The position numbers and the translations under genes are program-made. The notes beneath the pieces are model-generated. The model saw only the letters and a program-made list of their open reading frames with translations, was not told where the DNA came from and did not search any database. This document shows, piece after piece, positions 1 through 64,000 of a DNA stretch of 64,000 bases. Within the stretch, counting starts at the first letter, position 1, and each line of letters starts with the position of its first letter. Origin of the DNA: Clostridiales bacterium (lineage in GTDB: Bacteria > Bacillota > Clostridia > Oscillospirales > UBA644); NCBI GenBank assembly GCA_016281915.1, contig JAEEJO010000037.1, forward strand, positions 1-64,000, read 5' to 3'.

Positions 1-30
1 ATCATTCTTTTGCACGGGATACAAAATGCT

Positions 31-339
31 TCAGTTTTGTGAAGCGGAAAGATCTTCATAAACAGCAGTCAACAGCTTTTTAAGAAAATCACGGTCATCA
101 ACGTTGTTTACAAGCAGCATTTTTTTTGCGCCTTCATATGGTGATTCCTCGGACGTATCAGGCATCAGAGATCGCGCTGATGGTGTGGGTTTAGCAAGAA
201 ATCGGTTGTCGTAAATACCGCCTACTATCTTGCCGCGGCAGTAAATGATGTATTCTCCCATCATTGCACGATAGGTAATGCCACTCAGCCCGGATAATTG
301 CTCCATGATAAAATCCAGATATGCCTTGCTTGATGCCAC
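31..339 (-). CDS. TfoX N-terminal domain family protein
   Basis: 102 aa ORF; YRAMMGEYIIYCRGKIVGGIYDNRFLAKPT resembles the TfoX_N family. Confidence 0.8.
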   Translation of the reverse strand: MASSKAYLDFIMEQLSGLSGITYRAMMGEYIIYCRGKIVGGIYDNRFLAKPTPSARSLMPDTSEESPYEGAKKMLLVNNVDDRDFLKKLLTAVYEDLSASQN

Positions 340-554
340 TGTCTTATCTCCTTGTCTGGCCTGTCAACCGACGCTTCGGCTGCTCAGCTTTCATGTGTAA
401 TGTTATAAAACCGTTTATCAGAAACGACTAGCACTGTATTTTTATCTTATTCCTGTCAACTTGCAGACTCAGCGCTATCTTTCAAGCTGAAAGGAAATAA
501 TAAAGTCCTCGCCCGACATATCCTGATTTGAACAAATGTTCGGGAAGGACTTTC

Positions 555-901
555 TGGTGGAGGCGAGGGGAGTTGAACCCCTGTCCGAAAACTCATCCGC
601 GGGACTTTCTACGAGCGTAGCCGGTTGTTCGTTTTCGCCTTTCGCAGCACAGCAGGCAAAGCTATGAAAGGAACATGCCGAAAGCCGTTACCGGGCTACG
701 GCAATCACCCGGTTAACGTTCACCGCTCATCGACGCCTCTTTCCGCGCCGCGGTACTCGCGGAAGAGACGGCCGCCTTTAGTTAGGCAGCAGCTAATTCT
801 GTTCTATTAGCGTTTAATTTTAAAAGTTTGCAGGTTATAGCGGTCTGCGCGCTGCTCGCTTATCCGGCTTCAAAATCCCCGTCGAAATCCGGTACGCCCC
901 C
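555..901 (-). ncRNA. ssrA: transfer-messenger RNA (tmRNA)
   Basis: Minus strand begins GGGGGCGTACCGGATTTCGACGGGG and ends GGTTCAACTCCCCTCGCCTCCACCA; 7-bp acceptor GGGGGCG/CGCCTCC; internal tag frame GCT AAT AGA ACA GAA TTA GCT GCT GCC TAA. Confidence 0.95.
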
Positions 902-1087
902 ATATCTGCATGAATTACATTATATTATAGCACATTAATGCGGTTTTGTCAATCTCGTTATCCGTAATCCGCCCCACCTCCCCTGCCCGCTATTTTATTC
1001 TTTTTTTCCGGAATAAAATTTCTATTGAATTTTTTCTTTTTTTATGTTATACTGTTTTTCGGATTCATTTGCAGACACGGAGGGCGT

Positions 1088-1606
1088 ATGGGACCTTTTG
1101 AGATATTCGCGCAGGCTCTCGGCTTCATAGGCGCGGGAATATATATATTTTCATTTCAGATTCGAGACGTAAAGAAACTCTTTATTTTTCAGTCTCTGGG
1201 CGCAGTGTTTTTTACCGTTCATTTTATACTTCTTGGCGCATATACCGGCGCTCTTCAGAACTCGCTTGCGATACTGCGCGGAATAATACTTCTTTTTCAC
1301 GGCAAAAAGTGGGCGAGCAGTAAATTCACACTTGCCGGACTGATACTTTTATTTATTGTTTCGGGCATCATCACCTATTCTGGGCCGCTCGGTCTTTTGC
1401 CGATGATCGCAATGATCGTAAGCACGATAGCCATGTGGACTCACGACGGATTCAAGATACGTGTAACGCAGCTTGCAGCGACATCCCCGTTCTGGCTGAT
1501 ATACAACGTATCGGTAATGTCTGTTTCGGGAATAATCACCGAAACGTTCAACATTATTTCGGTAATCATATCTTTTATACGATACGGCAAACATTACGAC
1601 AGCTGA
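1088..1606 (+). CDS. YgjV-like inner membrane protein
   Basis: MGPFEIFAQALGFIGAGIYIFSFQIRDVKKLFIFQ, multiple TM segments; internal ATG preferred as start. Confidence 0.7.
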   Translation: MGPFEIFAQALGFIGAGIYIFSFQIRDVKKLFIFQSLGAVFFTVHFILLGAYTGALQNSLAILRGIILLFHGKKWASSKFTLAGLILLFIVSGIITYSGPLGLLPMIAMIVSTIAMWTHDGFKIRVTQLAATSPFWLIYNVSVMSVSGIITETFNIISVIISFIRYGKHYDS

Positions 1607-1655
1607 TCGTGAACAATGACTTGAACATATACGGAAAACGGAAAGGACTTATATT

Positions 1656-3158
1656 ATGGAACTGAACGAAGCGCTTGAGCGGTATAAAAAACTTCAGGCA
1701 AAAATGGCCGCCTACGGACACGCGATGTCCCTCATCTATTATGACGGTGTAACTGGAGCACCGAAAGGAACTGCGGCAAACAGAGCGCAGACGCTTTCTG
1801 TCCTCAGCGAAGAGGACTATGTGATCTCAACCGGGAAAGAGACTACTGACCTGCTTGAATATCTTGACAGCCACAGAGAAGAGCTCGGCGAGAAAGACAG
1901 ACGGTCGGTATATCTTGCGCTGAAGGGTATTCGTGAAATGCAGAAAATACCGATGGACGAATATATCGAATATCAGAAGCTGATGGTGGAAGCGGACGAT
2001 ATATGGCACAGAGCAAAAGAGACGAGCGACTTTGAGCTGTTCCGCCCCGTTCTTGAAAAGGTTTTCGAATATACGATCCGTTTTGCACGCTACTGTGCGC
2101 CGGAAAAAGACGTTTACGACTACTGCCTTGACAGATACGCCGAAGGTCTGACCACGGAAACGTGCGATATGTTTTTTGACGCGTTAAAGGAAAAACTTGT
2201 TCCCCTCCTTAAAAGGATATCAGAAAAACCTCAGATTTCCGATGAGTGTATCTGCGGGGATTTTGATGAAAAGGCTCAGGAAGAATTTGCGTATCAGCTC
2301 ATGAAGATTATCGGGCTTGACACCGATCACTGCGGACTGGCAACAACCGAGCATCCCTTTACGACGAGTCTCGGTTCGCACCACGACGTCCGTATTACGA
2401 CCAATTATCACCGTGAAAACGTATCTTATTCAATGTACAGCGTTATTCATGAAGGCGGTCACGCACTTTACGACTCCGGCTCGGAGGACGAACTTGCATA
2501 CACAAACCTTGACGGCGGAGCGGCAATGAATATTCACGAAAGCCAAAGCCGTTTTTATGAAAACATCCTCGGCAGAAGCCGCGGATTCATATCATACATT
2601 TATCCCGTTATGTGCAGATATTTCCCGGAGCAGATGGCAAATCACACAGAAGACGAGCTTTATCGAGCAGTAAACGTCGTAACGCCGTCTCTTATACGCA
2701 CGGAAGCTGATGAGGTAACTTACTGCCTGCACATAATGATACGCTACGAACTCGAAAAAAAGCTGATGCACGGACAGTTGCAGGTCAGGGATCTGCCGAG
2801 TGAATGGAACAGACTTTACAGAGAATATCTGGGAATAGAAGTTCCGTGTGACAGAGAAGGAGTTTTGCAGGACAGCCACTGGTCCGGAGGACTTATCGGA
2901 TACTTCCCTTCATATGCTCTGGGCAGCGCATACGGAGCGCAGTTTTTGCGCAGGATGAAGGAGGATATAGACGTTGAAGGATGTTTGCGCGAAGGAAACT
3001 TTGCCCCGATAAACGCATGGAACAGAGAGCGTATATGGATATTCGGAAGATCTAAAACGCCCGAAGAGCTTCTTGAAAACACGCTCGCAGAGAAATTTGA
3101 TCCGTTTGTTTATACAGACTATCTCGAAAAAAAGTATTCTGAAATCTATAATCTGTGA
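1656..3158 (+). CDS. M32 family carboxypeptidase (thermostable carboxypeptidase Taq type)
   Basis: 500 aa, HEGGHALYD (HExxH) and NIHESQSRFYEN motifs typical of M32. Confidence 0.92.
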   Translation: MELNEALERYKKLQAKMAAYGHAMSLIYYDGVTGAPKGTAANRAQTLSVLSEEDYVISTGKETTDLLEYLDSHREELGEKDRRSVYLALKGIREMQKIPMDEYIEYQKLMVEADDIWHRAKETSDFELFRPVLEKVFEYTIRFARYCAPEKDVYDYCLDRYAEGLTTETCDMFFDALKEKLVPLLKRISEKPQISDECICGDFDEKAQEEFAYQLMKIIGLDTDHCGLATTEHPFTTSLGSHHDVRITTNYHRENVSYSMYSVIHEGGHALYDSGSEDELAYTNLDGGAAMNIHESQSRFYENILGRSRGFISYIYPVMCRYFPEQMANHTEDELYRAVNVVTPSLIRTEADEVTYCLHIMIRYELEKKLMHGQLQVRDLPSEWNRLYREYLGIEVPCDREGVLQDSHWSGGLIGYFPSYALGSAYGAQFLRRMKEDIDVEGCLREGNFAPINAWNRERIWIFGRSKTPEELLENTLAEKFDPFVYTDYLEKKYSEIYNL

Positions 3159-3170
3159 TAAATACCATAA

Positions 3171-3197
3171 GGGGAGAGCTTATACTGCCTCTCCCCT
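3171..3197 (+). terminator. inverted repeat/terminator after M32 peptidase
   Basis: GGGGAGAG...CTCTCCCC downstream of the stop codon; no strong T-tract. Confidence 0.5.
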
Positions 3198-3247
3198 ATC
3201 TATCAGAACGAGAAGAGCGATTTAACACAAAAGTCACAATTTGGGAC

Positions 3248-3276
3248 TTGTAATATCCAGCAAACTATGGTATAAT
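3248..3276 (+). promoter_or_regulatory. sigma-A-type promoter for tRNA-Trp
   Basis: TTGTAA, 17 nt spacer, TATAAT. Confidence 0.6.
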
Positions 3277-3304
3277 AGTTAAGCTTGAAAAAGCGATATC
3301 ACAC

Positions 3305-3380
3305 AGGGGTATAGCTCAGCAGGTAGAGCAGCGGTCTCCAAAACCGCGTGCCGAGGGTTCGATCCCTTCTGCCCCTGCCA
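3305..3380 (+). tRNA. tRNA-Trp (CCA)
   Basis: AGGGGTA/TGCCCCT acceptor, anticodon loop CTCCAAA, GGTTCGATCCC T-arm, encoded CCA. Confidence 0.95.
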
Positions 3381-3418
3381 AAAAAGCCTCTTTTGCCAAC
3401 AGACAAAAGAGGCTTTTT
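3381..3418 (+). terminator. intrinsic terminator after tRNA-Trp
   Basis: AAAAAGCCTCTTTTG loop CAAAAGAGGCTTTTT. Confidence 0.9.
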
Positions 3419-3460
3419 GATTGATTACGGTATATGTTTCAGAAAGGATGTGATCCCTGC

Positions 3461-4267
3461 ATGGATGCATTAGACGCAATCAGAAAAAGAAGAAGTGTAA
3501 GAACGTTTGAAAGCCCCGTTACTGCAGAAGACGCTCAAATGATACTCGATTATGCGGAAAACGCTGATAATCCGTATAATATTCCGATCAGCTGGAGCAT
3601 TCCTGACAGCACGAAATTCGGTCTTTCCAGCCCTGTGATAGTAGGAACAGATACGTTTATCGCAGGCAAGATGAAACGCACCGAGCACGCGGAAGAGGCT
3701 TTCGGCTTTTCATTTGAAAAAGTTGTTTTGTTTGCGGAGAGTATCGGCGTAGGAACGACGTGGATAGCCGGAACGATGAACAGAAACGCTTTTGAGAGCG
3801 CTGTCGGGCTTGGTGAAGGCGAAGTTATGCCGTGCGTAAGTCCGCTGGGATATCCGGCGAAGAAAATGTCGGTTCGCGAAGCCGTAATGCGCAAAGGTAT
3901 AGGCGCAGACAGCCGTCTTGACTTCGGCGATCTGTTTTTTGACGGAGAAACCGATAAACCTCTGTCAAAAGAAGCCGCAGGAAAACTTGCAGAAGTTCTT
4001 GAAGCTGTCAGACTTGCCCCGTCGGCAGTCAACAAACAGCCATGGCGTGTGGCAGTATGCGAAGATGCGGTTCATTTTTACGAAAAGCAAAGCCGTGGAT
4101 ACGATGACGGCATATGGGACCTGCAAAAGATCGATATGGGCATCGCACTTTGTCATTTTGAGCTTGCTGCGGCGCAGCTCGGCATAGACGTTAAATTTAT
4201 GATCAAAAACCCCTGTCCTGACAGAGCGGACGGGTTGAAATATATCGCATCGTATTCTGTAAAGTAA
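3461..4267 (+). CDS. nitroreductase family protein
   Basis: MDALDAIRKRRSVRTFESPVT and APSAVNKQPWRVAV motifs. Confidence 0.85.
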   Translation: MDALDAIRKRRSVRTFESPVTAEDAQMILDYAENADNPYNIPISWSIPDSTKFGLSSPVIVGTDTFIAGKMKRTEHAEEAFGFSFEKVVLFAESIGVGTTWIAGTMNRNAFESAVGLGEGEVMPCVSPLGYPAKKMSVREAVMRKGIGADSRLDFGDLFFDGETDKPLSKEAAGKLAEVLEAVRLAPSAVNKQPWRVAVCEDAVHFYEKQSRGYDDGIWDLQKIDMGIALCHFELAAAQLGIDVKFMIKNPCPDRADGLKYIASYSVK

Positions 4268-4344
4268 TACAACTTTACTGTTGTTCGGATCCAGAATAAT
4301 CCGCGTTGTTTGCGCGTGAAGATAATGATACGGAGGATTTATAA

Positions 4345-4746
4345 ATGAAAGACATTGAAAGAGTTTGCAGCTTCCTTGATGAAGCGGGAACTTATTATCT
4401 TGCAACCGTTGAAGGCGATCAGCCGAGGGTTCGTCCCTTCGGAACGGTCCTTCTTTGCAAAGACAGACTTTACATCCAGACGGGCAAGATCAAGCCTGTT
4501 TCAAAACAGCTTGCAGCAAATCCGAAAGCTGAAATATGCGCATTCAAAGACGGTCAATGGCTCCGTGTTTCCGGTGAACTTGAAAATGACGATGACCGCA
4601 ACGTAAAAGTTGCGATGCTTGAGAAAATGCCTTCTCTTAAAGCAATGTACTCACCGGATGACGGAAATATGCAGATGCTCTTTTTCAAAAACGCTGTCGC
4701 AACGTTCAGCTCGTTCACGTCTGCACCTGAGACAGTTAAACTCTGA
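4345..4746 (+). CDS. pyridoxamine 5'-phosphate oxidase family protein
   Basis: YYLATVEGDQPRVRPFGTVLLCKDRLYIQTG split-barrel signature. Confidence 0.85.
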   Translation: MKDIERVCSFLDEAGTYYLATVEGDQPRVRPFGTVLLCKDRLYIQTGKIKPVSKQLAANPKAEICAFKDGQWLRVSGELENDDDRNVKVAMLEKMPSLKAMYSPDDGNMQMLFFKNAVATFSSFTSAPETVKL

Positions 4747-4883
4747 TAACACATAAATGCGGACCGTCTTCTGAAGACGGTCCGCAAAACGGAAAACGGG
4801 TCGCGGAATACAGCGTTTTAGCCTATTCTGTTAAATGGCTCAGATCAAAAAACGAATTAAACGTATACAAGGTGATAACAGTC

Positions 4884-5834
4884 ATGAAAAAATATATAGC
4901 AACGGCAGTATCTGCATGCATTGTGATACTGCTTGCGGTATTGTGCATTTTATTTAGAGGCGAAGGTTTTTCCGCTCTTCAGGAAGAGACGTTCAAACTT
5001 CTCACTGTCATTTGCGCCGCGAGCGCTCTTTACTGCTTCGTCGTTGGCGAAATAACGAAGAACTATTCACAGATGGATAAACTCTGGAGCATTCTGCCGA
5101 TAGTATATGCGTGGATAATCGCAGCTAAGGGAGATTTTTCCTTGCGTCTTATCGTATACGCCGTTATCGTAACCGCATGGGGCATACGGCTGACGGTGAA
5201 TTTTGCCAGAAAAGGCGCATACAGGTTGAAATTCTGGGAAGGAAGAGAAGATTACCGCTGGTCTGTCGTAAAAAGCAGCCCGGTATTCAGTAACGGATTT
5301 TTATGGACACTTTTCGATCTGTTTTTTATCAGTATATATCAAAATCTTCTTGTCCTGGCGATTTGTCTGCCCGCGCTCGCATGCATGGGCTCTTCTGAGC
5401 CGTTTGCTGCCGCGGATATTGTCGCAGCGGTCTTGGCTGTGGCGTTTCTGGTGCTCGAAACTGTTGCCGACGAATATCAGTGGAACTTTCATAAAAAGAA
5501 ACAGGGATTTCTTGCCGAAGGAAAAACGCTTTCCGAGCTCCCGTCGCCATATAATCTCGGCTTTAACACCTTAGGTCCGTGGAGCCGTATGCGCCATCCG
5601 AATTATCTTGGTGAGCAGGGAATATGGCTGAGTCTTTATCTTTTCACCATAGGCGCGGGCGTAACAAGTAACGGTATTTTCAATATCACCGCGATAGGTC
5701 CGCTTTTGCTTATTCTTCTGTTTATGGGCAGCTCTGCTCTCGGCGAAAAGATTTCTTCGGGCAAATATCCCTCATATAAGGATTATATAAACCAGGTCTA
5801 TAAATACCTGCCGCTTAAAAAATTCAAACCGTGA
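4884..5834 (+). CDS. DUF1295 / steroid 5-alpha-reductase-like membrane protein
   Basis: Multi-TM; WSRMRHPNYLGEQGIWLSLYLF motif. Confidence 0.85.
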   Translation: MKKYIATAVSACIVILLAVLCILFRGEGFSALQEETFKLLTVICAASALYCFVVGEITKNYSQMDKLWSILPIVYAWIIAAKGDFSLRLIVYAVIVTAWGIRLTVNFARKGAYRLKFWEGREDYRWSVVKSSPVFSNGFLWTLFDLFFISIYQNLLVLAICLPALACMGSSEPFAAADIVAAVLAVAFLVLETVADEYQWNFHKKKQGFLAEGKTLSELPSPYNLGFNTLGPWSRMRHPNYLGEQGIWLSLYLFTIGAGVTSNGIFNITAIGPLLLILLFMGSSALGEKISSGKYPSYKDYINQVYKYLPLKKFKP

Positions 5835-5854
5835 AGCGTTTAAAAACATATATA

Positions 5855-5889
5855 AATATCTCCGCCTTATCAGGGCGGAGATTTGTTTT
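5855..5889 (+). terminator. intrinsic terminator
   Basis: ATCTCCGCC TTATCA GGGCGGAGAT followed by TTGTTTTTT. Confidence 0.85.
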
Positions 5890-5991
5890 TTCATTGATTT
5901 CCGAGTATCGGTGAAAACGCAGACACTGCCGTTTCGGCTGAAAGCCATAAATCAGGTACAGAGGGAATGTATGCCTATGACCGGTCAACTT

Positions 5992-6624
5992 TTACGCGTG
6001 CAATTTTTTTGACAGTCCCCAGAATGCTATCGAAGCCCCCCAGCTTAAAAGACAGATGGAGATAAGAAATACGAAGCCTATTCCCCATCCCCAGAAAAGA
6101 AAACCGTAGATATCCGTTGTCGGGTCTGAATGTCCCTTCCAGCCCACGGCATTGATCACAGAATAGACCGCGCCGTAAAGGAACGTGGGAAGGATTCCCC
6201 ATAACGTGACGGAAAAGGGGTATGCGCGCCGTGGAGTTATAAGAAGCATTTTAACCATTCCAAGCAGAGGAACGATCAGATGGAACCAGAGGTTTGCGCG
6301 AAGATACATAAAACCGTATCCGTATACTGGACCGAGAAAACCGATGACAACAAGAAACGTAACCGTTACAACAGTCGTTCCGACAAGCTGAAAGATGAAT
6401 AGCCAGTCGGGGATAACGGAATTCTTTTTTATAAGAGAGAAAACGAGCATAACAAGTGATGAAAGCGCACACAGAAGGTTAGACTGGACGGTATAATACT
6501 TTAAGGCGCCCCACCCTCTTGCCGACAGAGAATCATCCGTGTGGGCGGTCATCATAAGTATAAGGGCGAATATGACAAAAACGACGATTGCGACGTCAAG
6601 AACGATTATAGCTGTTTTTTTCAT
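5992..6624 (-). CDS. Pr6Pr family membrane protein
   Basis: YYTVQSNLLCALSSLVMLVFSL and six to seven TM segments. Confidence 0.7.
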   Translation of the reverse strand: MKKTAIIVLDVAIVVFVIFALILMMTAHTDDSLSARGWGALKYYTVQSNLLCALSSLVMLVFSLIKKNSVIPDWLFIFQLVGTTVVTVTFLVVIGFLGPVYGYGFMYLRANLWFHLIVPLLGMVKMLLITPRRAYPFSVTLWGILPTFLYGAVYSVINAVGWKGHSDPTTDIYGFLFWGWGIGFVFLISICLLSWGASIAFWGLSKKLHA

Positions 6625-6627
6625 TTG

Positions 6628-9024
6628 TTATTCTCCGTAATCCAGAACAGGCAAAGTAAGAGAGACATCTTTGAATCCCTCTGCAGATACTGTCAGGGTC
6701 ACGCTTCCGCTTTCGGTTTTGGAGCGAACGATTGCAAGAAGTCTGCCCCTGTAAGACGTGAAAGCGCCAGAGCAGTAGTTTTCCGCGGTGATCGGACGTG
6801 CTACGCCGAATGCGGCAAGTTCGCCTGCGCCCGAAACGTCGGCTTTACAGAGGATCTCAGCATCGGGAACTCTTGTCCCTGAAGCATCCGTGATTTCTGC
6901 AGTGATATACGCAAGAGAGCATCCGTTTGCCAAGAGGGACGCCACGTTAGAAGTCAGCCTGATCGTCTCCGGTCTGCCGGCGGTAAAAACAACGTCGCGG
7001 CTGATTTCTTCATTTCCGTTATAGCTTATTGCCGTTAAAGTTCCCGGCGCATAGATAACGTTGAACTCAGCGGTATACCTGTTGCTTTTGCCCGCAGGTT
7101 TGCGGCCGAGGCTGACACCGTTGAGAATAAGCTCGACTTCCTGCGCGGCGGAGTAAACATCCACCTGAACCGGTTTTCCTTCATAGCCGCGCCATGTCCA
7201 GCTGTTTTCGCGCTCCGGCCATGACCACGCGCTCAGCTCTTCCGCCTTTCCGTAATTGGCGGGGTACCCGGAAGCGATATACGTTTCGTTGGAGCCCCAG
7301 ACGATTTTCCTGTAATGAAGCTGGGGTCTTTCGAAGCCGCAGATATCAAAATCACTGCAGTTTGCAAGACGCCACGGGAAACCGGACACCATATCGGCAG
7401 AGTCTTTTTCCGCCTTATCATAATAAACTGCTTTTCCTATGCCGGCCTCGCCGATATAGTCAAAACCAGTCCATGTAAAATCACCGATGACATACGGCAG
7501 TTTTTCCGTTATATCCCATACTCTGTCGATCTCTTTCGGGAAGCTTTCCGTTCCGCATATTATTCTGTCGGGGAACCGAACGCCGTCTTTTTCATATCTT
7601 TCGGGCAGATAATTGTATCCCATAATATCAAGAACCGCGCCGTAAGGCTCTGTATATTTTCCCCAGTTGGCTTCTCTGAATGAGGCGGCAGCCTCCGCCC
7701 CTTCGGTTTCGGAAATACGTTTTTCTTCTTCGAAAATCCCCTCTGCCTCTTTGGGCACCGTTCCGTTCCAGAGAATGCAAACGGCACTTGTAACGGGACG
7801 GGTAGAGTCAAGCGAGCGAACTTTTTCCGCAAGGGCTCGGGCGACCTCGTAACCGTTGCCTCCGCCTCCCCGTTCGCCTACCTCATTACCAATCGACCAG
7901 ATGGCGACGGAAGGATGGTTTCTGTCGCGCAGAATAAAGCTTTCCATATCGCTTTCCCAGTTATTTCCGAAGTAAAGATGATAGTCGTTCGTGTTTTTTT
8001 CGAGATTCCACATATCGAAAGCTTCGTCCATCACTATAATGCCGAGTTTATCGCAGATAGCGAGCATATCGCGCGAAGGCGGGTTATGCGCGGATCTGAC
8101 AGCATTAAAGCCGTTGTTTTTAAGCAAGGAGAGCTTGCGGTATTCGCTGTCGTAAAATGATGCTGCGCCGAGAAGCCCGTTGTCATGATGGACGCAGGCG
8201 CCTTTCAGCTTGACAGTTCTTCCGTTGAGCATAAAGCCGTTTTTAACCTCCGCTGAAACGGTACGTATTCCGAAAGAAACAAAATCGCTGTCAAGGCAGC
8301 AGCCATCTCTGTTTTTCACTCTTGCGCTGACGGTATAAAGCGCGGGATTGTCTGTATCCCAAAGGTCGGCATCGGGAATGACAAAACGAAGCCTGCAAAC
8401 CGTTTTTCCTCCTGCCTCGATATGTACAACCCTTGACTCCGCCGCTTCACCTATCGAAGCGCAGACACGGTATTCACCCGACTCGTCAGTTTCATTCTGC
8501 ACGGTTATCTCGACGATAACGTATGCCGTGCCGTCTGAAATTCTTTCGGTATGAGCATAGATGCCCCACGGAGCAATGTGTATAAGATCTCCTACGAGCA
8601 GATCCACGTGACGGTAAAGTCCGGACCCGCTATACCATCGGCTGTTGAGCTGTGAGGAATTATCGACCGTAACGGTAAGGATACCGTCTTCGCCCGGGGT
8701 CACGAATTCTGTAATATCCGCATGGAAAGGAGTATAGCCGTAAGGATGGGAAACGATAGCTCTGCCGTTGAATGAAACATCGGTAAGTCCGTATGAGCCG
8801 TCGAATTCTACGATCACTTTTTTATTTTTCCATTCCTGCGGAACTGATAAGGTTTTTTCATAATACCCCGTTCCGCCCGTATAATATCCGCTTGCAGCGG
8901 CTGAAGCAGCATCGGCAGAGACGTCTGTGCCGATAGTGAAATCGTGCGGCAGATTAACGGTGCTTGCATCGCCTTTTTTCTCTGTTCTGAATTTCCAGTT
9001 TCTGTCGATAGATATGCGGTTCAT
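6628..9024 (-). CDS. glycoside hydrolase family 2 protein (beta-galactosidase/beta-glucuronidase-like)
   Basis: VRSAHNPPSRDMLAICDKLGIIVMDEAFDMW, HPSVAIWSIGNE and FTWTGFDYIGE motifs. Confidence 0.92.
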   Translation of the reverse strand: MNRISIDRNWKFRTEKKGDASTVNLPHDFTIGTDVSADAASAAASGYYTGGTGYYEKTLSVPQEWKNKKVIVEFDGSYGLTDVSFNGRAIVSHPYGYTPFHADITEFVTPGEDGILTVTVDNSSQLNSRWYSGSGLYRHVDLLVGDLIHIAPWGIYAHTERISDGTAYVIVEITVQNETDESGEYRVCASIGEAAESRVVHIEAGGKTVCRLRFVIPDADLWDTDNPALYTVSARVKNRDGCCLDSDFVSFGIRTVSAEVKNGFMLNGRTVKLKGACVHHDNGLLGAASFYDSEYRKLSLLKNNGFNAVRSAHNPPSRDMLAICDKLGIIVMDEAFDMWNLEKNTNDYHLYFGNNWESDMESFILRDRNHPSVAIWSIGNEVGERGGGGNGYEVARALAEKVRSLDSTRPVTSAVCILWNGTVPKEAEGIFEEEKRISETEGAEAAASFREANWGKYTEPYGAVLDIMGYNYLPERYEKDGVRFPDRIICGTESFPKEIDRVWDITEKLPYVIGDFTWTGFDYIGEAGIGKAVYYDKAEKDSADMVSGFPWRLANCSDFDICGFERPQLHYRKIVWGSNETYIASGYPANYGKAEELSAWSWPERENSWTWRGYEGKPVQVDVYSAAQEVELILNGVSLGRKPAGKSNRYTAEFNVIYAPGTLTAISYNGNEEISRDVVFTAGRPETIRLTSNVASLLANGCSLAYITAEITDASGTRVPDAEILCKADVSGAGELAAFGVARPITAENYCSGAFTSYRGRLLAIVRSKTESGSVTLTVSAEGFKDVSLTLPVLDYGE

Positions 9025-9075
9025 AGGTTTTCTCCTGTCCGAATTATTTATTTTGAAAATACGGTTTTACGGATC

Positions 9076-11634
9076 TTATTCTTTTATTGTCAGACTGCAG
9101 TTCCCGGTGATACCCGAAAGTGTTTCGCACCTTTCTTCAGGCGTGTTTTCACGTTCCGAATTTGTTGCGACCTCAATACGGAAAGAGTTCTCGCCTTCTT
9201 TAAGAAGATTTGCTATCTCAAAACGGTATTCGGGAACGATCTGAACGCCTGCGCTTATGCCGTTGATAAACAGCTCTACGCCTTCATGGGCATCGGTGAT
9301 CACAAGCACGGCACGTGACGGGATCGTTTTGAGGCAGACCGTTTTTTCGTATCTTGCAAGTCCCGAAAAACGAGGCATCTGCTGAGCAAGAGTATCAGGC
9401 AGAGAGATCTCTTTTTCGTTTTCGAATCGGGGGTAATCTATCGCGCGGCAAACGCTGCGTTTCCAGCCTTCATTCAAAGGTATTTCGGTTCCTTCAAACG
9501 GTTCGGGAAGGAACTGCGAAGCATCGTGCTTAAATCCCGAAAGAACTATAACGCTGTGAAGAGGTTCGCAAGAGAAAGTTACTCGGGTCCCGTTGGCGGT
9601 TTTTTCGGATTTTATATGTCTCAGTCCGTTTTCCCACGCATCGTAGATGCAGCATTCACCGAAAGATCCGATATCCGCGGAGCCGTGCCATGTTTTTGTT
9701 CCCTCGTTTACAAACATATAAATATCGCAGTCTCCAGCGACGTGAAGAACGCGCATATCACGGTTTTCGGGGGTTATACGGACTGTAGGGATACAGAGTT
9801 TTGCTGTTTCGCAAGGAATAGTATCGGGTGAAACGGTATTTGCATCGAGTATTTTCACGCCGTTTTTCTCAAGATCGGGTAAAGCGTTCTTTACGCAGGG
9901 GGCAATAAACTCGCATGCGGGAATTATAAGGGCTTTATAGCTTCTTCCGTTTACGCAAAGTCCGTTTGACAGATCTGTATTATAGCGCTCGGGACGCGAA
10001 AAAACGTCTGCGGGGATAAAATCATAAGCTATCTGATTTCTTGCAAGAGGTTCAGCGACGTTTTCGGGCAGCATGCAATCGCCCATCCAGTCGCTTTCTG
10101 CTGAATACAGGATCGCTGTTTCGGGAACGGTCGAGCCGGATTGAAGAAGCGTTGCTACCCTGTTCATATAAAGCATAAGCTTGCCGAAATGTTTAAACTG
10201 CGGATCGTTGCCGTGATTGTAAAAATGAGGCGGGCAGTCTCCGTCAGGGTATTTTGTCAAAGAAAACGCGTGCGGAACAAAATGGTTTATATTCCTTACA
10301 AGGCAGTGATCGGCAAGATATTTTTCAAGACGAACGCCCTCTTTCCAGCCCACCGCCCCGAATATTTCGCACATGCTGTTGCCGTGTTTTTTCGGGTCTA
10401 TAGCCGCCTGAGACGCCGCAAGAGAAGCAAGAACGAAATGATAGAAACGTCCGAGACGCCTTGGTGCGTCGAATTCTCCCTGAGGGAATACCTGGGCGCC
10501 TATCATATCGATGCCGGACATATCCTGTCCGCCAAGACCACGGAAATAGTGACCGAGGCTGGGACCTGTGCGAAAATGCTGGTTTTCGTCCTCTATGATG
10601 TGTCCTATATACTGAACTCCGTGATCTCTGCACCATCCGCCTACCTGTTCGGAAAAATTGCGTTCCACAAGTGACGTTACCGCATCCATATACTCCAAAC
10701 GGACCTTTGCAGAGGCATTTTTGTCAATATCCGTATCCCAGATAAGCGGCATGAAAGAGACCCAGTTTTCTCCGAGACGTTTTTCCATTTCTTTCGTGAC
10801 GTCGTCGCCCCACGCCTCGTCTTCAAGTTTCCAGATCGGTTTTCCTGTTTCGTAAAGATGTCCGTTTCCGAGTTCGGGCTCATCGGAGAAAAAGCCAGCA
10901 ATGGTTTTGCCGAAATCGGAAGCGTAATGCTGCCAGAATTTTTCGTGGACCTCGTCTAAAAGGATCCTGCAGGATCTTTGAGAGGTCATGTTAATAAGAA
11001 GTCTTCTTGCGCCGCGGTTGCGCGTAAGATGAAGGACGTATAAAGTCCATTCCCCTTCGGGAACACGGAAAGAAAACGTTTCTTTATCGATATTATTGCT
11101 AAGGTCTATGATGCCGTCAGGCAGTGTTCCGTTTTTTCTTACCGCAATAATACCGAGAAGCTTATCGTCATGAAAAACTCTCTTATTGCGGTTTTTGACG
11201 TCGTATTCTTCCATTTCGTTATACGGAACAAAAGGTGTAGCAGGTCTGCATTCGCTGACGTTGACGGTCATCTCGGTGCCCGAAGGCGGACATTTTACGG
11301 TTCTGTAAACAAGGCACTGTCTGCAGAGCTCTTCCGGAGCGGTCGACATTTTTCCGTTTGCAAAACCCGTGGGGAAATGGCTGTCGTCAAGTATCCAGAC
11401 TTTCATGCCGAGCTTGCGCGCCTCGTCAAGGATTATATCCATATCATGCCACCACTGAGGTCCTGCAAAATCCGGGTGCGGGCGGCTCTCAACGCAAACC
11501 GCGCCTATATTTGCGGAATGGACGGCTCTCATATATTCGCGTGTGACCGATTCTTCCTCTCCCCTTATCCAGAAAAAAGGAAGAATATGGTTTTCATATT
11601 CGCCTTTAAGAAGTTTTTCAACTGTTTCTGTCAT
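9076..11634 (-). CDS. putative glycosyl hydrolase, GH106/alpha-L-rhamnosidase-like architecture
   Basis: About 850 aa; FFWIRGEEESVTREYMRAVHSANIGAVCVESRPHPDF, GMKVWILDDSHFPTGFANG and a C-terminal sugar-binding-like domain; family assignment tentative. Confidence 0.6.
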   Translation of the reverse strand: MTETVEKLLKGEYENHILPFFWIRGEEESVTREYMRAVHSANIGAVCVESRPHPDFAGPQWWHDMDIILDEARKLGMKVWILDDSHFPTGFANGKMSTAPEELCRQCLVYRTVKCPPSGTEMTVNVSECRPATPFVPYNEMEEYDVKNRNKRVFHDDKLLGIIAVRKNGTLPDGIIDLSNNIDKETFSFRVPEGEWTLYVLHLTRNRGARRLLINMTSQRSCRILLDEVHEKFWQHYASDFGKTIAGFFSDEPELGNGHLYETGKPIWKLEDEAWGDDVTKEMEKRLGENWVSFMPLIWDTDIDKNASAKVRLEYMDAVTSLVERNFSEQVGGWCRDHGVQYIGHIIEDENQHFRTGPSLGHYFRGLGGQDMSGIDMIGAQVFPQGEFDAPRRLGRFYHFVLASLAASQAAIDPKKHGNSMCEIFGAVGWKEGVRLEKYLADHCLVRNINHFVPHAFSLTKYPDGDCPPHFYNHGNDPQFKHFGKLMLYMNRVATLLQSGSTVPETAILYSAESDWMGDCMLPENVAEPLARNQIAYDFIPADVFSRPERYNTDLSNGLCVNGRSYKALIIPACEFIAPCVKNALPDLEKNGVKILDANTVSPDTIPCETAKLCIPTVRITPENRDMRVLHVAGDCDIYMFVNEGTKTWHGSADIGSFGECCIYDAWENGLRHIKSEKTANGTRVTFSCEPLHSVIVLSGFKHDASQFLPEPFEGTEIPLNEGWKRSVCRAIDYPRFENEKEISLPDTLAQQMPRFSGLARYEKTVCLKTIPSRAVLVITDAHEGVELFINGISAGVQIVPEYRFEIANLLKEGENSFRIEVATNSERENTPEERCETLSGITGNCSLTIKE

Positions 11635-11770
11635 AAACGTTCCCTCTCGTCTGATCTGTATTTTACAAAACAATTCAGCATTTATTGCTGCCCGATCATT
11701 TTAACATTAATATATCTCCGTGTCAAGAGAAAAGCTGGAAAGAATGCAAAAATAAGCGGTGATTTCAAAA

Positions 11771-11802
11771 AAAGATCTTTCCGCAGAAACGGAAAGATCT
11801 TT
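11771..11802 (-). terminator. inverted repeat terminator downstream of nfnB-like gene
   Basis: AAAGATCTTTCCG CAGAAA CGGAAAGATCTTT, with A-rich + strand flank giving T-tract on minus strand. Confidence 0.75.
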
Positions 11803-11806
11803 ATAT

Positions 11807-13189
11807 TCAACCGCGAAGTTTTTTGTCGATCGATGCCGCAGCCTTCTTGCCTGCGCCCATGGCGAGTATTACGGTTGCTGCACCTGTTACCGCGTCACCG
11901 CCGGCATAGACGTTTTCTCTTGTCGTTTCGCCGTTTTCGTCAACTACGATGCCTCCCTTAGGAGACGTTTCAAGTCCGCCTGTCGTTGATTTTATGAGCG
12001 GATTAGGCGATGTGCCTATTGCCATGATAACACAGTCAAGAGGTATTTCAAACTCGGAATCGGCCTTTTCTACCGGGCTTCTTCTGCCTGAAGCATCGGG
12101 TTCGCCGAGCGTCATTTCAACGCATTTTATGCCGGAAACCGACTTTCCGTCATCAGAAAGAATAGCCGTCGGGTTTGTGAGGAGTCTGAAAACGATCCCT
12201 TCCTCTTTTGCGTGCTCGACCTCTTCTGCTCTTGCGGGAAGCTCCTGCTCGCTGCGTCTGTAAATAATATAAACCTCTTTTGCTCCGAGTCGTTTTGCGC
12301 TTCGCGCGGCGTCCATAGCAACGTTTCCGCCTCCGACTACCGCGACCCTTTCAGGCCTCATAACGGGAGTTTCGGAGTTTTCCCTGTAAGCCTTCATAAG
12401 ATTGATGCGGGTAAGAAATTCGTTTGCGGAATAAACGCCGTTAAGACCTTCGCCCGGAATATTCATAAATCTCGGAAGTCCGGCGCCGGAGCCGATAAAG
12501 ACAGCCTCAAAGCCCTGTTCGATAAGCTCGTCGACCGTGAGGGTCTTACCTATAACAACGTTTGTTTCGATCTTTACGCCAAGAGCTTTAAGACCTTCGA
12601 CCTCTTTTGAAACTATGTCCTTAGGAAGGCGAAATTCGGGGATACCGTAAACGAGAACACCACCGGCTGTGTGAAGAGCTTCAAAAACGGTCACGTCGTA
12701 ACCTTTTTTCGCGAGATCTCCCGCGCAGGTAAGTCCCGAAGGACCTGAGCCGACAATCGCAACGCGATGTCCGTTGGGTTTCGGAAGGTCAATTTTTCCG
12801 TCCGCAGATGAGTTGTGACGGTCCGCAACAAATCTTTCGAGACGGCCTATGCCGACAGGCTCGCCCTTTTTACCTCTTACGCAATATTTTTCGCACTGTG
12901 ATTCCTGCGGACAAACTCTTCCGCAGACTGCAGGAAGAGAACTTGAAAGGGAGATTATCTCATATGCTTTTTCAAAATTGCCTTCGGCTGTTTCATGTAT
13001 GAACGAAGGGATATCTATTGCAACGGGGCACCCCTGCGTACACGGTTTGTTTTTGCAGTTAAGGCAGCGGGCTGCCTCGTCGAGAGCCTGTTCTTCACTG
13101 TATCCTAGGGCGACCTCGTTGAAATTTCTGTTTCTTACGTCCGGTTCCTGCGAAGGCATCGGATTTTTTTTCAAAGACATATTGGGCAT
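11807..13189 (-). CDS. NADPH-dependent glutamate synthase small-subunit-like / NfnB subunit of electron-bifurcating NADH-dependent ferredoxin:NADP+ oxidoreductase
   Basis: CLNCKNKPCTQGCPVAIDIPSFI, CGRVCPQESQCEKYC, VAIVGSGPSGLTCAGDLAKKGYDVTVFE; adjacent to NfnA-like gene. Confidence 0.88.
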   Translation of the reverse strand: MPNMSLKKNPMPSQEPDVRNRNFNEVALGYSEEQALDEAARCLNCKNKPCTQGCPVAIDIPSFIHETAEGNFEKAYEIISLSSSLPAVCGRVCPQESQCEKYCVRGKKGEPVGIGRLERFVADRHNSSADGKIDLPKPNGHRVAIVGSGPSGLTCAGDLAKKGYDVTVFEALHTAGGVLVYGIPEFRLPKDIVSKEVEGLKALGVKIETNVVIGKTLTVDELIEQGFEAVFIGSGAGLPRFMNIPGEGLNGVYSANEFLTRINLMKAYRENSETPVMRPERVAVVGGGNVAMDAARSAKRLGAKEVYIIYRRSEQELPARAEEVEHAKEEGIVFRLLTNPTAILSDDGKSVSGIKCVEMTLGEPDASGRRSPVEKADSEFEIPLDCVIMAIGTSPNPLIKSTTGGLETSPKGGIVVDENGETTRENVYAGGDAVTGAATVILAMGAGKKAAASIDKKLRG

Positions 13190-13198
13190 ACCAGCACC

Positions 13199-14026
13199 TC
13201 ACTTTGTATTCAAAAGCCGGCAGGCTTTTTCGCGTTCAAATTCTTTATACATGGTATTTCGGCGCATCGCCTCGTCAAAATCGACCTGATGTCCGTCAAA
13301 ATCAGGGCCGTCGACGCACGCAAATTTCATTTTTCCGCCAACGGTAAGGCGGCAGCCGCCGCACATACCCGTGCCGTCTATCATTATGGGATTCATGCTT
13401 ACCACAGTCTTTATTCCGTATTCTTCGGTAAGTCTGCAAACGAATTTCATCATTATCAGCGGTCCGATCGCAATGACCTCATCATATTCTGCGCCGTTTT
13501 CAATAAGCCTTTTCAGTGCATCGGTGACAAGGCCCTTTTCGCCGTAAGATCCGTCGTCCGTCATAATAACAAGATTATCGCTTGCAGCTCTGAATTCGTC
13601 CTCGAGAAATACGAGATCCTTATTTCTGAACCCTACGATAAAATCAACGGATGCGCCGAGCTTCGTAAGCTTTTTCGCTACGGGGTACGCTATCGCGCAG
13701 CCCACTCCGCCGCCTACCACCGCTACCTTGCGCAAGCCTTCCGTTTCGGTAGGTCTTCCGAGAGGCCCTGCAACGTCACAGATAAAACCGCCTTCGGGTA
13801 TATCGTTAAGAGCCGCCGTTGTTCCGCCGACTATCTGGACTATAACGGTGACCGTGCCTGCATCGCGGTCGAAATCCGAAATCGTAAGCGGTATTCTTTC
13901 GCTTTCGGAATTCGGCCTTAGAATAACGAACTGACCGGGTTCAGCTTTTTTTGCTATCAGAGGAGCTTCAAACGTAAAAAGTGTGACCGTGGGATTCAGT
14001 GCGCGTTTTGTTATTATCTTATTCAT
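13199..14026 (-). CDS. sulfide/dihydroorotate dehydrogenase-like FAD/NAD-binding protein, NfnA-like subunit
   Basis: FNR-like fold; VVGGGVGCAIAYPVAKKL; MCGGCRLTVGGKMKFACVDGPDFDGHQVDFDEAMRRNTMYK. Confidence 0.88.
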   Translation of the reverse strand: MNKIITKRALNPTVTLFTFEAPLIAKKAEPGQFVILRPNSESERIPLTISDFDRDAGTVTVIVQIVGGTTAALNDIPEGGFICDVAGPLGRPTETEGLRKVAVVGGGVGCAIAYPVAKKLTKLGASVDFIVGFRNKDLVFLEDEFRAASDNLVIMTDDGSYGEKGLVTDALKRLIENGAEYDEVIAIGPLIMMKFVCRLTEEYGIKTVVSMNPIMIDGTGMCGGCRLTVGGKMKFACVDGPDFDGHQVDFDEAMRRNTMYKEFEREKACRLLNTK

Positions 14027-14052
14027 GACCCAACCGTTCCTTCCGAGTATAA

Positions 14053-14937
14053 TTACCTGCCGTTCAGTCTGTTTACGGTATCAAATATCTCTCGTGCAGC
14101 AGTCTTCTGTGCTTCGGTAGTTTCGGCAAAAGGCTGTCTGCATCCGCATGAAGAGATACCGTAAAGAGCGAGTACTTCTTTGAGAGTTTGATAGATGCCT
14201 GCTTTAAGAAGCATATCTGTAACGGTGTTTATTTTTTTCTGTGCCGCAAGAGCAGCGGGGATATTGTTTTGTTTGCAGTTTTCAAAAACTTCTCTGCCCC
14301 AGTTCCCGATTATGTTGTAGGTGCTGCCTATCGCCCCGTCGGTTCCGAGTATTGCTGCGGAGAGGAGGGCTTCGTCAACGCCAGAAAAGATGATCTTGTC
14401 GGGGAACGCTGTCCTGAGTCTTTCAAGGAAGAAGTAATCCTGTGCCGAATTTTTGACCCCTATGATGTTTCCGTGAGAAAACAGGGCGTCAAAATCAGCC
14501 ATAGAAAGAGAAACCGACGTCAGGACGGGAATATTGTAAACGACCAGAGGAAGTTTTGATCTTTCGGCGAGTCTGAGATAATAATATACTACCTCTTTGT
14601 TTGTGAATTTATAATAAAAAGGCGTGACGGCAGAAACTGCGTCATATCCGTTTTCAGCCGCAAGATCGGCAAGCTCGTAAACCTCTTCGACAACGTTCGA
14701 GCCTATATGCGCTATAAGAGAAACCCTGCCTTTTGCGGTTTTTGACACAGACGTTAAGACCTCTTTTTTCTGAGCATGGCTCATAAGGAAGTTTTCGCCC
14801 GTGCTGCCGCATACATAAAGCCCGTCTGCTTTACAGTTGTCTATAACATGATCTGTCAGTTTGCCGATAGCCGTGGTATCAGGTTTGCCGTTTTTATCAA
14901 AAAGCGTCAGAAGCGCCGGGTAGATGCCTTTGTTCAT
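14053..14937 (-). CDS. nanA: dihydrodipicolinate synthase family; N-acetylneuraminate lyase-like
   Basis: GLYVCGSTGENFLMS, VVYNIPVLTSV, IIGVKNSA; start placed at MNKGIYP. Confidence 0.75.
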   Translation of the reverse strand: MNKGIYPALLTLFDKNGKPDTTAIGKLTDHVIDNCKADGLYVCGSTGENFLMSHAQKKEVLTSVSKTAKGRVSLIAHIGSNVVEEVYELADLAAENGYDAVSAVTPFYYKFTNKEVVYYYLRLAERSKLPLVVYNIPVLTSVSLSMADFDALFSHGNIIGVKNSAQDYFFLERLRTAFPDKIIFSGVDEALLSAAILGTDGAIGSTYNIIGNWGREVFENCKQNNIPAALAAQKKINTVTDMLLKAGIYQTLKEVLALYGISSCGCRQPFAETTEAQKTAAREIFDTVNRLNGR

Positions 14938-15040
14938 CTGGATATCCTCCGCAACACATATTTGCATATTATAATATATTTTATCATAAATATTTATAAA
15001 AGTCAACAGCCGCCGGGAGTCGGCGGCGGTCTCATGATAA

Positions 15041-16687
15041 TTATTCGGATTTTTCGTTCCTTATCTGGACACGTCTGATCTTTCCGCTTATTGTTTTGGG
15101 CAGTTCTTCCACGAATTCAACGACCCTGGGGTATTTATAAGGAGCGGTGAGACGTTTGACATGGTTCTGGATCTCTTTTACAAGAGCTTCCGAAGCTTTG
15201 TTTTTATAGTCTTTGGTGAGCACGATGGTCGCTTTGACTGCCTGTCCTCTTATCGGGTCGGGAACTGCGGTGACCGCGCATTCCATAACCGCGGGATGCT
15301 CCATAAGAACGCTCTCTATCTCAAAAGGACCGATACGGTAACCAGAGCTTTTTATAAGATCGTCCGTTCTGCCTACGTACCAGAAATATCCGTCCTCATC
15401 GCACCATGCCATATCGCCGGTGTGATAAAGATCGTCATGCCAGACGGCGTTTGTTTTTTCGGGATCGTTGAAGTATCCGATAAACATTCCGAGAGGTCTG
15501 CCCTTGCCTGTTTTCAGGCATATTTCCCCTACCGCACCGGGTTTTACGCGATTTCCTGATTCATCGGCGATTATCATATCATACTGGGGAGTAGGCTTGC
15601 CCATAGAACCCGGCTTGGGGGTCATTCCGATAAGGTTTGCAACGGTGAGGGCGGTTTCAGTCTGACCGAAGCCCTCCATAAGCGAAATGCCCGTGATCTC
15701 TTTGAATTTGTTGAAAACCTCCGGGTTGAGCGCTTCTCCTGCGATGGTAGCGTATTTGAGTGAGCTCAGATCGTATTTGGACATATCCGCCTTGATGAAA
15801 AAGCGGAATATCGTGGGAGGCGCGCAGAAAGTGGTTATTTTGTATTTTTCTATCATCGAGAGAACGGCATCACCGTCGAACTTATCGAAATCGTATGTGA
15901 ATACCGCCGCTTCGCACAGCCACTGACCGTAAAGTTTGCCCCAGACGGCTTTTCCCCATCCCGTATCTGCGATAGTAAGATGAAGTCCGTCAGGATCAAC
16001 GTTATGCCAGTACCTTGCGGTAACGATATGGCCGATCGGATACGTGAAATCATGGACTGCGGCTTTCGGGTATCCGGAGGTTCCGCTTGTGAAGTACATG
16101 ATCATCGGGTCGCCGTTTTTTGTAGGCACACGCTCGAAAAAGTCGGGATATTCAAGGATTTTCTTATCAAAATCATACCAGCCATCGGGAACAGGGCCTA
16201 CAGCGATCTTCAATTCGAGTGACGGAGAATCGGGAACAGACTCGTCAACGTGAGACGTGATCTCGCCGTCGCCGGCACAGACGATCGCCTTTATTCCCGC
16301 TGCGTTGAATCGGTATACGTAGTCTTTTTTCGTAAGGAGATGCGTTGCGGGAACGACTATTGCGCCAATCTTGTGAAGAGCCACGATAGATATCCAGAAC
16401 TGATAGTGGCGTTTAAGCACAAGCATTACGCGGTCGCCTTTTTTGATTCCGATATCGGTGAAAAAATGAGCTGCGCGCGAAGAAAGGTGCATCATATCGC
16501 CGAAAGTGAATCTTTTTTCTTCACCGTCGTTGGATATCCACAGCATTGCGAGCTTTTCGGGCTTGGTCTTGCCCAGCTCGTCAACGACATCATATGCGAA
16601 GTTGAAGTCGAAACCGGATCTCATCTCAAAACCGTCGAGAAAACCGTTTTCATTGAAATGTTCATTAACAAATTTTTTATACAGCAT
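15041..16687 (-). CDS. AMP-dependent acyl-CoA synthetase/ligase
   Basis: MYFTSGTSGYPKAAVHD, EGFGQTET, YHTGDMAWCDEDGYFWYVGRTDDLIKSSGYRIGPFEIE. Confidence 0.92.
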   Translation of the reverse strand: MLYKKFVNEHFNENGFLDGFEMRSGFDFNFAYDVVDELGKTKPEKLAMLWISNDGEEKRFTFGDMMHLSSRAAHFFTDIGIKKGDRVMLVLKRHYQFWISIVALHKIGAIVVPATHLLTKKDYVYRFNAAGIKAIVCAGDGEITSHVDESVPDSPSLELKIAVGPVPDGWYDFDKKILEYPDFFERVPTKNGDPMIMYFTSGTSGYPKAAVHDFTYPIGHIVTARYWHNVDPDGLHLTIADTGWGKAVWGKLYGQWLCEAAVFTYDFDKFDGDAVLSMIEKYKITTFCAPPTIFRFFIKADMSKYDLSSLKYATIAGEALNPEVFNKFKEITGISLMEGFGQTETALTVANLIGMTPKPGSMGKPTPQYDMIIADESGNRVKPGAVGEICLKTGKGRPLGMFIGYFNDPEKTNAVWHDDLYHTGDMAWCDEDGYFWYVGRTDDLIKSSGYRIGPFEIESVLMEHPAVMECAVTAVPDPIRGQAVKATIVLTKDYKNKASEALVKEIQNHVKRLTAPYKYPRVVEFVEELPKTISGKIRRVQIRNEKSE

Positions 16688-16741
16688 AAAAATACCTTTT
16701 TCTTTTGCGGAACGTAACGGGACGTTCCTTCGTTATCTTTT

Positions 16742-17311
16742 TCAGTTCTTTCCGATAACGACGGCGATAAAGGTGCAGTCTTCCCCGTTTACGGCTATCA
16801 TTCCGTGTCCGTGAGCGCTGTTGTAGTATATGCTGTCACCGGGGCCTAGATACTCGATATGATCTTCAAGCCTTACTTTGAGCGTGCCGGAAAGAACATA
16901 GTCGAATTCCTGTCCTTCATGAAAAGAAAGCGCTATTTCTTTTTTCTGGGCATCTTCATCATATTTGGCGGTGACAAGGAAAGGTTCGCTGATCTTATCT
17001 TTTATAAAAGGAGCAAGATGCTGATATTTGAAACCTTTTCTTCGCTCGATCGGCAGACCCTCGCCGGATCTTGTAACGGAATAAAAAGAAAGAGTGGGCT
17101 TATCGCCTGTTATCAGTTCTGTGATATCGACTCCGAAGTGTTTGGAACACTTATAAAGAAATGTGAATGAAAAGTCGATCTCGCCTGTTTCGTGAGCTAT
17201 GTAGTCCTCCTCAGTCGTGTCGCATACTCGCGCCATTTCGTCGGTCGGTATATCAAGTATCATCCGCAGTCCGCGGATTCGTTCGGCTATCGCTCTGACG
17301 TGTTCGTTCAT
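16742..17311 (-). CDS. XRE family transcriptional regulator with C-terminal cupin domain
   Basis: N-terminal HTH and C-terminal cupin (HEGQEFDYVLSGTLKVRLEDHIEYLGPGDSIYYNSAHGHGM). Confidence 0.85.
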   Translation of the reverse strand: MNEHVRAIAERIRGLRMILDIPTDEMARVCDTTEEDYIAHETGEIDFSFTFLYKCSKHFGVDITELITGDKPTLSFYSVTRSGEGLPIERRKGFKYQHLAPFIKDKISEPFLVTAKYDEDAQKKEIALSFHEGQEFDYVLSGTLKVRLEDHIEYLGPGDSIYYNSAHGHGMIAVNGEDCTFIAVVIGKN

Positions 17312-17392
17312 CTGCGAACCTCCTCTGTAAAAATTTTTAACATATTAGCACAAAAAAGCGATTTTGTCAATAGATTTTTATTGCCGGGGGAC

Positions 17393-17421
17393 TTGAAAAA
17401 AAATATGAAAACTGATATAAT
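17393..17421 (+). promoter_or_regulatory. promoter upstream of NagK-like kinase
   Basis: TTGAAA, 17 nt, TATAAT. Confidence 0.6.
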
Positions 17422-17474
17422 ATAGCAGAGTATACCGTATCCGTTGATCGCCTGACACATTGGAGGACGCAATT

Positions 17475-18440
17475 ATGGTTTTTATCACCGCAGACGGCGG
17501 AGGGACGAAGCTTTCCGCATTCGCATTTGACGAAAAACTGAATATTCTTGCCTCTGCAAAAAGCGGCGGAGTAAACGCACTTTTCATGGATGCTTCTGAT
17601 GCGAAAAAGAACATGGAAAGCGTTGCGGAGGCGCTGCTTTGCGGGATTGAAAAAACGCTCGGAAAAGTAGCCGACGTTGACGGAGTGTATTACACGATAG
17701 CGGGAAATGCCAACGGATTTATCGATGCGCTTGAAAAATATGTCGGGATAAGGCGTTCGGAAAGACTGAGCGAAGGGCAGCTTGGCATACTTGCCGGAAC
17801 GCTCGGTCAAAGCGGACTTCTTGCCGTTTCAGGTACGGGTTCCGACTGTTTTCTTATCGAAAACGGAAAACAGGTCGGCTTCATAGGCGGATGGGGTCAG
17901 TATTTCGGCGACGAGGGCAGCGGCTTTGACATGGGAAGAAAAGCCATAAACGCCGCGATACGCTCCTACGACGGCAGAGGGGCGAAAACAGAGCTTGAAA
18001 CGCTCGTCTTTAAAGGTCTGGGACTTGAAAAATCGTTATGGGAAGTATGTTCGATACATCAAAGACCCTCTTTCAGAAAAGACGTCTCGGGGCTGACGAA
18101 AGAAATAGAAACGGCATGTGGTCACGGTGACGAGATCGCCATGAAAATCGTTGAATATGCCGCAGATGAGCTCGCGCTTGCCGCGGTAACGATGATGACA
18201 GATAAAGGGTATTCAAAAGACGACAGTTTTATATTCACGACTTCGGGCGGAGGATGGAAAACTTCATCAGAAATGACGGAACGATTCATCGCCGGCGTTA
18301 ACGGAAAATTCCCGCGGGCAGTATTCAAACGACCCGTTTTTGAGCCTGTTGCGGGAGGAGCAATAAAATTTATTTTCGACAGCGGAGACATTCCCGACGA
18401 AACGCTTCTGAGAGAGAAGCTCCGCAGTTATTTGCTGTAA
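17475..18440 (+). CDS. N-acetylglucosamine kinase-like BadF/BadG/BcrA/BcrD ATPase family protein
   Basis: TADGGGTKLSAFAFD, GILAGTLGQSGLLAVSGTGSDCF, GGWGQYFGDEGSGFDMGRKA. Confidence 0.88.
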   Translation: MVFITADGGGTKLSAFAFDEKLNILASAKSGGVNALFMDASDAKKNMESVAEALLCGIEKTLGKVADVDGVYYTIAGNANGFIDALEKYVGIRRSERLSEGQLGILAGTLGQSGLLAVSGTGSDCFLIENGKQVGFIGGWGQYFGDEGSGFDMGRKAINAAIRSYDGRGAKTELETLVFKGLGLEKSLWEVCSIHQRPSFRKDVSGLTKEIETACGHGDEIAMKIVEYAADELALAAVTMMTDKGYSKDDSFIFTTSGGGWKTSSEMTERFIAGVNGKFPRAVFKRPVFEPVAGGAIKFIFDSGDIPDETLLREKLRSYLL

Positions 18441-18444
18441 AAAC

Positions 18445-19065
18445 ATGATCACGGTAGAAAAAAACATAAAAACAGAGTTCACGGAAAGAAAATCCGTCTT
18501 TATAGGTCAGACGTTCTGGGTGACATCGGAGCATGAAGCCGAGGAGGCGATAGCCTCGGTAAGAAAAGAGTATGCCGACGCCACTCACGTTTGTTATGCG
18601 TATATCCTTCGCGCAGGTTCCCTTCAGCGTTTTTCGGACGACGGAGAGCCTTCCGGTACTGCCGGGATGCCCATTCTTCACGTTATTTCCGCAAAAAAGC
18701 TCTGTGACACGCTCATAACCGTTACAAGATACTTCGGCGGTATCCTTCTCGGTGCGGGAGGGCTTGTAAGGGCATACTCCCGTTCTGCGTCCGACGCCGC
18801 GGAGGAAGCGGGAACAGCCGAGATCGCGCCGTTCACCGAGTTTGAAATGAAATACGGATATGAACTTCACAGCCAGATGGAGCGGGCGCTCATGCAGGCG
18901 GGCGCGGAGATAACGGATCGGGAGTTTGCCGAAAGCGTAAGGATATCGGCGGTAATCCGTTCGGATCTGTATGAGCGTTTCTGCGGAGAGATAAAAAGCG
19001 TATGGCATAAAAACGTTGAAATAAACGCGCTGAACGTATCAGAAAGACGCCTTACGGAGAAATAG
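18445..19065 (+). CDS. YigZ/IMPACT family protein
   Basis: RFSDDGEPSGTAGMPIL and VTRYFGGILLGAGGLVRAYS. Confidence 0.92.
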   Translation: MITVEKNIKTEFTERKSVFIGQTFWVTSEHEAEEAIASVRKEYADATHVCYAYILRAGSLQRFSDDGEPSGTAGMPILHVISAKKLCDTLITVTRYFGGILLGAGGLVRAYSRSASDAAEEAGTAEIAPFTEFEMKYGYELHSQMERALMQAGAEITDREFAESVRISAVIRSDLYERFCGEIKSVWHKNVEINALNVSERRLTEK

Positions 19066-19187
19066 GTCCGCAAAAAACGAAATTATTGTTAAATGAAGAG
19101 AATGCTCTTGAAAAGACACATAAAATAGTGTAAAATACCTTTATATTTATATACTGTTAATCCATAAAATAACGAAACGGAGTCAAT

Positions 19188-19685
19188 ATGAAAAAGGCAG
19201 CTGTAATCATGGGAAGCGACAGCGATCTTCCCGTTCTTAAACCCGCTTTTGCAACGTTTGAAAAATTCGGGATCGAATACACCGTCCACGTAATGTCGGC
19301 GCACAGAACGCCCGATAAGGCAGCGGAATTTTCAAAGACAGCAAAAGAAAACGGTTATTCGTGCATCATCTGCGCAGCAGGAAAAGCTGCCCATCTCGCG
19401 GGAGTTATGGCGGCGTATACCGCGCTGCCGGTAATCGGCATCCCCGTAAAAAGCTCAACTCTCGACGGACTTGACAGCCTTCTGTCAACCGTCCAGATGC
19501 CCAAAGGCGTACCCGTTGCGACCGTTGCGATAGACGGTGCGGAAAACGCCGCGCTTCTTGCCGTTCAGATCATGGCTACGTCAGATGACGAGCTTTACGC
19601 CAGACTGACAGACTTCAAGAAAAAAATGGCTGAAGAAATATACGAAAAAGACAGCAGAATAGCTCAGACCGCAAGAGAGCTGTGA
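19188..19685 (+). CDS. purE: 5-(carboxyamino)imidazole ribonucleotide mutase
   Basis: MGSDSDLPVLKPA, SAHRTPDKAAEF, AAGKAAHLAGVMAAYTALPVIGIPV. Confidence 0.97.
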   Translation: MKKAAVIMGSDSDLPVLKPAFATFEKFGIEYTVHVMSAHRTPDKAAEFSKTAKENGYSCIICAAGKAAHLAGVMAAYTALPVIGIPVKSSTLDGLDSLLSTVQMPKGVPVATVAIDGAENAALLAVQIMATSDDELYARLTDFKKKMAEEIYEKDSRIAQTAREL

Positions 19686-19738
19686 TGCGTCGTAAAAACT
19701 TTTGAAAAATTATTCCATTATCGAAAGAGGTAACATAG

Positions 19739-20446
19739 ATGAAAAAGGATCTACTTTACGAAGGAAAAGCAAAAAAAGTATACTCAACCGAAAATCCCGA
19801 GGAGCTCATCGTTGATTATAAAGACGATGCAACAGCGTTCAACGGTCTGAAAAAAGGAACGATAGAGGGAAAAGGCGTTATCAACAACAGAGTAACGAAT
19901 CATCTGATGAAAATGCTTGAAAAGAAGGGTATCCCCACGCACTTTATCAAAGAGCTTTCCGAGCGCGAAACACTTGTAAAAAAAGTTACGATCGTGCCGC
20001 TTGAAGTTATCGTGCGCAACATTGCAGCCGGTTCTCTTTCGAAGAGACTCGGTCTTCCCGAAGGGCAGAAGCTTGGCTCTACCGTGCTTGAATACTGCTA
20101 TAAGGACGATGCGCTCGGAGACCCGATGGTAAACGATTATCACATAAGAGCGCTGAATCTCGCGACGGAAGAAGAGCTTAAAACAATTGCGGACTACTCA
20201 TTCAAAATAAACAAATTCCTCACCGAATACCTTGCAGATCTCAACATAGAGCTTGTTGACTTCAAGCTTGAATTCGGACGTCTTACCGACGGAACGATAG
20301 TCCTTGCGGACGAGATTTCACCGGACACATGCCGTTTCTGGGACAGCAAGACCCATGAAAAGCTCGACAAAGACCGTTTCCGCAGAGATCTCGGAAACGT
20401 TGAGGGCGCATACAAAGAAATAATGAAGAGACTGATGGGCGAATAA
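19739..20446 (+). CDS. purC: phosphoribosylaminoimidazole-succinocarboxamide synthase
   Basis: [53 protein letters not shown]. Confidence 0.97.
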
Positions 20447-20468
20447 TTATCACGGAGTAAACATTATC

Positions 20469-21521
20469 ATGAACGAATCAAGTCACAGCGCAAGCTATGC
20501 TGCGGCAGGCGTAGACGTTACCGCGGGATATAAGAGCGTAGAAATGATGAAGCAATTCGTCAAAAGCACGTATAATGCCGGTGTTTTACAGGATATAGGC
20601 GGATTCGGCGGACTTTTCGCGCCTGACATGAAGGGAGTAAAGCAGCCCGTTCTCGTTTCCGGTACCGACGGAGTGGGAACCAAGCTTAAAATAGCTTTTC
20701 TTCTCGATAAGCACGACACCGTGGGAATCGACTGCGTGGCAATGTGCGTAAACGATATTATCTGCTGCGGCGCAACTCCCCTTTTCTTCCTCGATTATAT
20801 AGCTACGGGAAAACTCGTTCCCGAAAAGGTAGCGCAGATAGTAAAAGGTGTTTCCGAAGGATGCATTATGTCCGGAGCGGCGCTTATAGGCGGCGAAACA
20901 GCGGAAATGCCGGGATTCTATCCTGCAAACGAATATGATCTTGCGGGTTTCGCGGTAGGAATGGTCGATAAAGAAGAAATTATAGACGGATCTGCCGTAT
21001 CTGAAGGCGACGTGCTGATAGGCATGGCGTCTTCGGGCGTTCATTCAAACGGTTTTTCTCTTGTGAGAAAAGTATTCGGACTGAATGACCCTGATGCGGA
21101 AAAGACCGTTGAGAAGTATTCAGACGAACTCGGAACAACGCTCGGCGAAGCGCTTCTGACACCGACAGAAATATACGTTAAAGCGCTTTTCGAGATCAAG
21201 AAAGACGCAAAGATCAAAGCGATATCGCACATTACGGGCGGCGGATTCTATGAAAACCTGCCCAGAATGCTTCCGAACGGGATATCGCTTGAAATAGACA
21301 AGCATTCCTTCCCCGTTCCGCCTGTATTCGAACTGTTGCGTAAATGCGGGAACATTCCCGAACGCGATATGTTCAACACGTATAATATGGGCATAGGCAT
21401 GGCTCTGCTCGTATCGAAAGAAGACGCTGACGCTGCAGTAAACGCTGCAAAACGCGCGGGTAAGAGCGCATATATTATCGGAAGGGCTGTTAAGGGAGAA
21501 AAGGAGATCATTATCAAATGA
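20469..21521 (+). CDS. purM: phosphoribosylformylglycinamidine cyclo-ligase
   Basis: [50 protein letters not shown]. Confidence 0.97.
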
Positions 21522-22165
21522 TCCCTACACCCGTGGAGCATAAGATGAAAAAAACATCGATAGCCGTTCTCGTTTCGGGAGGCGGCACAAACCTTCAGGC
21601 GCTAATAGACGCGGAAAAGAGCGGAATCATCGAGAGCGGACGTATTTCCGTTGTTATCTCGAGCAAAAGCGGCGTTTTTGCGCTCGAGCGGGCAGAAAAA
21701 GCGGGAATACCGCACTTCGTAGCCGAAAAAGCGTTTTTTAGGGACGATGAGGACGCCTTCGGCAGGGAAATAGAAAAACACCTGGAAGAGTACGACGCAG
21801 AAGTAATAGTTCTTGCGGGATTTTTATCGAAACTTCCGGAAAAGATCTGCGAGAAATACAAGGGCAGAATACTGAACGTGCATCCGGCTCTGATCCCGTC
21901 TTTCTGCGGAAAAGGCTTTTACGGTATCCACGTTCACGAAGCGGCTCTCGCCTACGGAGTAAAAGTAAGCGGCGCGACAGTCCATCTTGTAGACAGCGAA
22001 TACGATCACGGCAGGATCCTTATGCAGAAGGCCGTTGACGTGCTGCCGGGAGATACGCCGGAGATTCTGCAGCAGCGCATTATGACGCAGGCTGAGCACA
22101 TAATTCTTCCGCAGGCAGTGGAAATGATCTGCAAAGAAACAGTTAACAATAAACAGACAGTATAA
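21518..22165 (+). CDS. purN: phosphoribosylglycinamide formyltransferase
   Basis: [48 protein letters not shown]; true start may be 21545. Confidence 0.95.
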
Positions 22166-22180
22166 ATTGGGGGTATTCAT

Positions 22181-23488
22181 TTGGCTTTCTCCTTTAAAGG
22201 CGGTATCCATCCCGACTACAACAAAGAAAGAACATATGCGAGTCCTATAGAGGTGCTTCCTCCCACAGAGGAAATGTATCTTCCCCTCTCACAGCATATC
22301 GGCGCGCCGTGCATTCCCACGGTAAAGCCGGGCGATAAAGTTAAAATGGGACAGATAATCGCGGATAATCCCGTTGCGATGGCGTGTCCCATACACTCAC
22401 CCGTATCCGGAACGTTCAAAGGCGTGATCCAGCACTGGCATCCATCGGGAACACGTCAGCCCACAATGGTGATAGAGAACGACGGACTTGATACGGTAGA
22501 CGAAACTCTTCATCCATATGAGGGAGATCTTGACGATCTCACGCCTGCGGATATAATACAGTTCGCAAGGGAATCGGGCACAGTAGGCATGGGCGGAGCG
22601 GCTTTTCCCCTTCACGTTAAGCTGAAAACCGCATTCGACAAAAAAATAGAAACGATAATAATAAACGGATCGGAATGCGAACCGTTTATTACCGCAGACC
22701 ACAGGGCTATGGTCGAATATCCGAGCACGATAATAAACGGCGTTAAGCTGATAATGAAATGTCTTAACAAAGACACGGCAGTTGTTGCAATAGAGTCTAA
22801 CAAACCGGACGCAATAGCCGCAATGTCAAAGGCTGCCGAAGATTCGGATATCAGGATCTGCGAGCTTCCCACAAAATATCCCCAGGGAGGCGAAAAGCAG
22901 CTTATAAAAGCGATAACGGGAAGAGAGATCCCTCCCGGAAAACTGCCTATGGACATAGGCTGTGCGGTATTTAACGTTGATACCTGCGCATCTCTTTTCA
23001 GATACGTTTCAAAAGGAAGACCGCTGACAAAAAGAGTATGCACGGTCTCCGGGTCCGCGGTAAACAGTCCGGCAAATCTGCTTGTAAGAATAGGAACGCC
23101 TTATTATGCGCTCTTTGACTACTGCAACGGATTTATAGAAGACCCGTATAAGATCATCTCGGGCGGACCGATGATGGGCACGGCGCAGCATGCGCTCGAA
23201 ACGCCCGTTGTTAAAAACACTTCCGCGCTTCTGGCATTTTGCGGAGACGAGGAAGGCTTTGAAGAAAACCCCACCTGCATACGCTGCGGCAAGTGCATAG
23301 AAGTATGTCCCATGAGGCTTTTGCCTACATATATTTATCAGTATGCGCTTGCGGAAGAATTTGCCGAATGCAAAAAGCTTAACGTTACGGACTGTATAGA
23401 ATGCGGATGCTGTTCATACGTATGCCCCGGCAAGCTTCATCTTGTTCAGGCGATGCGTATGGCAAAGGGCAATATCCCGAAGAGCTGA
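22181..23488 (+). CDS. rnfC: Rnf ion-translocating oxidoreductase subunit C
   Basis: FKGGIHPDYNKERT, GMGGAAFPLHVKL, CIRCGKCIEVCPMRLLP, CIECGCCSYVCPGKLHLVQAMR; TTG start. Confidence 0.96.
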   Translation: MAFSFKGGIHPDYNKERTYASPIEVLPPTEEMYLPLSQHIGAPCIPTVKPGDKVKMGQIIADNPVAMACPIHSPVSGTFKGVIQHWHPSGTRQPTMVIENDGLDTVDETLHPYEGDLDDLTPADIIQFARESGTVGMGGAAFPLHVKLKTAFDKKIETIIINGSECEPFITADHRAMVEYPSTIINGVKLIMKCLNKDTAVVAIESNKPDAIAAMSKAAEDSDIRICELPTKYPQGGEKQLIKAITGREIPPGKLPMDIGCAVFNVDTCASLFRYVSKGRPLTKRVCTVSGSAVNSPANLLVRIGTPYYALFDYCNGFIEDPYKIISGGPMMGTAQHALETPVVKNTSALLAFCGDEEGFEENPTCIRCGKCIEVCPMRLLPTYIYQYALAEEFAECKKLNVTDCIECGCCSYVCPGKLHLVQAMRMAKGNIPKS

Positions 23489-23556
23489 CGAAAAGGATAT
23501 TAAGCGATCCATAAACAGTATTATCAAGATTTTATAAAAAGACCGGAGTGTTTGTT

Positions 23557-24582
23557 TTGGCTAAGAAATTGCTTGTAACATCCTCACCGCACTACAGATC
23601 GGAAAGAACGACGAGCAAAGTAATGCTTGACGTGATAATAGCGATGATCCCGATCTCGGCGATGTCGGTTGTATTTTTCGGCTGGAGAGCGCTGGCGCTG
23701 ACAGTTGTAAGCGTTGCTGCGTGCATTGCCTTTGAATCTCTCTTTAATTTTATTGTAAAAAAGAAAAACACCGTAGGCGATCTTTCCGCCGTTGTTACGG
23801 GAATGCTGATGTCATTCAATCTGCCCGTAACGGCGCCTTACTGGATAGCGGTAGTGGGATCGTTTTTCGCAATAGTTGTTGTTAAAATGCTGTTCGGCGG
23901 ACTCGGCAAGAATTTCGCGAACCCCGCGCTTGCCGCAAGAGCGTTTCTTTTCTCATGGCCGATGCTTATGACGACATTCGTAAAACCGTTTATCACGCCT
24001 ATGCTTCCGATTTTCCGGGACCCGATATTCACAAACGGTGCGGAATTGCCTGATTATATAGACACAATAACGACCGCCACTCCCCTTGCATCGCTCAAGA
24101 CCGGCGCTTTGCCCGACCTGAGCATTTCGGATATGTTTATAGGCAACATGGGCGGATGTATCGGTGAAGTATGCACGGCGGCGATCCTTCTCGGCGGCGT
24201 ATATCTGCTTATAAGAAGGGTTATTACCTGGCATATCCCCGTTGCATATCTCGGAACGGTCGCGCTCATAACGTTCATATTCCCCCTTACGGGCGGCAAT
24301 TTCAACTGGCAGTTCATGGTCTATGAGCTTTTAAGCGGCGGACTGATGCTTGCTTCGTTTTTTATGGCTACAGACTACGTTACCGCTCCCGTCACACCGA
24401 GGGGCAAGCTTCTTTTCGGACTCGGATGCGGACTTCTTACTGTTTTCCTGCGTTATTACAGCGGATACAGTGAGGGCGTAAGCTATGCGATACTGATAAT
24501 GAACGTCCTCGCAGTACCGATAGACAAGATAACGAAACCGAGACGTTTCGGAATAGGAGGCGGATACAATGATGCTAAATGA
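23557..24582 (+). CDS. rnfD: Rnf subunit D
   Basis: Multi-TM; SSPHYRSERTTSKVMLDV, TATPLASLK flavinylation-type motif; TTG start after GGAG RBS. Confidence 0.95.
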   Translation: MAKKLLVTSSPHYRSERTTSKVMLDVIIAMIPISAMSVVFFGWRALALTVVSVAACIAFESLFNFIVKKKNTVGDLSAVVTGMLMSFNLPVTAPYWIAVVGSFFAIVVVKMLFGGLGKNFANPALAARAFLFSWPMLMTTFVKPFITPMLPIFRDPIFTNGAELPDYIDTITTATPLASLKTGALPDLSISDMFIGNMGGCIGEVCTAAILLGGVYLLIRRVITWHIPVAYLGTVALITFIFPLTGGNFNWQFMVYELLSGGLMLASFFMATDYVTAPVTPRGKLLFGLGCGLLTVFLRYYSGYSEGVSYAILIMNVLAVPIDKITKPRRFGIGGGYNDAK

Positions 24583-25201
24583 TATCAACACGGAAGCATA
24601 TGAAAATGTAAACGCAAACGCTCCTGCGGTAAAAGAACGTCCCGTAAAAAAACCGGAAAACGAGATCGTTACTCTTTCGTTCCGTCTTATGATAATCATA
24701 GCTGCTGTCGTTCTGATGCTTGCTGTCGTCAACGCTTTAACGAAGGACAAAATAGCCGAAAATGAAAAGAAGGCGAACGACGAGGCAAGAGCTGCCCTTT
24801 TCCCGGAGGCGACAAGCTTCACACCGATGTCCGTAAGCCTTTCTGACGACCTTGCAAAATACGTAGGCGAGATATATGAGGCTGCCGGCGGACAGGGAAG
24901 TTCGGGTTACTGCGTAAATGTTTCCAACAACGGATTCGGCGGCAAGATAAACATGATCGTGGGCGTTTCGACGGACGGACTGATAACCGGAGTTAAGGTA
25001 ATCACTCATGAGGAGACTGCCGGCGTAGGCGAACGTATCATATCGAACGGATCGATCCTTTCGCAGTTTGTAAACGTTTCTTCAAGCTCAATATCATCTG
25101 TTGAAGCAATAACAGGAGCATCCGTAACTTCGAATGCGATCATAGAAGGCGTTAAGAAAGCTTTGCAGGCAGTAGCGCCTATTATAGACGGAGGTTATTG
25201 A
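24569..25201 (+). CDS. rnfG: Rnf subunit G (FMN-binding)
   Basis: GGKINMIVGVSTDGLITGVKVITHEETAGVGERI and EAITGASVTSNAIIEGVKKAL. Confidence 0.95.
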   Translation: MMLNDINTEAYENVNANAPAVKERPVKKPENEIVTLSFRLMIIIAAVVLMLAVVNALTKDKIAENEKKANDEARAALFPEATSFTPMSVSLSDDLAKYVGEIYEAAGGQGSSGYCVNVSNNGFGGKINMIVGVSTDGLITGVKVITHEETAGVGERIISNGSILSQFVNVSSSSISSVEAITGASVTSNAIIEGVKKALQAVAPIIDGGY

Positions 25202-25202
25202 T

Positions 25203-25829
25203 ATGGCTGCAAAAAAGAAAAAAGTATCGTATCTCAATATCCTCAAAGAAGGAATAATAACAAAAAACCCGACGTTTATTCAGCTGCTGGGTATGTGCCC
25301 GACACTTGCGGTCACAACTACCGTTGCAAACGGAATAGGAATGGGTCTTTCGGCAACGTTCGTTCTCATATGTTCCAATTTCTTTATTTCGGTGCTGAGA
25401 AAGTTTATTCCAAATAAAATAAGAATAGCGTCTTATATTGTTATCATTGCAGGATTCGTATCCGCGGTGGAAATGATAATAAAAGCGTGGCTGCCCGATC
25501 TTGCAAACTCTCTGGGACTTTTCATCCCGCTTATAGTTGTTAACTGTATAATACTTGCAAGAGCTGAAGCGTTTGCGTCCAAGAACGCTCCCCTGCCCTC
25601 TGCGACAGACGGTTTTGCATGCGGACTGGGATTCACTATCGCCCTCACGATCATTTCGACCGTCCGCGAGCTTATAGGCAGCGGTTCGATTTTCGGCGTG
25701 AATATTCTCGGTCAAAACTACTCTCCCGCGCTTATAATAATTCTTCCCGCAGGCGGATTTCTCGTTCTGGGATTTCTTATTGCGCTCGTGCAGTATATTA
25801 TGTCAAAGCTCGAAAGGAGGAGCGAATAA
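25203..25829 (+). CDS. rnfE: Rnf subunit E
   Basis: NPTFIQLLGMCPTLAVTTTVANGIGMGLS; membrane protein paralogous to RnfA. Confidence 0.95.
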   Translation: MAAKKKKVSYLNILKEGIITKNPTFIQLLGMCPTLAVTTTVANGIGMGLSATFVLICSNFFISVLRKFIPNKIRIASYIVIIAGFVSAVEMIIKAWLPDLANSLGLFIPLIVVNCIILARAEAFASKNAPLPSATDGFACGLGFTIALTIISTVRELIGSGSIFGVNILGQNYSPALIIILPAGGFLVLGFLIALVQYIMSKLERRSE

Positions 25830-26414
25830 ATGCTTAATCTCCTTGTGATCTCAATTAACGCGATACTTATCGAAAACTTCGTACTGGTAAAATTCCTCGG
25901 CTGCTGCCCTTTCCTGGGTGTATCGAAGAAAAGTGAGACGGCGCTGGGTATGGGCATTGCCGTTGTTTTCACAATGACGATCGCCTCTGCGATGACATGG
26001 CTTTTCAATGAGTTTATTTTAAAGCCGTTTGACCTTGAATACCTTCAGACGATAGCATTCATCGCAATAATCGCTACGCTTGTGCAGATAATCGAAATGT
26101 TTTTGCAAAAAAGCATCCCCTCTCTTTATTCGGCACTCGGTATTTATCTGCCTCTGATAACGACTAACTGCGCGGTTCTCGGCGTTGCACTGCTGAACAT
26201 AAACAACGAATATGACTTTATAACTTCTGTTGTCTACGGTTTTTCCGCAGGCGTGGGATTTCTTGTTGCCATACTTCTTTTATCGGCGATACGCGAAAGG
26301 ATCGCATATTCCGATATTCCCAAACCCTTCAGAGGATTTCCGATCGTGCTTATTGCCGCGGCGCTCCTGAGCATATCATTCATGGGGTTCCAGGGACTCA
26401 AACTTCCGTTCTGA
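25830..26414 (+). CDS. rnfA: Rnf subunit A
   Basis: NAILIENFVLVKFLGCCPFLGVSKK; six TM. Confidence 0.96.
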   Translation: MLNLLVISINAILIENFVLVKFLGCCPFLGVSKKSETALGMGIAVVFTMTIASAMTWLFNEFILKPFDLEYLQTIAFIAIIATLVQIIEMFLQKSIPSLYSALGIYLPLITTNCAVLGVALLNINNEYDFITSVVYGFSAGVGFLVAILLLSAIRERIAYSDIPKPFRGFPIVLIAAALLSISFMGFQGLKLPF

Positions 26415-26454
26415 AAACGGGCGAATGAAATATTTAACATGGGAGTAAATTCGG

Positions 26455-27357
26455 ATGGATTTCGTTCAGATACTGTTAACGGTTTTGATAATGGCGGTTT
26501 TCGGACTGATACTCGGTCTTCTTGCCGCACTTGCAAGCAAATTCCTTTCTGTAAAAAAAGATGAACGCATTGACCTTATTGTTGATCAGCTGCCAAAAGC
26601 CAACTGCGGCGGATGCGGATATACCGGATGCGAGGCATATGCAAAGGCTATAGTATCAGAAGGCGCGCCGGTAAACAAATGCCCCGTAGGCGGGGATTCG
26701 GTAGCGGCTGCGGTTGCAAAGGTAATGGGCGTTGAATCGAAAAAAACGGTAAGAATGAGAGCGCAGGTCCTTTGCAGCGGAACGACAACTCTCGCAAACA
26801 GAAAATACAATTATGTGGGACTTGAAGACTGTCTCTCTGTTGCAAAACTCGGAAACGGCCCGAAAGAATGTCCCTACGGATGCATCGGGCTAGGAACGTG
26901 TGTAAAGGCCTGCCAGTTCGGCGCAATAAAGGTTGAGAACGGCGTTGCCGTTGTAGAATATGAAAAATGTCACGCGTGCGGTATGTGCGTTTCGGCATGT
27001 CCGCAAAAGCTTATTCAGCTTCTGCCGTTTGACACTGAAATATGGGTCGGCTGCAGATCGCACGACAAGGGTCCCGTAGTAAGGAACCTTTGCAAGGTTG
27101 GATGTATAGGATGCGGCATCTGCGCGAAAAACTGTCCTGCAGGCGCAATCACGGTAAATGAGAGCGTAGCGCAGATAGATTATGAAAAATGCATCAACTG
27201 CGGAACTTGCGTTGAAAAATGTCCGAGAAAGATAATCTGGTCAGGTAAAGTTCAGATGTCGCTCGGAGATACGATAGCAAACGAGCTTATTCCGGACGCT
27301 GCGGAAGTAAAAAGAAGACGTCAGAGAACCGACGACACACCGGCTGAAAAGCAATGA
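26455..27357 (+). CDS. rnfB: Rnf subunit B (multi-cluster ferredoxin)
   Basis: PKANCGGCGYTGCEAYAKAI plus several CxxCxxCxxxC clusters. Confidence 0.96.
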   Translation: MDFVQILLTVLIMAVFGLILGLLAALASKFLSVKKDERIDLIVDQLPKANCGGCGYTGCEAYAKAIVSEGAPVNKCPVGGDSVAAAVAKVMGVESKKTVRMRAQVLCSGTTTLANRKYNYVGLEDCLSVAKLGNGPKECPYGCIGLGTCVKACQFGAIKVENGVAVVEYEKCHACGMCVSACPQKLIQLLPFDTEIWVGCRSHDKGPVVRNLCKVGCIGCGICAKNCPAGAITVNESVAQIDYEKCINCGTCVEKCPRKIIWSGKVQMSLGDTIANELIPDAAEVKRRRQRTDDTPAEKQ

Positions 27358-27512
27358 TTTTCAAAAGACAAAAAAACTATAAATACAAACCGGAAAAAAA
27401 ACCGCTGACGGGTAAAAGGATCGCGCTTTATGCCGTGATCGCCGTTCTCCTATTTGTCCTCGGTTTTTTTTCGGCGTATCCTATTATGATACTGGTAGGT
27501 ATGTTTTCATGA
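27354..27512 (+). CDS. small single-pass membrane protein, 52 aa, uncharacterised, translationally coupled in the rnf operon
   Basis: MIFKRQKNYKYKPEKKPLTGKRIALYAVIAVLLFVLGFFSAYPIMILVGMFS; ATGA overlap with rnfB stop and ATGA overlap with next gene; absent from supplied ORF track (below 60 aa). Confidence 0.8.
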   Translation: MIFKRQKNYKYKPEKKPLTGKRIALYAVIAVLLFVLGFFSAYPIMILVGMFS

Positions 27513-29062
27513 ACGCTGTAATAAACGGTAAAAAAATAACATTTGAAAAAGGACAGACACTGCTTGAAATACTTGGCAATTCCGGAATAACGCTTGACGC
27601 GCCCTGCGGCGGAAGAGGCGTTTGCGGCAAGTGCAAAGTAGCTGCAAGAGGTGTTCTTTCAGCGATGAGCGCAAAAGAGCGTGAGCATCTTACCGAAAAC
27701 GAAATAAAAAACGGCGTTCGTCTCGCATGTTACTGCCGCGCAGACGGCGAATTTGAGCTGACGACGTCGGATTCGTTTTATGAGATACAAACATCGGCGG
27801 AGCATACGGAATTCGACCTTTGCCCCGACGAGGAAACCGTAAACTTCGCAAAAAAGGCAGGATCCGCCCTCGGGATCGCCGTTGATATAGGTACAACGAC
27901 GGTAGTTGCGGTTCTCTACGATCTTATCTCCGGCAAAAAGCTTTTTGAAACCTCCGCTATAAATGCACAGAAGACATTCGGAGCAGACGTAATGTCAAGA
28001 ATAGGTTTCGCTCTTGATAACGAAAACGGAGATGAAACGCTTCAGAACGCGATCATCGGGCAGATAAACGGAATGATACGCCTGTCCGGATCAGATCGGA
28101 GCAAAATATTCAGAATATTCATATGCGGCAACACAACTATGCAGCTGACCGCTTCAAGGCTTTCTATAAAATCGCTCGGCGCAGTTCCGTTTGAGCCTCT
28201 TTCATATTTCGGTTGTTTCTTTGATGCAGTAAAACTCGGATATGAAGCGGAAAACGCAAAAGTTTACTTTATGCCGTGCTGCGGAGGCTTTTTCGGCGGA
28301 GATGCCGTTGCATGCATGCTTCCGTGCGGATACGGAAACGGAGACGGCAGAACGAAATTCATAGCGGATATCGGAACAAACGGAGAGCTCTCGCTTGAAA
28401 CGAAGGACGGGATATACGGATGCTCCACCGCGGCGGGCCCCGCCTTTGAGGGTGCCTGCATACGCTTCGGTACGGGAAGCGTTGAGGGCGCAATAAACGG
28501 AGTTAAGGCAAACGATGAAATGCCGAACGGATTTGAGCTGAGAACGATCGGAGGCAAAGCTCCTGCCGGCATATGCGGTTCAGGACTTATAGATATAGTG
28601 AATATCTGTCTTGAAAAAGGGTTGATAGACGAATCGGGACATATTGATGATGACTGCCCCGAATTTGAGGGAGACAGTGCGGTCGAGATAACGGACGGTA
28701 TTTATCTTACGCAGAAAGACGTAAGGGAAATACAGCTTGCAAAATCAGCGATCTGCGCCGGAACAATCGTTCTGAACGGAATGCTGAAATCCAAAGAAAC
28801 GCCTGAAGTAAGCATTGCGGGCGGATTCGGAACGGCGATCAATCTTGAAAGCGCAAAAGGAATAGGACTTCTTCCCGAAAATTACTGCAACGGAGCAAAA
28901 GCCGTAGGCAATGCGGCTCTTGCGGGAACAACAATGGCTCTGCTTTCCGAAAAGTGCAGAAAAAAAGCCGAAAAGCTTGCAAAGAAAGTTACGATACTCG
29001 ATCTTTCCACAGACCCCGTATTCCAGGACGAATATATCGAAAATATGATATTTGATATATGA
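27509..29062 (+). CDS. 2Fe-2S ferredoxin domain + ASKHA/DUF4445 protein (RACo-like corrinoid activation protein)
   Basis: APCGGRGVCGKCKVAARG, GIAVDIGTTTVVAVLYD, GTNGELSLETKDGIYGCSTAAGPAFEGA. Confidence 0.9.
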   Translation: MNAVINGKKITFEKGQTLLEILGNSGITLDAPCGGRGVCGKCKVAARGVLSAMSAKEREHLTENEIKNGVRLACYCRADGEFELTTSDSFYEIQTSAEHTEFDLCPDEETVNFAKKAGSALGIAVDIGTTTVVAVLYDLISGKKLFETSAINAQKTFGADVMSRIGFALDNENGDETLQNAIIGQINGMIRLSGSDRSKIFRIFICGNTTMQLTASRLSIKSLGAVPFEPLSYFGCFFDAVKLGYEAENAKVYFMPCCGGFFGGDAVACMLPCGYGNGDGRTKFIADIGTNGELSLETKDGIYGCSTAAGPAFEGACIRFGTGSVEGAINGVKANDEMPNGFELRTIGGKAPAGICGSGLIDIVNICLEKGLIDESGHIDDDCPEFEGDSAVEITDGIYLTQKDVREIQLAKSAICAGTIVLNGMLKSKETPEVSIAGGFGTAINLESAKGIGLLPENYCNGAKAVGNAALAGTTMALLSEKCRKKAEKLAKKVTILDLSTDPVFQDEYIENMIFDI

Positions 29063-29087
29063 TTTATACAGACGGTGACCTGAAATA

Positions 29088-30416
29088 ATGAGCACACACG
29101 CTGATTTTTACGAAAAAATAAAGGCATACGGAGAAAATGAAACGATCCGCCGATTTCACATGCCCGGGCATAAAGGAAAAACCGTATATTTCGGAACGGA
29201 CATAGCAAAATACGACGTTACCGAAACAGATAAAACGGATAATCTCTTTTTTCCGCAAGCCGAGCTTAAAGAAGCAGAAGAAAGAGCGGCAAGACTTTTC
29301 GGCGTGAAAAAGACCGTATTTACCGCCGGAGGAGCTACCGCGGGAAACCAGACGGCGCTCTCCTTTTTTGCGGGGAGAAAAGTACTGTTTGAAAGAAACG
29401 TCCATATCTCCGCACTGAATGCCGCAATGCTTCTCGATATAACGCCTGTATTTGTATACAACGAATTTGACTGTTCCACAGGTGTTGTTCTGCCTGTAAC
29501 GGCAAGTGCGGTAAAAGCCGGACTTGATGAAGAAAAAGATATTGCGGCTGTTTTTTTGACGTCACCGAATTATTACGGACTTTGCGCAGATCTGACGAAG
29601 ATAAAAAAGGTCTGCGAAGAACGAAATGTGATGCTTATAGTTGATAACTCACACGGAGCGCATCTTGTTTTTTTTGAAAACGCCCCTGGAATGACCGTTT
29701 ACGGCAGTCACTGCGCAGATATCACGGTTGATTCCGCACATAAAACGCTGCCCGCGCTCACCGGCGCGGCGATGATACATTTTAATTACGAGATTTCCCG
29801 CGAGGAGATCTGCGCGCATATGCTTGCGTTTGTTTCTACAAGTCCTTCATTTCTCATCCTTTCGTCTCTTGACTTCGCTTGCAGCTGGTGCGAAAGAAAC
29901 AAAGACAGATTTATGCCGGCGAAATTGCGCACAGACGAATTGAGATCAGCGCTTGAAAAATCAGGCATTATTACAGTAAAGTCAGCGATAAGCGATCCGC
30001 TCAGGATCTGCATCGCCGCAGGAAATGCCGAGGAAATAAACGCAATGCTTCAAGACAAAGGAATAATTCCGGAAATGCAGTCGGGAAACTGTATAGTTTT
30101 TATGATATCCCCCTTCAACGAAGAAGACGATTTTTATGCGCTTGAGTCCGCTTTTATGAATATAAAAACCGATGAGCCGCATCAATGCGATAAAGCATTT
30201 CCGAAAGCGAAGATCGTATGTCCGCAAAAAAAGGCGTTTTTTTCGCCGACAATCGAGACCTCGGTTGAAAGCTCTGTCGGTATGACTGCGGCAAGAGCTG
30301 TTATCCCCTACCCGCCCGGAGTTCCGATACTGATACCGGGCGAAACAATTACGCGGGAGACTGCGGAATACCTGATAGCGAATAATACTGAAAAGGTGAC
30401 TGTGTGTGAGATTTGA
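29088..30416 (+). CDS. Orn/Lys/Arg decarboxylase family, PLP-dependent (SpeA/YaaO-like)
   Basis: RFHMPGHKGKTVYF, VDNSHGAHL, DSAHKTLPALTGAAMIH. Confidence 0.92.
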   Translation: MSTHADFYEKIKAYGENETIRRFHMPGHKGKTVYFGTDIAKYDVTETDKTDNLFFPQAELKEAEERAARLFGVKKTVFTAGGATAGNQTALSFFAGRKVLFERNVHISALNAAMLLDITPVFVYNEFDCSTGVVLPVTASAVKAGLDEEKDIAAVFLTSPNYYGLCADLTKIKKVCEERNVMLIVDNSHGAHLVFFENAPGMTVYGSHCADITVDSAHKTLPALTGAAMIHFNYEISREEICAHMLAFVSTSPSFLILSSLDFACSWCERNKDRFMPAKLRTDELRSALEKSGIITVKSAISDPLRICIAAGNAEEINAMLQDKGIIPEMQSGNCIVFMISPFNEEDDFYALESAFMNIKTDEPHQCDKAFPKAKIVCPQKKAFFSPTIETSVESSVGMTAARAVIPYPPGVPILIPGETITRETAEYLIANNTEKVTVCEI

Positions 30417-31341
30417 CGGACTTATCGGCAATTACGGAATAAAAAAGACGCTGAATACGCCTTTTCACGCATATATAATTCATGGTCCGAAGGGTTCGGG
30501 CAAACACACGCTTGAAAGGATACTGACGGCGTCTCTTCTGTGCCGGAGCGAGGATAAGCCGTGCGGGAAATGCTCTCAGTGCAAAAAATATTATTCGGGC
30601 AATCACGTTGACGTTTCATATATTCCCACAGATATGAAGGTCAAAGATTTCCGCGAAAAGTTGAAAGACGCATCTTATCTTCCGAACGAGGCGGAACACA
30701 GGGTATTTGTTTTTTACGACGCCGACAAGCTTTCGGTTGCATGTCAGAATGCGCTTCTGAAAATCGTGGAAGAACCTCCGTCAGGCTCCGTTTTTATTTT
30801 TCTTACCGAAAATGCGGGAGCAATGCTTGCCACAATTCGCTCACGCTGCAAAATGATAGCAATGGAACCGGTAAGTGAAGATGAAATATACGCCTATCTG
30901 CAAACCTCAGCATATGCAGGCGTACCTGACGAGAAAAAAAGAGCGGCAATAGCATTTTCAGACGGATATATAGGCGCTGCGCTCGATTTTTTATCGAAAA
31001 AAAAATCAGACGTATATTCAAAATGCCAAAACTTTGCAGATGCACTGATAAACAACCGTATGATCGAGGCGATCAGGCTTTCAACGTTTAAGAAACGTGA
31101 AGATCTTGTCGAATTCACAAAAGAGCTTTACGATTATTTTACGGTCCACATGCGTTCCTTAAAGTCGGGAACAACGGAAGGGCTGAATGAAAACGTCATC
31201 GCTCTCGGTCAGGAAAAGCTGGCACGGCTGTGCGTCAGACTTGACAAGCTGCAGGAAAAGGCAAATGCAAACGTAAATATTTCGCTTTTCTCGACTGCAA
31301 TAATCGCAAACTGTCTTCCGATAATACGGGAAAAGCAATAA
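30406..31341 (+). CDS. holB: DNA polymerase III subunit delta'
   Basis: AYIIHGPKGSGKHTLERILTASLLC, CGKCSQCKKYYSGNHVDV, NALLKIVEEPP. Confidence 0.93.
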   Translation: MRFDGLIGNYGIKKTLNTPFHAYIIHGPKGSGKHTLERILTASLLCRSEDKPCGKCSQCKKYYSGNHVDVSYIPTDMKVKDFREKLKDASYLPNEAEHRVFVFYDADKLSVACQNALLKIVEEPPSGSVFIFLTENAGAMLATIRSRCKMIAMEPVSEDEIYAYLQTSAYAGVPDEKKRAAIAFSDGYIGAALDFLSKKKSDVYSKCQNFADALINNRMIEAIRLSTFKKREDLVEFTKELYDYFTVHMRSLKSGTTEGLNENVIALGQEKLARLCVRLDKLQEKANANVNISLFSTAIIANCLPIIREKQ

Positions 31342-31383
31342 TATGGCTATAATCTATAAATAAATTCAGAAAGAAGCAGACAG

Positions 31384-32253
31384 ATGGAATTAGTGGAAAT
31401 AGTCGGCGTAAGATTCAAAAGCGTCGGAAAAATATATTATTTCGATCCTTGCGGAAACGAATTTCATAAAGGGGAACGGGTTATAGTTGAAACGATACGC
31501 GGACTGGAGATAGGCACGGTCGTTGTTGAAAACAGAACCACCGAAAAACTCGAGAAATTCACGCCGCTCTCCCCTGTTGTCAGACTTGCAACGGAAGAAG
31601 ACATAGAAACGGACAGACAAAACAGGGAAAAAGAGAAGGCTGCGATAGCGATTTTTGAAGAAAAAACCGCTAAACACGGGCTGGAGATGAATCTTGTAGA
31701 CGTTGAATATTCGTTTGACAACAATAAAATCATTTTCTTCTTCGTTGCAGACGGCAGAGTAGACTTCAGAGAGCTTGTAAAAGATCTCGCATCGGTATTC
31801 AAAACGAGGATCGAGCTCCGACAGATAGGAGTAAGGGACGAAACAAGGATGATCGGCGGTCTTGGCATATGCGGAAGAAAAGTTTGCTGCGCAAGTTTTC
31901 TGAGCGAATTTACGCCTGTTTCGGTAAAGATGGCAAAAGACCAGTCGCTGTCAACAAATCCGCAGAAGATCTCGGGAACTTGCGGCAAGCTGATATGCTG
32001 TCTGAATTTTGAGGAAGCGGTCTATGAAGAAGCGTATGAAACTATGCCACGGGCAGGATACACGGTAAAAACGCCCGACGGTCAGGGCACGGTCGTTGAG
32101 GTGAACGTTTTAACTTCGACCGTCAGAGTAAATATAGGAACGGACCGCAATCAGGATATACGTCCGTATAACGCTGCAGACGTAAAAACGATAAGCAAAA
32201 ACGCAGAAGAAGAGAATAATACCGAGCTTGAAGCCATCGCAGACGAAGAATAA
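31384..32253 (+). CDS. ricT: PSP1 domain protein (RicT/YaaT-like)
   Basis: VGVRFKSVGKIYYFDP, GGLGICGRKVCCASFLSEFTPVSVKMAKDQSLSTNPQKISGTCGKLICCLNFE. Confidence 0.92.
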   Translation: MELVEIVGVRFKSVGKIYYFDPCGNEFHKGERVIVETIRGLEIGTVVVENRTTEKLEKFTPLSPVVRLATEEDIETDRQNREKEKAAIAIFEEKTAKHGLEMNLVDVEYSFDNNKIIFFFVADGRVDFRELVKDLASVFKTRIELRQIGVRDETRMIGGLGICGRKVCCASFLSEFTPVSVKMAKDQSLSTNPQKISGTCGKLICCLNFEEAVYEEAYETMPRAGYTVKTPDGQGTVVEVNVLTSTVRVNIGTDRNQDIRPYNAADVKTISKNAEEENNTELEAIADEE

Positions 32254-32350
32254 AGGAAAACTTTTAAAAAATCTGCAAAAACTATTGCAAATACGATTAA
32301 AATATGGTAATATATAATTTGAAATCATCAGCAAGGAGGTCTTTTCTATT

Positions 32351-32524
32351 ATGGCACATGTAATTACAGATGAATGCCTGTCTTGCGGCGCATGCCAGGC
32401 TGAATGTCCCGTTGACGCTATCTCCGAGGGAGACGGCAAATTTGTTATCGATCCCGAGCTCTGCATCGACTGCGGCGCTTGCGAATCAGTATGCCCCGTC
32501 GGCGCTCCGAAACAGGAAGACTGA
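32351..32524 (+). CDS. 2x[4Fe-4S] ferredoxin, 57 aa
   Basis: MAHVITDECLSCGACQAECPVDAISEGDGKFVIDPELCIDCGACESVCPVGAPKQED; not in ORF track (below 60 aa); AAGGAGG RBS upstream. Confidence 0.96.
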   Translation: MAHVITDECLSCGACQAECPVDAISEGDGKFVIDPELCIDCGACESVCPVGAPKQED

Positions 32525-32657
32525 TTAAGCGGGTATAACAGAAAAAGCGGTTACCCAAGGCCGCTTGAAATAAGGATACATTTTCATGCGTTCTTTTTTC
32601 AGGCAGTCGAAGGAGCCGCTTTTAATTAAATCGACTTTTTTCAGAAGGGTTCCGCAT

Positions 32658-33380
32658 ATGGCGATACGCCTTGACGATCTTTGCATAAACGGTTATAAAA
32701 TATATCAGGACGACGCCGGATTCCGTTTCGGAACCGACGCTGTTCTGCTCGCCTGGTTTGCGGGAATAAAAAAATTCACAAATTCCGCAGATCTTTGTTC
32801 GGGCAACGGAGTAATCCCCGTTATTCTTTCAACGCACGCGTGCTGCAAAGAAGCGAGAGGATACGAGATCCGGAAAGATCAGGTCGAACTTGCGAAAATG
32901 ACCGCAAAGTATAACGGAATAGATGACAAGGTTTCCTTTTTCGTCAGGGACATACGGAAGATCTCTGCCGACGAGGCCTTTCCCTGTGCATATTTCGATC
33001 TTGTGACCGTAAACCCTCCTTATATGACGGAAAACTCCGGCTTTGTCAGCAAGGATCTCGGATTTGCGAGGACTGAAATAACGTGCGGGCTTTGCGACGT
33101 TATAAATGCGGCGGTCGTCCTTCTTAAAAACGGAGGACGTTTTTGCATGGTAAACAAACCTGACAGGCTGACAGACGCAATTTGTCTTATGCGTGAAAAG
33201 AAACTCGAACCGAAAAGGCTTGTATTCGTATCTCCAAGATGCGGGAAAAAGCCCGAACTTTTCCTTATAGAAGGGATAAAAAACGGAAAACCGGGACTTT
33301 TTTGTGAGCCTGTGCTGGAAATATACGGGAAAGACGGGAAATACACCGACACGCTTGAAAAAATATACGGAAGAAAATAA
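32658..33380 (+). CDS. tRNA1(Val) (adenine(37)-N6)-methyltransferase-like
   Basis: GFRFGTDAVLLAWFA, DLCSGNGVIPVILS, DLVTVNPPYM. Confidence 0.9.
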   Translation: MAIRLDDLCINGYKIYQDDAGFRFGTDAVLLAWFAGIKKFTNSADLCSGNGVIPVILSTHACCKEARGYEIRKDQVELAKMTAKYNGIDDKVSFFVRDIRKISADEAFPCAYFDLVTVNPPYMTENSGFVSKDLGFARTEITCGLCDVINAAVVLLKNGGRFCMVNKPDRLTDAICLMREKKLEPKRLVFVSPRCGKKPELFLIEGIKNGKPGLFCEPVLEIYGKDGKYTDTLEKIYGRK

Positions 33381-33383
33381 ATC

Positions 33384-34217
33384 ATGGAAGAAAAAAAACC
33401 GATATCGCTATATCTTGTGGGAACACCGATTGGAAATATGAGCGATATTTCTCAGAGAGCCCTTGAAACACTTGAGAAAGCAGATTTTATCGCCGCCGAA
33501 GATACCCGCGTCACAGGAAAGCTTCTGGCAAGGTTCGGAATAAAAAAACCGCTGATAAGTTACTATGAGCACAATATGATGCAGCGCGGGGAAGTAATAC
33601 TTGAAAGGCTGAGACAAGGCGAGGTATGCGCTCTTGTTTCGGATGCAGGTATGCCTGCTATTTCAGACCCCGGAGAAATGATAGTAAAACAGTGCATCGA
33701 AGAAGGGTTCAGAGTAAGCGCTGTTCCGGGACCGTGCGCAATGGTATGCGCATTGGCAATGAGCGGTCTTTCAACAAGAAGATTTACGTTTGAAGGATTT
33801 CTTTCTACCGCAAAAAACAGCAGACGGGAGCATCTTCTTTCGCTGAAAGACGATACGCATACTCTTGTGTTTTATGAGGCTCCACACAAACTGCTCGGAA
33901 CGCTTGAAGATATGCTTGAATATCTCGGAGACAGAAAGATCGCGCTTGTCAGGGAAATATCAAAGATATACGAGGAATCGATTCAGACTACGCTTGCTGA
34001 AGCGGTTGAAACATATAAAGAGAAAAACATACTCGGAGAATTTGTTATCATAGTGGAGGGCGCGAAGAAAAAAGAGACGCCCGCCCTCTCGGCAGACGAT
34101 CTGGAAGAGGAATTCAATGTGCTTATCGGAGAAGGTAAGTCAAAATCTGAGGCAGCAAAAGAGCTTGCAGCCAAATATAATATGCATAAAAGAGATATTT
34201 ACGAGATGTTCAAATAA
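33384..34217 (+). CDS. rsmI: 16S rRNA (cytidine(1402)-2'-O)-methyltransferase
   Basis: LYLVGTPIGNMSDISQRALETLEKADFIAAEDTR, VSDAGMPAISDPG, AVPGPCA. Confidence 0.96.
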   Translation: MEEKKPISLYLVGTPIGNMSDISQRALETLEKADFIAAEDTRVTGKLLARFGIKKPLISYYEHNMMQRGEVILERLRQGEVCALVSDAGMPAISDPGEMIVKQCIEEGFRVSAVPGPCAMVCALAMSGLSTRRFTFEGFLSTAKNSRREHLLSLKDDTHTLVFYEAPHKLLGTLEDMLEYLGDRKIALVREISKIYEESIQTTLAEAVETYKEKNILGEFVIIVEGAKKKETPALSADDLEEEFNVLIGEGKSKSEAAKELAAKYNMHKRDIYEMFK

Positions 34218-34221
34218 AAAA

Positions 34222-34242
34222 ACAGCGGTCTTTCGACCGCTG
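34222..34242. terminator. bidirectional inverted repeat between convergent rsmI and zinc-ribbon gene
   Basis: ACAGCGGTC TTTC GACCGCTGT with A-tract on one side and A/T-rich flank on the other. Confidence 0.75.
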
Positions 34243-34259
34243 TGAAAAAATACTTTTTA

Positions 34260-34703
34260 TTATTTGAGGAATTTCAGATTGGATATGATAGCGGGTTCCT
34301 TTGCTTTTCCTCCGCAAACCTGGAAGAAAGCGATGATTCCGAGGATTCCGATAATAGCGAGGCATATACCACCAGCGATCCAACCGAGGATCGGAATAAC
34401 AAACATGATGCAGCAGATTATCTCACAAACTGCCAGCTTAAGAGCCTGTCTTATATGGAAAGCGACATATGGCGAATCTTTTGCGATTATTGCAGCTACA
34501 ATAATTCCTATATAGCTTGCAAGATAGGGAAGCATTGCAACTACCTTATTTTCGGAAATATCTTTCGGATCGAATTCCGCGGTATGATCCGTTGAGTTGA
34601 TAACGGTCGCAGCAGCAGGAGCTCCGTTAACCGGTGTACCGCAAGTGGGGCAGAAAGACTGGCTGTCTTCCATCTGAGCGCCGCAATGTGCACAGTATTT
34701 CAT
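34260..34703 (-). CDS. zinc-ribbon + DUF4870-like membrane protein
   Basis: MKYCAHCGAQMEDSQSFCPTCGTPV followed by three hydrophobic segments. Confidence 0.8.
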   Translation of the reverse strand: MKYCAHCGAQMEDSQSFCPTCGTPVNGAPAAATVINSTDHTAEFDPKDISENKVVAMLPYLASYIGIIVAAIIAKDSPYVAFHIRQALKLAVCEIICCIMFVIPILGWIAGGICLAIIGILGIIAFFQVCGGKAKEPAIISNLKFLK

Positions 34704-34850
34704 AATAATTTCTCCTTTTTTTCATAGATTTAGCTTATACTTTTAATAGTATATAACAAAAATCGCAAAAAGTCAATACCTTTCAGCTACTTTTTGTTTT
34801 TTTATCGATCAATTAACCGCATAAATATTGAAAATGTGCGAGGCAATAAT

Positions 34851-35420
34851 TTGAGTTTTACAGAGCTTATTTTTCTCGGCGCCGCGCTTGCGATGGACGC
34901 TTTCGCGGTTGCCGTATGCAAGGGAATGATCATGCAAAAGCCCAAAGTCGGAAACGCGGCTGTAATTGCCCTGTTTTTCGGCGGCTTTCAGGCACTGATG
35001 CCGTTTATAGGATGGCTTCTTGGGAAACAGTTCGAGTCTGCGATCAAAGCGTTTGATCACTGGATCGCATTTATTCTTCTTCTGATCCTCGGAGGCAAGA
35101 TGATCTACGATGCAGTCAGAAAAGATGAAGAATCGGAAAAATATAAAGACACTATTGACATAAAAGAGCTCTTTCTGCTTGCCGTGGCAACGAGCATAGA
35201 TGCGCTTGCAGTAGGCATCACGCTTGCTTTTTTAAGCGTATCGGTTCCCGAAACCGTAAGCGTTATAGGCATAACAACTTTCATAATAACGTTCTGCGGC
35301 GTATATATCGGCGCAAAAACGGGAGAGCTTTTAAAGGACAAAGCGCAGATAGCCGGAGGGGCTGTACTTATAATTATCGGTATAAAAATACTTATCGAGC
35401 ACATCACAACGTCAGTCTGA
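34851..35420 (+). CDS. mntP: manganese efflux pump MntP
   Basis: GAALAMDAFAVAVCKG and ATSIDALAVGITLAFL; TTG start at 34851 inferred. Confidence 0.93.
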   Translation: MSFTELIFLGAALAMDAFAVAVCKGMIMQKPKVGNAAVIALFFGGFQALMPFIGWLLGKQFESAIKAFDHWIAFILLLILGGKMIYDAVRKDEESEKYKDTIDIKELFLLAVATSIDALAVGITLAFLSVSVPETVSVIGITTFIITFCGVYIGAKTGELLKDKAQIAGGAVLIIIGIKILIEHITTSV

Positions 35421-35470
35421 GATAAAAATCATACGGACTTTAAGAATAAAAAATTACTTGAGGGAAAAAA

Positions 35471-36619
35471 ATGAAACTTGACCTTGACATTGAACAATTC
35501 TGGAAAGATGAAGAGACCGCACATGCCGAAAACTGCTTTTCAAAGGCTTCAAAGCAGGCTGCGCTCGGGATAAGAATGAGTGACGAATGCGTCTTTGCCG
35601 AGCTTGGAGAAGAAGGTCAGCCATGGGGATACACCGATCCGCAAAGGAGATATGAGCTTAATTGCAGATACAATGAAAAGGCGATAAAAATCGTCGGAAG
35701 ACCGCTTCTTGCCGAAAGAAAGCCCGATCCGAAAAAAGACAGTCTGCCCTCTTTTCCGAACAGACTGCAGGTTGGAGAGGTTTTCGGGGGAAGATATGAG
35801 TTTGACGGCAACACAACGTGGCTGAAAGGAACGCTGAACGACGCGGAAGACCTGAAGAAGAAGCTTGACGAGATAGATTATCTTCTTGCCGATAAAGAGC
35901 GTTTCAGATCATATATCCTCCCGCCGGACTGGGATGAAAGGTGCAGAGCTGTTTTTGAGGCAACAGGCAGACGACCTGGGCTTGCAAACGGTATAAGAGG
36001 TCCCGTAACGCTTGCAACAAGCGTTTTCGGCACTGAAAACCTTATTTTTCTGTATTATGACGATGAAGGTCTCTTCAAACGATTCGGCGACACGATAACC
36101 AGGGTTCTTGAAGCGTATGCGGATATTTTTATTATAGAAGCGGGATATACGAAGGATAACTTTCCTCACGGATACTGGTTCAACGATGACGACAGCAATC
36201 TGCTGACACCGGAAATGTATAAGCTGCTTGGGTATCCGACTCTGAAAGCGATGTTTGAGAAATATGCGCCCAATCCGGAGGATTCCAGATATCAGCACTC
36301 GGACTCGGCGATGGGTCATCTTATTCCCCTGCTGGCGGATTTCAATCTTACGGGATGCAATTTCGGTCCGACGGTAATGGTAAAAGATATACGCAAATAT
36401 ATGAAAACGACACGAATAGACGGTCAGCTTGCCCCATTCACTTTTATGAGAAACAATGAAGATGATATTATCGCCGAGGTAAAGAGAGACTGTGAAGCGG
36501 CGAAAGAAGACGACATAAGAGGACTTTCCGTATCAACGGCAGGAAGTATAAATAACGGAAGCCTGCTTACAAGCATGAGAACCGTTATGGCTGCGATCCA
36601 GACATATGGAAGATACTGA
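35471..36619 (+). CDS. uroporphyrinogen decarboxylase (URO-D) family protein / possible methyltransferase
   Basis: URO-D-like (RPGLANGIRGPVTLATSVFG..., DFNLTGCNFGP); lacks an obvious HxC zinc motif. Confidence 0.6.
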   Translation: MKLDLDIEQFWKDEETAHAENCFSKASKQAALGIRMSDECVFAELGEEGQPWGYTDPQRRYELNCRYNEKAIKIVGRPLLAERKPDPKKDSLPSFPNRLQVGEVFGGRYEFDGNTTWLKGTLNDAEDLKKKLDEIDYLLADKERFRSYILPPDWDERCRAVFEATGRRPGLANGIRGPVTLATSVFGTENLIFLYYDDEGLFKRFGDTITRVLEAYADIFIIEAGYTKDNFPHGYWFNDDDSNLLTPEMYKLLGYPTLKAMFEKYAPNPEDSRYQHSDSAMGHLIPLLADFNLTGCNFGPTVMVKDIRKYMKTTRIDGQLAPFTFMRNNEDDIIAEVKRDCEAAKEDDIRGLSVSTAGSINNGSLLTSMRTVMAAIQTYGRY

Positions 36620-36649
36620 TCTGAGGGGCACGGGAAATCGTAACTGAAA

Positions 36650-38026
36650 ATGAGATTATTAACAAAAGACAGATCGTTTTATAAAACGATGTTCGCCATT
36701 GCGCTGCCTGTTGCACTTCAGCAGTTGATTTCGCTTGCGGTAGTGATGCTTGACAACGTTATGGTGGGTTCGCTTGGAGATATATCGCTTTCGGCGGTAT
36801 CGCAGGCAAATCAGGTGACGGTGTTTTTCACGTTCTTCGTCCGCGGTATTTCCGGAGGAGCGGCGCTGCTTATTTCGCAGTACTGGGGAAAGAAGGATAC
36901 GGGAAGGATAAAGCAGATATTCTCAATGACATTTATAACCACGGTTATCCTTGCCGGAACTGTCACGCTTCTTGTATTTCTGTTTCCCGAAGCGGTAGTA
37001 AAGTTTTTTTCAAACAATGATCTGATCCTCTCCGAAGCTTCGTCATATATCAGGATCGCATGCTTCTCATATATACTTTTTGCGATTTCCGACACGTTTA
37101 TAGCAATGCTTCGCTGCGTTGAGATAGTAAAAATAACGTTTATTGTTTCCGTGATATCTTTTTTTACGAATCTCGGCGGCAATTACATACTCATTTTCGG
37201 CAAACTAGGTCTTCCTGCAATGGGAGTCAGAGGTGCGGCGACCGCCACGGTCATAGCGCGGGGAATCGAACTTATTATAGTAATGATCTTCTTTTTCAAG
37301 GGTCAGAAAAAGCTGGATGTCCGACCGAAAGATCTGTTTTATGCAGAAAAAAATATGTGGAAAGACTTTTTCCGTTACGGCATACCCGTTATTGTGGGCG
37401 ATATACAGTGGGGACTTGTCGGTGTAGTGAAAGCGGTGATCATAGGAAGACTTACCGTTGAAATGATGGCAGCCGTTTCTATAACCGACGTAGTTATGCA
37501 GCTGGGACTTATTTTTGCAAACGGTCTTGCAGCCGGGGCATGCGTTATTATCGGAAAAACCGTTGGTGTAAACGATTTTGCAAAGACGAAAGAATATTCA
37601 AGAAGCATCGAGATCATTTTTGCGATCGTGGGCGTGCTTATGGGAGCGCTCGTTTTCACATTGCGCTTCATTCCGGTATCGCTCTATACAAACGTTTCAG
37701 ATCAGACACGATCTCTGGCAATGCAGCTTCTTGCGATTGGCGCCGTTTCGCTTATAGGAACAAGTTACCACATGGCGTGCTTTACTGGGATCAATCGCGG
37801 AGCCGGAGACAGCAGATTCGTATTTTTTGTGGATATGATCTGCGGATGGCTTGTTGTTATTCCTCTTTCAGCACTTTCGGCAGCAGGATACCTGAATGCA
37901 TGGGATCCCCTTTTTACCCTGCCCCTTGTTTATCTCTGCACAAGAATAGATCAATGCTTCAAATGGATAATCGCATTTATACGTCTTCGCGGAAACAAGT
38001 GGATAAGAAACGTAACAAGAGACTGA
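36650..38026 (+). CDS. MATE family efflux transporter
   Basis: ALPVALQQLISLAVVMLDNVMVGSLGDISLSAVSQANQVTVFF, 12 TM. Confidence 0.94.
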   Translation: MRLLTKDRSFYKTMFAIALPVALQQLISLAVVMLDNVMVGSLGDISLSAVSQANQVTVFFTFFVRGISGGAALLISQYWGKKDTGRIKQIFSMTFITTVILAGTVTLLVFLFPEAVVKFFSNNDLILSEASSYIRIACFSYILFAISDTFIAMLRCVEIVKITFIVSVISFFTNLGGNYILIFGKLGLPAMGVRGAATATVIARGIELIIVMIFFFKGQKKLDVRPKDLFYAEKNMWKDFFRYGIPVIVGDIQWGLVGVVKAVIIGRLTVEMMAAVSITDVVMQLGLIFANGLAAGACVIIGKTVGVNDFAKTKEYSRSIEIIFAIVGVLMGALVFTLRFIPVSLYTNVSDQTRSLAMQLLAIGAVSLIGTSYHMACFTGINRGAGDSRFVFFVDMICGWLVVIPLSALSAAGYLNAWDPLFTLPLVYLCTRIDQCFKWIIAFIRLRGNKWIRNVTRD

Positions 38027-38035
38027 AAACCAAAA

Positions 38036-38075
38036 AAATATCCGGATTGCTTCAAATGAAACAATCCGGATATTT
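38036..38075. terminator. bidirectional terminator between MATE gene (+) and tRNA pair (-)
   Basis: AAATATCCGGATTG...CAATCCGGATATTT. Confidence 0.85.
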
Positions 38076-38080
38076 GCCTG

Positions 38081-38155
38081 TGGTGACCCGTAGCAGAATC
38101 GAACTGCTGCCCCAGCCGTGAAAGGGCCGTGTCTTAACCGCTTGACTAACGGGCC
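38081..38155 (-). tRNA. tRNA-Glu (TTC)
   Basis: Minus-strand cloverleaf GGCCCGT...ACGGGTCACCA; anticodon loop CTTTCAC. Confidence 0.95.
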
Positions 38156-38158
38156 AAA

Positions 38159-38235
38159 TGGTAGCGGAAGCTGGATTTGAACCGGCGACCGTACGGGTAT
38201 GAACCGTATGCTCTAGCCAACTGAGCTATTCCGCC
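38159..38235 (-). tRNA. tRNA-Met (CAT)
   Basis: Minus-strand cloverleaf GGCGGAA...TTCCGCTACCA; anticodon loop TTCATAC; could be a CAT tRNA-Ile2, needs tRNAscan. Confidence 0.9.
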
Positions 38236-38412
38236 AGACCGGCTCATCTGAGATCCGTTTTTGCGGAACCAGACAGCTTATATATTATATACCAAACGAG
38301 CAGATTTGTCAATACCGTTTTACATGTTTTTTGTGATATTTTTGTGAACTCGAAATCAAGGAGATCATCGGTCCCGCTCTGTTCAAAAATTGAATTTTTT
38401 TCTAAAAAGTGA

Positions 38413-38441
38413 TTGACAAGAAGGACATTTTGTTGTATTAT
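38413..38441 (+). promoter_or_regulatory. promoter upstream of DUF1292 gene
   Basis: TTGACA, 17 nt, TATTAT. Confidence 0.65.
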
Positions 38442-38496
38442 TAATATATAAAGAAAAGTATATATAATCGCAGGAAAATGAAGACAGGAGAAAGAT

Positions 38497-38790
38497 ATGT
38501 CCGAAGCAGAAAGAGACGAAATAATAACGCTTACCGATGAAGACGGAAATGAGACAGACTACGTTGTTATAGACGGAGTTGAATATAACGGCAAAGATTA
38601 TCTCGCGCTCGTTGAAGAAGAGCATTATAACGACGAAACGTGTGAATTTACGATCCTCAGGGTTGATGAGTCTGAGAATGAAGAAGCTTTTCTTGCAACT
38701 ATCGAAGACGAAGAGGAATTCAACAGAGTGCTTGAATTGCTTGAAGAAAAGCTTGACGACGAATACGATTTTGACGACGATGCAGAATAA
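38497..38790 (+). CDS. DUF1292 domain-containing protein
   Basis: ITLTDEDGNETDYVVIDGVEYNGKDYLALVEE; acidic C-terminus. Confidence 0.88.
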   Translation: MSEAERDEIITLTDEDGNETDYVVIDGVEYNGKDYLALVEEEHYNDETCEFTILRVDESENEEAFLATIEDEEEFNRVLELLEEKLDDEYDFDDDAE

Positions 38791-38833
38791 ACGAATTTCC
38801 TGCGCGGTTCGTGTTCCGACGGTATAATTAAAA

Positions 38834-38952
38834 CCTACACCTGTTTATTGGGATTCCGTCTTCTGCTGCGGGGGAGCAGACCTCTCGGACTAAGTCCGAA
38901 CGTTGGGAGCACAAAACAGCAGAGAGGAATTAACCCACTTTTTAAGCAGGGC
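38834..38952 (+). ncRNA. candidate rod-shaped structured ncRNA (6S RNA-like?)
   Basis: TATAAT at 38823-38828; closing helix CCTGTTTA/TAAGCAGG (38840-38847 / 38943-38950), inner helix TCT-CTGCTG/CAGCAG-AGA, apical hairpin TCGGAC TAA GTCCGA; no ORF; family not confirmed. Confidence 0.5.
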
Positions 38953-39066
38953 TTATATTTGCCCCGGAATTACGCATTCTGCGTATTCTCCACGGCCGTG
39001 CGGGAAATTCTTTTATTATAAATGAATACACAAAAATCGCGGGCTTTCTGTCCGCACAGGTGAAAT

Positions 39067-40875
39067 ATGACTAATGATATAAGTCTTATACGTAATTTTT
39101 CGATAATCGCGCATATAGACCACGGAAAATCAACTCTTGCAGACCGCCTTTTGCAGCTCACTAAAACCGTTGCGGACAGGGACATGGAAGAACAGTTTCT
39201 TGACAACATGGATCTTGAACGCGAGCGCGGAATCACAATAAAAGCAAGAGCGGTAAAAATGCTTTATACGGCAAAGGACGGCAAAACGTATACGCTGAAT
39301 CTGATAGATACTCCCGGTCATGTGGACTTCAATTATGAAGTATCGCGCTCTCTCGTTGCATGCGAGGGGGCGGTTCTTGTTGTTGACGCATCTCAGGGCA
39401 TTGAAGCCCAGACGCTTGCAAACACATATCTTGCCGTTGACAACGACCTTGAGATAATGCCGGTGATAAATAAAATAGATCTTCCGTCCGCGGATCCCGA
39501 AAGAGTAATAAAAGAAATCGAGGATACTATCGGTATCCCCGCTGAAAATGCGCCGCGTGTTTCGGCAAAAACGGGCGAAAACTGCGAGGAGATACTTGAA
39601 CGTATCGTATCAGATATTCCTGCGCCGAAAGGTGACAGAAACGCGCCTCTGCGCGCACTGATATTTGACAGTATATATGACTCATACCGCGGCGTTATAG
39701 TATATGTCAGGGTATTTGACGGAACGCTTCGTGCGGGAGACAGAATCAAAATGATGTCTACCGGTGCGGAATTTGACGTTGTTGAAACGGGCTGTCTGCG
39801 ACCCTTCGGCTTTGAAAAGGAAGATGAAATAGAAGCCGGTGAAGTCGGATATATAATGGCTTCGATAAAAACGGTTCAGGACACTCAGGTCGGCGATACG
39901 GTCACAAATGCCGAAAACCCGTGCGATGCGCCGATGCCCGGATATAAAAAGGTTCAGCCGATGGTATTTTCGGGCATATATCCTGCAGACGGGGCAAAGT
40001 ATGAGGATCTTCGCGAAGCGCTTGAAAAGCTGCAGCTCAACGATGCGTCACTCTCATTCGAAAAAGAGTCCTCTGCTGCGCTCGGATTCGGTTTTCGCTG
40101 CGGATTCCTCGGTCTTCTGCATATGGAAATAATTCAGGAACGCCTTGAGAGAGAGTATAATCTCGACCTTATCACCACCGCTCCGAGCGTTATTTACAAA
40201 ATAAAGAGGACGTCAGGAGAGGAAGAGTATATTTCAAATCCCTCCGCCTACCCCTCCCCTTCGGAGATTATGACGGCTTATGAGCCGTTTGTAAGGGCAG
40301 ATATTTTTTCGCCCACGGAGTTTATCGGAACGGTAATGGACCTGTGCACCGAAAGACGCGGCGTTTTCAAGAATATGACGTATATAGACGAATCGAGGGT
40401 CAATCTTCATTACAGTCTGCCTTTGAACGAGATAATATACGATTTCTTCGATGCATTGAAGTCCAGAACGAGAGGATATGCGTCTCTTGACTATGAATTT
40501 GAAGAGTATAAGGAAAGCAAGCTTGTAAAGCTTGACATTCTGCTCAACGGCGATATTATCGACGCGCTCTCATTTATCGTTCATTCCGACAGAGCGTATT
40601 CAAGAGGAAGAAAAATTGCGGAACGTCTTAAAGAGAATATCCCCAGACAGCTTTTTGAAATTCCCATACAGGCTGCAGTGGGAGGGAAAATAATAGCGAG
40701 GGAGACTGTCAAGGCTCTTCGCAAGGACGTTCTGGCAAAGTGTTACGGCGGCGACATAACGAGGAAGAAGAAGCTTCTTGAAAAGCAGAAAGAAGGGAAG
40801 AAGAGGATGCGCTCTTTCGGCACGGTAGAACTGAGCCAGGAAGCGTTTATGTCTGTTCTTAAATTTGACGAATGA
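39067..40875 (+). CDS. lepA: elongation factor 4
   Basis: [68 protein letters not shown]. Confidence 0.98.
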
Positions 40876-41603
40876 CCGAATATGACCAGATAGCCGTGAT
40901 ATATGACGATTATACGGACGGCTTTGACTACGGGCTTTATCTTGACAAGATATTTGCAAAGGCGCAATATCTGCCAAGGAAAGGACTTGCTCTTGACTGC
41001 GGCTGCGGAACGGGAACGCTTATAACGGAGCTTGAAAAACGCGGGTATTCTTGCACGGGCGTGGATATCTCTCCCGAAATGCTTGAAACAGCTGCCGAAA
41101 AGATAACTCAACACGGGTTTGAGCCGCATCTTGTCTGTCAAAGTCTTGAAAATATAGATCTTTACGGCGCATACGATATCTGTTTTTGCACTCTTGACAC
41201 GATAAACCACCTTTCCGAAAAGCAGCTCACACGTTTTTTCGGGAAACTTATATACTTTACCGAACCGGGCGGATATTTCATTTTTGACGTAAAAACAGAA
41301 GCCATGATGAAAAGATCCGCGCAGTTGAGAGTGATTGATAAAGACAGCTCAACGCTTATTCTTGACGGAGTTTTTTCAAAAAACCGCCTGACGAACTATA
41401 TTACGGTATTTTCAGAAGAAAACGGGGTTTATGAGCGTTACGACACCGTGATCAAAGAAAACCTCTATAAAAAAAACGAACTTCAAACGCTTCTGAAAAA
41501 CAGCGGCTTTACGCCTGTTGCCGTTTTTTCCTTCAAAGGCAGAGAAATTTATATATCTCAGAACAAAAGGACATTTTATGATTTTCAGGAAAATAGAGCT
41601 TGA
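40872..41603 (+). CDS. class I SAM-dependent methyltransferase
   Basis: [32 protein letters not shown]. Confidence 0.9.
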
Positions 41604-42462
41604 CGATATACCTGCCGTTCGTCCGTATCTGGAAAAGATACGAACACGGATAATGGATACCACATTAGGCGAGATATTAATGTGGCGCGACTATATGAAT
41701 ATCCACTATGCAATAGAAAACGACATTCTTTTTTTTAAGGCACGATATACAGATCAGCAATTATCGTATTTCGTTCCCATAGGCAAAGACCGGGATGAAG
41801 GAATAAAAAGACTTATCGCCCATTGCAGAGAAAACGGGGAAAAGCTTCGCCTCATATCGGTATCGGATGAAGAGCTTGAATGGCTCAAAAACGGCTACGA
41901 CATAAAAGAGACGGCAGAAGACACAATAGACGCCGACTATTTTTACAGCGCGCAGGATCTGCGGCAGTTTGCCGGAAGAAAGTACCATACGCAAAAAAAT
42001 CATATAAACAAATTCATCAATACTCATACCGATTATTCGTTTGAAGAAATAAACGAAAAAAACATTTCCGAAGTAATCTCATTTTACAGAGAATATACCC
42101 TGAACTACGAAAAAGACAGCGCATTTGCCATGATAGAGGGTGCCGGGGTGTTTGAAGTGCTTGAAAATCTTGGAAAATACGGTTATTTCGGAATGCTTTT
42201 AAGAGCAGAAGGCAAGGTGATCGCTTTTTCGCTCGGAGAAACGGTCAATGATACGATGTTTGTTCATATAGAAAAAGCAGATAAATCGATTCCCGGTGCA
42301 TATCAGATGATAGTCCGGGAATTTGCAAACAGATATACTGACGATAAAGTTATCTACATCAACAGAGGCGACGATGCGGGCGACGAGGGGCTGAGACAGT
42401 CCAAGCATTCATATCACCCGATCGCGCTGCTGAGAAAAAACATAGTTGAACTGGAAATATAG
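41578..42462 (+). CDS. DUF2156 / phosphatidylglycerol lysyltransferase-domain protein
   Basis: [55 protein letters not shown]. Confidence 0.85.
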   Translation: MIFRKIELDDIPAVRPYLEKIRTRIMDTTLGEILMWRDYMNIHYAIENDILFFKARYTDQQLSYFVPIGKDRDEGIKRLIAHCRENGEKLRLISVSDEELEWLKNGYDIKETAEDTIDADYFYSAQDLRQFAGRKYHTQKNHINKFINTHTDYSFEEINEKNISEVISFYREYTLNYEKDSAFAMIEGAGVFEVLENLGKYGYFGMLLRAEGKVIAFSLGETVNDTMFVHIEKADKSIPGAYQMIVREFANRYTDDKVIYINRGDDAGDEGLRQSKHSYHPIALLRKNIVELEI

Positions 42463-42483
42463 AGTATTGCACGGAGAAGTCTT

Positions 42484-43221
42484 ATGAAAAGCGAGATAAT
42501 CCAACGTTATATACACGGGGACACTCTGATAATAGTATCCTCTCTGCGTGAAATATGTGAAGAGATCGCGAAAAATCAGGGCATAACGCTTAACAGCGAT
42601 TATATGTCGCTCGGTCTTGTTGCATCGTTTACGGCTGCTCTTGCGGCGGAACAGAAGGAAGACGAAACGTATCTGACCGCCTGCTTCAAGTGGCCCAAGG
42701 CAAAGAAATCGATCGCAGTAACGGCATTCGGTGACGGACGAATGTGCGCATGCATAGAGCCGTTCTTTCCTGATCAGGGCGACGAAAACACGATCCTTGA
42801 AGTAACAAGGCATTCGGACGTAGGCGGCGAATACCGCAGCGTTGTGCTCGGCAAAAACGTTCAGGGCGCGATAAACGCATATATAACTGAAAGCATGCAG
42901 AGAAATGCAAAATGGAAAGCTATCAGGGACGGAAGGATGACCGCAGGAATTTTTGTTCAGGAGCTGCCAGGTTCCACGGATTTGAGAAAGACCTGGGATG
43001 AGATAAAACCGTTTTTTAAAGCCCTTGACGAGAATGAACTGATAAACGCAGGCTGCGAAAAGCTTGGCGAGCGCGAGCTGAAGTTCGGATGTCACTGTTC
43101 CAAAAGAAGCGCACAGAGAGTGCTTGAAGCGATCCCGCCTTCAGAAAGAGCTACACTGGGAGAAACAGCTGAAATAGTATGTAAATTCTGCGGAAAGAAA
43201 TACGAGATAGAAAATGAATAA
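42484..43221 (+). CDS. hslO: Hsp33 family molecular chaperone (diverged N-terminus)
   Basis: C-terminal redox zinc site FGCHCSKRS...VCKFCGKKYEIE (CxC + CxxC). Confidence 0.85.
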   Translation: MKSEIIQRYIHGDTLIIVSSLREICEEIAKNQGITLNSDYMSLGLVASFTAALAAEQKEDETYLTACFKWPKAKKSIAVTAFGDGRMCACIEPFFPDQGDENTILEVTRHSDVGGEYRSVVLGKNVQGAINAYITESMQRNAKWKAIRDGRMTAGIFVQELPGSTDLRKTWDEIKPFFKALDENELINAGCEKLGERELKFGCHCSKRSAQRVLEAIPPSERATLGETAEIVCKFCGKKYEIENE

Positions 43222-43960
43222 GAATCATTATTTTTGCGAAATCACGGAAAAAAGAACATACAACAAACTTACGGACATAACGGTCGCATTCCCAGACGCA
43301 GACAAAATCTGTGCTCCGGGACAGTTTCTGCACATTCTTTGCGGAGGTAATTCATTTCTAAGAAGACCGATAAGCATCTGCGACGTTTCAAAAAGCACAC
43401 TCCGTTTCATTTTTGAGATACGCGGCGAAGGAACAGCCGCGCTTGCCCAAAAAGAAGAAGGAGATATCGTTGATATGCTCGCGCCACTCGGGCACGGCTT
43501 CGATCTTATGAAAAAAGATGAAAAGGTTATTGCGATAGGCGGAGGTATAGGCTGTTTTCCGCTGCTTTATGCGGCAAAAAAATGCGGAAACGTAAGTGCG
43601 ATACTCGGTTTTCGCAATGCTGAAGCAGCATACCCTAAATTTGTTGACGATTTCAAAGAAGTCTGCGACGTTATTCTTATGACGGACGACGGATCGGCAG
43701 GCATAAAAGGGTTTACGCCTCAGGGACTCGAAAAAATGATAGCAAACGGTGAAAGACCGGATAAGATCATTACATGCGGACCGATGGTGATGATGGAAAA
43801 GATCATTTCTATCGCACGGGAAAACGGAATAGTATGTCTTGCGTCCTATGAAGAAAGAATGGGATGCGGTATAGGAACGTGTCTTTGCTGTTCAACTAAA
43901 ATCGACGGAAAAATGCGCTGTGTCTGCAAAGAAGGACCCGTATTCGAATTTGCTGAATAA
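43214..43960 (+). CDS. pyrK: dihydroorotate dehydrogenase electron transfer subunit-like
   Basis: FLRRPISICDV, AIGGGIGCFPLLYAAKK, ERMGCGIGTCLCCSTKIDGKMRCVCKEGPVFE (2Fe-2S site). Confidence 0.85.
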   Translation: MNKNHYFCEITEKRTYNKLTDITVAFPDADKICAPGQFLHILCGGNSFLRRPISICDVSKSTLRFIFEIRGEGTAALAQKEEGDIVDMLAPLGHGFDLMKKDEKVIAIGGGIGCFPLLYAAKKCGNVSAILGFRNAEAAYPKFVDDFKEVCDVILMTDDGSAGIKGFTPQGLEKMIANGERPDKIITCGPMVMMEKIISIARENGIVCLASYEERMGCGIGTCLCCSTKIDGKMRCVCKEGPVFEFAE

Positions 43961-44009
43961 TTCCGGATAATCTATAATGTAAACTTTTTTTAAATTCCGT
44001 ATTATTCGA

Positions 44010-44038
44010 TTGACAAAAGGCAATAATTATGATAAAAT
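44010..44038 (+). promoter_or_regulatory. promoter of his operon
   Basis: TTGACA, 17 nt, TAAAAT. Confidence 0.7.
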
Positions 44039-44095
44039 ACCCATACTTTATTGTGATAAAGTGATAAATCGTTAAAATATGTGGGTGTGTGTTGT

Positions 44096-45739
44096 ATGAA
44101 ATCTATTGATTACGGAAGAACAGACGGAAGAAGAGATTATATTTTCGGGGACGCGGAGCTAAGGCGCGAGATATGCGAAAAGCTTATTTCGCTGATGAAA
44201 AAATCCGGATATAAAGAAACCGTCACGCCAACAGCAGAGTATTATGACGTATTTTCCGCAGATCCGACAAGGCCGATGGGTAACAGCGTTTATAAATTTA
44301 CCGACGAACAAAACAGGCTTATGGCGCTACGATGCGACTGCACTGTTCCCATTGCAAGGATCGCTGCTACGAAACTCACCGATACTCCCCTTCCCTACAG
44401 ACTTTTTTACTGTCAGAACGTTTTTTCCGCTCCTACGCTCGGAAATCGCCTTACGGAAGAGACGCAGTGCGGAGCAGAGCTTATCGGAACAGATCCGCAA
44501 AACAGCATGGATGCGGACACCGAAATACTTGAACTTGCAGCACAGTCAATGAAAGCGCTTTTCGGTCTTGATTTCAGCATTGAGATAGGTCACGGAAAGC
44601 TTTTTACCGCCCTTGCCGACCTTTACGGGATAGACGGAGGCACGGCAGAAACGATTCGAAAGCTGATAGAAGCGAAAAATTTTGCTTCCATCGAATCGAT
44701 GAATATCCCAAAGCCATTCAAAATGCTGCCGAAAATGTTCGGTAACGCAACAGATGAAGATCTTTCAGTGCTTGATTCGTTTGTTGAGGAAACAGGTTCT
44801 GAAAAGATAAAAGAAATAATAGAATACATAAAATCCATAATAATAAAGCTTAAAGAAAAAGGCTATGGCAACTGTTTATCGTTTGACCTGGGTCTTGTGG
44901 GACGTCTTGACTACTATACCGGAATCATTTTCGGCGGTTTTGTGAAGGGAGTGGGTCATTCCGTTCTTCTGGGCGGACGCTACGACAATCTTACCGCCAA
45001 TTTCGGACGCGCGCTGGCGTCAACAGGTTTCAGCATCACGGTCGACGATATTTTCGATCTGCTGAAGGACAGAAAAAACGGTAAAGCGCCAGAAGAAACT
45101 TTACGCCCTATTAGCATCGCGCTCACAAAAGGCAGACTTGAAAAAAAGACAATAGAGCTCTTTGAAAAGAACGGGATAGACTGCTCATCGCTTATAAACA
45201 AGGGACGCAAGCTTGTTTTTCCGCTTGACAACGGCAGATTTGAAGTAATGCTCGTAAAAAGCCGCGACGTGATAACGTATGTGGAACGCGGAGTATGCGA
45301 TCTGGGCATCGTTGGAAGCGACACGATAGCCGAATACGGCTCATCTGTCTACGAGCTTGCCGACCTGGGGTTCGGAAAATGCAGAATGGCGCTCGCGGGC
45401 AATGCAAAATATAAAAACGACCCGGAAGCATTTTTCGGCGGTTATTCGAAAAAAGTAATTGCAACAAAGTTCGTCAACATTACAAAAAGATACGCCGCAG
45501 CAAGGAAAGCGGACGTGGAAACGGTTTCAATCGAGGGCTCAGTTGAGCTTGCGCCTATACTCGGTCTTGCAGACGGGATAGTTGATATCGTTGAAACGGG
45601 TGACACACTCAGGGAAAACGGACTTGAGATAATTGAAGAATTATTCCCGATCTCGGCAAGAATAGTGGCGAACATAGCGGCGACAAAACTCAGGAAGAAA
45701 GAGATAGACTGTATACTTTCGGACGTAATGAAGGTCTGA
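44096..45739 (+). CDS. fused HisZ (ATP-PRT regulatory subunit) - HisG (short-form ATP phosphoribosyltransferase)
   Basis: N-terminal HisRS-like paralog (YIFGDAELRREI, LRCDCTVPIARIAATKL) continuous with RPISIALTKGRLEKKTIELFEKNGI...DLGIVGSDTI...DIVETGDTLRENGLE (HisG) in one frame. Confidence 0.92.
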   Translation: MKSIDYGRTDGRRDYIFGDAELRREICEKLISLMKKSGYKETVTPTAEYYDVFSADPTRPMGNSVYKFTDEQNRLMALRCDCTVPIARIAATKLTDTPLPYRLFYCQNVFSAPTLGNRLTEETQCGAELIGTDPQNSMDADTEILELAAQSMKALFGLDFSIEIGHGKLFTALADLYGIDGGTAETIRKLIEAKNFASIESMNIPKPFKMLPKMFGNATDEDLSVLDSFVEETGSEKIKEIIEYIKSIIIKLKEKGYGNCLSFDLGLVGRLDYYTGIIFGGFVKGVGHSVLLGGRYDNLTANFGRALASTGFSITVDDIFDLLKDRKNGKAPEETLRPISIALTKGRLEKKTIELFEKNGIDCSSLINKGRKLVFPLDNGRFEVMLVKSRDVITYVERGVCDLGIVGSDTIAEYGSSVYELADLGFGKCRMALAGNAKYKNDPEAFFGGYSKKVIATKFVNITKRYAAARKADVETVSIEGSVELAPILGLADGIVDIVETGDTLRENGLEIIEELFPISARIVANIAATKLRKKEIDCILSDVMKV

Positions 45740-45762
45740 GAGAAACATTCGGAGAAGAAGAT

Positions 45763-47040
45763 ATGCTTAAAAGATACACAACAGCGGAGCTCGACGTTTT
45801 TTTCAACCGTCTTGACAAAAAAAGGAATTCTGTTGAAGCGGACGTTGCGGCAACGGTATCGGAAATAATAAATGACGTCAGGCTCAACGGGGATAAGGCT
45901 CTGAGAAAGTATACGGAAAAATTCGACGGAGTATCCGTTGAAAGTTTTGAGATTCCTGTTGCTAAGGCGAAGGTAGCCCTCGAAAGATCCAAAATTAAAG
46001 GTCCTCTTACCGCAGCCGCTGAAAACATACGCAGATACCATGAAAAGCAGATCGCTCACGGTTTCAGAACGGAGACCGCAGACGGCTGCGTAACGGGAAG
46101 ACGGATCCTTCCTCTCAAGCGCGCAGGACTTTACGTTCCGGGCGGCAAGGCTGCCTATCCTTCATCGGTGCTGATGAATGCCATTCCCGCAAAGGTTGCC
46201 GGAGTAGAAGAGATAATAATGGTAACCCCGCCTCCGAAAAACGAAGATGAGAACACAGATATTCTTGCCGCGGCGGCTGTTGCGGGAGTAGACAGAATAT
46301 TCTATTGCGGAGGAGCTCAGGCTCTTGCGGCGCTTGCATACGGAACGGAATCGGTGCCGAAGGCAGATAAAATAGTCGGTCCGGGCAATATTTTTGTTGC
46401 AACGGCGAAAAAGCTGCTTTTCGGAACGGTAGACATCGATATGATAGCCGGTCCTTCGGAAATATGTGTTATTGCCGATGATGATGCGCCGGACGAATAT
46501 GTTGCGGCAGATCTGTTATCGCAGGCAGAGCATGACGAGCTTGCATCGTCTGTTCTTATTTGTTTTTCCGAAGAAAAGGCGGACAGAGTGGAAAAGCAGA
46601 TCAAAAAGCAGCTTTGCGGTCTTTCGAGAGCGGAAATAATAACAAAATCGCTCAACAACAACGGAACGGCTCTAATATGTGAAAGTATGGAAAATGCAAT
46701 AGAAATCGCAAACGGGATCGCTCCCGAGCATCTTGAGCTGTGTGTTGCCGACCCGTTCAGATACCTTGACGACGTAAAAAACGCGGGATCGGTATTTTTA
46801 GGCTATTATTCACCGGAACCGCTTGGGGATTATTATGCGGGGCCGAACCACGTTTTACCCACGTCTGGCACTGCGAGATTTTTCTCGCCGCTCTCCGTTG
46901 AAAGTTTCACAAAAACAAGTTCTTTCATATATTACACCGCCCCTGCCCTGTCAGCGGCGGCATCAGACATCACCGCGATTGCTCGCGCCGAGCGATTAAC
47001 AGCGCATGAAAACGCGATAGAAGTAAGGAACGGTAAATAA
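45763..47040 (+). CDS. hisD: histidinol dehydrogenase
   Basis: RAGLYVPGGKAAYPSSVLMNAIPAKVAGV, PGNIFVATAKKL, GPNHVLPTSGTARF. Confidence 0.97.
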   Translation: MLKRYTTAELDVFFNRLDKKRNSVEADVAATVSEIINDVRLNGDKALRKYTEKFDGVSVESFEIPVAKAKVALERSKIKGPLTAAAENIRRYHEKQIAHGFRTETADGCVTGRRILPLKRAGLYVPGGKAAYPSSVLMNAIPAKVAGVEEIIMVTPPPKNEDENTDILAAAAVAGVDRIFYCGGAQALAALAYGTESVPKADKIVGPGNIFVATAKKLLFGTVDIDMIAGPSEICVIADDDAPDEYVAADLLSQAEHDELASSVLICFSEEKADRVEKQIKKQLCGLSRAEIITKSLNNNGTALICESMENAIEIANGIAPEHLELCVADPFRYLDDVKNAGSVFLGYYSPEPLGDYYAGPNHVLPTSGTARFFSPLSVESFTKTSSFIYYTAPALSAAASDITAIARAERLTAHENAIEVRNGK

Positions 47041-47041
47041 A

Positions 47042-48106
47042 ATGACATTCGGAAGCAACATCAGGGATATGGAGGAATACGTTCCGCAGATATACACCCC
47101 GGGAATGATCCGTCTTGACGCAAACGAGAGTTATGCAGACATGCCTGACGAGATGAAGAACAAAGTTCTTTCGGAAATAAGCGCGCAGGCATTCAACAGA
47201 TATCCCGACCCTGCGGCAAACGCCTTATGCAAGGCTTTTGCGGATTATTACGGTCTGTATGCGGCGAACGTCGTTGCCGGAAACGGAAGCGATGAGCTGA
47301 TATCGATAATGTGCTCTTCGCTGCTCTCTTCTCATTCAAGAGTTCTCGTTATTTTTCCGGATTTTTCGGTATATAAAATATACGCCAATCTTTATGAGAA
47401 TACGGTCATCACCGTTGACAAAGATGAAAATCTCAATTTTGATGTTGAAAAAGTCATTTCCGTTGCAAAATCACGTGCAGTCGATCTGATAATTTTTTCC
47501 AACCCCTGCAACCCCACGGGACAGGGAATAACTGCAAAAGAAGCTGAAACTATCATTTCATCGGTAAACTGCGCCGTATGCGTTGACGAAGCGTATATGG
47601 AATTCTGGACAGACAATGAAACCGTCCTTCCTCTTATAAACAAATATGATAATCTGATCGTATTGAAGACATTTTCAAAAGCGTTCGGGATGGCGGCGTT
47701 CAGGCTAGGATTCGCTATAGCCGGAATGAATACGATATCGCTTTTCAGAAAAGCAAAAATGCCCTATAACGTAAGCGTGCTTTCACAGGCGGCAGGGCTT
47801 GCGGCGCTGAAAAACCGTGAATATCTCAAAAACATGACGTCACAGATCATAGCAAGAAAGAATATGCTTTATCAGTCGATCAAACCGCTTGAAGCTCCGG
47901 ATTTCCGTGTTTTTGACACGAAAACCAACTTTATCACAGTAAAGACGTCAAAAGCATCCGAAATACATGATTATCTGCTTAGCAACAATATTTCAGTCAG
48001 ATATATTTCGCCTGATTTTCTGCGGATCACAGCAGGAACAAGAGGCGAAAACGACATATTGAAAACTAAACTGGAGGCAGCGCTCAATGAGACAGGAATT
48101 CATTAA
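47042..48106 (+). CDS. hisC: histidinol-phosphate aminotransferase
   Basis: IRLDANESYADMP, NPCNPTGQGI, KTFSKAFGMAAFRLGFAIA. Confidence 0.96.
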   Translation: MTFGSNIRDMEEYVPQIYTPGMIRLDANESYADMPDEMKNKVLSEISAQAFNRYPDPAANALCKAFADYYGLYAANVVAGNGSDELISIMCSSLLSSHSRVLVIFPDFSVYKIYANLYENTVITVDKDENLNFDVEKVISVAKSRAVDLIIFSNPCNPTGQGITAKEAETIISSVNCAVCVDEAYMEFWTDNETVLPLINKYDNLIVLKTFSKAFGMAAFRLGFAIAGMNTISLFRKAKMPYNVSVLSQAAGLAALKNREYLKNMTSQIIARKNMLYQSIKPLEAPDFRVFDTKTNFITVKTSKASEIHDYLLSNNISVRYISPDFLRITAGTRGENDILKTKLEAALNETGIH

Positions 48107-48668
48107 CAGACAAACAGCCGAAACAAGGATCTCAATAAATCTTTCTCTTGACGGCACAGGATCTTTTGACGGGTCGTCCGGAATAGGTTTTTTTGATCAC
48201 ATGCTCAATTCCTTTGCGGTCCACGGCGGATTCGACATCGTTTTAAGCGCAAAGGGCGACCTTAACGTTGACTGTCATCATACCGTTGAAGATATCGGCA
48301 TAGTGCTCGGCAAAGCTTTTTGCGGCGCATTGGGCGATAAATGCGGAATAGTGCGTTTCGGCAGCTGCGCGATACCTATGGATGAAGCTCTCGCAAGAGC
48401 CGTTGCCGATATTTCGGGAAGGCCGTATCTTGTTTTTGACGCTAAATTCAATGACAGCAAAGTAGGCGAATTCGACACAAGTCTTACCGAAGAATTTTTC
48501 AGAGCATTTGCTTTCAATGCGGGGATCACTCTTCATCTGTCGCTTTTATACGGCAAGAACTCGCATCACTGCATAGAAGCTCTTTTCAAGGCTGCCGCAC
48601 GGGCACTCAGAGCGGCGGTCAAGATAGAGGGCGACACGATACCGAGCACAAAGGAAGTTCTTGAATGA
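48087..48668 (+). CDS. hisB: imidazoleglycerol-phosphate dehydratase
   Basis: GIGFFDHMLNSFAVHGGFD, DCHHTVEDIGIVLG, NSHHCIEALFKAAARAL. Confidence 0.97.
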   Translation: MRQEFINRQTAETRISINLSLDGTGSFDGSSGIGFFDHMLNSFAVHGGFDIVLSAKGDLNVDCHHTVEDIGIVLGKAFCGALGDKCGIVRFGSCAIPMDEALARAVADISGRPYLVFDAKFNDSKVGEFDTSLTEEFFRAFAFNAGITLHLSLLYGKNSHHCIEALFKAAARALRAAVKIEGDTIPSTKEVLE

Positions 48669-49300
48669 AGCTTGCGATAATCGACTACGGGGCAGGGAAT
48701 TTACGATCCGTTGTCAAAGCATTTGAATTTATAGGACAGGAATGTGTTATTACGTCCTCAAAAACCGAGATCGACTCATGTGAAGGTATAGTTTTGCCCG
48801 GCGTAGGTGCGTTCAGAGAAGCGGTAAACAGGTTAAAAGAAGCCTCGCTCTGGGACGTGCTCAAAAATGAAGCGGAAAAAGGAAAGGCGCTCTTCGGTAT
48901 ATGCCTCGGGATGCAGCTTTTGTTTGATGAGAGCTCGGAGTTCGGAATTACCGAAGGGCTTAAGCTGATAAAAGGAACGGTTGATAATATAAACACCGGC
49001 GGTTTGCCGCTCAAAATACCGCATATCGGCTGGAACACCCTTTGTTTCAACAAAAAATCCCCTCTTTACGACGGGATAGAAAACGGAACATACGTTTATT
49101 TCGTTCATTCGTTCTCAGCAAAAACAGACGCTGAAAACGTTACCGCTTTTACCGATTACGGCGTTTGTACGGTTGCGTCCGCAGAGAAGAAAAACATACT
49201 CGGAACGCAGTTTCATCCCGAAAAAAGCGGAGATAAAGGTTTGAAAATTCTTAAAAACTTCTGTAATATGGTGGAACATGATAATTTTACCTGCGATTGA
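48665..49300 (+). CDS. hisH: imidazole glycerol phosphate synthase subunit HisH
   Basis: IDYGAGNLRSVVKAFE, LPGVGAF, GICLGMQLLFD, TQFHPEKSG. Confidence 0.97.
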   Translation: MKLAIIDYGAGNLRSVVKAFEFIGQECVITSSKTEIDSCEGIVLPGVGAFREAVNRLKEASLWDVLKNEAEKGKALFGICLGMQLLFDESSEFGITEGLKLIKGTVDNINTGGLPLKIPHIGWNTLCFNKKSPLYDGIENGTYVYFVHSFSAKTDAENVTAFTDYGVCTVASAEKKNILGTQFHPEKSGDKGLKILKNFCNMVEHDNFTCD

Positions 49301-49994
49301 CATAAAAGACGGGCAGTGCGTACGTCTGCTTCGCGGTGAATTCGGCACCGTGCATAAAGTTGCCGAAAGTCCCGAAATATCGGCGCTGAATTTTAAAGAA
49401 AACGGCGCTGGATTTCTGCACATTGTCGATCTTGACGGGGCGCTGATGAAAAGGCCCGTAAATACTGAAACAGTAAAGAAGATTATAAGCCTCGGTATTC
49501 CCGTTGAAATAGGCGGAGGCATCCGATCCGAAAAAGATTTTGAAACATATGCCGAGATGGGTGCAAAAAGGATAATCCTCGGTTCCGCAGCTATGACAGA
49601 CAAAAATCTCATCAGACAATGCGTTGAAAAATACCCCCTGCTCACCGCTGTCGGGATAGACGCAAAGGACGGATACGTTGCAACAGAAGGATGGATCAAA
49701 ACCGGAAACGTTGAATATACTGAACTTGCAAAAGAAATGGAATCGCTTGGTGTAAAGTATATTATTTTCACAGATATATCGAAAGACGGAACTCTGGGCG
49801 GTCCGAACTTAGCTCAGCTTGAAAATCTGAAAGAAACGGTTGACGTTAATATTATCGCATCCGGCGGAATCCGTGACATAAACGATATAAAAGCATGCAG
49901 ATCGCTTGGTATTTACGGTGTTATATGCGGAAAATCACTTTATTCGGGAACTCTTGACCTGCGGGAGGCGATTGAATGCTCGCAAAAAGAATAA
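49278..49994 (+). CDS. hisA: phosphoribosylformimino-5-aminoimidazole carboxamide ribotide isomerase
   Basis: [28 protein letters not shown]. Confidence 0.97.
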
Positions 49995-50779
49995 TACCGT
50001 GTCTTGATATAGACGGAGGCCGTGTTGTAAAGGGCACAAACTTTATACAGCTTCGGGATGTCGGAGATCCGACCGCAATCGCAAAAGAATATAACGCTCA
50101 GGGTGCGGATGAAATAGTATTTCTCGATATAACTGCGTCGAGCGAAGAAAGAGGAACGCTTCTTGACGTTATAGAGCGCACGGCAAGCGAAGTTTTTCTG
50201 CCGGTAACTGTAGGCGGAGGAATAAGGACGACTGACGACATAAAGGATATCCTTCGCGTTGGAGCGGATAAGATATCAATAAATTCCGCCGCGGTCAAAG
50301 ACAGAACGCTTATTTCACGCGCAGCGGATATGTTCGGGTCGCAGTGTGTCGTTGTTGCGATAGACGTGAAGCGTGTTCCGGCAAAAACGGACTGCAACGG
50401 GGTTTACCCGACTGATCTTGGAACGGATATAAACGATTTTCACGTTGTTATTCACGGAGGAAGAACCGATACGGGAATAAACGCCGTAGAATGGGCAAAA
50501 ACGGTCGAAAAGCTCGGCGCCGGCGAGATACTGCTGACGTCGATGGATACGGATGGCGTAAAAAAAGGCTACGACCTTGAAATCACGAAGATAATCGCAG
50601 ATTCCGTTTCCATACCCGTAATTGCCTCGGGAGGCTGCGGATGTCTCGAAGACTTTTACGATGTTTTTACGCAGACAGACGCGTCCGCCGCTCTTGTGGC
50701 ATCGCTTTTTCACTTCGGGGAGCTTTCTGTGCCTCAGGTTAAACAATATCTTAAAGAACGGGAGATACCTGTAAGATGA
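49976..50779 (+). CDS. hisF: imidazole glycerol phosphate synthase subunit HisF
   Basis: [48 protein letters not shown]. Confidence 0.97.
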
Positions 50780-51102
50780 ACTGGGAAGACACGATCTTTA
50801 ACGGCAGGCACCTTGTTCCGGCAATAATAACGGACTGCGAAAACGGTGAAGTGCTGATGCTTGCATATATGAACAGAGAGTCGTTTAAAAAAACCCTTGA
50901 AACGGGTCAGACGTGGTTTTTTTCACGTTCACGCAACACACTCTGGAACAAAGGAGAAACAAGCGGACACAGGCAGTATGTTAAATCAATTAAAAGCGAC
51001 TGCGACAACGACACCCTGCTTATTTCGGTAAAGCAGATAGGTCCCGCCTGCCATACGGGAGCCCGCAGCTGCTTTTTCAATATTATTTCGGAGGAAAAAT
51101 GA
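50776..51102 (+). CDS. hisI: phosphoribosyl-AMP cyclohydrolase
   Basis: [43 protein letters not shown]. Confidence 0.97.
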
Positions 51103-51449
51103 AAGATACGTTAAACGAACTGTATGATGTTGTCCTGTCAAGGAAAGAAGAAAAAACAGAAGGGTCGTATACCTGCTATCTTTTTGAAAAAGGGCTTGAC
51201 AAGATACTGAAAAAAGTCGGCGAAGAATGCGCGGAAACGGTCATAGCGGCAAAAAATGCCGAAAAATCAGACGGAGATGAAAAGGCAAAAGCAGAACTTG
51301 TGGGAGAAATATGCGATCTTTACTATCATCTGACCGTTATGATGGCACAGCTCGGCATAACGCCTGACGAGATAAACGCCGAGCTTGAAAAAAGATCGCT
51401 GAAAACCGGAAATCTTAAGACTTTTCACCAAACGGATAAAAACACCTGA
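51099..51449 (+). CDS. hisE: phosphoribosyl-ATP diphosphatase
   Basis: [32 protein letters not shown]. Confidence 0.97.
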
Positions 51450-51495
51450 TAATACGTTCAAATTTGAAATAAATGTAAAATCGAAAAACAGGAGC

Positions 51496-51523
51496 TTGAC
51501 AAAAATGATTTTTGTGCTATAAT
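51496..51523 (+). promoter_or_regulatory. near-consensus promoter of aromatic operon leader
   Basis: TTGACA (51496-51501), 16 nt, TATAAT (51518-51523). Confidence 0.85.
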
Positions 51524-51554
51524 ACTCGCATATTTATTTAGCACGGAGCAGGCT

Positions 51555-51641
51555 ATGACAAGGTCCCGTAATTTTACAGCTGAATATTACTTTTTCGGTT
51601 TTGCATTTTTCTTTACGCAAAGCCCGGTCGTGTTTAGCTGA
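51555..51641 (+). CDS. Phe/Tyr-rich attenuator leader peptide, 28 aa
   Basis: MTRSRNFTAEYYFFGFAFFFTQSPVVFS; GGAG RBS 6 nt upstream; 8 Phe and 2 Tyr; below ORF-track size cutoff. Confidence 0.85.
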   Translation: MTRSRNFTAEYYFFGFAFFFTQSPVVFS

Positions 51642-51724
51642 AAAGTGTAGGGATTAAGATCAAAAGCTCCTGACAATACACGTTATCCTCACAGCTGAAC
51701 ACAGGCTGTGAGATTTTTTATTTT
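51577..51724 (+). promoter_or_regulatory. transcription attenuator with alternative helices 1:2, 2:3, 3:4
   Basis: Seg1 CAGCTGAATAT 51577-51587; seg2 GTGTTTAGCTG 51630-51640; seg3 CAGCTGAACAC 51692-51702; terminator CTCACAGC/GCTGTGAG 51688-51695/51705-51712; 1:2 and 2:3 each 11 contiguous pairs (3 and 1 GU). Confidence 0.85.
51688..51724 (+). terminator. intrinsic (attenuator) terminator in aromatic operon leader
   Basis: CTCACAGC TGAACACAG GCTGTGAG ATTTTTTATTTT, ending just before the DAHP synthase RBS. Confidence 0.9.
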
Positions 51725-51737
51725 CGGAGGAATTATT

Positions 51738-52742
51738 ATGATAGTACTTCTCAAACCCAATCCTGACAAGGCGCAACTTGACAGTCTTATTCAATGGCTT
51801 GAATCAAAGGGCGTTGAAATTCATCCTACAGTAGGTAAGACCCAGACGATACTCGGTCTTGTAGGCGATACTTCACATCTTGATATAGATCTCATTGCGG
51901 CACTCGATATCGTTGCGGGCGTTCGCAGGGTCCAGGAGCCGTATAAAAACGCAAACAGAAAGTTCCATCCCGACGACACAGTCATCAAGGTTGGAAACAC
52001 ATATATAGGAGGAGGAAACCTGACGATAATCGCAGGCCCCTGCTCCGTTGAGTCTGAAGAACAGATTTGTCAGATAGCCGAACAAGTAAAGAAAAGCGGC
52101 GCCACGCTTCTTCGCGGCGGAGCCTTCAAGCCAAGGACGTCCCCCTACTCGTTTCAGGGGTTGAGAGACGAAGGGCTGAAGCTTCTGTCGGTTGCAAAAA
52201 AGATGACGGGGTTGCCGATAGTTACCGAGATAATGGATATCGCTCATCTTGATTCTTTTGACGACGTGGACGTGATACAGGTCGGGGCAAGGAACATGCA
52301 GAATTTCGAGCTGTTAAAGGCGCTTGGCACGACCCGAAAGCCCATACTTTTAAAAAGAGGTCTTTCTTCGACATATGAAGAGCTTCTTATGAGCGCCGAA
52401 TATATTATGGCGGGCGGCAACAATAATGTTATTCTTTGTGAACGCGGAATACGCACATTTGAAACATATACAAGAAACACACTTGATATTTCGGCAATAC
52501 CTGTTCTTAAACAGCTCAGCCATCTGCCGGTAATAATCGATCCGAGCCATGCTTCAGGCAAATCCGCACTTGTCGCTCCCCTCGCGTGCGCTGCCGTTGC
52601 AGCAGGAGCGGACGGATTGATAATAGAAGTCCACAACGACCCTGAACATGCTCTCTGCGACGGTCCGCAGTCGATACGTCCGGAGGCGTTTGACAAGCTT
52701 GTAAAGAAACTTGATAAAATCTCAATGGCAACAAAAGACTGA
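51738..52742 (+). CDS. aroF: 3-deoxy-7-phosphoheptulonate synthase (DAHP synthase, AroF/AroG type I-beta)
   Basis: AGPCSVESEEQICQIAEQVKKSGATLLRGGAFKPRTSPYSFQG, IDPSHASGKSALV. Confidence 0.97.
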   Translation: MIVLLKPNPDKAQLDSLIQWLESKGVEIHPTVGKTQTILGLVGDTSHLDIDLIAALDIVAGVRRVQEPYKNANRKFHPDDTVIKVGNTYIGGGNLTIIAGPCSVESEEQICQIAEQVKKSGATLLRGGAFKPRTSPYSFQGLRDEGLKLLSVAKKMTGLPIVTEIMDIAHLDSFDDVDVIQVGARNMQNFELLKALGTTRKPILLKRGLSSTYEELLMSAEYIMAGGNNNVILCERGIRTFETYTRNTLDISAIPVLKQLSHLPVIIDPSHASGKSALVAPLACAAVAAGADGLIIEVHNDPEHALCDGPQSIRPEAFDKLVKKLDKISMATKD

Positions 52743-52767
52743 CACGGTCTCAAAGGAGAAAACTGCG

Positions 52768-53832
52768 ATGAACAGGCGAACCGTAAGGATCAACGTTCAG
52801 AACGGATATGACGTTATAATAGAAAACGGAATACTCTCTTCATGCGGAACGATAATCAGGCCAACGGTCAAAAACGGACGGGCAGCTGTAATTACCGACT
52901 CAAACGTAGCGCCGCTCTACCTGCAGACCGTTATTGCCGCTCTTGGTAAAGCGGATATCAAAGCTGACAGCTTTATTATCGAAGCCGGTGAACGCTCAAA
53001 GAATTTAGACACTCTTTCAGAGATACTTGAATTTCTGGCAGAAAAAAGATTCACGAAATCCGACACGGTTATCGCGCTGGGCGGAGGAGTTGTTGGAGAT
53101 ATCGCCGGATTTGCAGCCGCCGTTTATCTTCGCGGGGTAAGTATAATCCAGATACCCACAACGCTTCTTTCTGCGGTAGACTCATCCGTGGGAGGAAAAA
53201 CCGCTGTAAATCTGCGTTCGGGCAAGAACCTTGCAGGAGCGTTTATGCAGCCGGCTGCCGTTATATTCGATCCAGATGCGCTTTCGTCGCTGCCGCGCAA
53301 AGAATTTGAGAACGGTATGGCGGAGGTTATAAAATACGGAGTGCTTTTCAGCGAAGAGCTTTTCGAAACCGTTAAAAACGGCGCAGACAGTAATAATATT
53401 GCCGAAATAGCAGAAAAATGCGTTGTTTTCAAAGGAAGGACCGTTGAAAACGATGAGTTTGACGCGGGAGAGAGAAAACTTCTGAACCTCGGTCATACGA
53501 TAGGTCATGCAATTGAAAAATGCAGTAATTATACGATTTCTCACGGGTTCGCAGTAGCGTCGGGAATGGCTATGGCGGCGCGAGCAGGAGAAAAAATGGG
53601 GATAACGCAAGCAGGAACGGCAGAGGCAATAGAAAAAGCGCTTGAAAAATATTCACTTCCGACCGATACGTCATTTGATCCCTGTTCCCTTGCGTCATGC
53701 GCTTTATCGGACAAAAAGCGGGCAGGCGAAACGATCACCGCGGTAATTCCCGAAAGAATAGGAAAGTGCAGGCTTCACGGCATATCGGTAGGCGAGCTTG
53801 AAGATTTTATAAAAAAAGGTAAAAAACAGTAA
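52768..53832 (+). CDS. aroB: 3-dehydroquinate synthase
   Basis: ALGGGVVGDIAGFAAAVYLRGVSIIQIPTTLLSAVDSSVGGKTAVN. Confidence 0.97.
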   Translation: MNRRTVRINVQNGYDVIIENGILSSCGTIIRPTVKNGRAAVITDSNVAPLYLQTVIAALGKADIKADSFIIEAGERSKNLDTLSEILEFLAEKRFTKSDTVIALGGGVVGDIAGFAAAVYLRGVSIIQIPTTLLSAVDSSVGGKTAVNLRSGKNLAGAFMQPAAVIFDPDALSSLPRKEFENGMAEVIKYGVLFSEELFETVKNGADSNNIAEIAEKCVVFKGRTVENDEFDAGERKLLNLGHTIGHAIEKCSNYTISHGFAVASGMAMAARAGEKMGITQAGTAEAIEKALEKYSLPTDTSFDPCSLASCALSDKKRAGETITAVIPERIGKCRLHGISVGELEDFIKKGKKQ

Positions 53833-55089
53833 ATGGACGTAATGATCACACCGTCTGCGCTATCGGGCAGGATAAGCGCCATCGGTTCGAAATCGGATAT
53901 TCACAGGCTGCTTATCTGCTCTGCCGTTTCTGACGTGCAAACAACAATAGACGGTTTTTTTTCGTCGGACGATATTGTTGCAACGGTAAACTGTATAAGG
54001 GCGCTTGGGGCAAAAGCTGAGATTTCAGGAAATATTTGCGCCATAACACCGATCGGTTCCCCAGAACAACGTCCTTCATTTGATTGCGGCGAAAGCGGAA
54101 CCACGCTACGGTTTATCCTGCCCATCGCATGCGCTCTTTGCGAAAATGCAGAGTTCAGCGGAAGGGGACGTTTACCCGAAAGACCGATCAGCGAGCTTAT
54201 GGAAGCTCTTGAATCGGGCGGAGTGATTTTTTCGAAGACAAAGCTTCCTTTTTCCACCAAAGGCACGCTTTCGGCAGGAAAATTCTTTTTGCCGGGGAAC
54301 GTAAGCTCACAGTACATATCTGGCTTGATGACAGCGCTTTGTCTTATTAAAGGTAAAAGCGAAATATCTCTCACCTCCCCTCTTGAATCTGCCGGTTACG
54401 TTGATATGACGCTGTCATCGCTTCGTCTTTTCGGCGCAGATATTTCCGCTGAAGGCGGGAAATATACTGTTTACGGAAAAGAGCGGCTAACCTCGCCCGG
54501 CAGCGTAAAGGCGGACGGAGACTGGTCAAACGCACTGTTTTTTATGACGGCAGGCGCAGTATGCGGCGATATTGAGATAACAGGGCTGAATACGTCAAGC
54601 GTTCAGGGAGACAAAAAAACGGTTGAGATCTTGAAACGGTTCGGCGCAGAGATATCATTGAAAAATGAAGTAATCAAAATAAAGAAAAGCGTTCTTCACG
54701 GCTGCGACACCGATATTTCACAGATTCCGGACAGCTTACCGGCGCTTTCGGTCGTTGCCGCATTTGCAAAAGGCGATTCAAGATTTACAGGAGCGGGAAG
54801 GCTTCGTCTGAAAGAAAGCGACAGGCTTACGGCTGTTTGCAGAATGATAAACGCTCTTGGCGGAAAAGCGGAAGAAACGGACGACGGAATCACCGTTCAC
54901 GGCACCGAAGGACTTTCGGGCGGAACGGCAGAAGGCGAAAACGACCATAGAATAGTAATGGCCGCCACCGTTGCGGCATTTGCATGCAAAGAAAAAACCG
55001 TTATAAAAGGAGCGCAAGCGGTCAATAAATCGTATCCGACATTTTTTGAGGATATAAGTAAACTCGGAGGAGTAACAAATGTCATCTGA
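53833..55089 (+). CDS. aroA: 3-phosphoshikimate 1-carboxyvinyltransferase (EPSP synthase)
   Basis: GSKSDIHRLLICSAVSD, DCGESGTTLRFILPIACA, RLKESDRLTAVCRMINALGG. Confidence 0.96.
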   Translation: MDVMITPSALSGRISAIGSKSDIHRLLICSAVSDVQTTIDGFFSSDDIVATVNCIRALGAKAEISGNICAITPIGSPEQRPSFDCGESGTTLRFILPIACALCENAEFSGRGRLPERPISELMEALESGGVIFSKTKLPFSTKGTLSAGKFFLPGNVSSQYISGLMTALCLIKGKSEISLTSPLESAGYVDMTLSSLRLFGADISAEGGKYTVYGKERLTSPGSVKADGDWSNALFFMTAGAVCGDIEITGLNTSSVQGDKKTVEILKRFGAEISLKNEVIKIKKSVLHGCDTDISQIPDSLPALSVVAAFAKGDSRFTGAGRLRLKESDRLTAVCRMINALGGKAEETDDGITVHGTEGLSGGTAEGENDHRIVMAATVAAFACKEKTVIKGAQAVNKSYPTFFEDISKLGGVTNVI

Positions 55090-56170
55090 ATACGGCAAAG
55101 CACTGAAAATATCCGTTTTCGGACAGTCGCACGGCAAAGCGATCGGTGTAAATATAGACGGTCTTCCCGCAGGCGAAGAAATAGATGAAAAAGAGCTTAT
55201 TTCTTTTATGCAGAGGCGCGCACCGGGGAAAAGCGACGTTACGACGCACAGAAAAGAGGCTGACACGCCTGTTTTTTTATCCGGTATAGTGGACGGGAAA
55301 ACCTGCGGGGTACCCGTATGCGCAGTGATTGAAAATAAGGATGCTCATTCCTCTGATTACAGCGGATTTTCAAATACGCCTCGACCGGGGCACGCAGATT
55401 ACACTTCCGTGATAAAATACGGCGAATCTGCGGATATAAGAGGCGGAGGTCATCTTTCGGGACGGCTCACTGCGCCAATCTGCATAGCAGGCGGGATCGC
55501 AAAGCAGATCCTTGAAAAGAGAGGAATTTATATCGGAGCTCATATTTCTTCGGTTTGCAGGGTAAAAGATGACGGATTCCCGCTTTTTCCGACTGAAAAA
55601 CTGTTTGAAGAAATAGCGAAAAAGCCGTTTCCCGTTATAAACGACGAGATCGGGGATGCGATGAAAAAAGTGATCCTTTCCGCAGCAAACGATCTTGATT
55701 CGGTCGGAGGATGCGTTGAATGCGCTATTATCGGATTACCTGCGGGAATAGGTTCGCCGATGTTTGACGGCATTGAAAACCGCATTGGAGCCGCAATATT
55801 CGGAATTCCGGCAATAAAAGGGATAGAGTTCGGCGCAGGATTTCGATCTTCCGAGATGTACGGGTCTGAAAACAATGATCCGTTTTATGCAAAAGACGGC
55901 AAGGTAATGACGGAAACGAACAACTGCGGCGGTATACTCGGAGGAATATCCACAGGTATGCCGATAGTGTTCAATGTCGCCTTCAAGCCAACTCCTTCTA
56001 TCGGGAAGGAACAAAGAACGGTAGATCTGAAAAGCATGACCGACACGCATATAACCGTCGGGGGAAGGCATGATCCCTGCGTTGCAGTGAGGGCTGTGCC
56101 TGCGGTTGAAGCAGTTGCGGCGACAGTGATACTTGATATGTTGCTGGAGGAGAATAATGGAATTATCTGA
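55079..56170 (+). CDS. aroC: chorismate synthase
   Basis: FGQSHGKAIGVNIDGLPAGEEID, RPGHADYTSVIKYG, GRHDPCVAVRAVPAVEAVAA. Confidence 0.97.
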   Translation: MSSEYGKALKISVFGQSHGKAIGVNIDGLPAGEEIDEKELISFMQRRAPGKSDVTTHRKEADTPVFLSGIVDGKTCGVPVCAVIENKDAHSSDYSGFSNTPRPGHADYTSVIKYGESADIRGGGHLSGRLTAPICIAGGIAKQILEKRGIYIGAHISSVCRVKDDGFPLFPTEKLFEEIAKKPFPVINDEIGDAMKKVILSAANDLDSVGGCVECAIIGLPAGIGSPMFDGIENRIGAAIFGIPAIKGIEFGAGFRSSEMYGSENNDPFYAKDGKVMTETNNCGGILGGISTGMPIVFNVAFKPTPSIGKEQRTVDLKSMTDTHITVGGRHDPCVAVRAVPAVEAVAATVILDMLLEENNGII

Positions 56171-57296
56171 GATAAGAAAGAAAATAGACGAAACAGACGA
56201 AAAGCTTCTGCCTCTTTTTCTGGAAAGGATGAATCTTTCCGCCGAAGCGGTGAAATATAAAAAAGAGCATTCACTCCCGATCCTGAACAAAACAAGAGAA
56301 AATGAAATACTCCAGCGCGTAATGAGTGAAAGCGGAGATATGGAGCAATATGCGCACAGGCTGTATATGATGATTTTTGAGCTAAGCAGAGCATATCAGG
56401 CAACGCTGTTCAAAAACGGATCAAAAGTCAGAGAGGAAGCGGAAAGAGCGCTTTGCGAAACCGTAAATGAATTTCCGCAAAGAACCTCGGTAGCGTGTCA
56501 GGGAGTAAGAGGGGCTTATTCCGAAGAAGCAGCATCAAAAATGTTTCCGAGGGGCAATCTGATTTTTTTCAACTCCTTCGATGCTGTTTTTGAAGCGGTC
56601 GCAAGCGGATTTTGCCGTTATGGAGTAGTCCCCGTTGAAAACAGTTCAAACGGTTCCGTAAAAGCCGTATACGATCTTCTTCACACAAAAAACGTTAAGA
56701 TAGTAAAGAGCGGAAGGCTCTGCATACGTCATGAACTGATCGGTCTTCCGGGAACAAAGCCGGAGGATGTAAAAGAAATCCGTTCACACGAACAGGCGCT
56801 CGGTCAGTGCAGCGAGTACCTGAAAAGTCTTGGTACGACGGTAAAGATACAGCCTTTTCCCAACACGGCAACAGCGGCGAAATCGGTGGCTGACGGAAAG
56901 GACAAAAGCGTTGCGGCGATAGCATCCCACAGTGTGTGCGAGCTTTACGGGCTCGAATGCATCGCCGAAAACATACAAAACAGTGATAACAACTATACCC
57001 GCTTTATCTGTATTTCAAATAAAGCCGAAATATTTCCCGGTGCAAACAGGTTAAGTTTTGCCGTAGAATGCGAAAACAAGCCGGGAACGCTGTATTCGAT
57101 AATAGCAAAGATATCTGCGCTTGGAACAGATATCCTCAAGCTTGAAAGCTGTCCGATAACGGGAAGAAACTTTGATTTTGTTTTTTATTTCGAGATAGCG
57201 GCGAGCGTGAAAGACCCAAAGATAGTTTCTATGCTTGAAAGCCTTGAATACGAGTGCAAGAAGCTCATTTTCCTTGGCAATTATTCGGAGGATTGA
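56157..57296 (+). CDS. pheA: bifunctional chorismate mutase/prephenate dehydratase (P-protein) with C-terminal ACT domain
   Basis: ELSEIRKKIDETDEKLLPLFLERMNLSAEAVKYKKEH; VACQGVRGAYSEEAASKMFP; NNYTRFICISNK; FAVECENKPGTLYSIIAKI. Confidence 0.96.
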   Translation: MELSEIRKKIDETDEKLLPLFLERMNLSAEAVKYKKEHSLPILNKTRENEILQRVMSESGDMEQYAHRLYMMIFELSRAYQATLFKNGSKVREEAERALCETVNEFPQRTSVACQGVRGAYSEEAASKMFPRGNLIFFNSFDAVFEAVASGFCRYGVVPVENSSNGSVKAVYDLLHTKNVKIVKSGRLCIRHELIGLPGTKPEDVKEIRSHEQALGQCSEYLKSLGTTVKIQPFPNTATAAKSVADGKDKSVAAIASHSVCELYGLECIAENIQNSDNNYTRFICISNKAEIFPGANRLSFAVECENKPGTLYSIIAKISALGTDILKLESCPITGRNFDFVFYFEIAASVKDPKIVSMLESLEYECKKLIFLGNYSED

Positions 57297-58538
57297 ATGG
57301 AAGGCAGGATTTACGGACTTCTGGGCAGAAAACTCGGCCACAGCTATTCTGTATACGTTCACAAAAAACTCGGGAACAACGATTACAAGCTTTATGAAAT
57401 TGAACCGGAAGAGCTTGGCGATTTTATAAGGAATGAAAACGTCGGCGGACTGAACGTGACAATTCCGTATAAAGTCGAGGCGATGAAATACTGTGACGTT
57501 ATATCGCAGGAAGCCGAAAAGATCGGTGCTGTCAACACGGTAGTCAGACGCGGCGGAAAGATATACGGCTACAATACCGATAAATTTGGATTTATCAGCA
57601 TGCTTGAAAAGGGCGGCATAGACTTAGAGAATAAAAAGGTGATAATTCTCGGCAGCGGGGGCGCAAGCAAGACCGCATTATACTGTTCCGAGCTTCTTGG
57701 CGCAAAAGAGACAGTAATAATTTCAAGAAGCGGAGAGAATAATTACGGCAACATAGAAAAGCATTTTGATGCGGATATAATTATAAATGCCACACCAGTT
57801 GGCATGTTTCCCGAAAACGGGAAATCGCCGATAGATCTCACAAAATTCACCAAATGTGTCGGCGTTGCCGATATGATATATAATCCGTTGAGAACGCAGC
57901 TGCTGCTTGAGGCCGACGCGTTGGATATTCCGTGTATCGGAGGACTTTCCATGCTCACGGCGCAGGGAAAGAAATCTGCAGAACTGTTTTTCAACACCGA
58001 ATATCCCGACGATGCAACAGACAGCATAACACGTGAAATAGTCAGCGAAACAGAAAACATAGTACTGATCGGGATGCCGGGAAGCGGCAAGAGCGTTATC
58101 GGGCAAAAGCTTGCCGAGATATCGGGAAGAGAAATCATCGATACGGATGCGGAGGTTGAAAAGGAAACGAACAAAAAAATACCGCAGATATTTGCGGAAT
58201 ACGGTGAGGGAAAATTCAGAGAGATCGAAAGCAAAATAATCGCTTCTGCGGGCAAGCTGCACGGAAAGATAATAGTAACAGGCGGAGGAGCCGTAACGGT
58301 CGAGAAAAACTACGCTTCTCTCAAACAAAACGGACGTATCTATGAAATAATACGCGACCTGTCGCTTCTTGAAACACGCGGACGTCCGCTTTCGGAAAAC
58401 GCGAATCTTTCAGAAATGCTCGGCAAAAGACGTCCTCTTTACGAAAAATTCAGAGATACAGCCGTAAACAACGGAAAAACGCCGCTTGAAGCGGCGAATG
58501 AGATTTGGGGTGATTTCATTGAAAATTCTTGTGATTAA
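57297..58538 (+). CDS. fused shikimate dehydrogenase (AroE) - shikimate kinase (AroK)
   Basis: GLLGRKLGHSYS, NVTIPYKVEAMKYCD, NATPVGMFPE then IVLIGMPGSGKSVIGQKLAEISGREIIDTDAEVE in one frame. Confidence 0.95.
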   Translation: MEGRIYGLLGRKLGHSYSVYVHKKLGNNDYKLYEIEPEELGDFIRNENVGGLNVTIPYKVEAMKYCDVISQEAEKIGAVNTVVRRGGKIYGYNTDKFGFISMLEKGGIDLENKKVIILGSGGASKTALYCSELLGAKETVIISRSGENNYGNIEKHFDADIIINATPVGMFPENGKSPIDLTKFTKCVGVADMIYNPLRTQLLLEADALDIPCIGGLSMLTAQGKKSAELFFNTEYPDDATDSITREIVSETENIVLIGMPGSGKSVIGQKLAEISGREIIDTDAEVEKETNKKIPQIFAEYGEGKFREIESKIIASAGKLHGKIIVTGGGAVTVEKNYASLKQNGRIYEIIRDLSLLETRGRPLSENANLSEMLGKRRPLYEKFRDTAVNNGKTPLEAANEIWGDFIENSCD

Positions 58539-58941
58539 CGGGCCGAATATAAATATGCTCGGAATACGGGAGCCTGAGATTTACGGGAACAGAACATATG
58601 CTCAGCTGATAGAAATGATAAAAAAAGAAGCGGATACTGTCGGAGCCGAAGTTGAGTTTTTTCAGTCGAACCATGAGGGCGCGATAGTGGACGAAATACA
58701 GAGAGCGTATAACAGATTTGACGGTATCATCATCAACCCTGCGGCATATACACATACAAGCGTTGCGATAGCCGACGCGATAAAGGCCGTTGGAATCCCT
58801 GCCATTGAAGTGCATATATCAGATCCTGACACCCGTGAGGAATTCAGAAGGATATCCTACGTCAGACCCGTATGCGCGGCAACTGTAAAAGGAAAAGGAT
58901 TTGAAGGATATATCGAAGCGCTTCATATGTTGATAAAGTAA
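58510..58941 (+). CDS. aroQ: type II 3-dehydroquinate dehydratase
   Basis: ILVINGPNINMLGIREPEIYG, FFQSNHEGAIVDEI, NPAAYTHTSVAIADAI; GTG 58510 or TTG 58519 start. Confidence 0.96.
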   Translation: MISLKILVINGPNINMLGIREPEIYGNRTYAQLIEMIKKEADTVGAEVEFFQSNHEGAIVDEIQRAYNRFDGIIINPAAYTHTSVAIADAIKAVGIPAIEVHISDPDTREEFRRISYVRPVCAATVKGKGFEGYIEALHMLIK

Positions 58942-58943
58942 TA

Positions 58944-58977
58944 AAAATGCTTGCCATAAGACAAGCATTTTATTTTA
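58944..58977. terminator. bidirectional terminator between aroQ (+) and MATE gene (-)
   Basis: AAAATGCTTG CCATAAGA CAAGCATTTTATTTTA. Confidence 0.88.
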
Positions 58978-60354
58978 TCTGCTTTCAAGAGCGGGATCGT
59001 AATCTTTATCTGCTTTGACGTGTTTTCTATAGTAAATAAAAAATGCTATCAGCTGTGCGATAAAGGTGACTGTCCAAGAGAAGGCATATGAAAGATAGAG
59101 AACTTCGGGCGTGTGAAACTGTTCGATCTGAAAAACGGAGAATATCCATGCGATTCGCAGTCCGCAGATACCGATAACGGAAATGATCATCGGAATAACG
59201 GAAGAGCCCATTCCCCTGAGAGATCCTGTTGTGACGTCCATAAGACCGCACAGGAAATAAGGCAGAGAGATGTAAAGGAGTCTGACAAGTCCTGCTGAGA
59301 TCGCCTCGGCAGAGTCTGTGATATATATTGAAAGAAGCTGTTTTCCGAATATATTTACAAGAGATCCGCCTATGATACCAACTACGGTAACGCATGCCAG
59401 GCAAAGCCATATAGATCTGACTGCGCGCTTGTATTTTTTTGCGCCGGTGCACTGACCGACGAAATTGACCGCAGTCTGTGAAAACGCATTGATGCTGACG
59501 TAAACGAAACCTTCGATATTGCCTGCAGCGGCATTTCCTGACATGAATACGTCGCCGAATGAGTTGATAGACGACTGGATTATGACGTTGGAAATGGAAA
59601 AAAGCGCTCCCTGAATTCCTGCGGGCAGACCGATGCGGATTATTTTGAAAAATTGTATCTTATAAAAGCGCATTTTTGAGAGAATGAGGCGGCAGGAATC
59701 GGTCCTTTTCATAAGCGCAAGTATTACCAGCACTGCAGAAACGCCCTGAGAGATAATGGTCGCCAGCGAAACGCCCGCCACGCTCATATTGAATGCAGTG
59801 ACAAAGACGATGTTGAGTATAACGTTAATAACGCCTGCGGTGGAAAGGAAAATCAGAGGTCCCTTTGTATCTCCTACGGCACGAAGGATAGAAGAACCGA
59901 AATTATAAATCATTGAAAACGTCATTCCGCAGAAATAAATGCGCATATAGACGGTCGAGAGCCCCAGGACGTTTTCAGGGGTTTCCATCATGCGAAGGAA
60001 TGATTCGGAAAAAATAACGCCTATAAGCGTAAGGGTAATTCCGCTGACGAGAGCCGTGGGAATGGCTGTATGAACCGTTCTGTGAACCGCTTCGTTATCG
60101 TTGCCGCCGTAAGCATGAGCGACCGATACGCCTGCACCGACTGAAAGACCGACAAAAAGGTTTATGATAAGATTGGTTACTGAGCCTGTGGCACCTACCG
60201 CAGCAACCGTTATGCTTCCGCAGAATCTGCCCACAACAACAAGGTCTGCGGCGTTAAAAAGAAGCTGCAGAATGCTGGTCAGAATTATGGGGATCGTATA
60301 TTTAACAACGTTCCAGAAGAGCGGTCCCCGAAGTATCGAGTTGTTACTGTTCAT
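58975..60354 (-). CDS. MATE family efflux transporter
   Basis: YTIPIILTSILQLLFNAADLVVVGRFCGSITVAAVGATGS; 12 TM. Confidence 0.94.
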   Translation of the reverse strand: MNSNNSILRGPLFWNVVKYTIPIILTSILQLLFNAADLVVVGRFCGSITVAAVGATGSVTNLIINLFVGLSVGAGVSVAHAYGGNDNEAVHRTVHTAIPTALVSGITLTLIGVIFSESFLRMMETPENVLGLSTVYMRIYFCGMTFSMIYNFGSSILRAVGDTKGPLIFLSTAGVINVILNIVFVTAFNMSVAGVSLATIISQGVSAVLVILALMKRTDSCRLILSKMRFYKIQFFKIIRIGLPAGIQGALFSISNVIIQSSINSFGDVFMSGNAAAGNIEGFVYVSINAFSQTAVNFVGQCTGAKKYKRAVRSIWLCLACVTVVGIIGGSLVNIFGKQLLSIYITDSAEAISAGLVRLLYISLPYFLCGLMDVTTGSLRGMGSSVIPMIISVIGICGLRIAWIFSVFQIEQFHTPEVLYLSYAFSWTVTFIAQLIAFFIYYRKHVKADKDYDPALESR

Positions 60355-60471
60355 TGATTTTTCCTTCGTTTGTTAATGCGCGGTTATTATATCATATAAT
60401 AAAGAACAATTCAACAAGTTTTTGCAAATCGACTGATTTGTTGAAAATATTTCGATTTATAGAACGCAGAA

Positions 60472-60505
60472 ACGGTCCGGTAAAACCGGACCGTGATTTT
60501 TATAT
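60472..60505 (+). terminator. terminator-like hairpin oriented on + strand
   Basis: ACGGTCCGGT AAA ACCGGACCGT followed by GATTTTTATATTTTT. Confidence 0.6.
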
Positions 60506-60601
60506 TTTTCCGTATAATATCGGATACTTCCCGAATCGAATGAGAGCATCCGCGGATATTTCTATGCTTGTCTATCTGAAAATGGCTGACAATAAAACAG
60601 A

Positions 60602-61915
60602 TCAGCTGTTTTTATTCTTCTTTCTTCCAGAATTGACGAGTTCACAGGCGAATTCCTCGGGATGCTTAAGATAGTAATCCTGATGCTCTTTCCCTGCTTC
60701 ATAGAAGTTTTTGAGGGGTTCAATACTGATATAAACTTTTCTGCCGCTGTTTTTTTCAAGCTCGGATATCTTTTCATGAGCTATGCGTTCTTCCTCGGGT
60801 GCTGAGAAATACAGAGCGAGCGTATAGGAATGACCGCGGTCTATATACTGTCCTTTGTCGTCAAACGGGTCAACGTTTGCGAGAAAAACGTCAAAAAGCT
60901 CTGAAAACGAAACGATACGGCTGTCATAATCCACCTTTATAGTTTCACGGTGCCCTGTTTTCTGATGTTTCACATCCGAATATGAAGGATTTATTTCATC
61001 GCCGCCCGAAAAGCCCGCGATCACGTTCAGTACCCCGCCTTTTTCCTTAAAATCAGGCGTAATGCACCAGAAGCAGCCTCCGGCAAAGTATGCGGAAGAG
61101 AAGCTCCGATCTGTTCTTATGCGCTCGAAAATGGCGTATTCTCCATGCTCGCGGGCAAAAGACAGTTCGTCATCGTCCGTAACTGTCCATACAAATTTAG
61201 CAGCGCGGAAAAACTTTGTTGTAAGCAATACCGGAAATGATTTTCTGTATTCTTTATTGTAAGCGATAAAATCCGGTCTTGAAACGATGTTGAACGCCAT
61301 CAGAGTAAGAAGGAAAGTGACCGGATTATATTTTTTCTGATCCTTGTAAACATTCGTATAAAGCTGACCTGCTGTTACGCCCTGTACAAGCTTTTTGATT
61401 TTGTTTATCAGAAAAGGATTGAACGATTCAACGAGATACGGTCCACGGTAATCATTGAGAATCGGCGCGACCTTGTCGCAGAGAGACGTGTCAAGGTTTT
61501 CACCTTTAAGCTCAACGAGAACGGGAACCTGACCGTTTATAAGTTTCAGAACGTCCGTAAAAAGCGGTATTTTTTCATCAGTGTCTGAAAGACGAAGCGA
61601 TTTAATTTCTTCGGCTGTCATGCTGCAAAAAGCTCTGTCACAGCCCGTCATTCTGTTGACATTGCTGTCGTGAAAAACGAATACTTCCCCGTCCGAAGAG
61701 AGCTGAACGTCAAGCTCTATACCTGTTCCCTCTTTAATTGCGCGTTCAAAGGCGGCAAGGGAATTTTCCGGGATATCGCCGCCGTAAAGTCCCCTGTGGG
61801 CATATTCGCGCAAAAGACCGGAGTTTTTATCTGTTGCGGCACGCGGACGGGCGAGAACGAAAACATAAAGTAAAAACAGCACTGCCGCCGCCGAAATCAA
61901 AATTACTATCCACAC
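60602..61915 (-). CDS. fusion: membrane-anchored glycerophosphodiester phosphodiesterase (GDPD) + peptide-methionine (S)-S-oxide reductase (MsrA)
   Basis: N-term TM; EYAHRGLYGGDIPENSLAAFERAIKEGTGIELDVQLSSDGEVFVFHD (GDPD), then AYFAGGCFWCITPDF...KTGHRETIKVDYD...EHQDYYLKHP (MsrA) in one frame. Confidence 0.9.
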   Translation of the reverse strand: MWIVILISAAAVLFLLYVFVLARPRAATDKNSGLLREYAHRGLYGGDIPENSLAAFERAIKEGTGIELDVQLSSDGEVFVFHDSNVNRMTGCDRAFCSMTAEEIKSLRLSDTDEKIPLFTDVLKLINGQVPVLVELKGENLDTSLCDKVAPILNDYRGPYLVESFNPFLINKIKKLVQGVTAGQLYTNVYKDQKKYNPVTFLLTLMAFNIVSRPDFIAYNKEYRKSFPVLLTTKFFRAAKFVWTVTDDDELSFAREHGEYAIFERIRTDRSFSSAYFAGGCFWCITPDFKEKGGVLNVIAGFSGGDEINPSYSDVKHQKTGHRETIKVDYDSRIVSFSELFDVFLANVDPFDDKGQYIDRGHSYTLALYFSAPEEERIAHEKISELEKNSGRKVYISIEPLKNFYEAGKEHQDYYLKHPEEFACELVNSGRKKNKNS

Positions 61916-61917
61916 GG

Positions 61918-63306
61918 TCAGTCACCCACGTCAAGATGTTCAAGCACGCTCTTCTTCTCTATTTTTTCGGGATCCCCGTGCTTTACAAACAGCATAGTGA
62001 CAAACGAGAATAACACGAAAAGAACGCCGAACGGGAAGAAAACGTATCTCATGCCGATGATATCGTAAAGAAAACCTGAAAGGATCGGCGCAATTATCTG
62101 AGCGGACATTGATGCGGTATAGTAATAGCCTGTATATTTGCCTGTATCGCCGCGTTTTGCAAGCTCAACGACCATCGGGAAAGAGTTTACGTTAATCGTT
62201 GCCCAACCGATCCCTGCAAGAGCGAAAACAGGATACATAATGATCTCAGGGATATCGGGAGTGATGAAAATTCCGATAAAAAATGCCGCAGCAAGAAGCA
62301 GAACGCCGGCAAGAACGGTCTTTTTTCTTCCGAATTTCGATGAGATCAGTCCGACGGGAACATATGCTATGATAGCAGCTGCCTGAGCTACGATAAGCGT
62401 CAGGTTGAAATCAAAGCCGAGAATATTTGACGCGTATACCGAATATTTACTGGTTATAGAGTTGTAGCCTATAAACCAGAGCGCGACAGACGCAAGAATC
62501 AGAAGAAGAGAACGCCGTTCCGAAGATGAAAGAACGTGTTTTTCTCCCGGGGTTGCGGGTTCGTCGGAAATACCGAATTCTGCAGACTGCTTTTCCATAT
62601 CTTCCGCCCATTTTTTTTCTTTGACAAAGATAAGAAAAACGGCAAATCCGAGAAGCATCACGGCGCATACAGCCCCTATATAGCCTATATAAGGCATATA
62701 CGTTTTCTTTGATGTGGCAAAAACGATGCCGAGAATAAGAACTATTATTCCCCCGGCAGAGCCCATAAGATTTATTATGGCGTTTGCTTTTGAGCGAAGA
62801 GGTTTAGGTGTAACATCCGGCATAAGAGCCACTGCGGGAGAACGGAACGTTGCCATTGCGACAAGCACGACAAGCAAAGTAAAGAGAAAACCGATCATCG
62901 GCAAAGGATTTGAAAGCGTAAGATCGAAAGTTGTCTGTCGCACAAATTCTTCCGTTGCCTCCGCAGAAAGTTCCGGGATACTCTGAGAAATAACAAGAGA
63001 AAGCTGATAGTTATCAATAAACGAAAGCACAAAAAATGCTGCAACGGCGATAATAGTTCCGATGGAAATAAACGGAGTGCGCCTGCCGAATCTTGAATTT
63101 ACTTTATCAGATAGAGCGCCGAAGACAGGGAGCATAAATACCGCAAGGATATTATCAAGAGACATGATCACGCCTGAAGCGGTCTGCGGGAGCCCGAAAT
63201 GATTCGTTAAAATAAGAGGAATTATTGCATCGTATGCCTGCCAGAAGGCGGAAATGAGGAAAAATGCCATTCCGACGAGGATTACCCGTTTGTAATTAAG
63301 TTTCAT
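61918..63306 (-). CDS. MFS transporter, SLC45/sucrose-transporter-like
   Basis: 12-TM; ALSDKVNSRFGRRTPFISIGTI, PDVTPKPLRSKANAIINLMGSAGGI. Confidence 0.85.
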   Translation of the reverse strand: MKLNYKRVILVGMAFFLISAFWQAYDAIIPLILTNHFGLPQTASGVIMSLDNILAVFMLPVFGALSDKVNSRFGRRTPFISIGTIIAVAAFFVLSFIDNYQLSLVISQSIPELSAEATEEFVRQTTFDLTLSNPLPMIGFLFTLLVVLVAMATFRSPAVALMPDVTPKPLRSKANAIINLMGSAGGIIVLILGIVFATSKKTYMPYIGYIGAVCAVMLLGFAVFLIFVKEKKWAEDMEKQSAEFGISDEPATPGEKHVLSSSERRSLLLILASVALWFIGYNSITSKYSVYASNILGFDFNLTLIVAQAAAIIAYVPVGLISSKFGRKKTVLAGVLLLAAAFFIGIFITPDIPEIIMYPVFALAGIGWATINVNSFPMVVELAKRGDTGKYTGYYYTASMSAQIIAPILSGFLYDIIGMRYVFFPFGVLFVLFSFVTMLFVKHGDPEKIEKKSVLEHLDVGD

Positions 63307-63362
63307 GATCTCTTCCTTTCTTTATGCATATCTCGCGGGGAGCTTATAATGATTATCCCCGT

Positions 63363-64000
63363 CTAAATTTCGATTTCGAGCCCGTCAGAAGCGACTGTAA
63401 CTCCGTGTTTTTCCATAATGCCGCTGAGGGTGGCATGGTCTGTATGAAGAGTGCGCGCCATATGGCTTATGCAGAATTTTCCGATATATTTTTCGAGTGT
63501 TTTTTTCATTTCAAGGACCATATTAAGATCATTGTGTTCAAAGATACGGTAGTCACCGTCAATAAATCCGACCGTAGCGTCAAATACAGCAAAGTCGGGC
63601 TTACGGTTTTTTATCGCCTGAACCTCATCGAATAACAGCCATGCTCCGTCAAGTCCGTAAAACACGGTTTTTTCTCCGTCAGAGATAATAAAATGGACGG
63701 GGTCTTTCACGGTCGAGTGATTGGCGCGATATGCGCTTACCGTATACTTACCTACGGTTTTTTCTTCGCCTTCAGAAAACGGGATGAAGCGTGCTCCGTA
63801 TTTTTCGAGTTTTGCAACGGTCTTTTCATCAAAATGATCGCTATGGCGGTGTGTGTTGATTATATATTTTATTTCGGACGGGTCTTTTGAGTATTCGTTA
63901 AGCGCGTCAAAAACGCACGGGTTGGGATCTATAAGCAAAGAACCGTCTATGAGAGCTGAGGAAAGTCTGCGATGTTCTTTACATCCTTCGGGCTTTTTTT
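63363..64000 (-). CDS. MBL-fold metallo-hydrolase, 5' end truncated by window edge
   Basis: NTHRHSDHFDE (HxHxDH-like); frame stays open from 63938 to the edge (KKPEGCKEHRRLSSALIDGSLLIDPN), so the listed ORF start is not the true start. Confidence 0.85.
   Translation of the reverse strand, partial: KKPEGCKEHRRLSSALIDGSLLIDPNPCVFDALNEYSKDPSEIKYIINTHRHSDHFDEKTVAKLEKYGARFIPFSEGEEKTVGKYTVSAYRANHSTVKDPVHFIISDGEKTVFYGLDGAWLLFDEVQAIKNRKPDFAVFDATVGFIDGDYRIFEHNDLNMVLEMKKTLEKYIGKFCISHMARTLHTDHATLSGIMEKHGVTVASDGLEIEI

Follow-up and report, generated by a model that had tools for sequence, protein, structure and literature searches.

A predicted leader peptide attenuator with Tyr and Phe codons upstream of the aroF operon in Clostridia, and the relation of its codon composition to operon gene content

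Results

Organization of the leader region and the aromatic operon

The 64,000-nucleotide stretch of DNA analysed here (the window) contains an aromatic biosynthesis operon in the order aroF-aroB-aroA-aroC-pheA-aroE/K-aroQ, with a his operon just upstream of its leader region (hisE to 51449). The layout is that of an extended sigma-70 promoter, a short leader ORF, an intrinsic terminator and then the aroF operon (Table 1). The leader ORF starts about 31 bases downstream of the extended -10 promoter, has its own start codon and ribosome-binding site, and carries clustered codons for Tyr and Phe, with F, Y or W at 8 of 10 residues; when the upstream region was dinucleotide-shuffled 3000 times, no equally rich ORF arose. 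The control codons fit the product of the operon, which makes Phe. In seven congeners the -35 and -10 elements of the leader promoter are kept, GGAG is retained near the same place in congeners, and the ORF is kept across the genus while its flanks vary. These results support the ORF as the leader peptide of the aromatic operon. No other convincing leader-plus-terminator candidate was found in the window, the region upstream of the his operon included. As far as seen, the joining of shikimate dehydrogenase and shikimate kinase in one ORF extends to the whole order.

Table 1. Positions of the leader elements and operon genes in the window
Feature	Position	Strand	Basis
Promoter, TTGACA-16-TATAAT with TG before -10	51496-51523	+	12/12 consensus matches; predicted from consensus alone
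GGAG, likely ribosome-binding site of leader	51545-51548	+	sequence; 6 nt 5' of ATG
Leader peptide ORF, MTRSRNFTAEYYFFGFAFFFTQSPVVFS then stop	51555-51641	+	sequence reading; orthologues in 8/8 congeners with aroF
Control codons, Tyr	51585-51590	+	sequence reading
Control codons, Phe	51591-51596, 51600-51602, 51606-51614	+	sequence reading
Region 1, CAGCTGAATAT (codes A-E-Y), pairs with region 2	51577-51587	+	minimum-energy fold; consensus fold of 7 congeners
Nested hairpin in 1:2 loop, 5' arm GGTTTTGC (codes G-F-A)	51597-51604	+	folds
Nested hairpin, 3' arm GCAAAGCC (codes Q-S-P)	51617-51624	+	folds
Region 2, GTGTTTAGCTG, overlaps stop codon, pairs with region 1 or 3	51630-51640	+	folds, duplex energies
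Intrinsic terminator (regions 3 and 4), CTCACAGCT-GAACACA-GGCTGTGAG	51688-51712	+	terminator prediction, folds
Region 3 proper, CAGCTGAACAC (5' arm and loop of terminator)	51692-51702	+	folds
T6 run after terminator hairpin	51714-51719	+	sequence
aroF, DAHP synthase, B. subtilis/type I-beta kind	51738-52742	+	PRK08673, NCBIfam 491 bits (cut-off 335)
aroB	52711-53832 as listed; true start probably near 52759	+	TIGR01357; gene order
aroA	53833-55089	+	TIGR01356
aroC	55079-56170	+	TIGR00033
pheA, chorismate mutase-prephenate dehydratase	56133-57296	+	PRK11898 at 205 bits (below its cut-off of 219); chorismate mutase models
aroE-aroK fusion	57297-58538	+	aroE and shikimate kinase models match separate halves
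aroQ, type II 3-dehydroquinate dehydratase	58486-58941	+	TIGR01088

RNA structure of the leader

Folding of the leader RNA identified three segments, regions 1, 2 and 3, that take part in mutually exclusive 1:2, 2:3 and 3:4 pairings. Region 1 (CAGCUGAAUAU) and region 3 (CAGCUGAACAC) are near-identical, and both are complementary to region 2 (GUGUUUAGCUG). Compared with shuffled versions, the fold had a z-score of -5.0, and the 2:3 pairing in the window reached -17.9 kcal/mol. In an alignment of seven congeners, the 11 antiterminator (2:3) pairs were standard in 74 of 74 cells, compared with 25-44% when the partner was slid, and the nested hairpin in the 1:2 loop was also retained.

Covariation in the genus alignment was uninformative because the sequences are too conserved, and we therefore used an arm-swap test. 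Across 131-133 leaders, the 2:3 duplex energy was -14.3, against -11.35 for both shuffled arms and swapped arms (Wilcoxon P = 1e-19 and 4e-18, respectively), and the 1:2 duplex energy was -13.4, against -10.9 and -10.5 for the same controls. Own arms thus pair better than arms swapped from other loci, indicating that each leader matches its own terminator. Since A-E-Y and G-F-A are encoded by pairing arms, much of the apparent conservation of the peptide reflects RNA pairing, and the non-aromatic leader residues are largely set by it.

Distribution of the leader before aroF

Searches for aroF yielded 59 genomes of relatives, 80 named loci and 259 genomes of the order, and we retained upstream short ORFs with at least 6 of 10 residues F, Y or W, the correct distance and a terminator. 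In two non-overlapping sets, 72 and 62-63 different leaders passed this filter, so that some 133 distinct leaders with this layout precede aroF in the GTDB order of the window and related Clostridia. The chance rate of such ORFs upstream was 2.4% in dinucleotide-shuffled and 2.2% in reverse-complemented regions. All eight congeners with aroF have an orthologous leader, and none of these is of unrelated composition; the Phe/Tyr-rich makeup is kept. The leader occurs in dozens of genera and has long been passed on vertically within the order, the cultured Oscillibacter valericigenes (L035) being among its bearers, and the results support dual Tyr/Phe control as the ancestral and commonest state of the family. 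The preliminary description had linked dual sensing to an operon serving all aromatic amino acids, which proved too broad: Trp is nearly absent from the leader cores (13 W among 1148 aromatic residues).

At seven tyrA-free aroF loci (L261, L269, L271, L273, L274, L282 and L294), the short ORF is divergent (type SFLFSYGWARFMGAGFFGMGK). These ORFs have a Trp codon and a lower aromatic density and did not pass the filter; what they sense may differ.

Codon composition and operon content

In relatives, the common gene order places tyrA next after aroF, a position held by aroB in the window. Within the genus, tyrA is missing next to aroF in G000, G001, G005, G006 and G007 and present in G002, G004 and G009; it is lacking in all five genomes of the window sub-lineage. 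The genome of the window organism itself (G000, 95.75% complete) contains no PDH_N domain (PF02153, prephenate dehydrogenase) and no Phe hydroxylase, which makes Tyr auxotrophy probable; this trait is predicted to have arisen within the genus. The tyrA-bearing sisters have the leader EYFYYGFAFYF with four Tyr, whereas the tyrA-less lineage has EYYFFGFAFFF, EYFFFGFAFFF or EYFFFGFAFYF with one or two.

For operons that combine tyrA with further aro/pheA genes (n = 85), the Tyr/(Tyr+Phe) fraction of the leader was 0.44, and for those without tyrA (n = 27) it was 0.28; in two classes that were spotted post hoc and are descriptive, it was 0.80 before stand-alone aroF-tyrA (n = 6) and 0.24 before aroF-pheA (n = 3). 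Examples are CYYGYYYGFAYYYGK (L208) and NYYYGSRYYYAVF (L295) before stand-alone aroF-tyrA, whose surroundings were checked over several kilobases, and FFNGFFDFSFFGK before aroF-pheA (L164, L217). In set 1, operons with tyrA (n = 52) had leaders with a Tyr fraction of 0.457, compared with 0.271 for those lacking it (n = 16; P = 8e-6; phylogenetic regression, P = 9e-5). The same effect was predicted for set 2, the prediction being recorded before set 2 was fetched, and the fraction there was 0.464 for the 46 operons with tyrA and 0.288 for the 16 that lack it (P = 2.9e-5). A combined phylogenetic regression (n = 121, about 16 changes of tyrA state), with the AroF tree as a stand-in for the species tree, gave an effect of +0.145 for tyrA (P = 8e-7) and a further +0.337 for stand-alone tyrA (P = 2e-9). 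The tyrA effect held at phylogenetic signals of 0.675 and 1.0 (P = 8e-7 and 2e-5), and neither GC content nor Tyr use in AroF itself accounts for it. Exceptions were three tyrA-free loci with Tyr fractions of 0.44-0.5 (L161, L168, L211) and two tyrA-bearing loci below 0.2 (L097, L173); the genomes are mostly fragmented MAGs, in which single tyrA absences could be gaps. Several tyrA-free operons sit in genomes with tyrA elsewhere, and no T-boxes or other Rfam elements were found before these relocated tyrA genes.

Paralogous aroF loci within one genome differ in the same direction. In G140, the leader before aroB..pheA has six Phe and two Tyr codons (L247), whereas that before tyrA has seven Tyr and one Phe (L258). 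The same split, Phe-leaning before aroF-aroB..pheA and Tyr-dominated before aroF-tyrA, occurs in G232 (L280/L295) and G202 (L266/L207), an apparent division of labour after duplication in all three genomes.

These compositions bear on what the leader senses. An attenuator responding to Phe only, whose Tyr codons are kept merely since TAT/TAC pairs in region 1, is a possible but rather unlikely reading. In the window leader, the first of the two Tyr codons does lie within region 1, and a precedent exists in Corynebacterium, where the C. glutamicum aroR leader (Phe-Tyr-Phe) before the aroF DAHP synthase operon is reported to act by transcription attenuation under Phe limitation and not to respond to Tyr (Neshat et al. 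2014, reviewed in PMC11802643); as described in that review, this actinobacterial leader has a single Tyr codon. Across the Clostridia family, however, region 1 contains only a minority of the Tyr codons, and the leaders of stand-alone aroF-tyrA pairs are Tyr-dominated. For the window lineage, in which tyrA was lost, mainly-Phe sensing is likely. The dual Tyr/Phe sensing suggested in the preliminary description is supported as the ancestral and commonest state of the family and fails as a gain through the Tyr pair of the window leader: Tyr codons are fewer in this lineage (two) than in the sisters that carry tyrA (four), and its operon is without tyrA.

That the Tyr/Phe shift reflects neutral drift or shared ancestry, and not retuning to operon content, we regard as improbable. 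The leaders evolve fast, and the sister-pair sign tests included too few pairs for significance at the 0.05 level: on well-supported branches, 4.6 pairs followed the expected direction against 0.4 (median P = 0.125), and another such test gave P = 0.375. Nevertheless, the effect was confirmed in the second set, in phylogenetic regression and in same-genome paralogues. We consider it probable that dual Tyr/Phe attenuators occur across the order with a codon mix rewritten to match operon content, including Tyr-only leaders before aroF-tyrA and Phe-only leaders after tyrA loss, such that composition alone predicts the product.

Resemblance to E. coli PheL

The E. coli K-12 pheL leader reads ATGAAACACATACCGTTTTTCTTCGCATTCTTTTTTACCTTCCCCTGA (NC_000913.3) and shares FAFFFT with the window leader. 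The preliminary description had read the window leader correctly, and the PheL sequence that it gave agrees with this record; it had attributed the match to convergence or to transfer of the control element. When the window core YYFFGFAFFFTQ was permuted, a word of at least 6 letters was shared with PheL in 1.9% of trials and one of at least 5 letters in 11%, and the window leader is the only one of the 133 Clostridia leaders with a six-letter PheL word. By itself, the FAFFFT match is weak evidence of kinship.

Transfer from a pheL-bearing proteobacterium, or in the reverse direction, has FAFFFT in its favour and is extremely improbable. A blastn search of the window leader against 20,395 E. 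coli records gave no match, and an Rfam search of the window leader region returned no leader family, T-box or riboswitch. At the FAFFFT position, congeners whose AroF is 94-95% identical have FAFFFK or FAFYFN and tyrA-bearing congeners have FAFYFS. No similarity to pheL beyond the Phe run was found, the G, A and downstream Q-S-P residues are dictated by the hairpin arm, and within the order the element has been inherited vertically. The absent DNA and Rfam matches and the differing congener residues led us to reject E. coli as a donor. Judged from these comparisons, the resemblance is convergence: with tyrA lost and Tyr codons replaced by Phe in the window lineage, its leader came to resemble the Phe-only PheL.

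Proposed mechanism

The terminator before the first gene, the exclusive pairings and the clustered codons make it very likely that the element attenuates transcription through the ribosome, by the trpL/pheL mechanism. It would match the aroF...pheA operon to the supply of charged tRNA for Phe and for Tyr, with codons retuned along with operon content. With ribosome footprints taken from the known trp mechanism, a shortage of tRNA-Phe or tRNA-Tyr would stall the translating ribosome at the Tyr/Phe codons over region 1, so that regions 2 and 3 could pair as the antiterminator, and the operon would be transcribed. When both charged tRNAs are plentiful, the ribosome would reach the stop codon and mask region 2, so that the 3:4 terminator forms; if the leader is not translated, 1:2 would form and termination would be the default. 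Selection may have retuned the control codons with the operon, giving Tyr-dominated leaders before aroF-tyrA alone, mixed leaders with tyrA plus pheA, and Phe-dominated leaders where tyrA is gone.

Control by a T-box or another riboswitch, with the ORF incidental, is barely credible in view of the empty Rfam search of the region (RF00230 included) and the conservation of the ORF between variable flanks, even though leuA-like and trpB-like genes of the same genome, and aroF in three relatives, are under T-boxes.

The T-boxes of the same genome precede a 2-isopropylmalate synthase-like gene (L112, C15:6195-6437) and a TrpB-like gene (L113, C75:22-267), so that T-boxes for Leu and Trp coexist in this genome with a predicted Phe/Tyr attenuator of the leader-peptide type. 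In the three same-order relatives, the T-box stands instead of the leader (L177:4304-4568; L184:4059-4299; L182:7270-7520, minus strand) and precedes a rearranged aroF-aroB-aroC-pheA-aroA-aroE/K operon without tyrA.

Discussion

The window element belongs to the same mechanism class as E. coli pheL-pheA, with a Phe-rich leader, competing hairpins and a terminator before an aromatic gene. It differs in that the E. coli leader controls pheA alone, has Phe codons only and shows no sequence kinship, whereas in the window the operon opens with a DAHP synthase gene from a different family and the leader contains Tyr codons as well. In Acholeplasma, the uORFC-13-1 motif places a Phe-codon upstream ORF and a terminator before aroF (24 representatives; PMC8632094); by its description, it is confined to Acholeplasma and environmental sequences, with at least one Phe and no Tyr reported. 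Classical leader-peptide attenuation is also known in Firmicutes, including Eubacteriales, for another amino acid and other operons, namely His leaders before hisS/hisZ (PMC2965389) and his operons (PMC9413887). The open-access literature searched appears to hold no earlier description of the Clostridia leader family, of Tyr-dominated leaders or of tyrA-linked retuning, nor an example of the predicted Tyr-specific leaders offered here.

The findings explain a cross-phylum peptide match without transfer. They also suggest that leader peptides attenuate aromatic biosynthesis operons in a large group of gut Clostridia, in which one would usually expect T-boxes. The leader codons change in step with the acquisition or loss of a gene that lies several hundred bases downstream, and the family may thereby provide a natural, replicated evolution experiment in which an attenuator changes the amino acid that it would sense.
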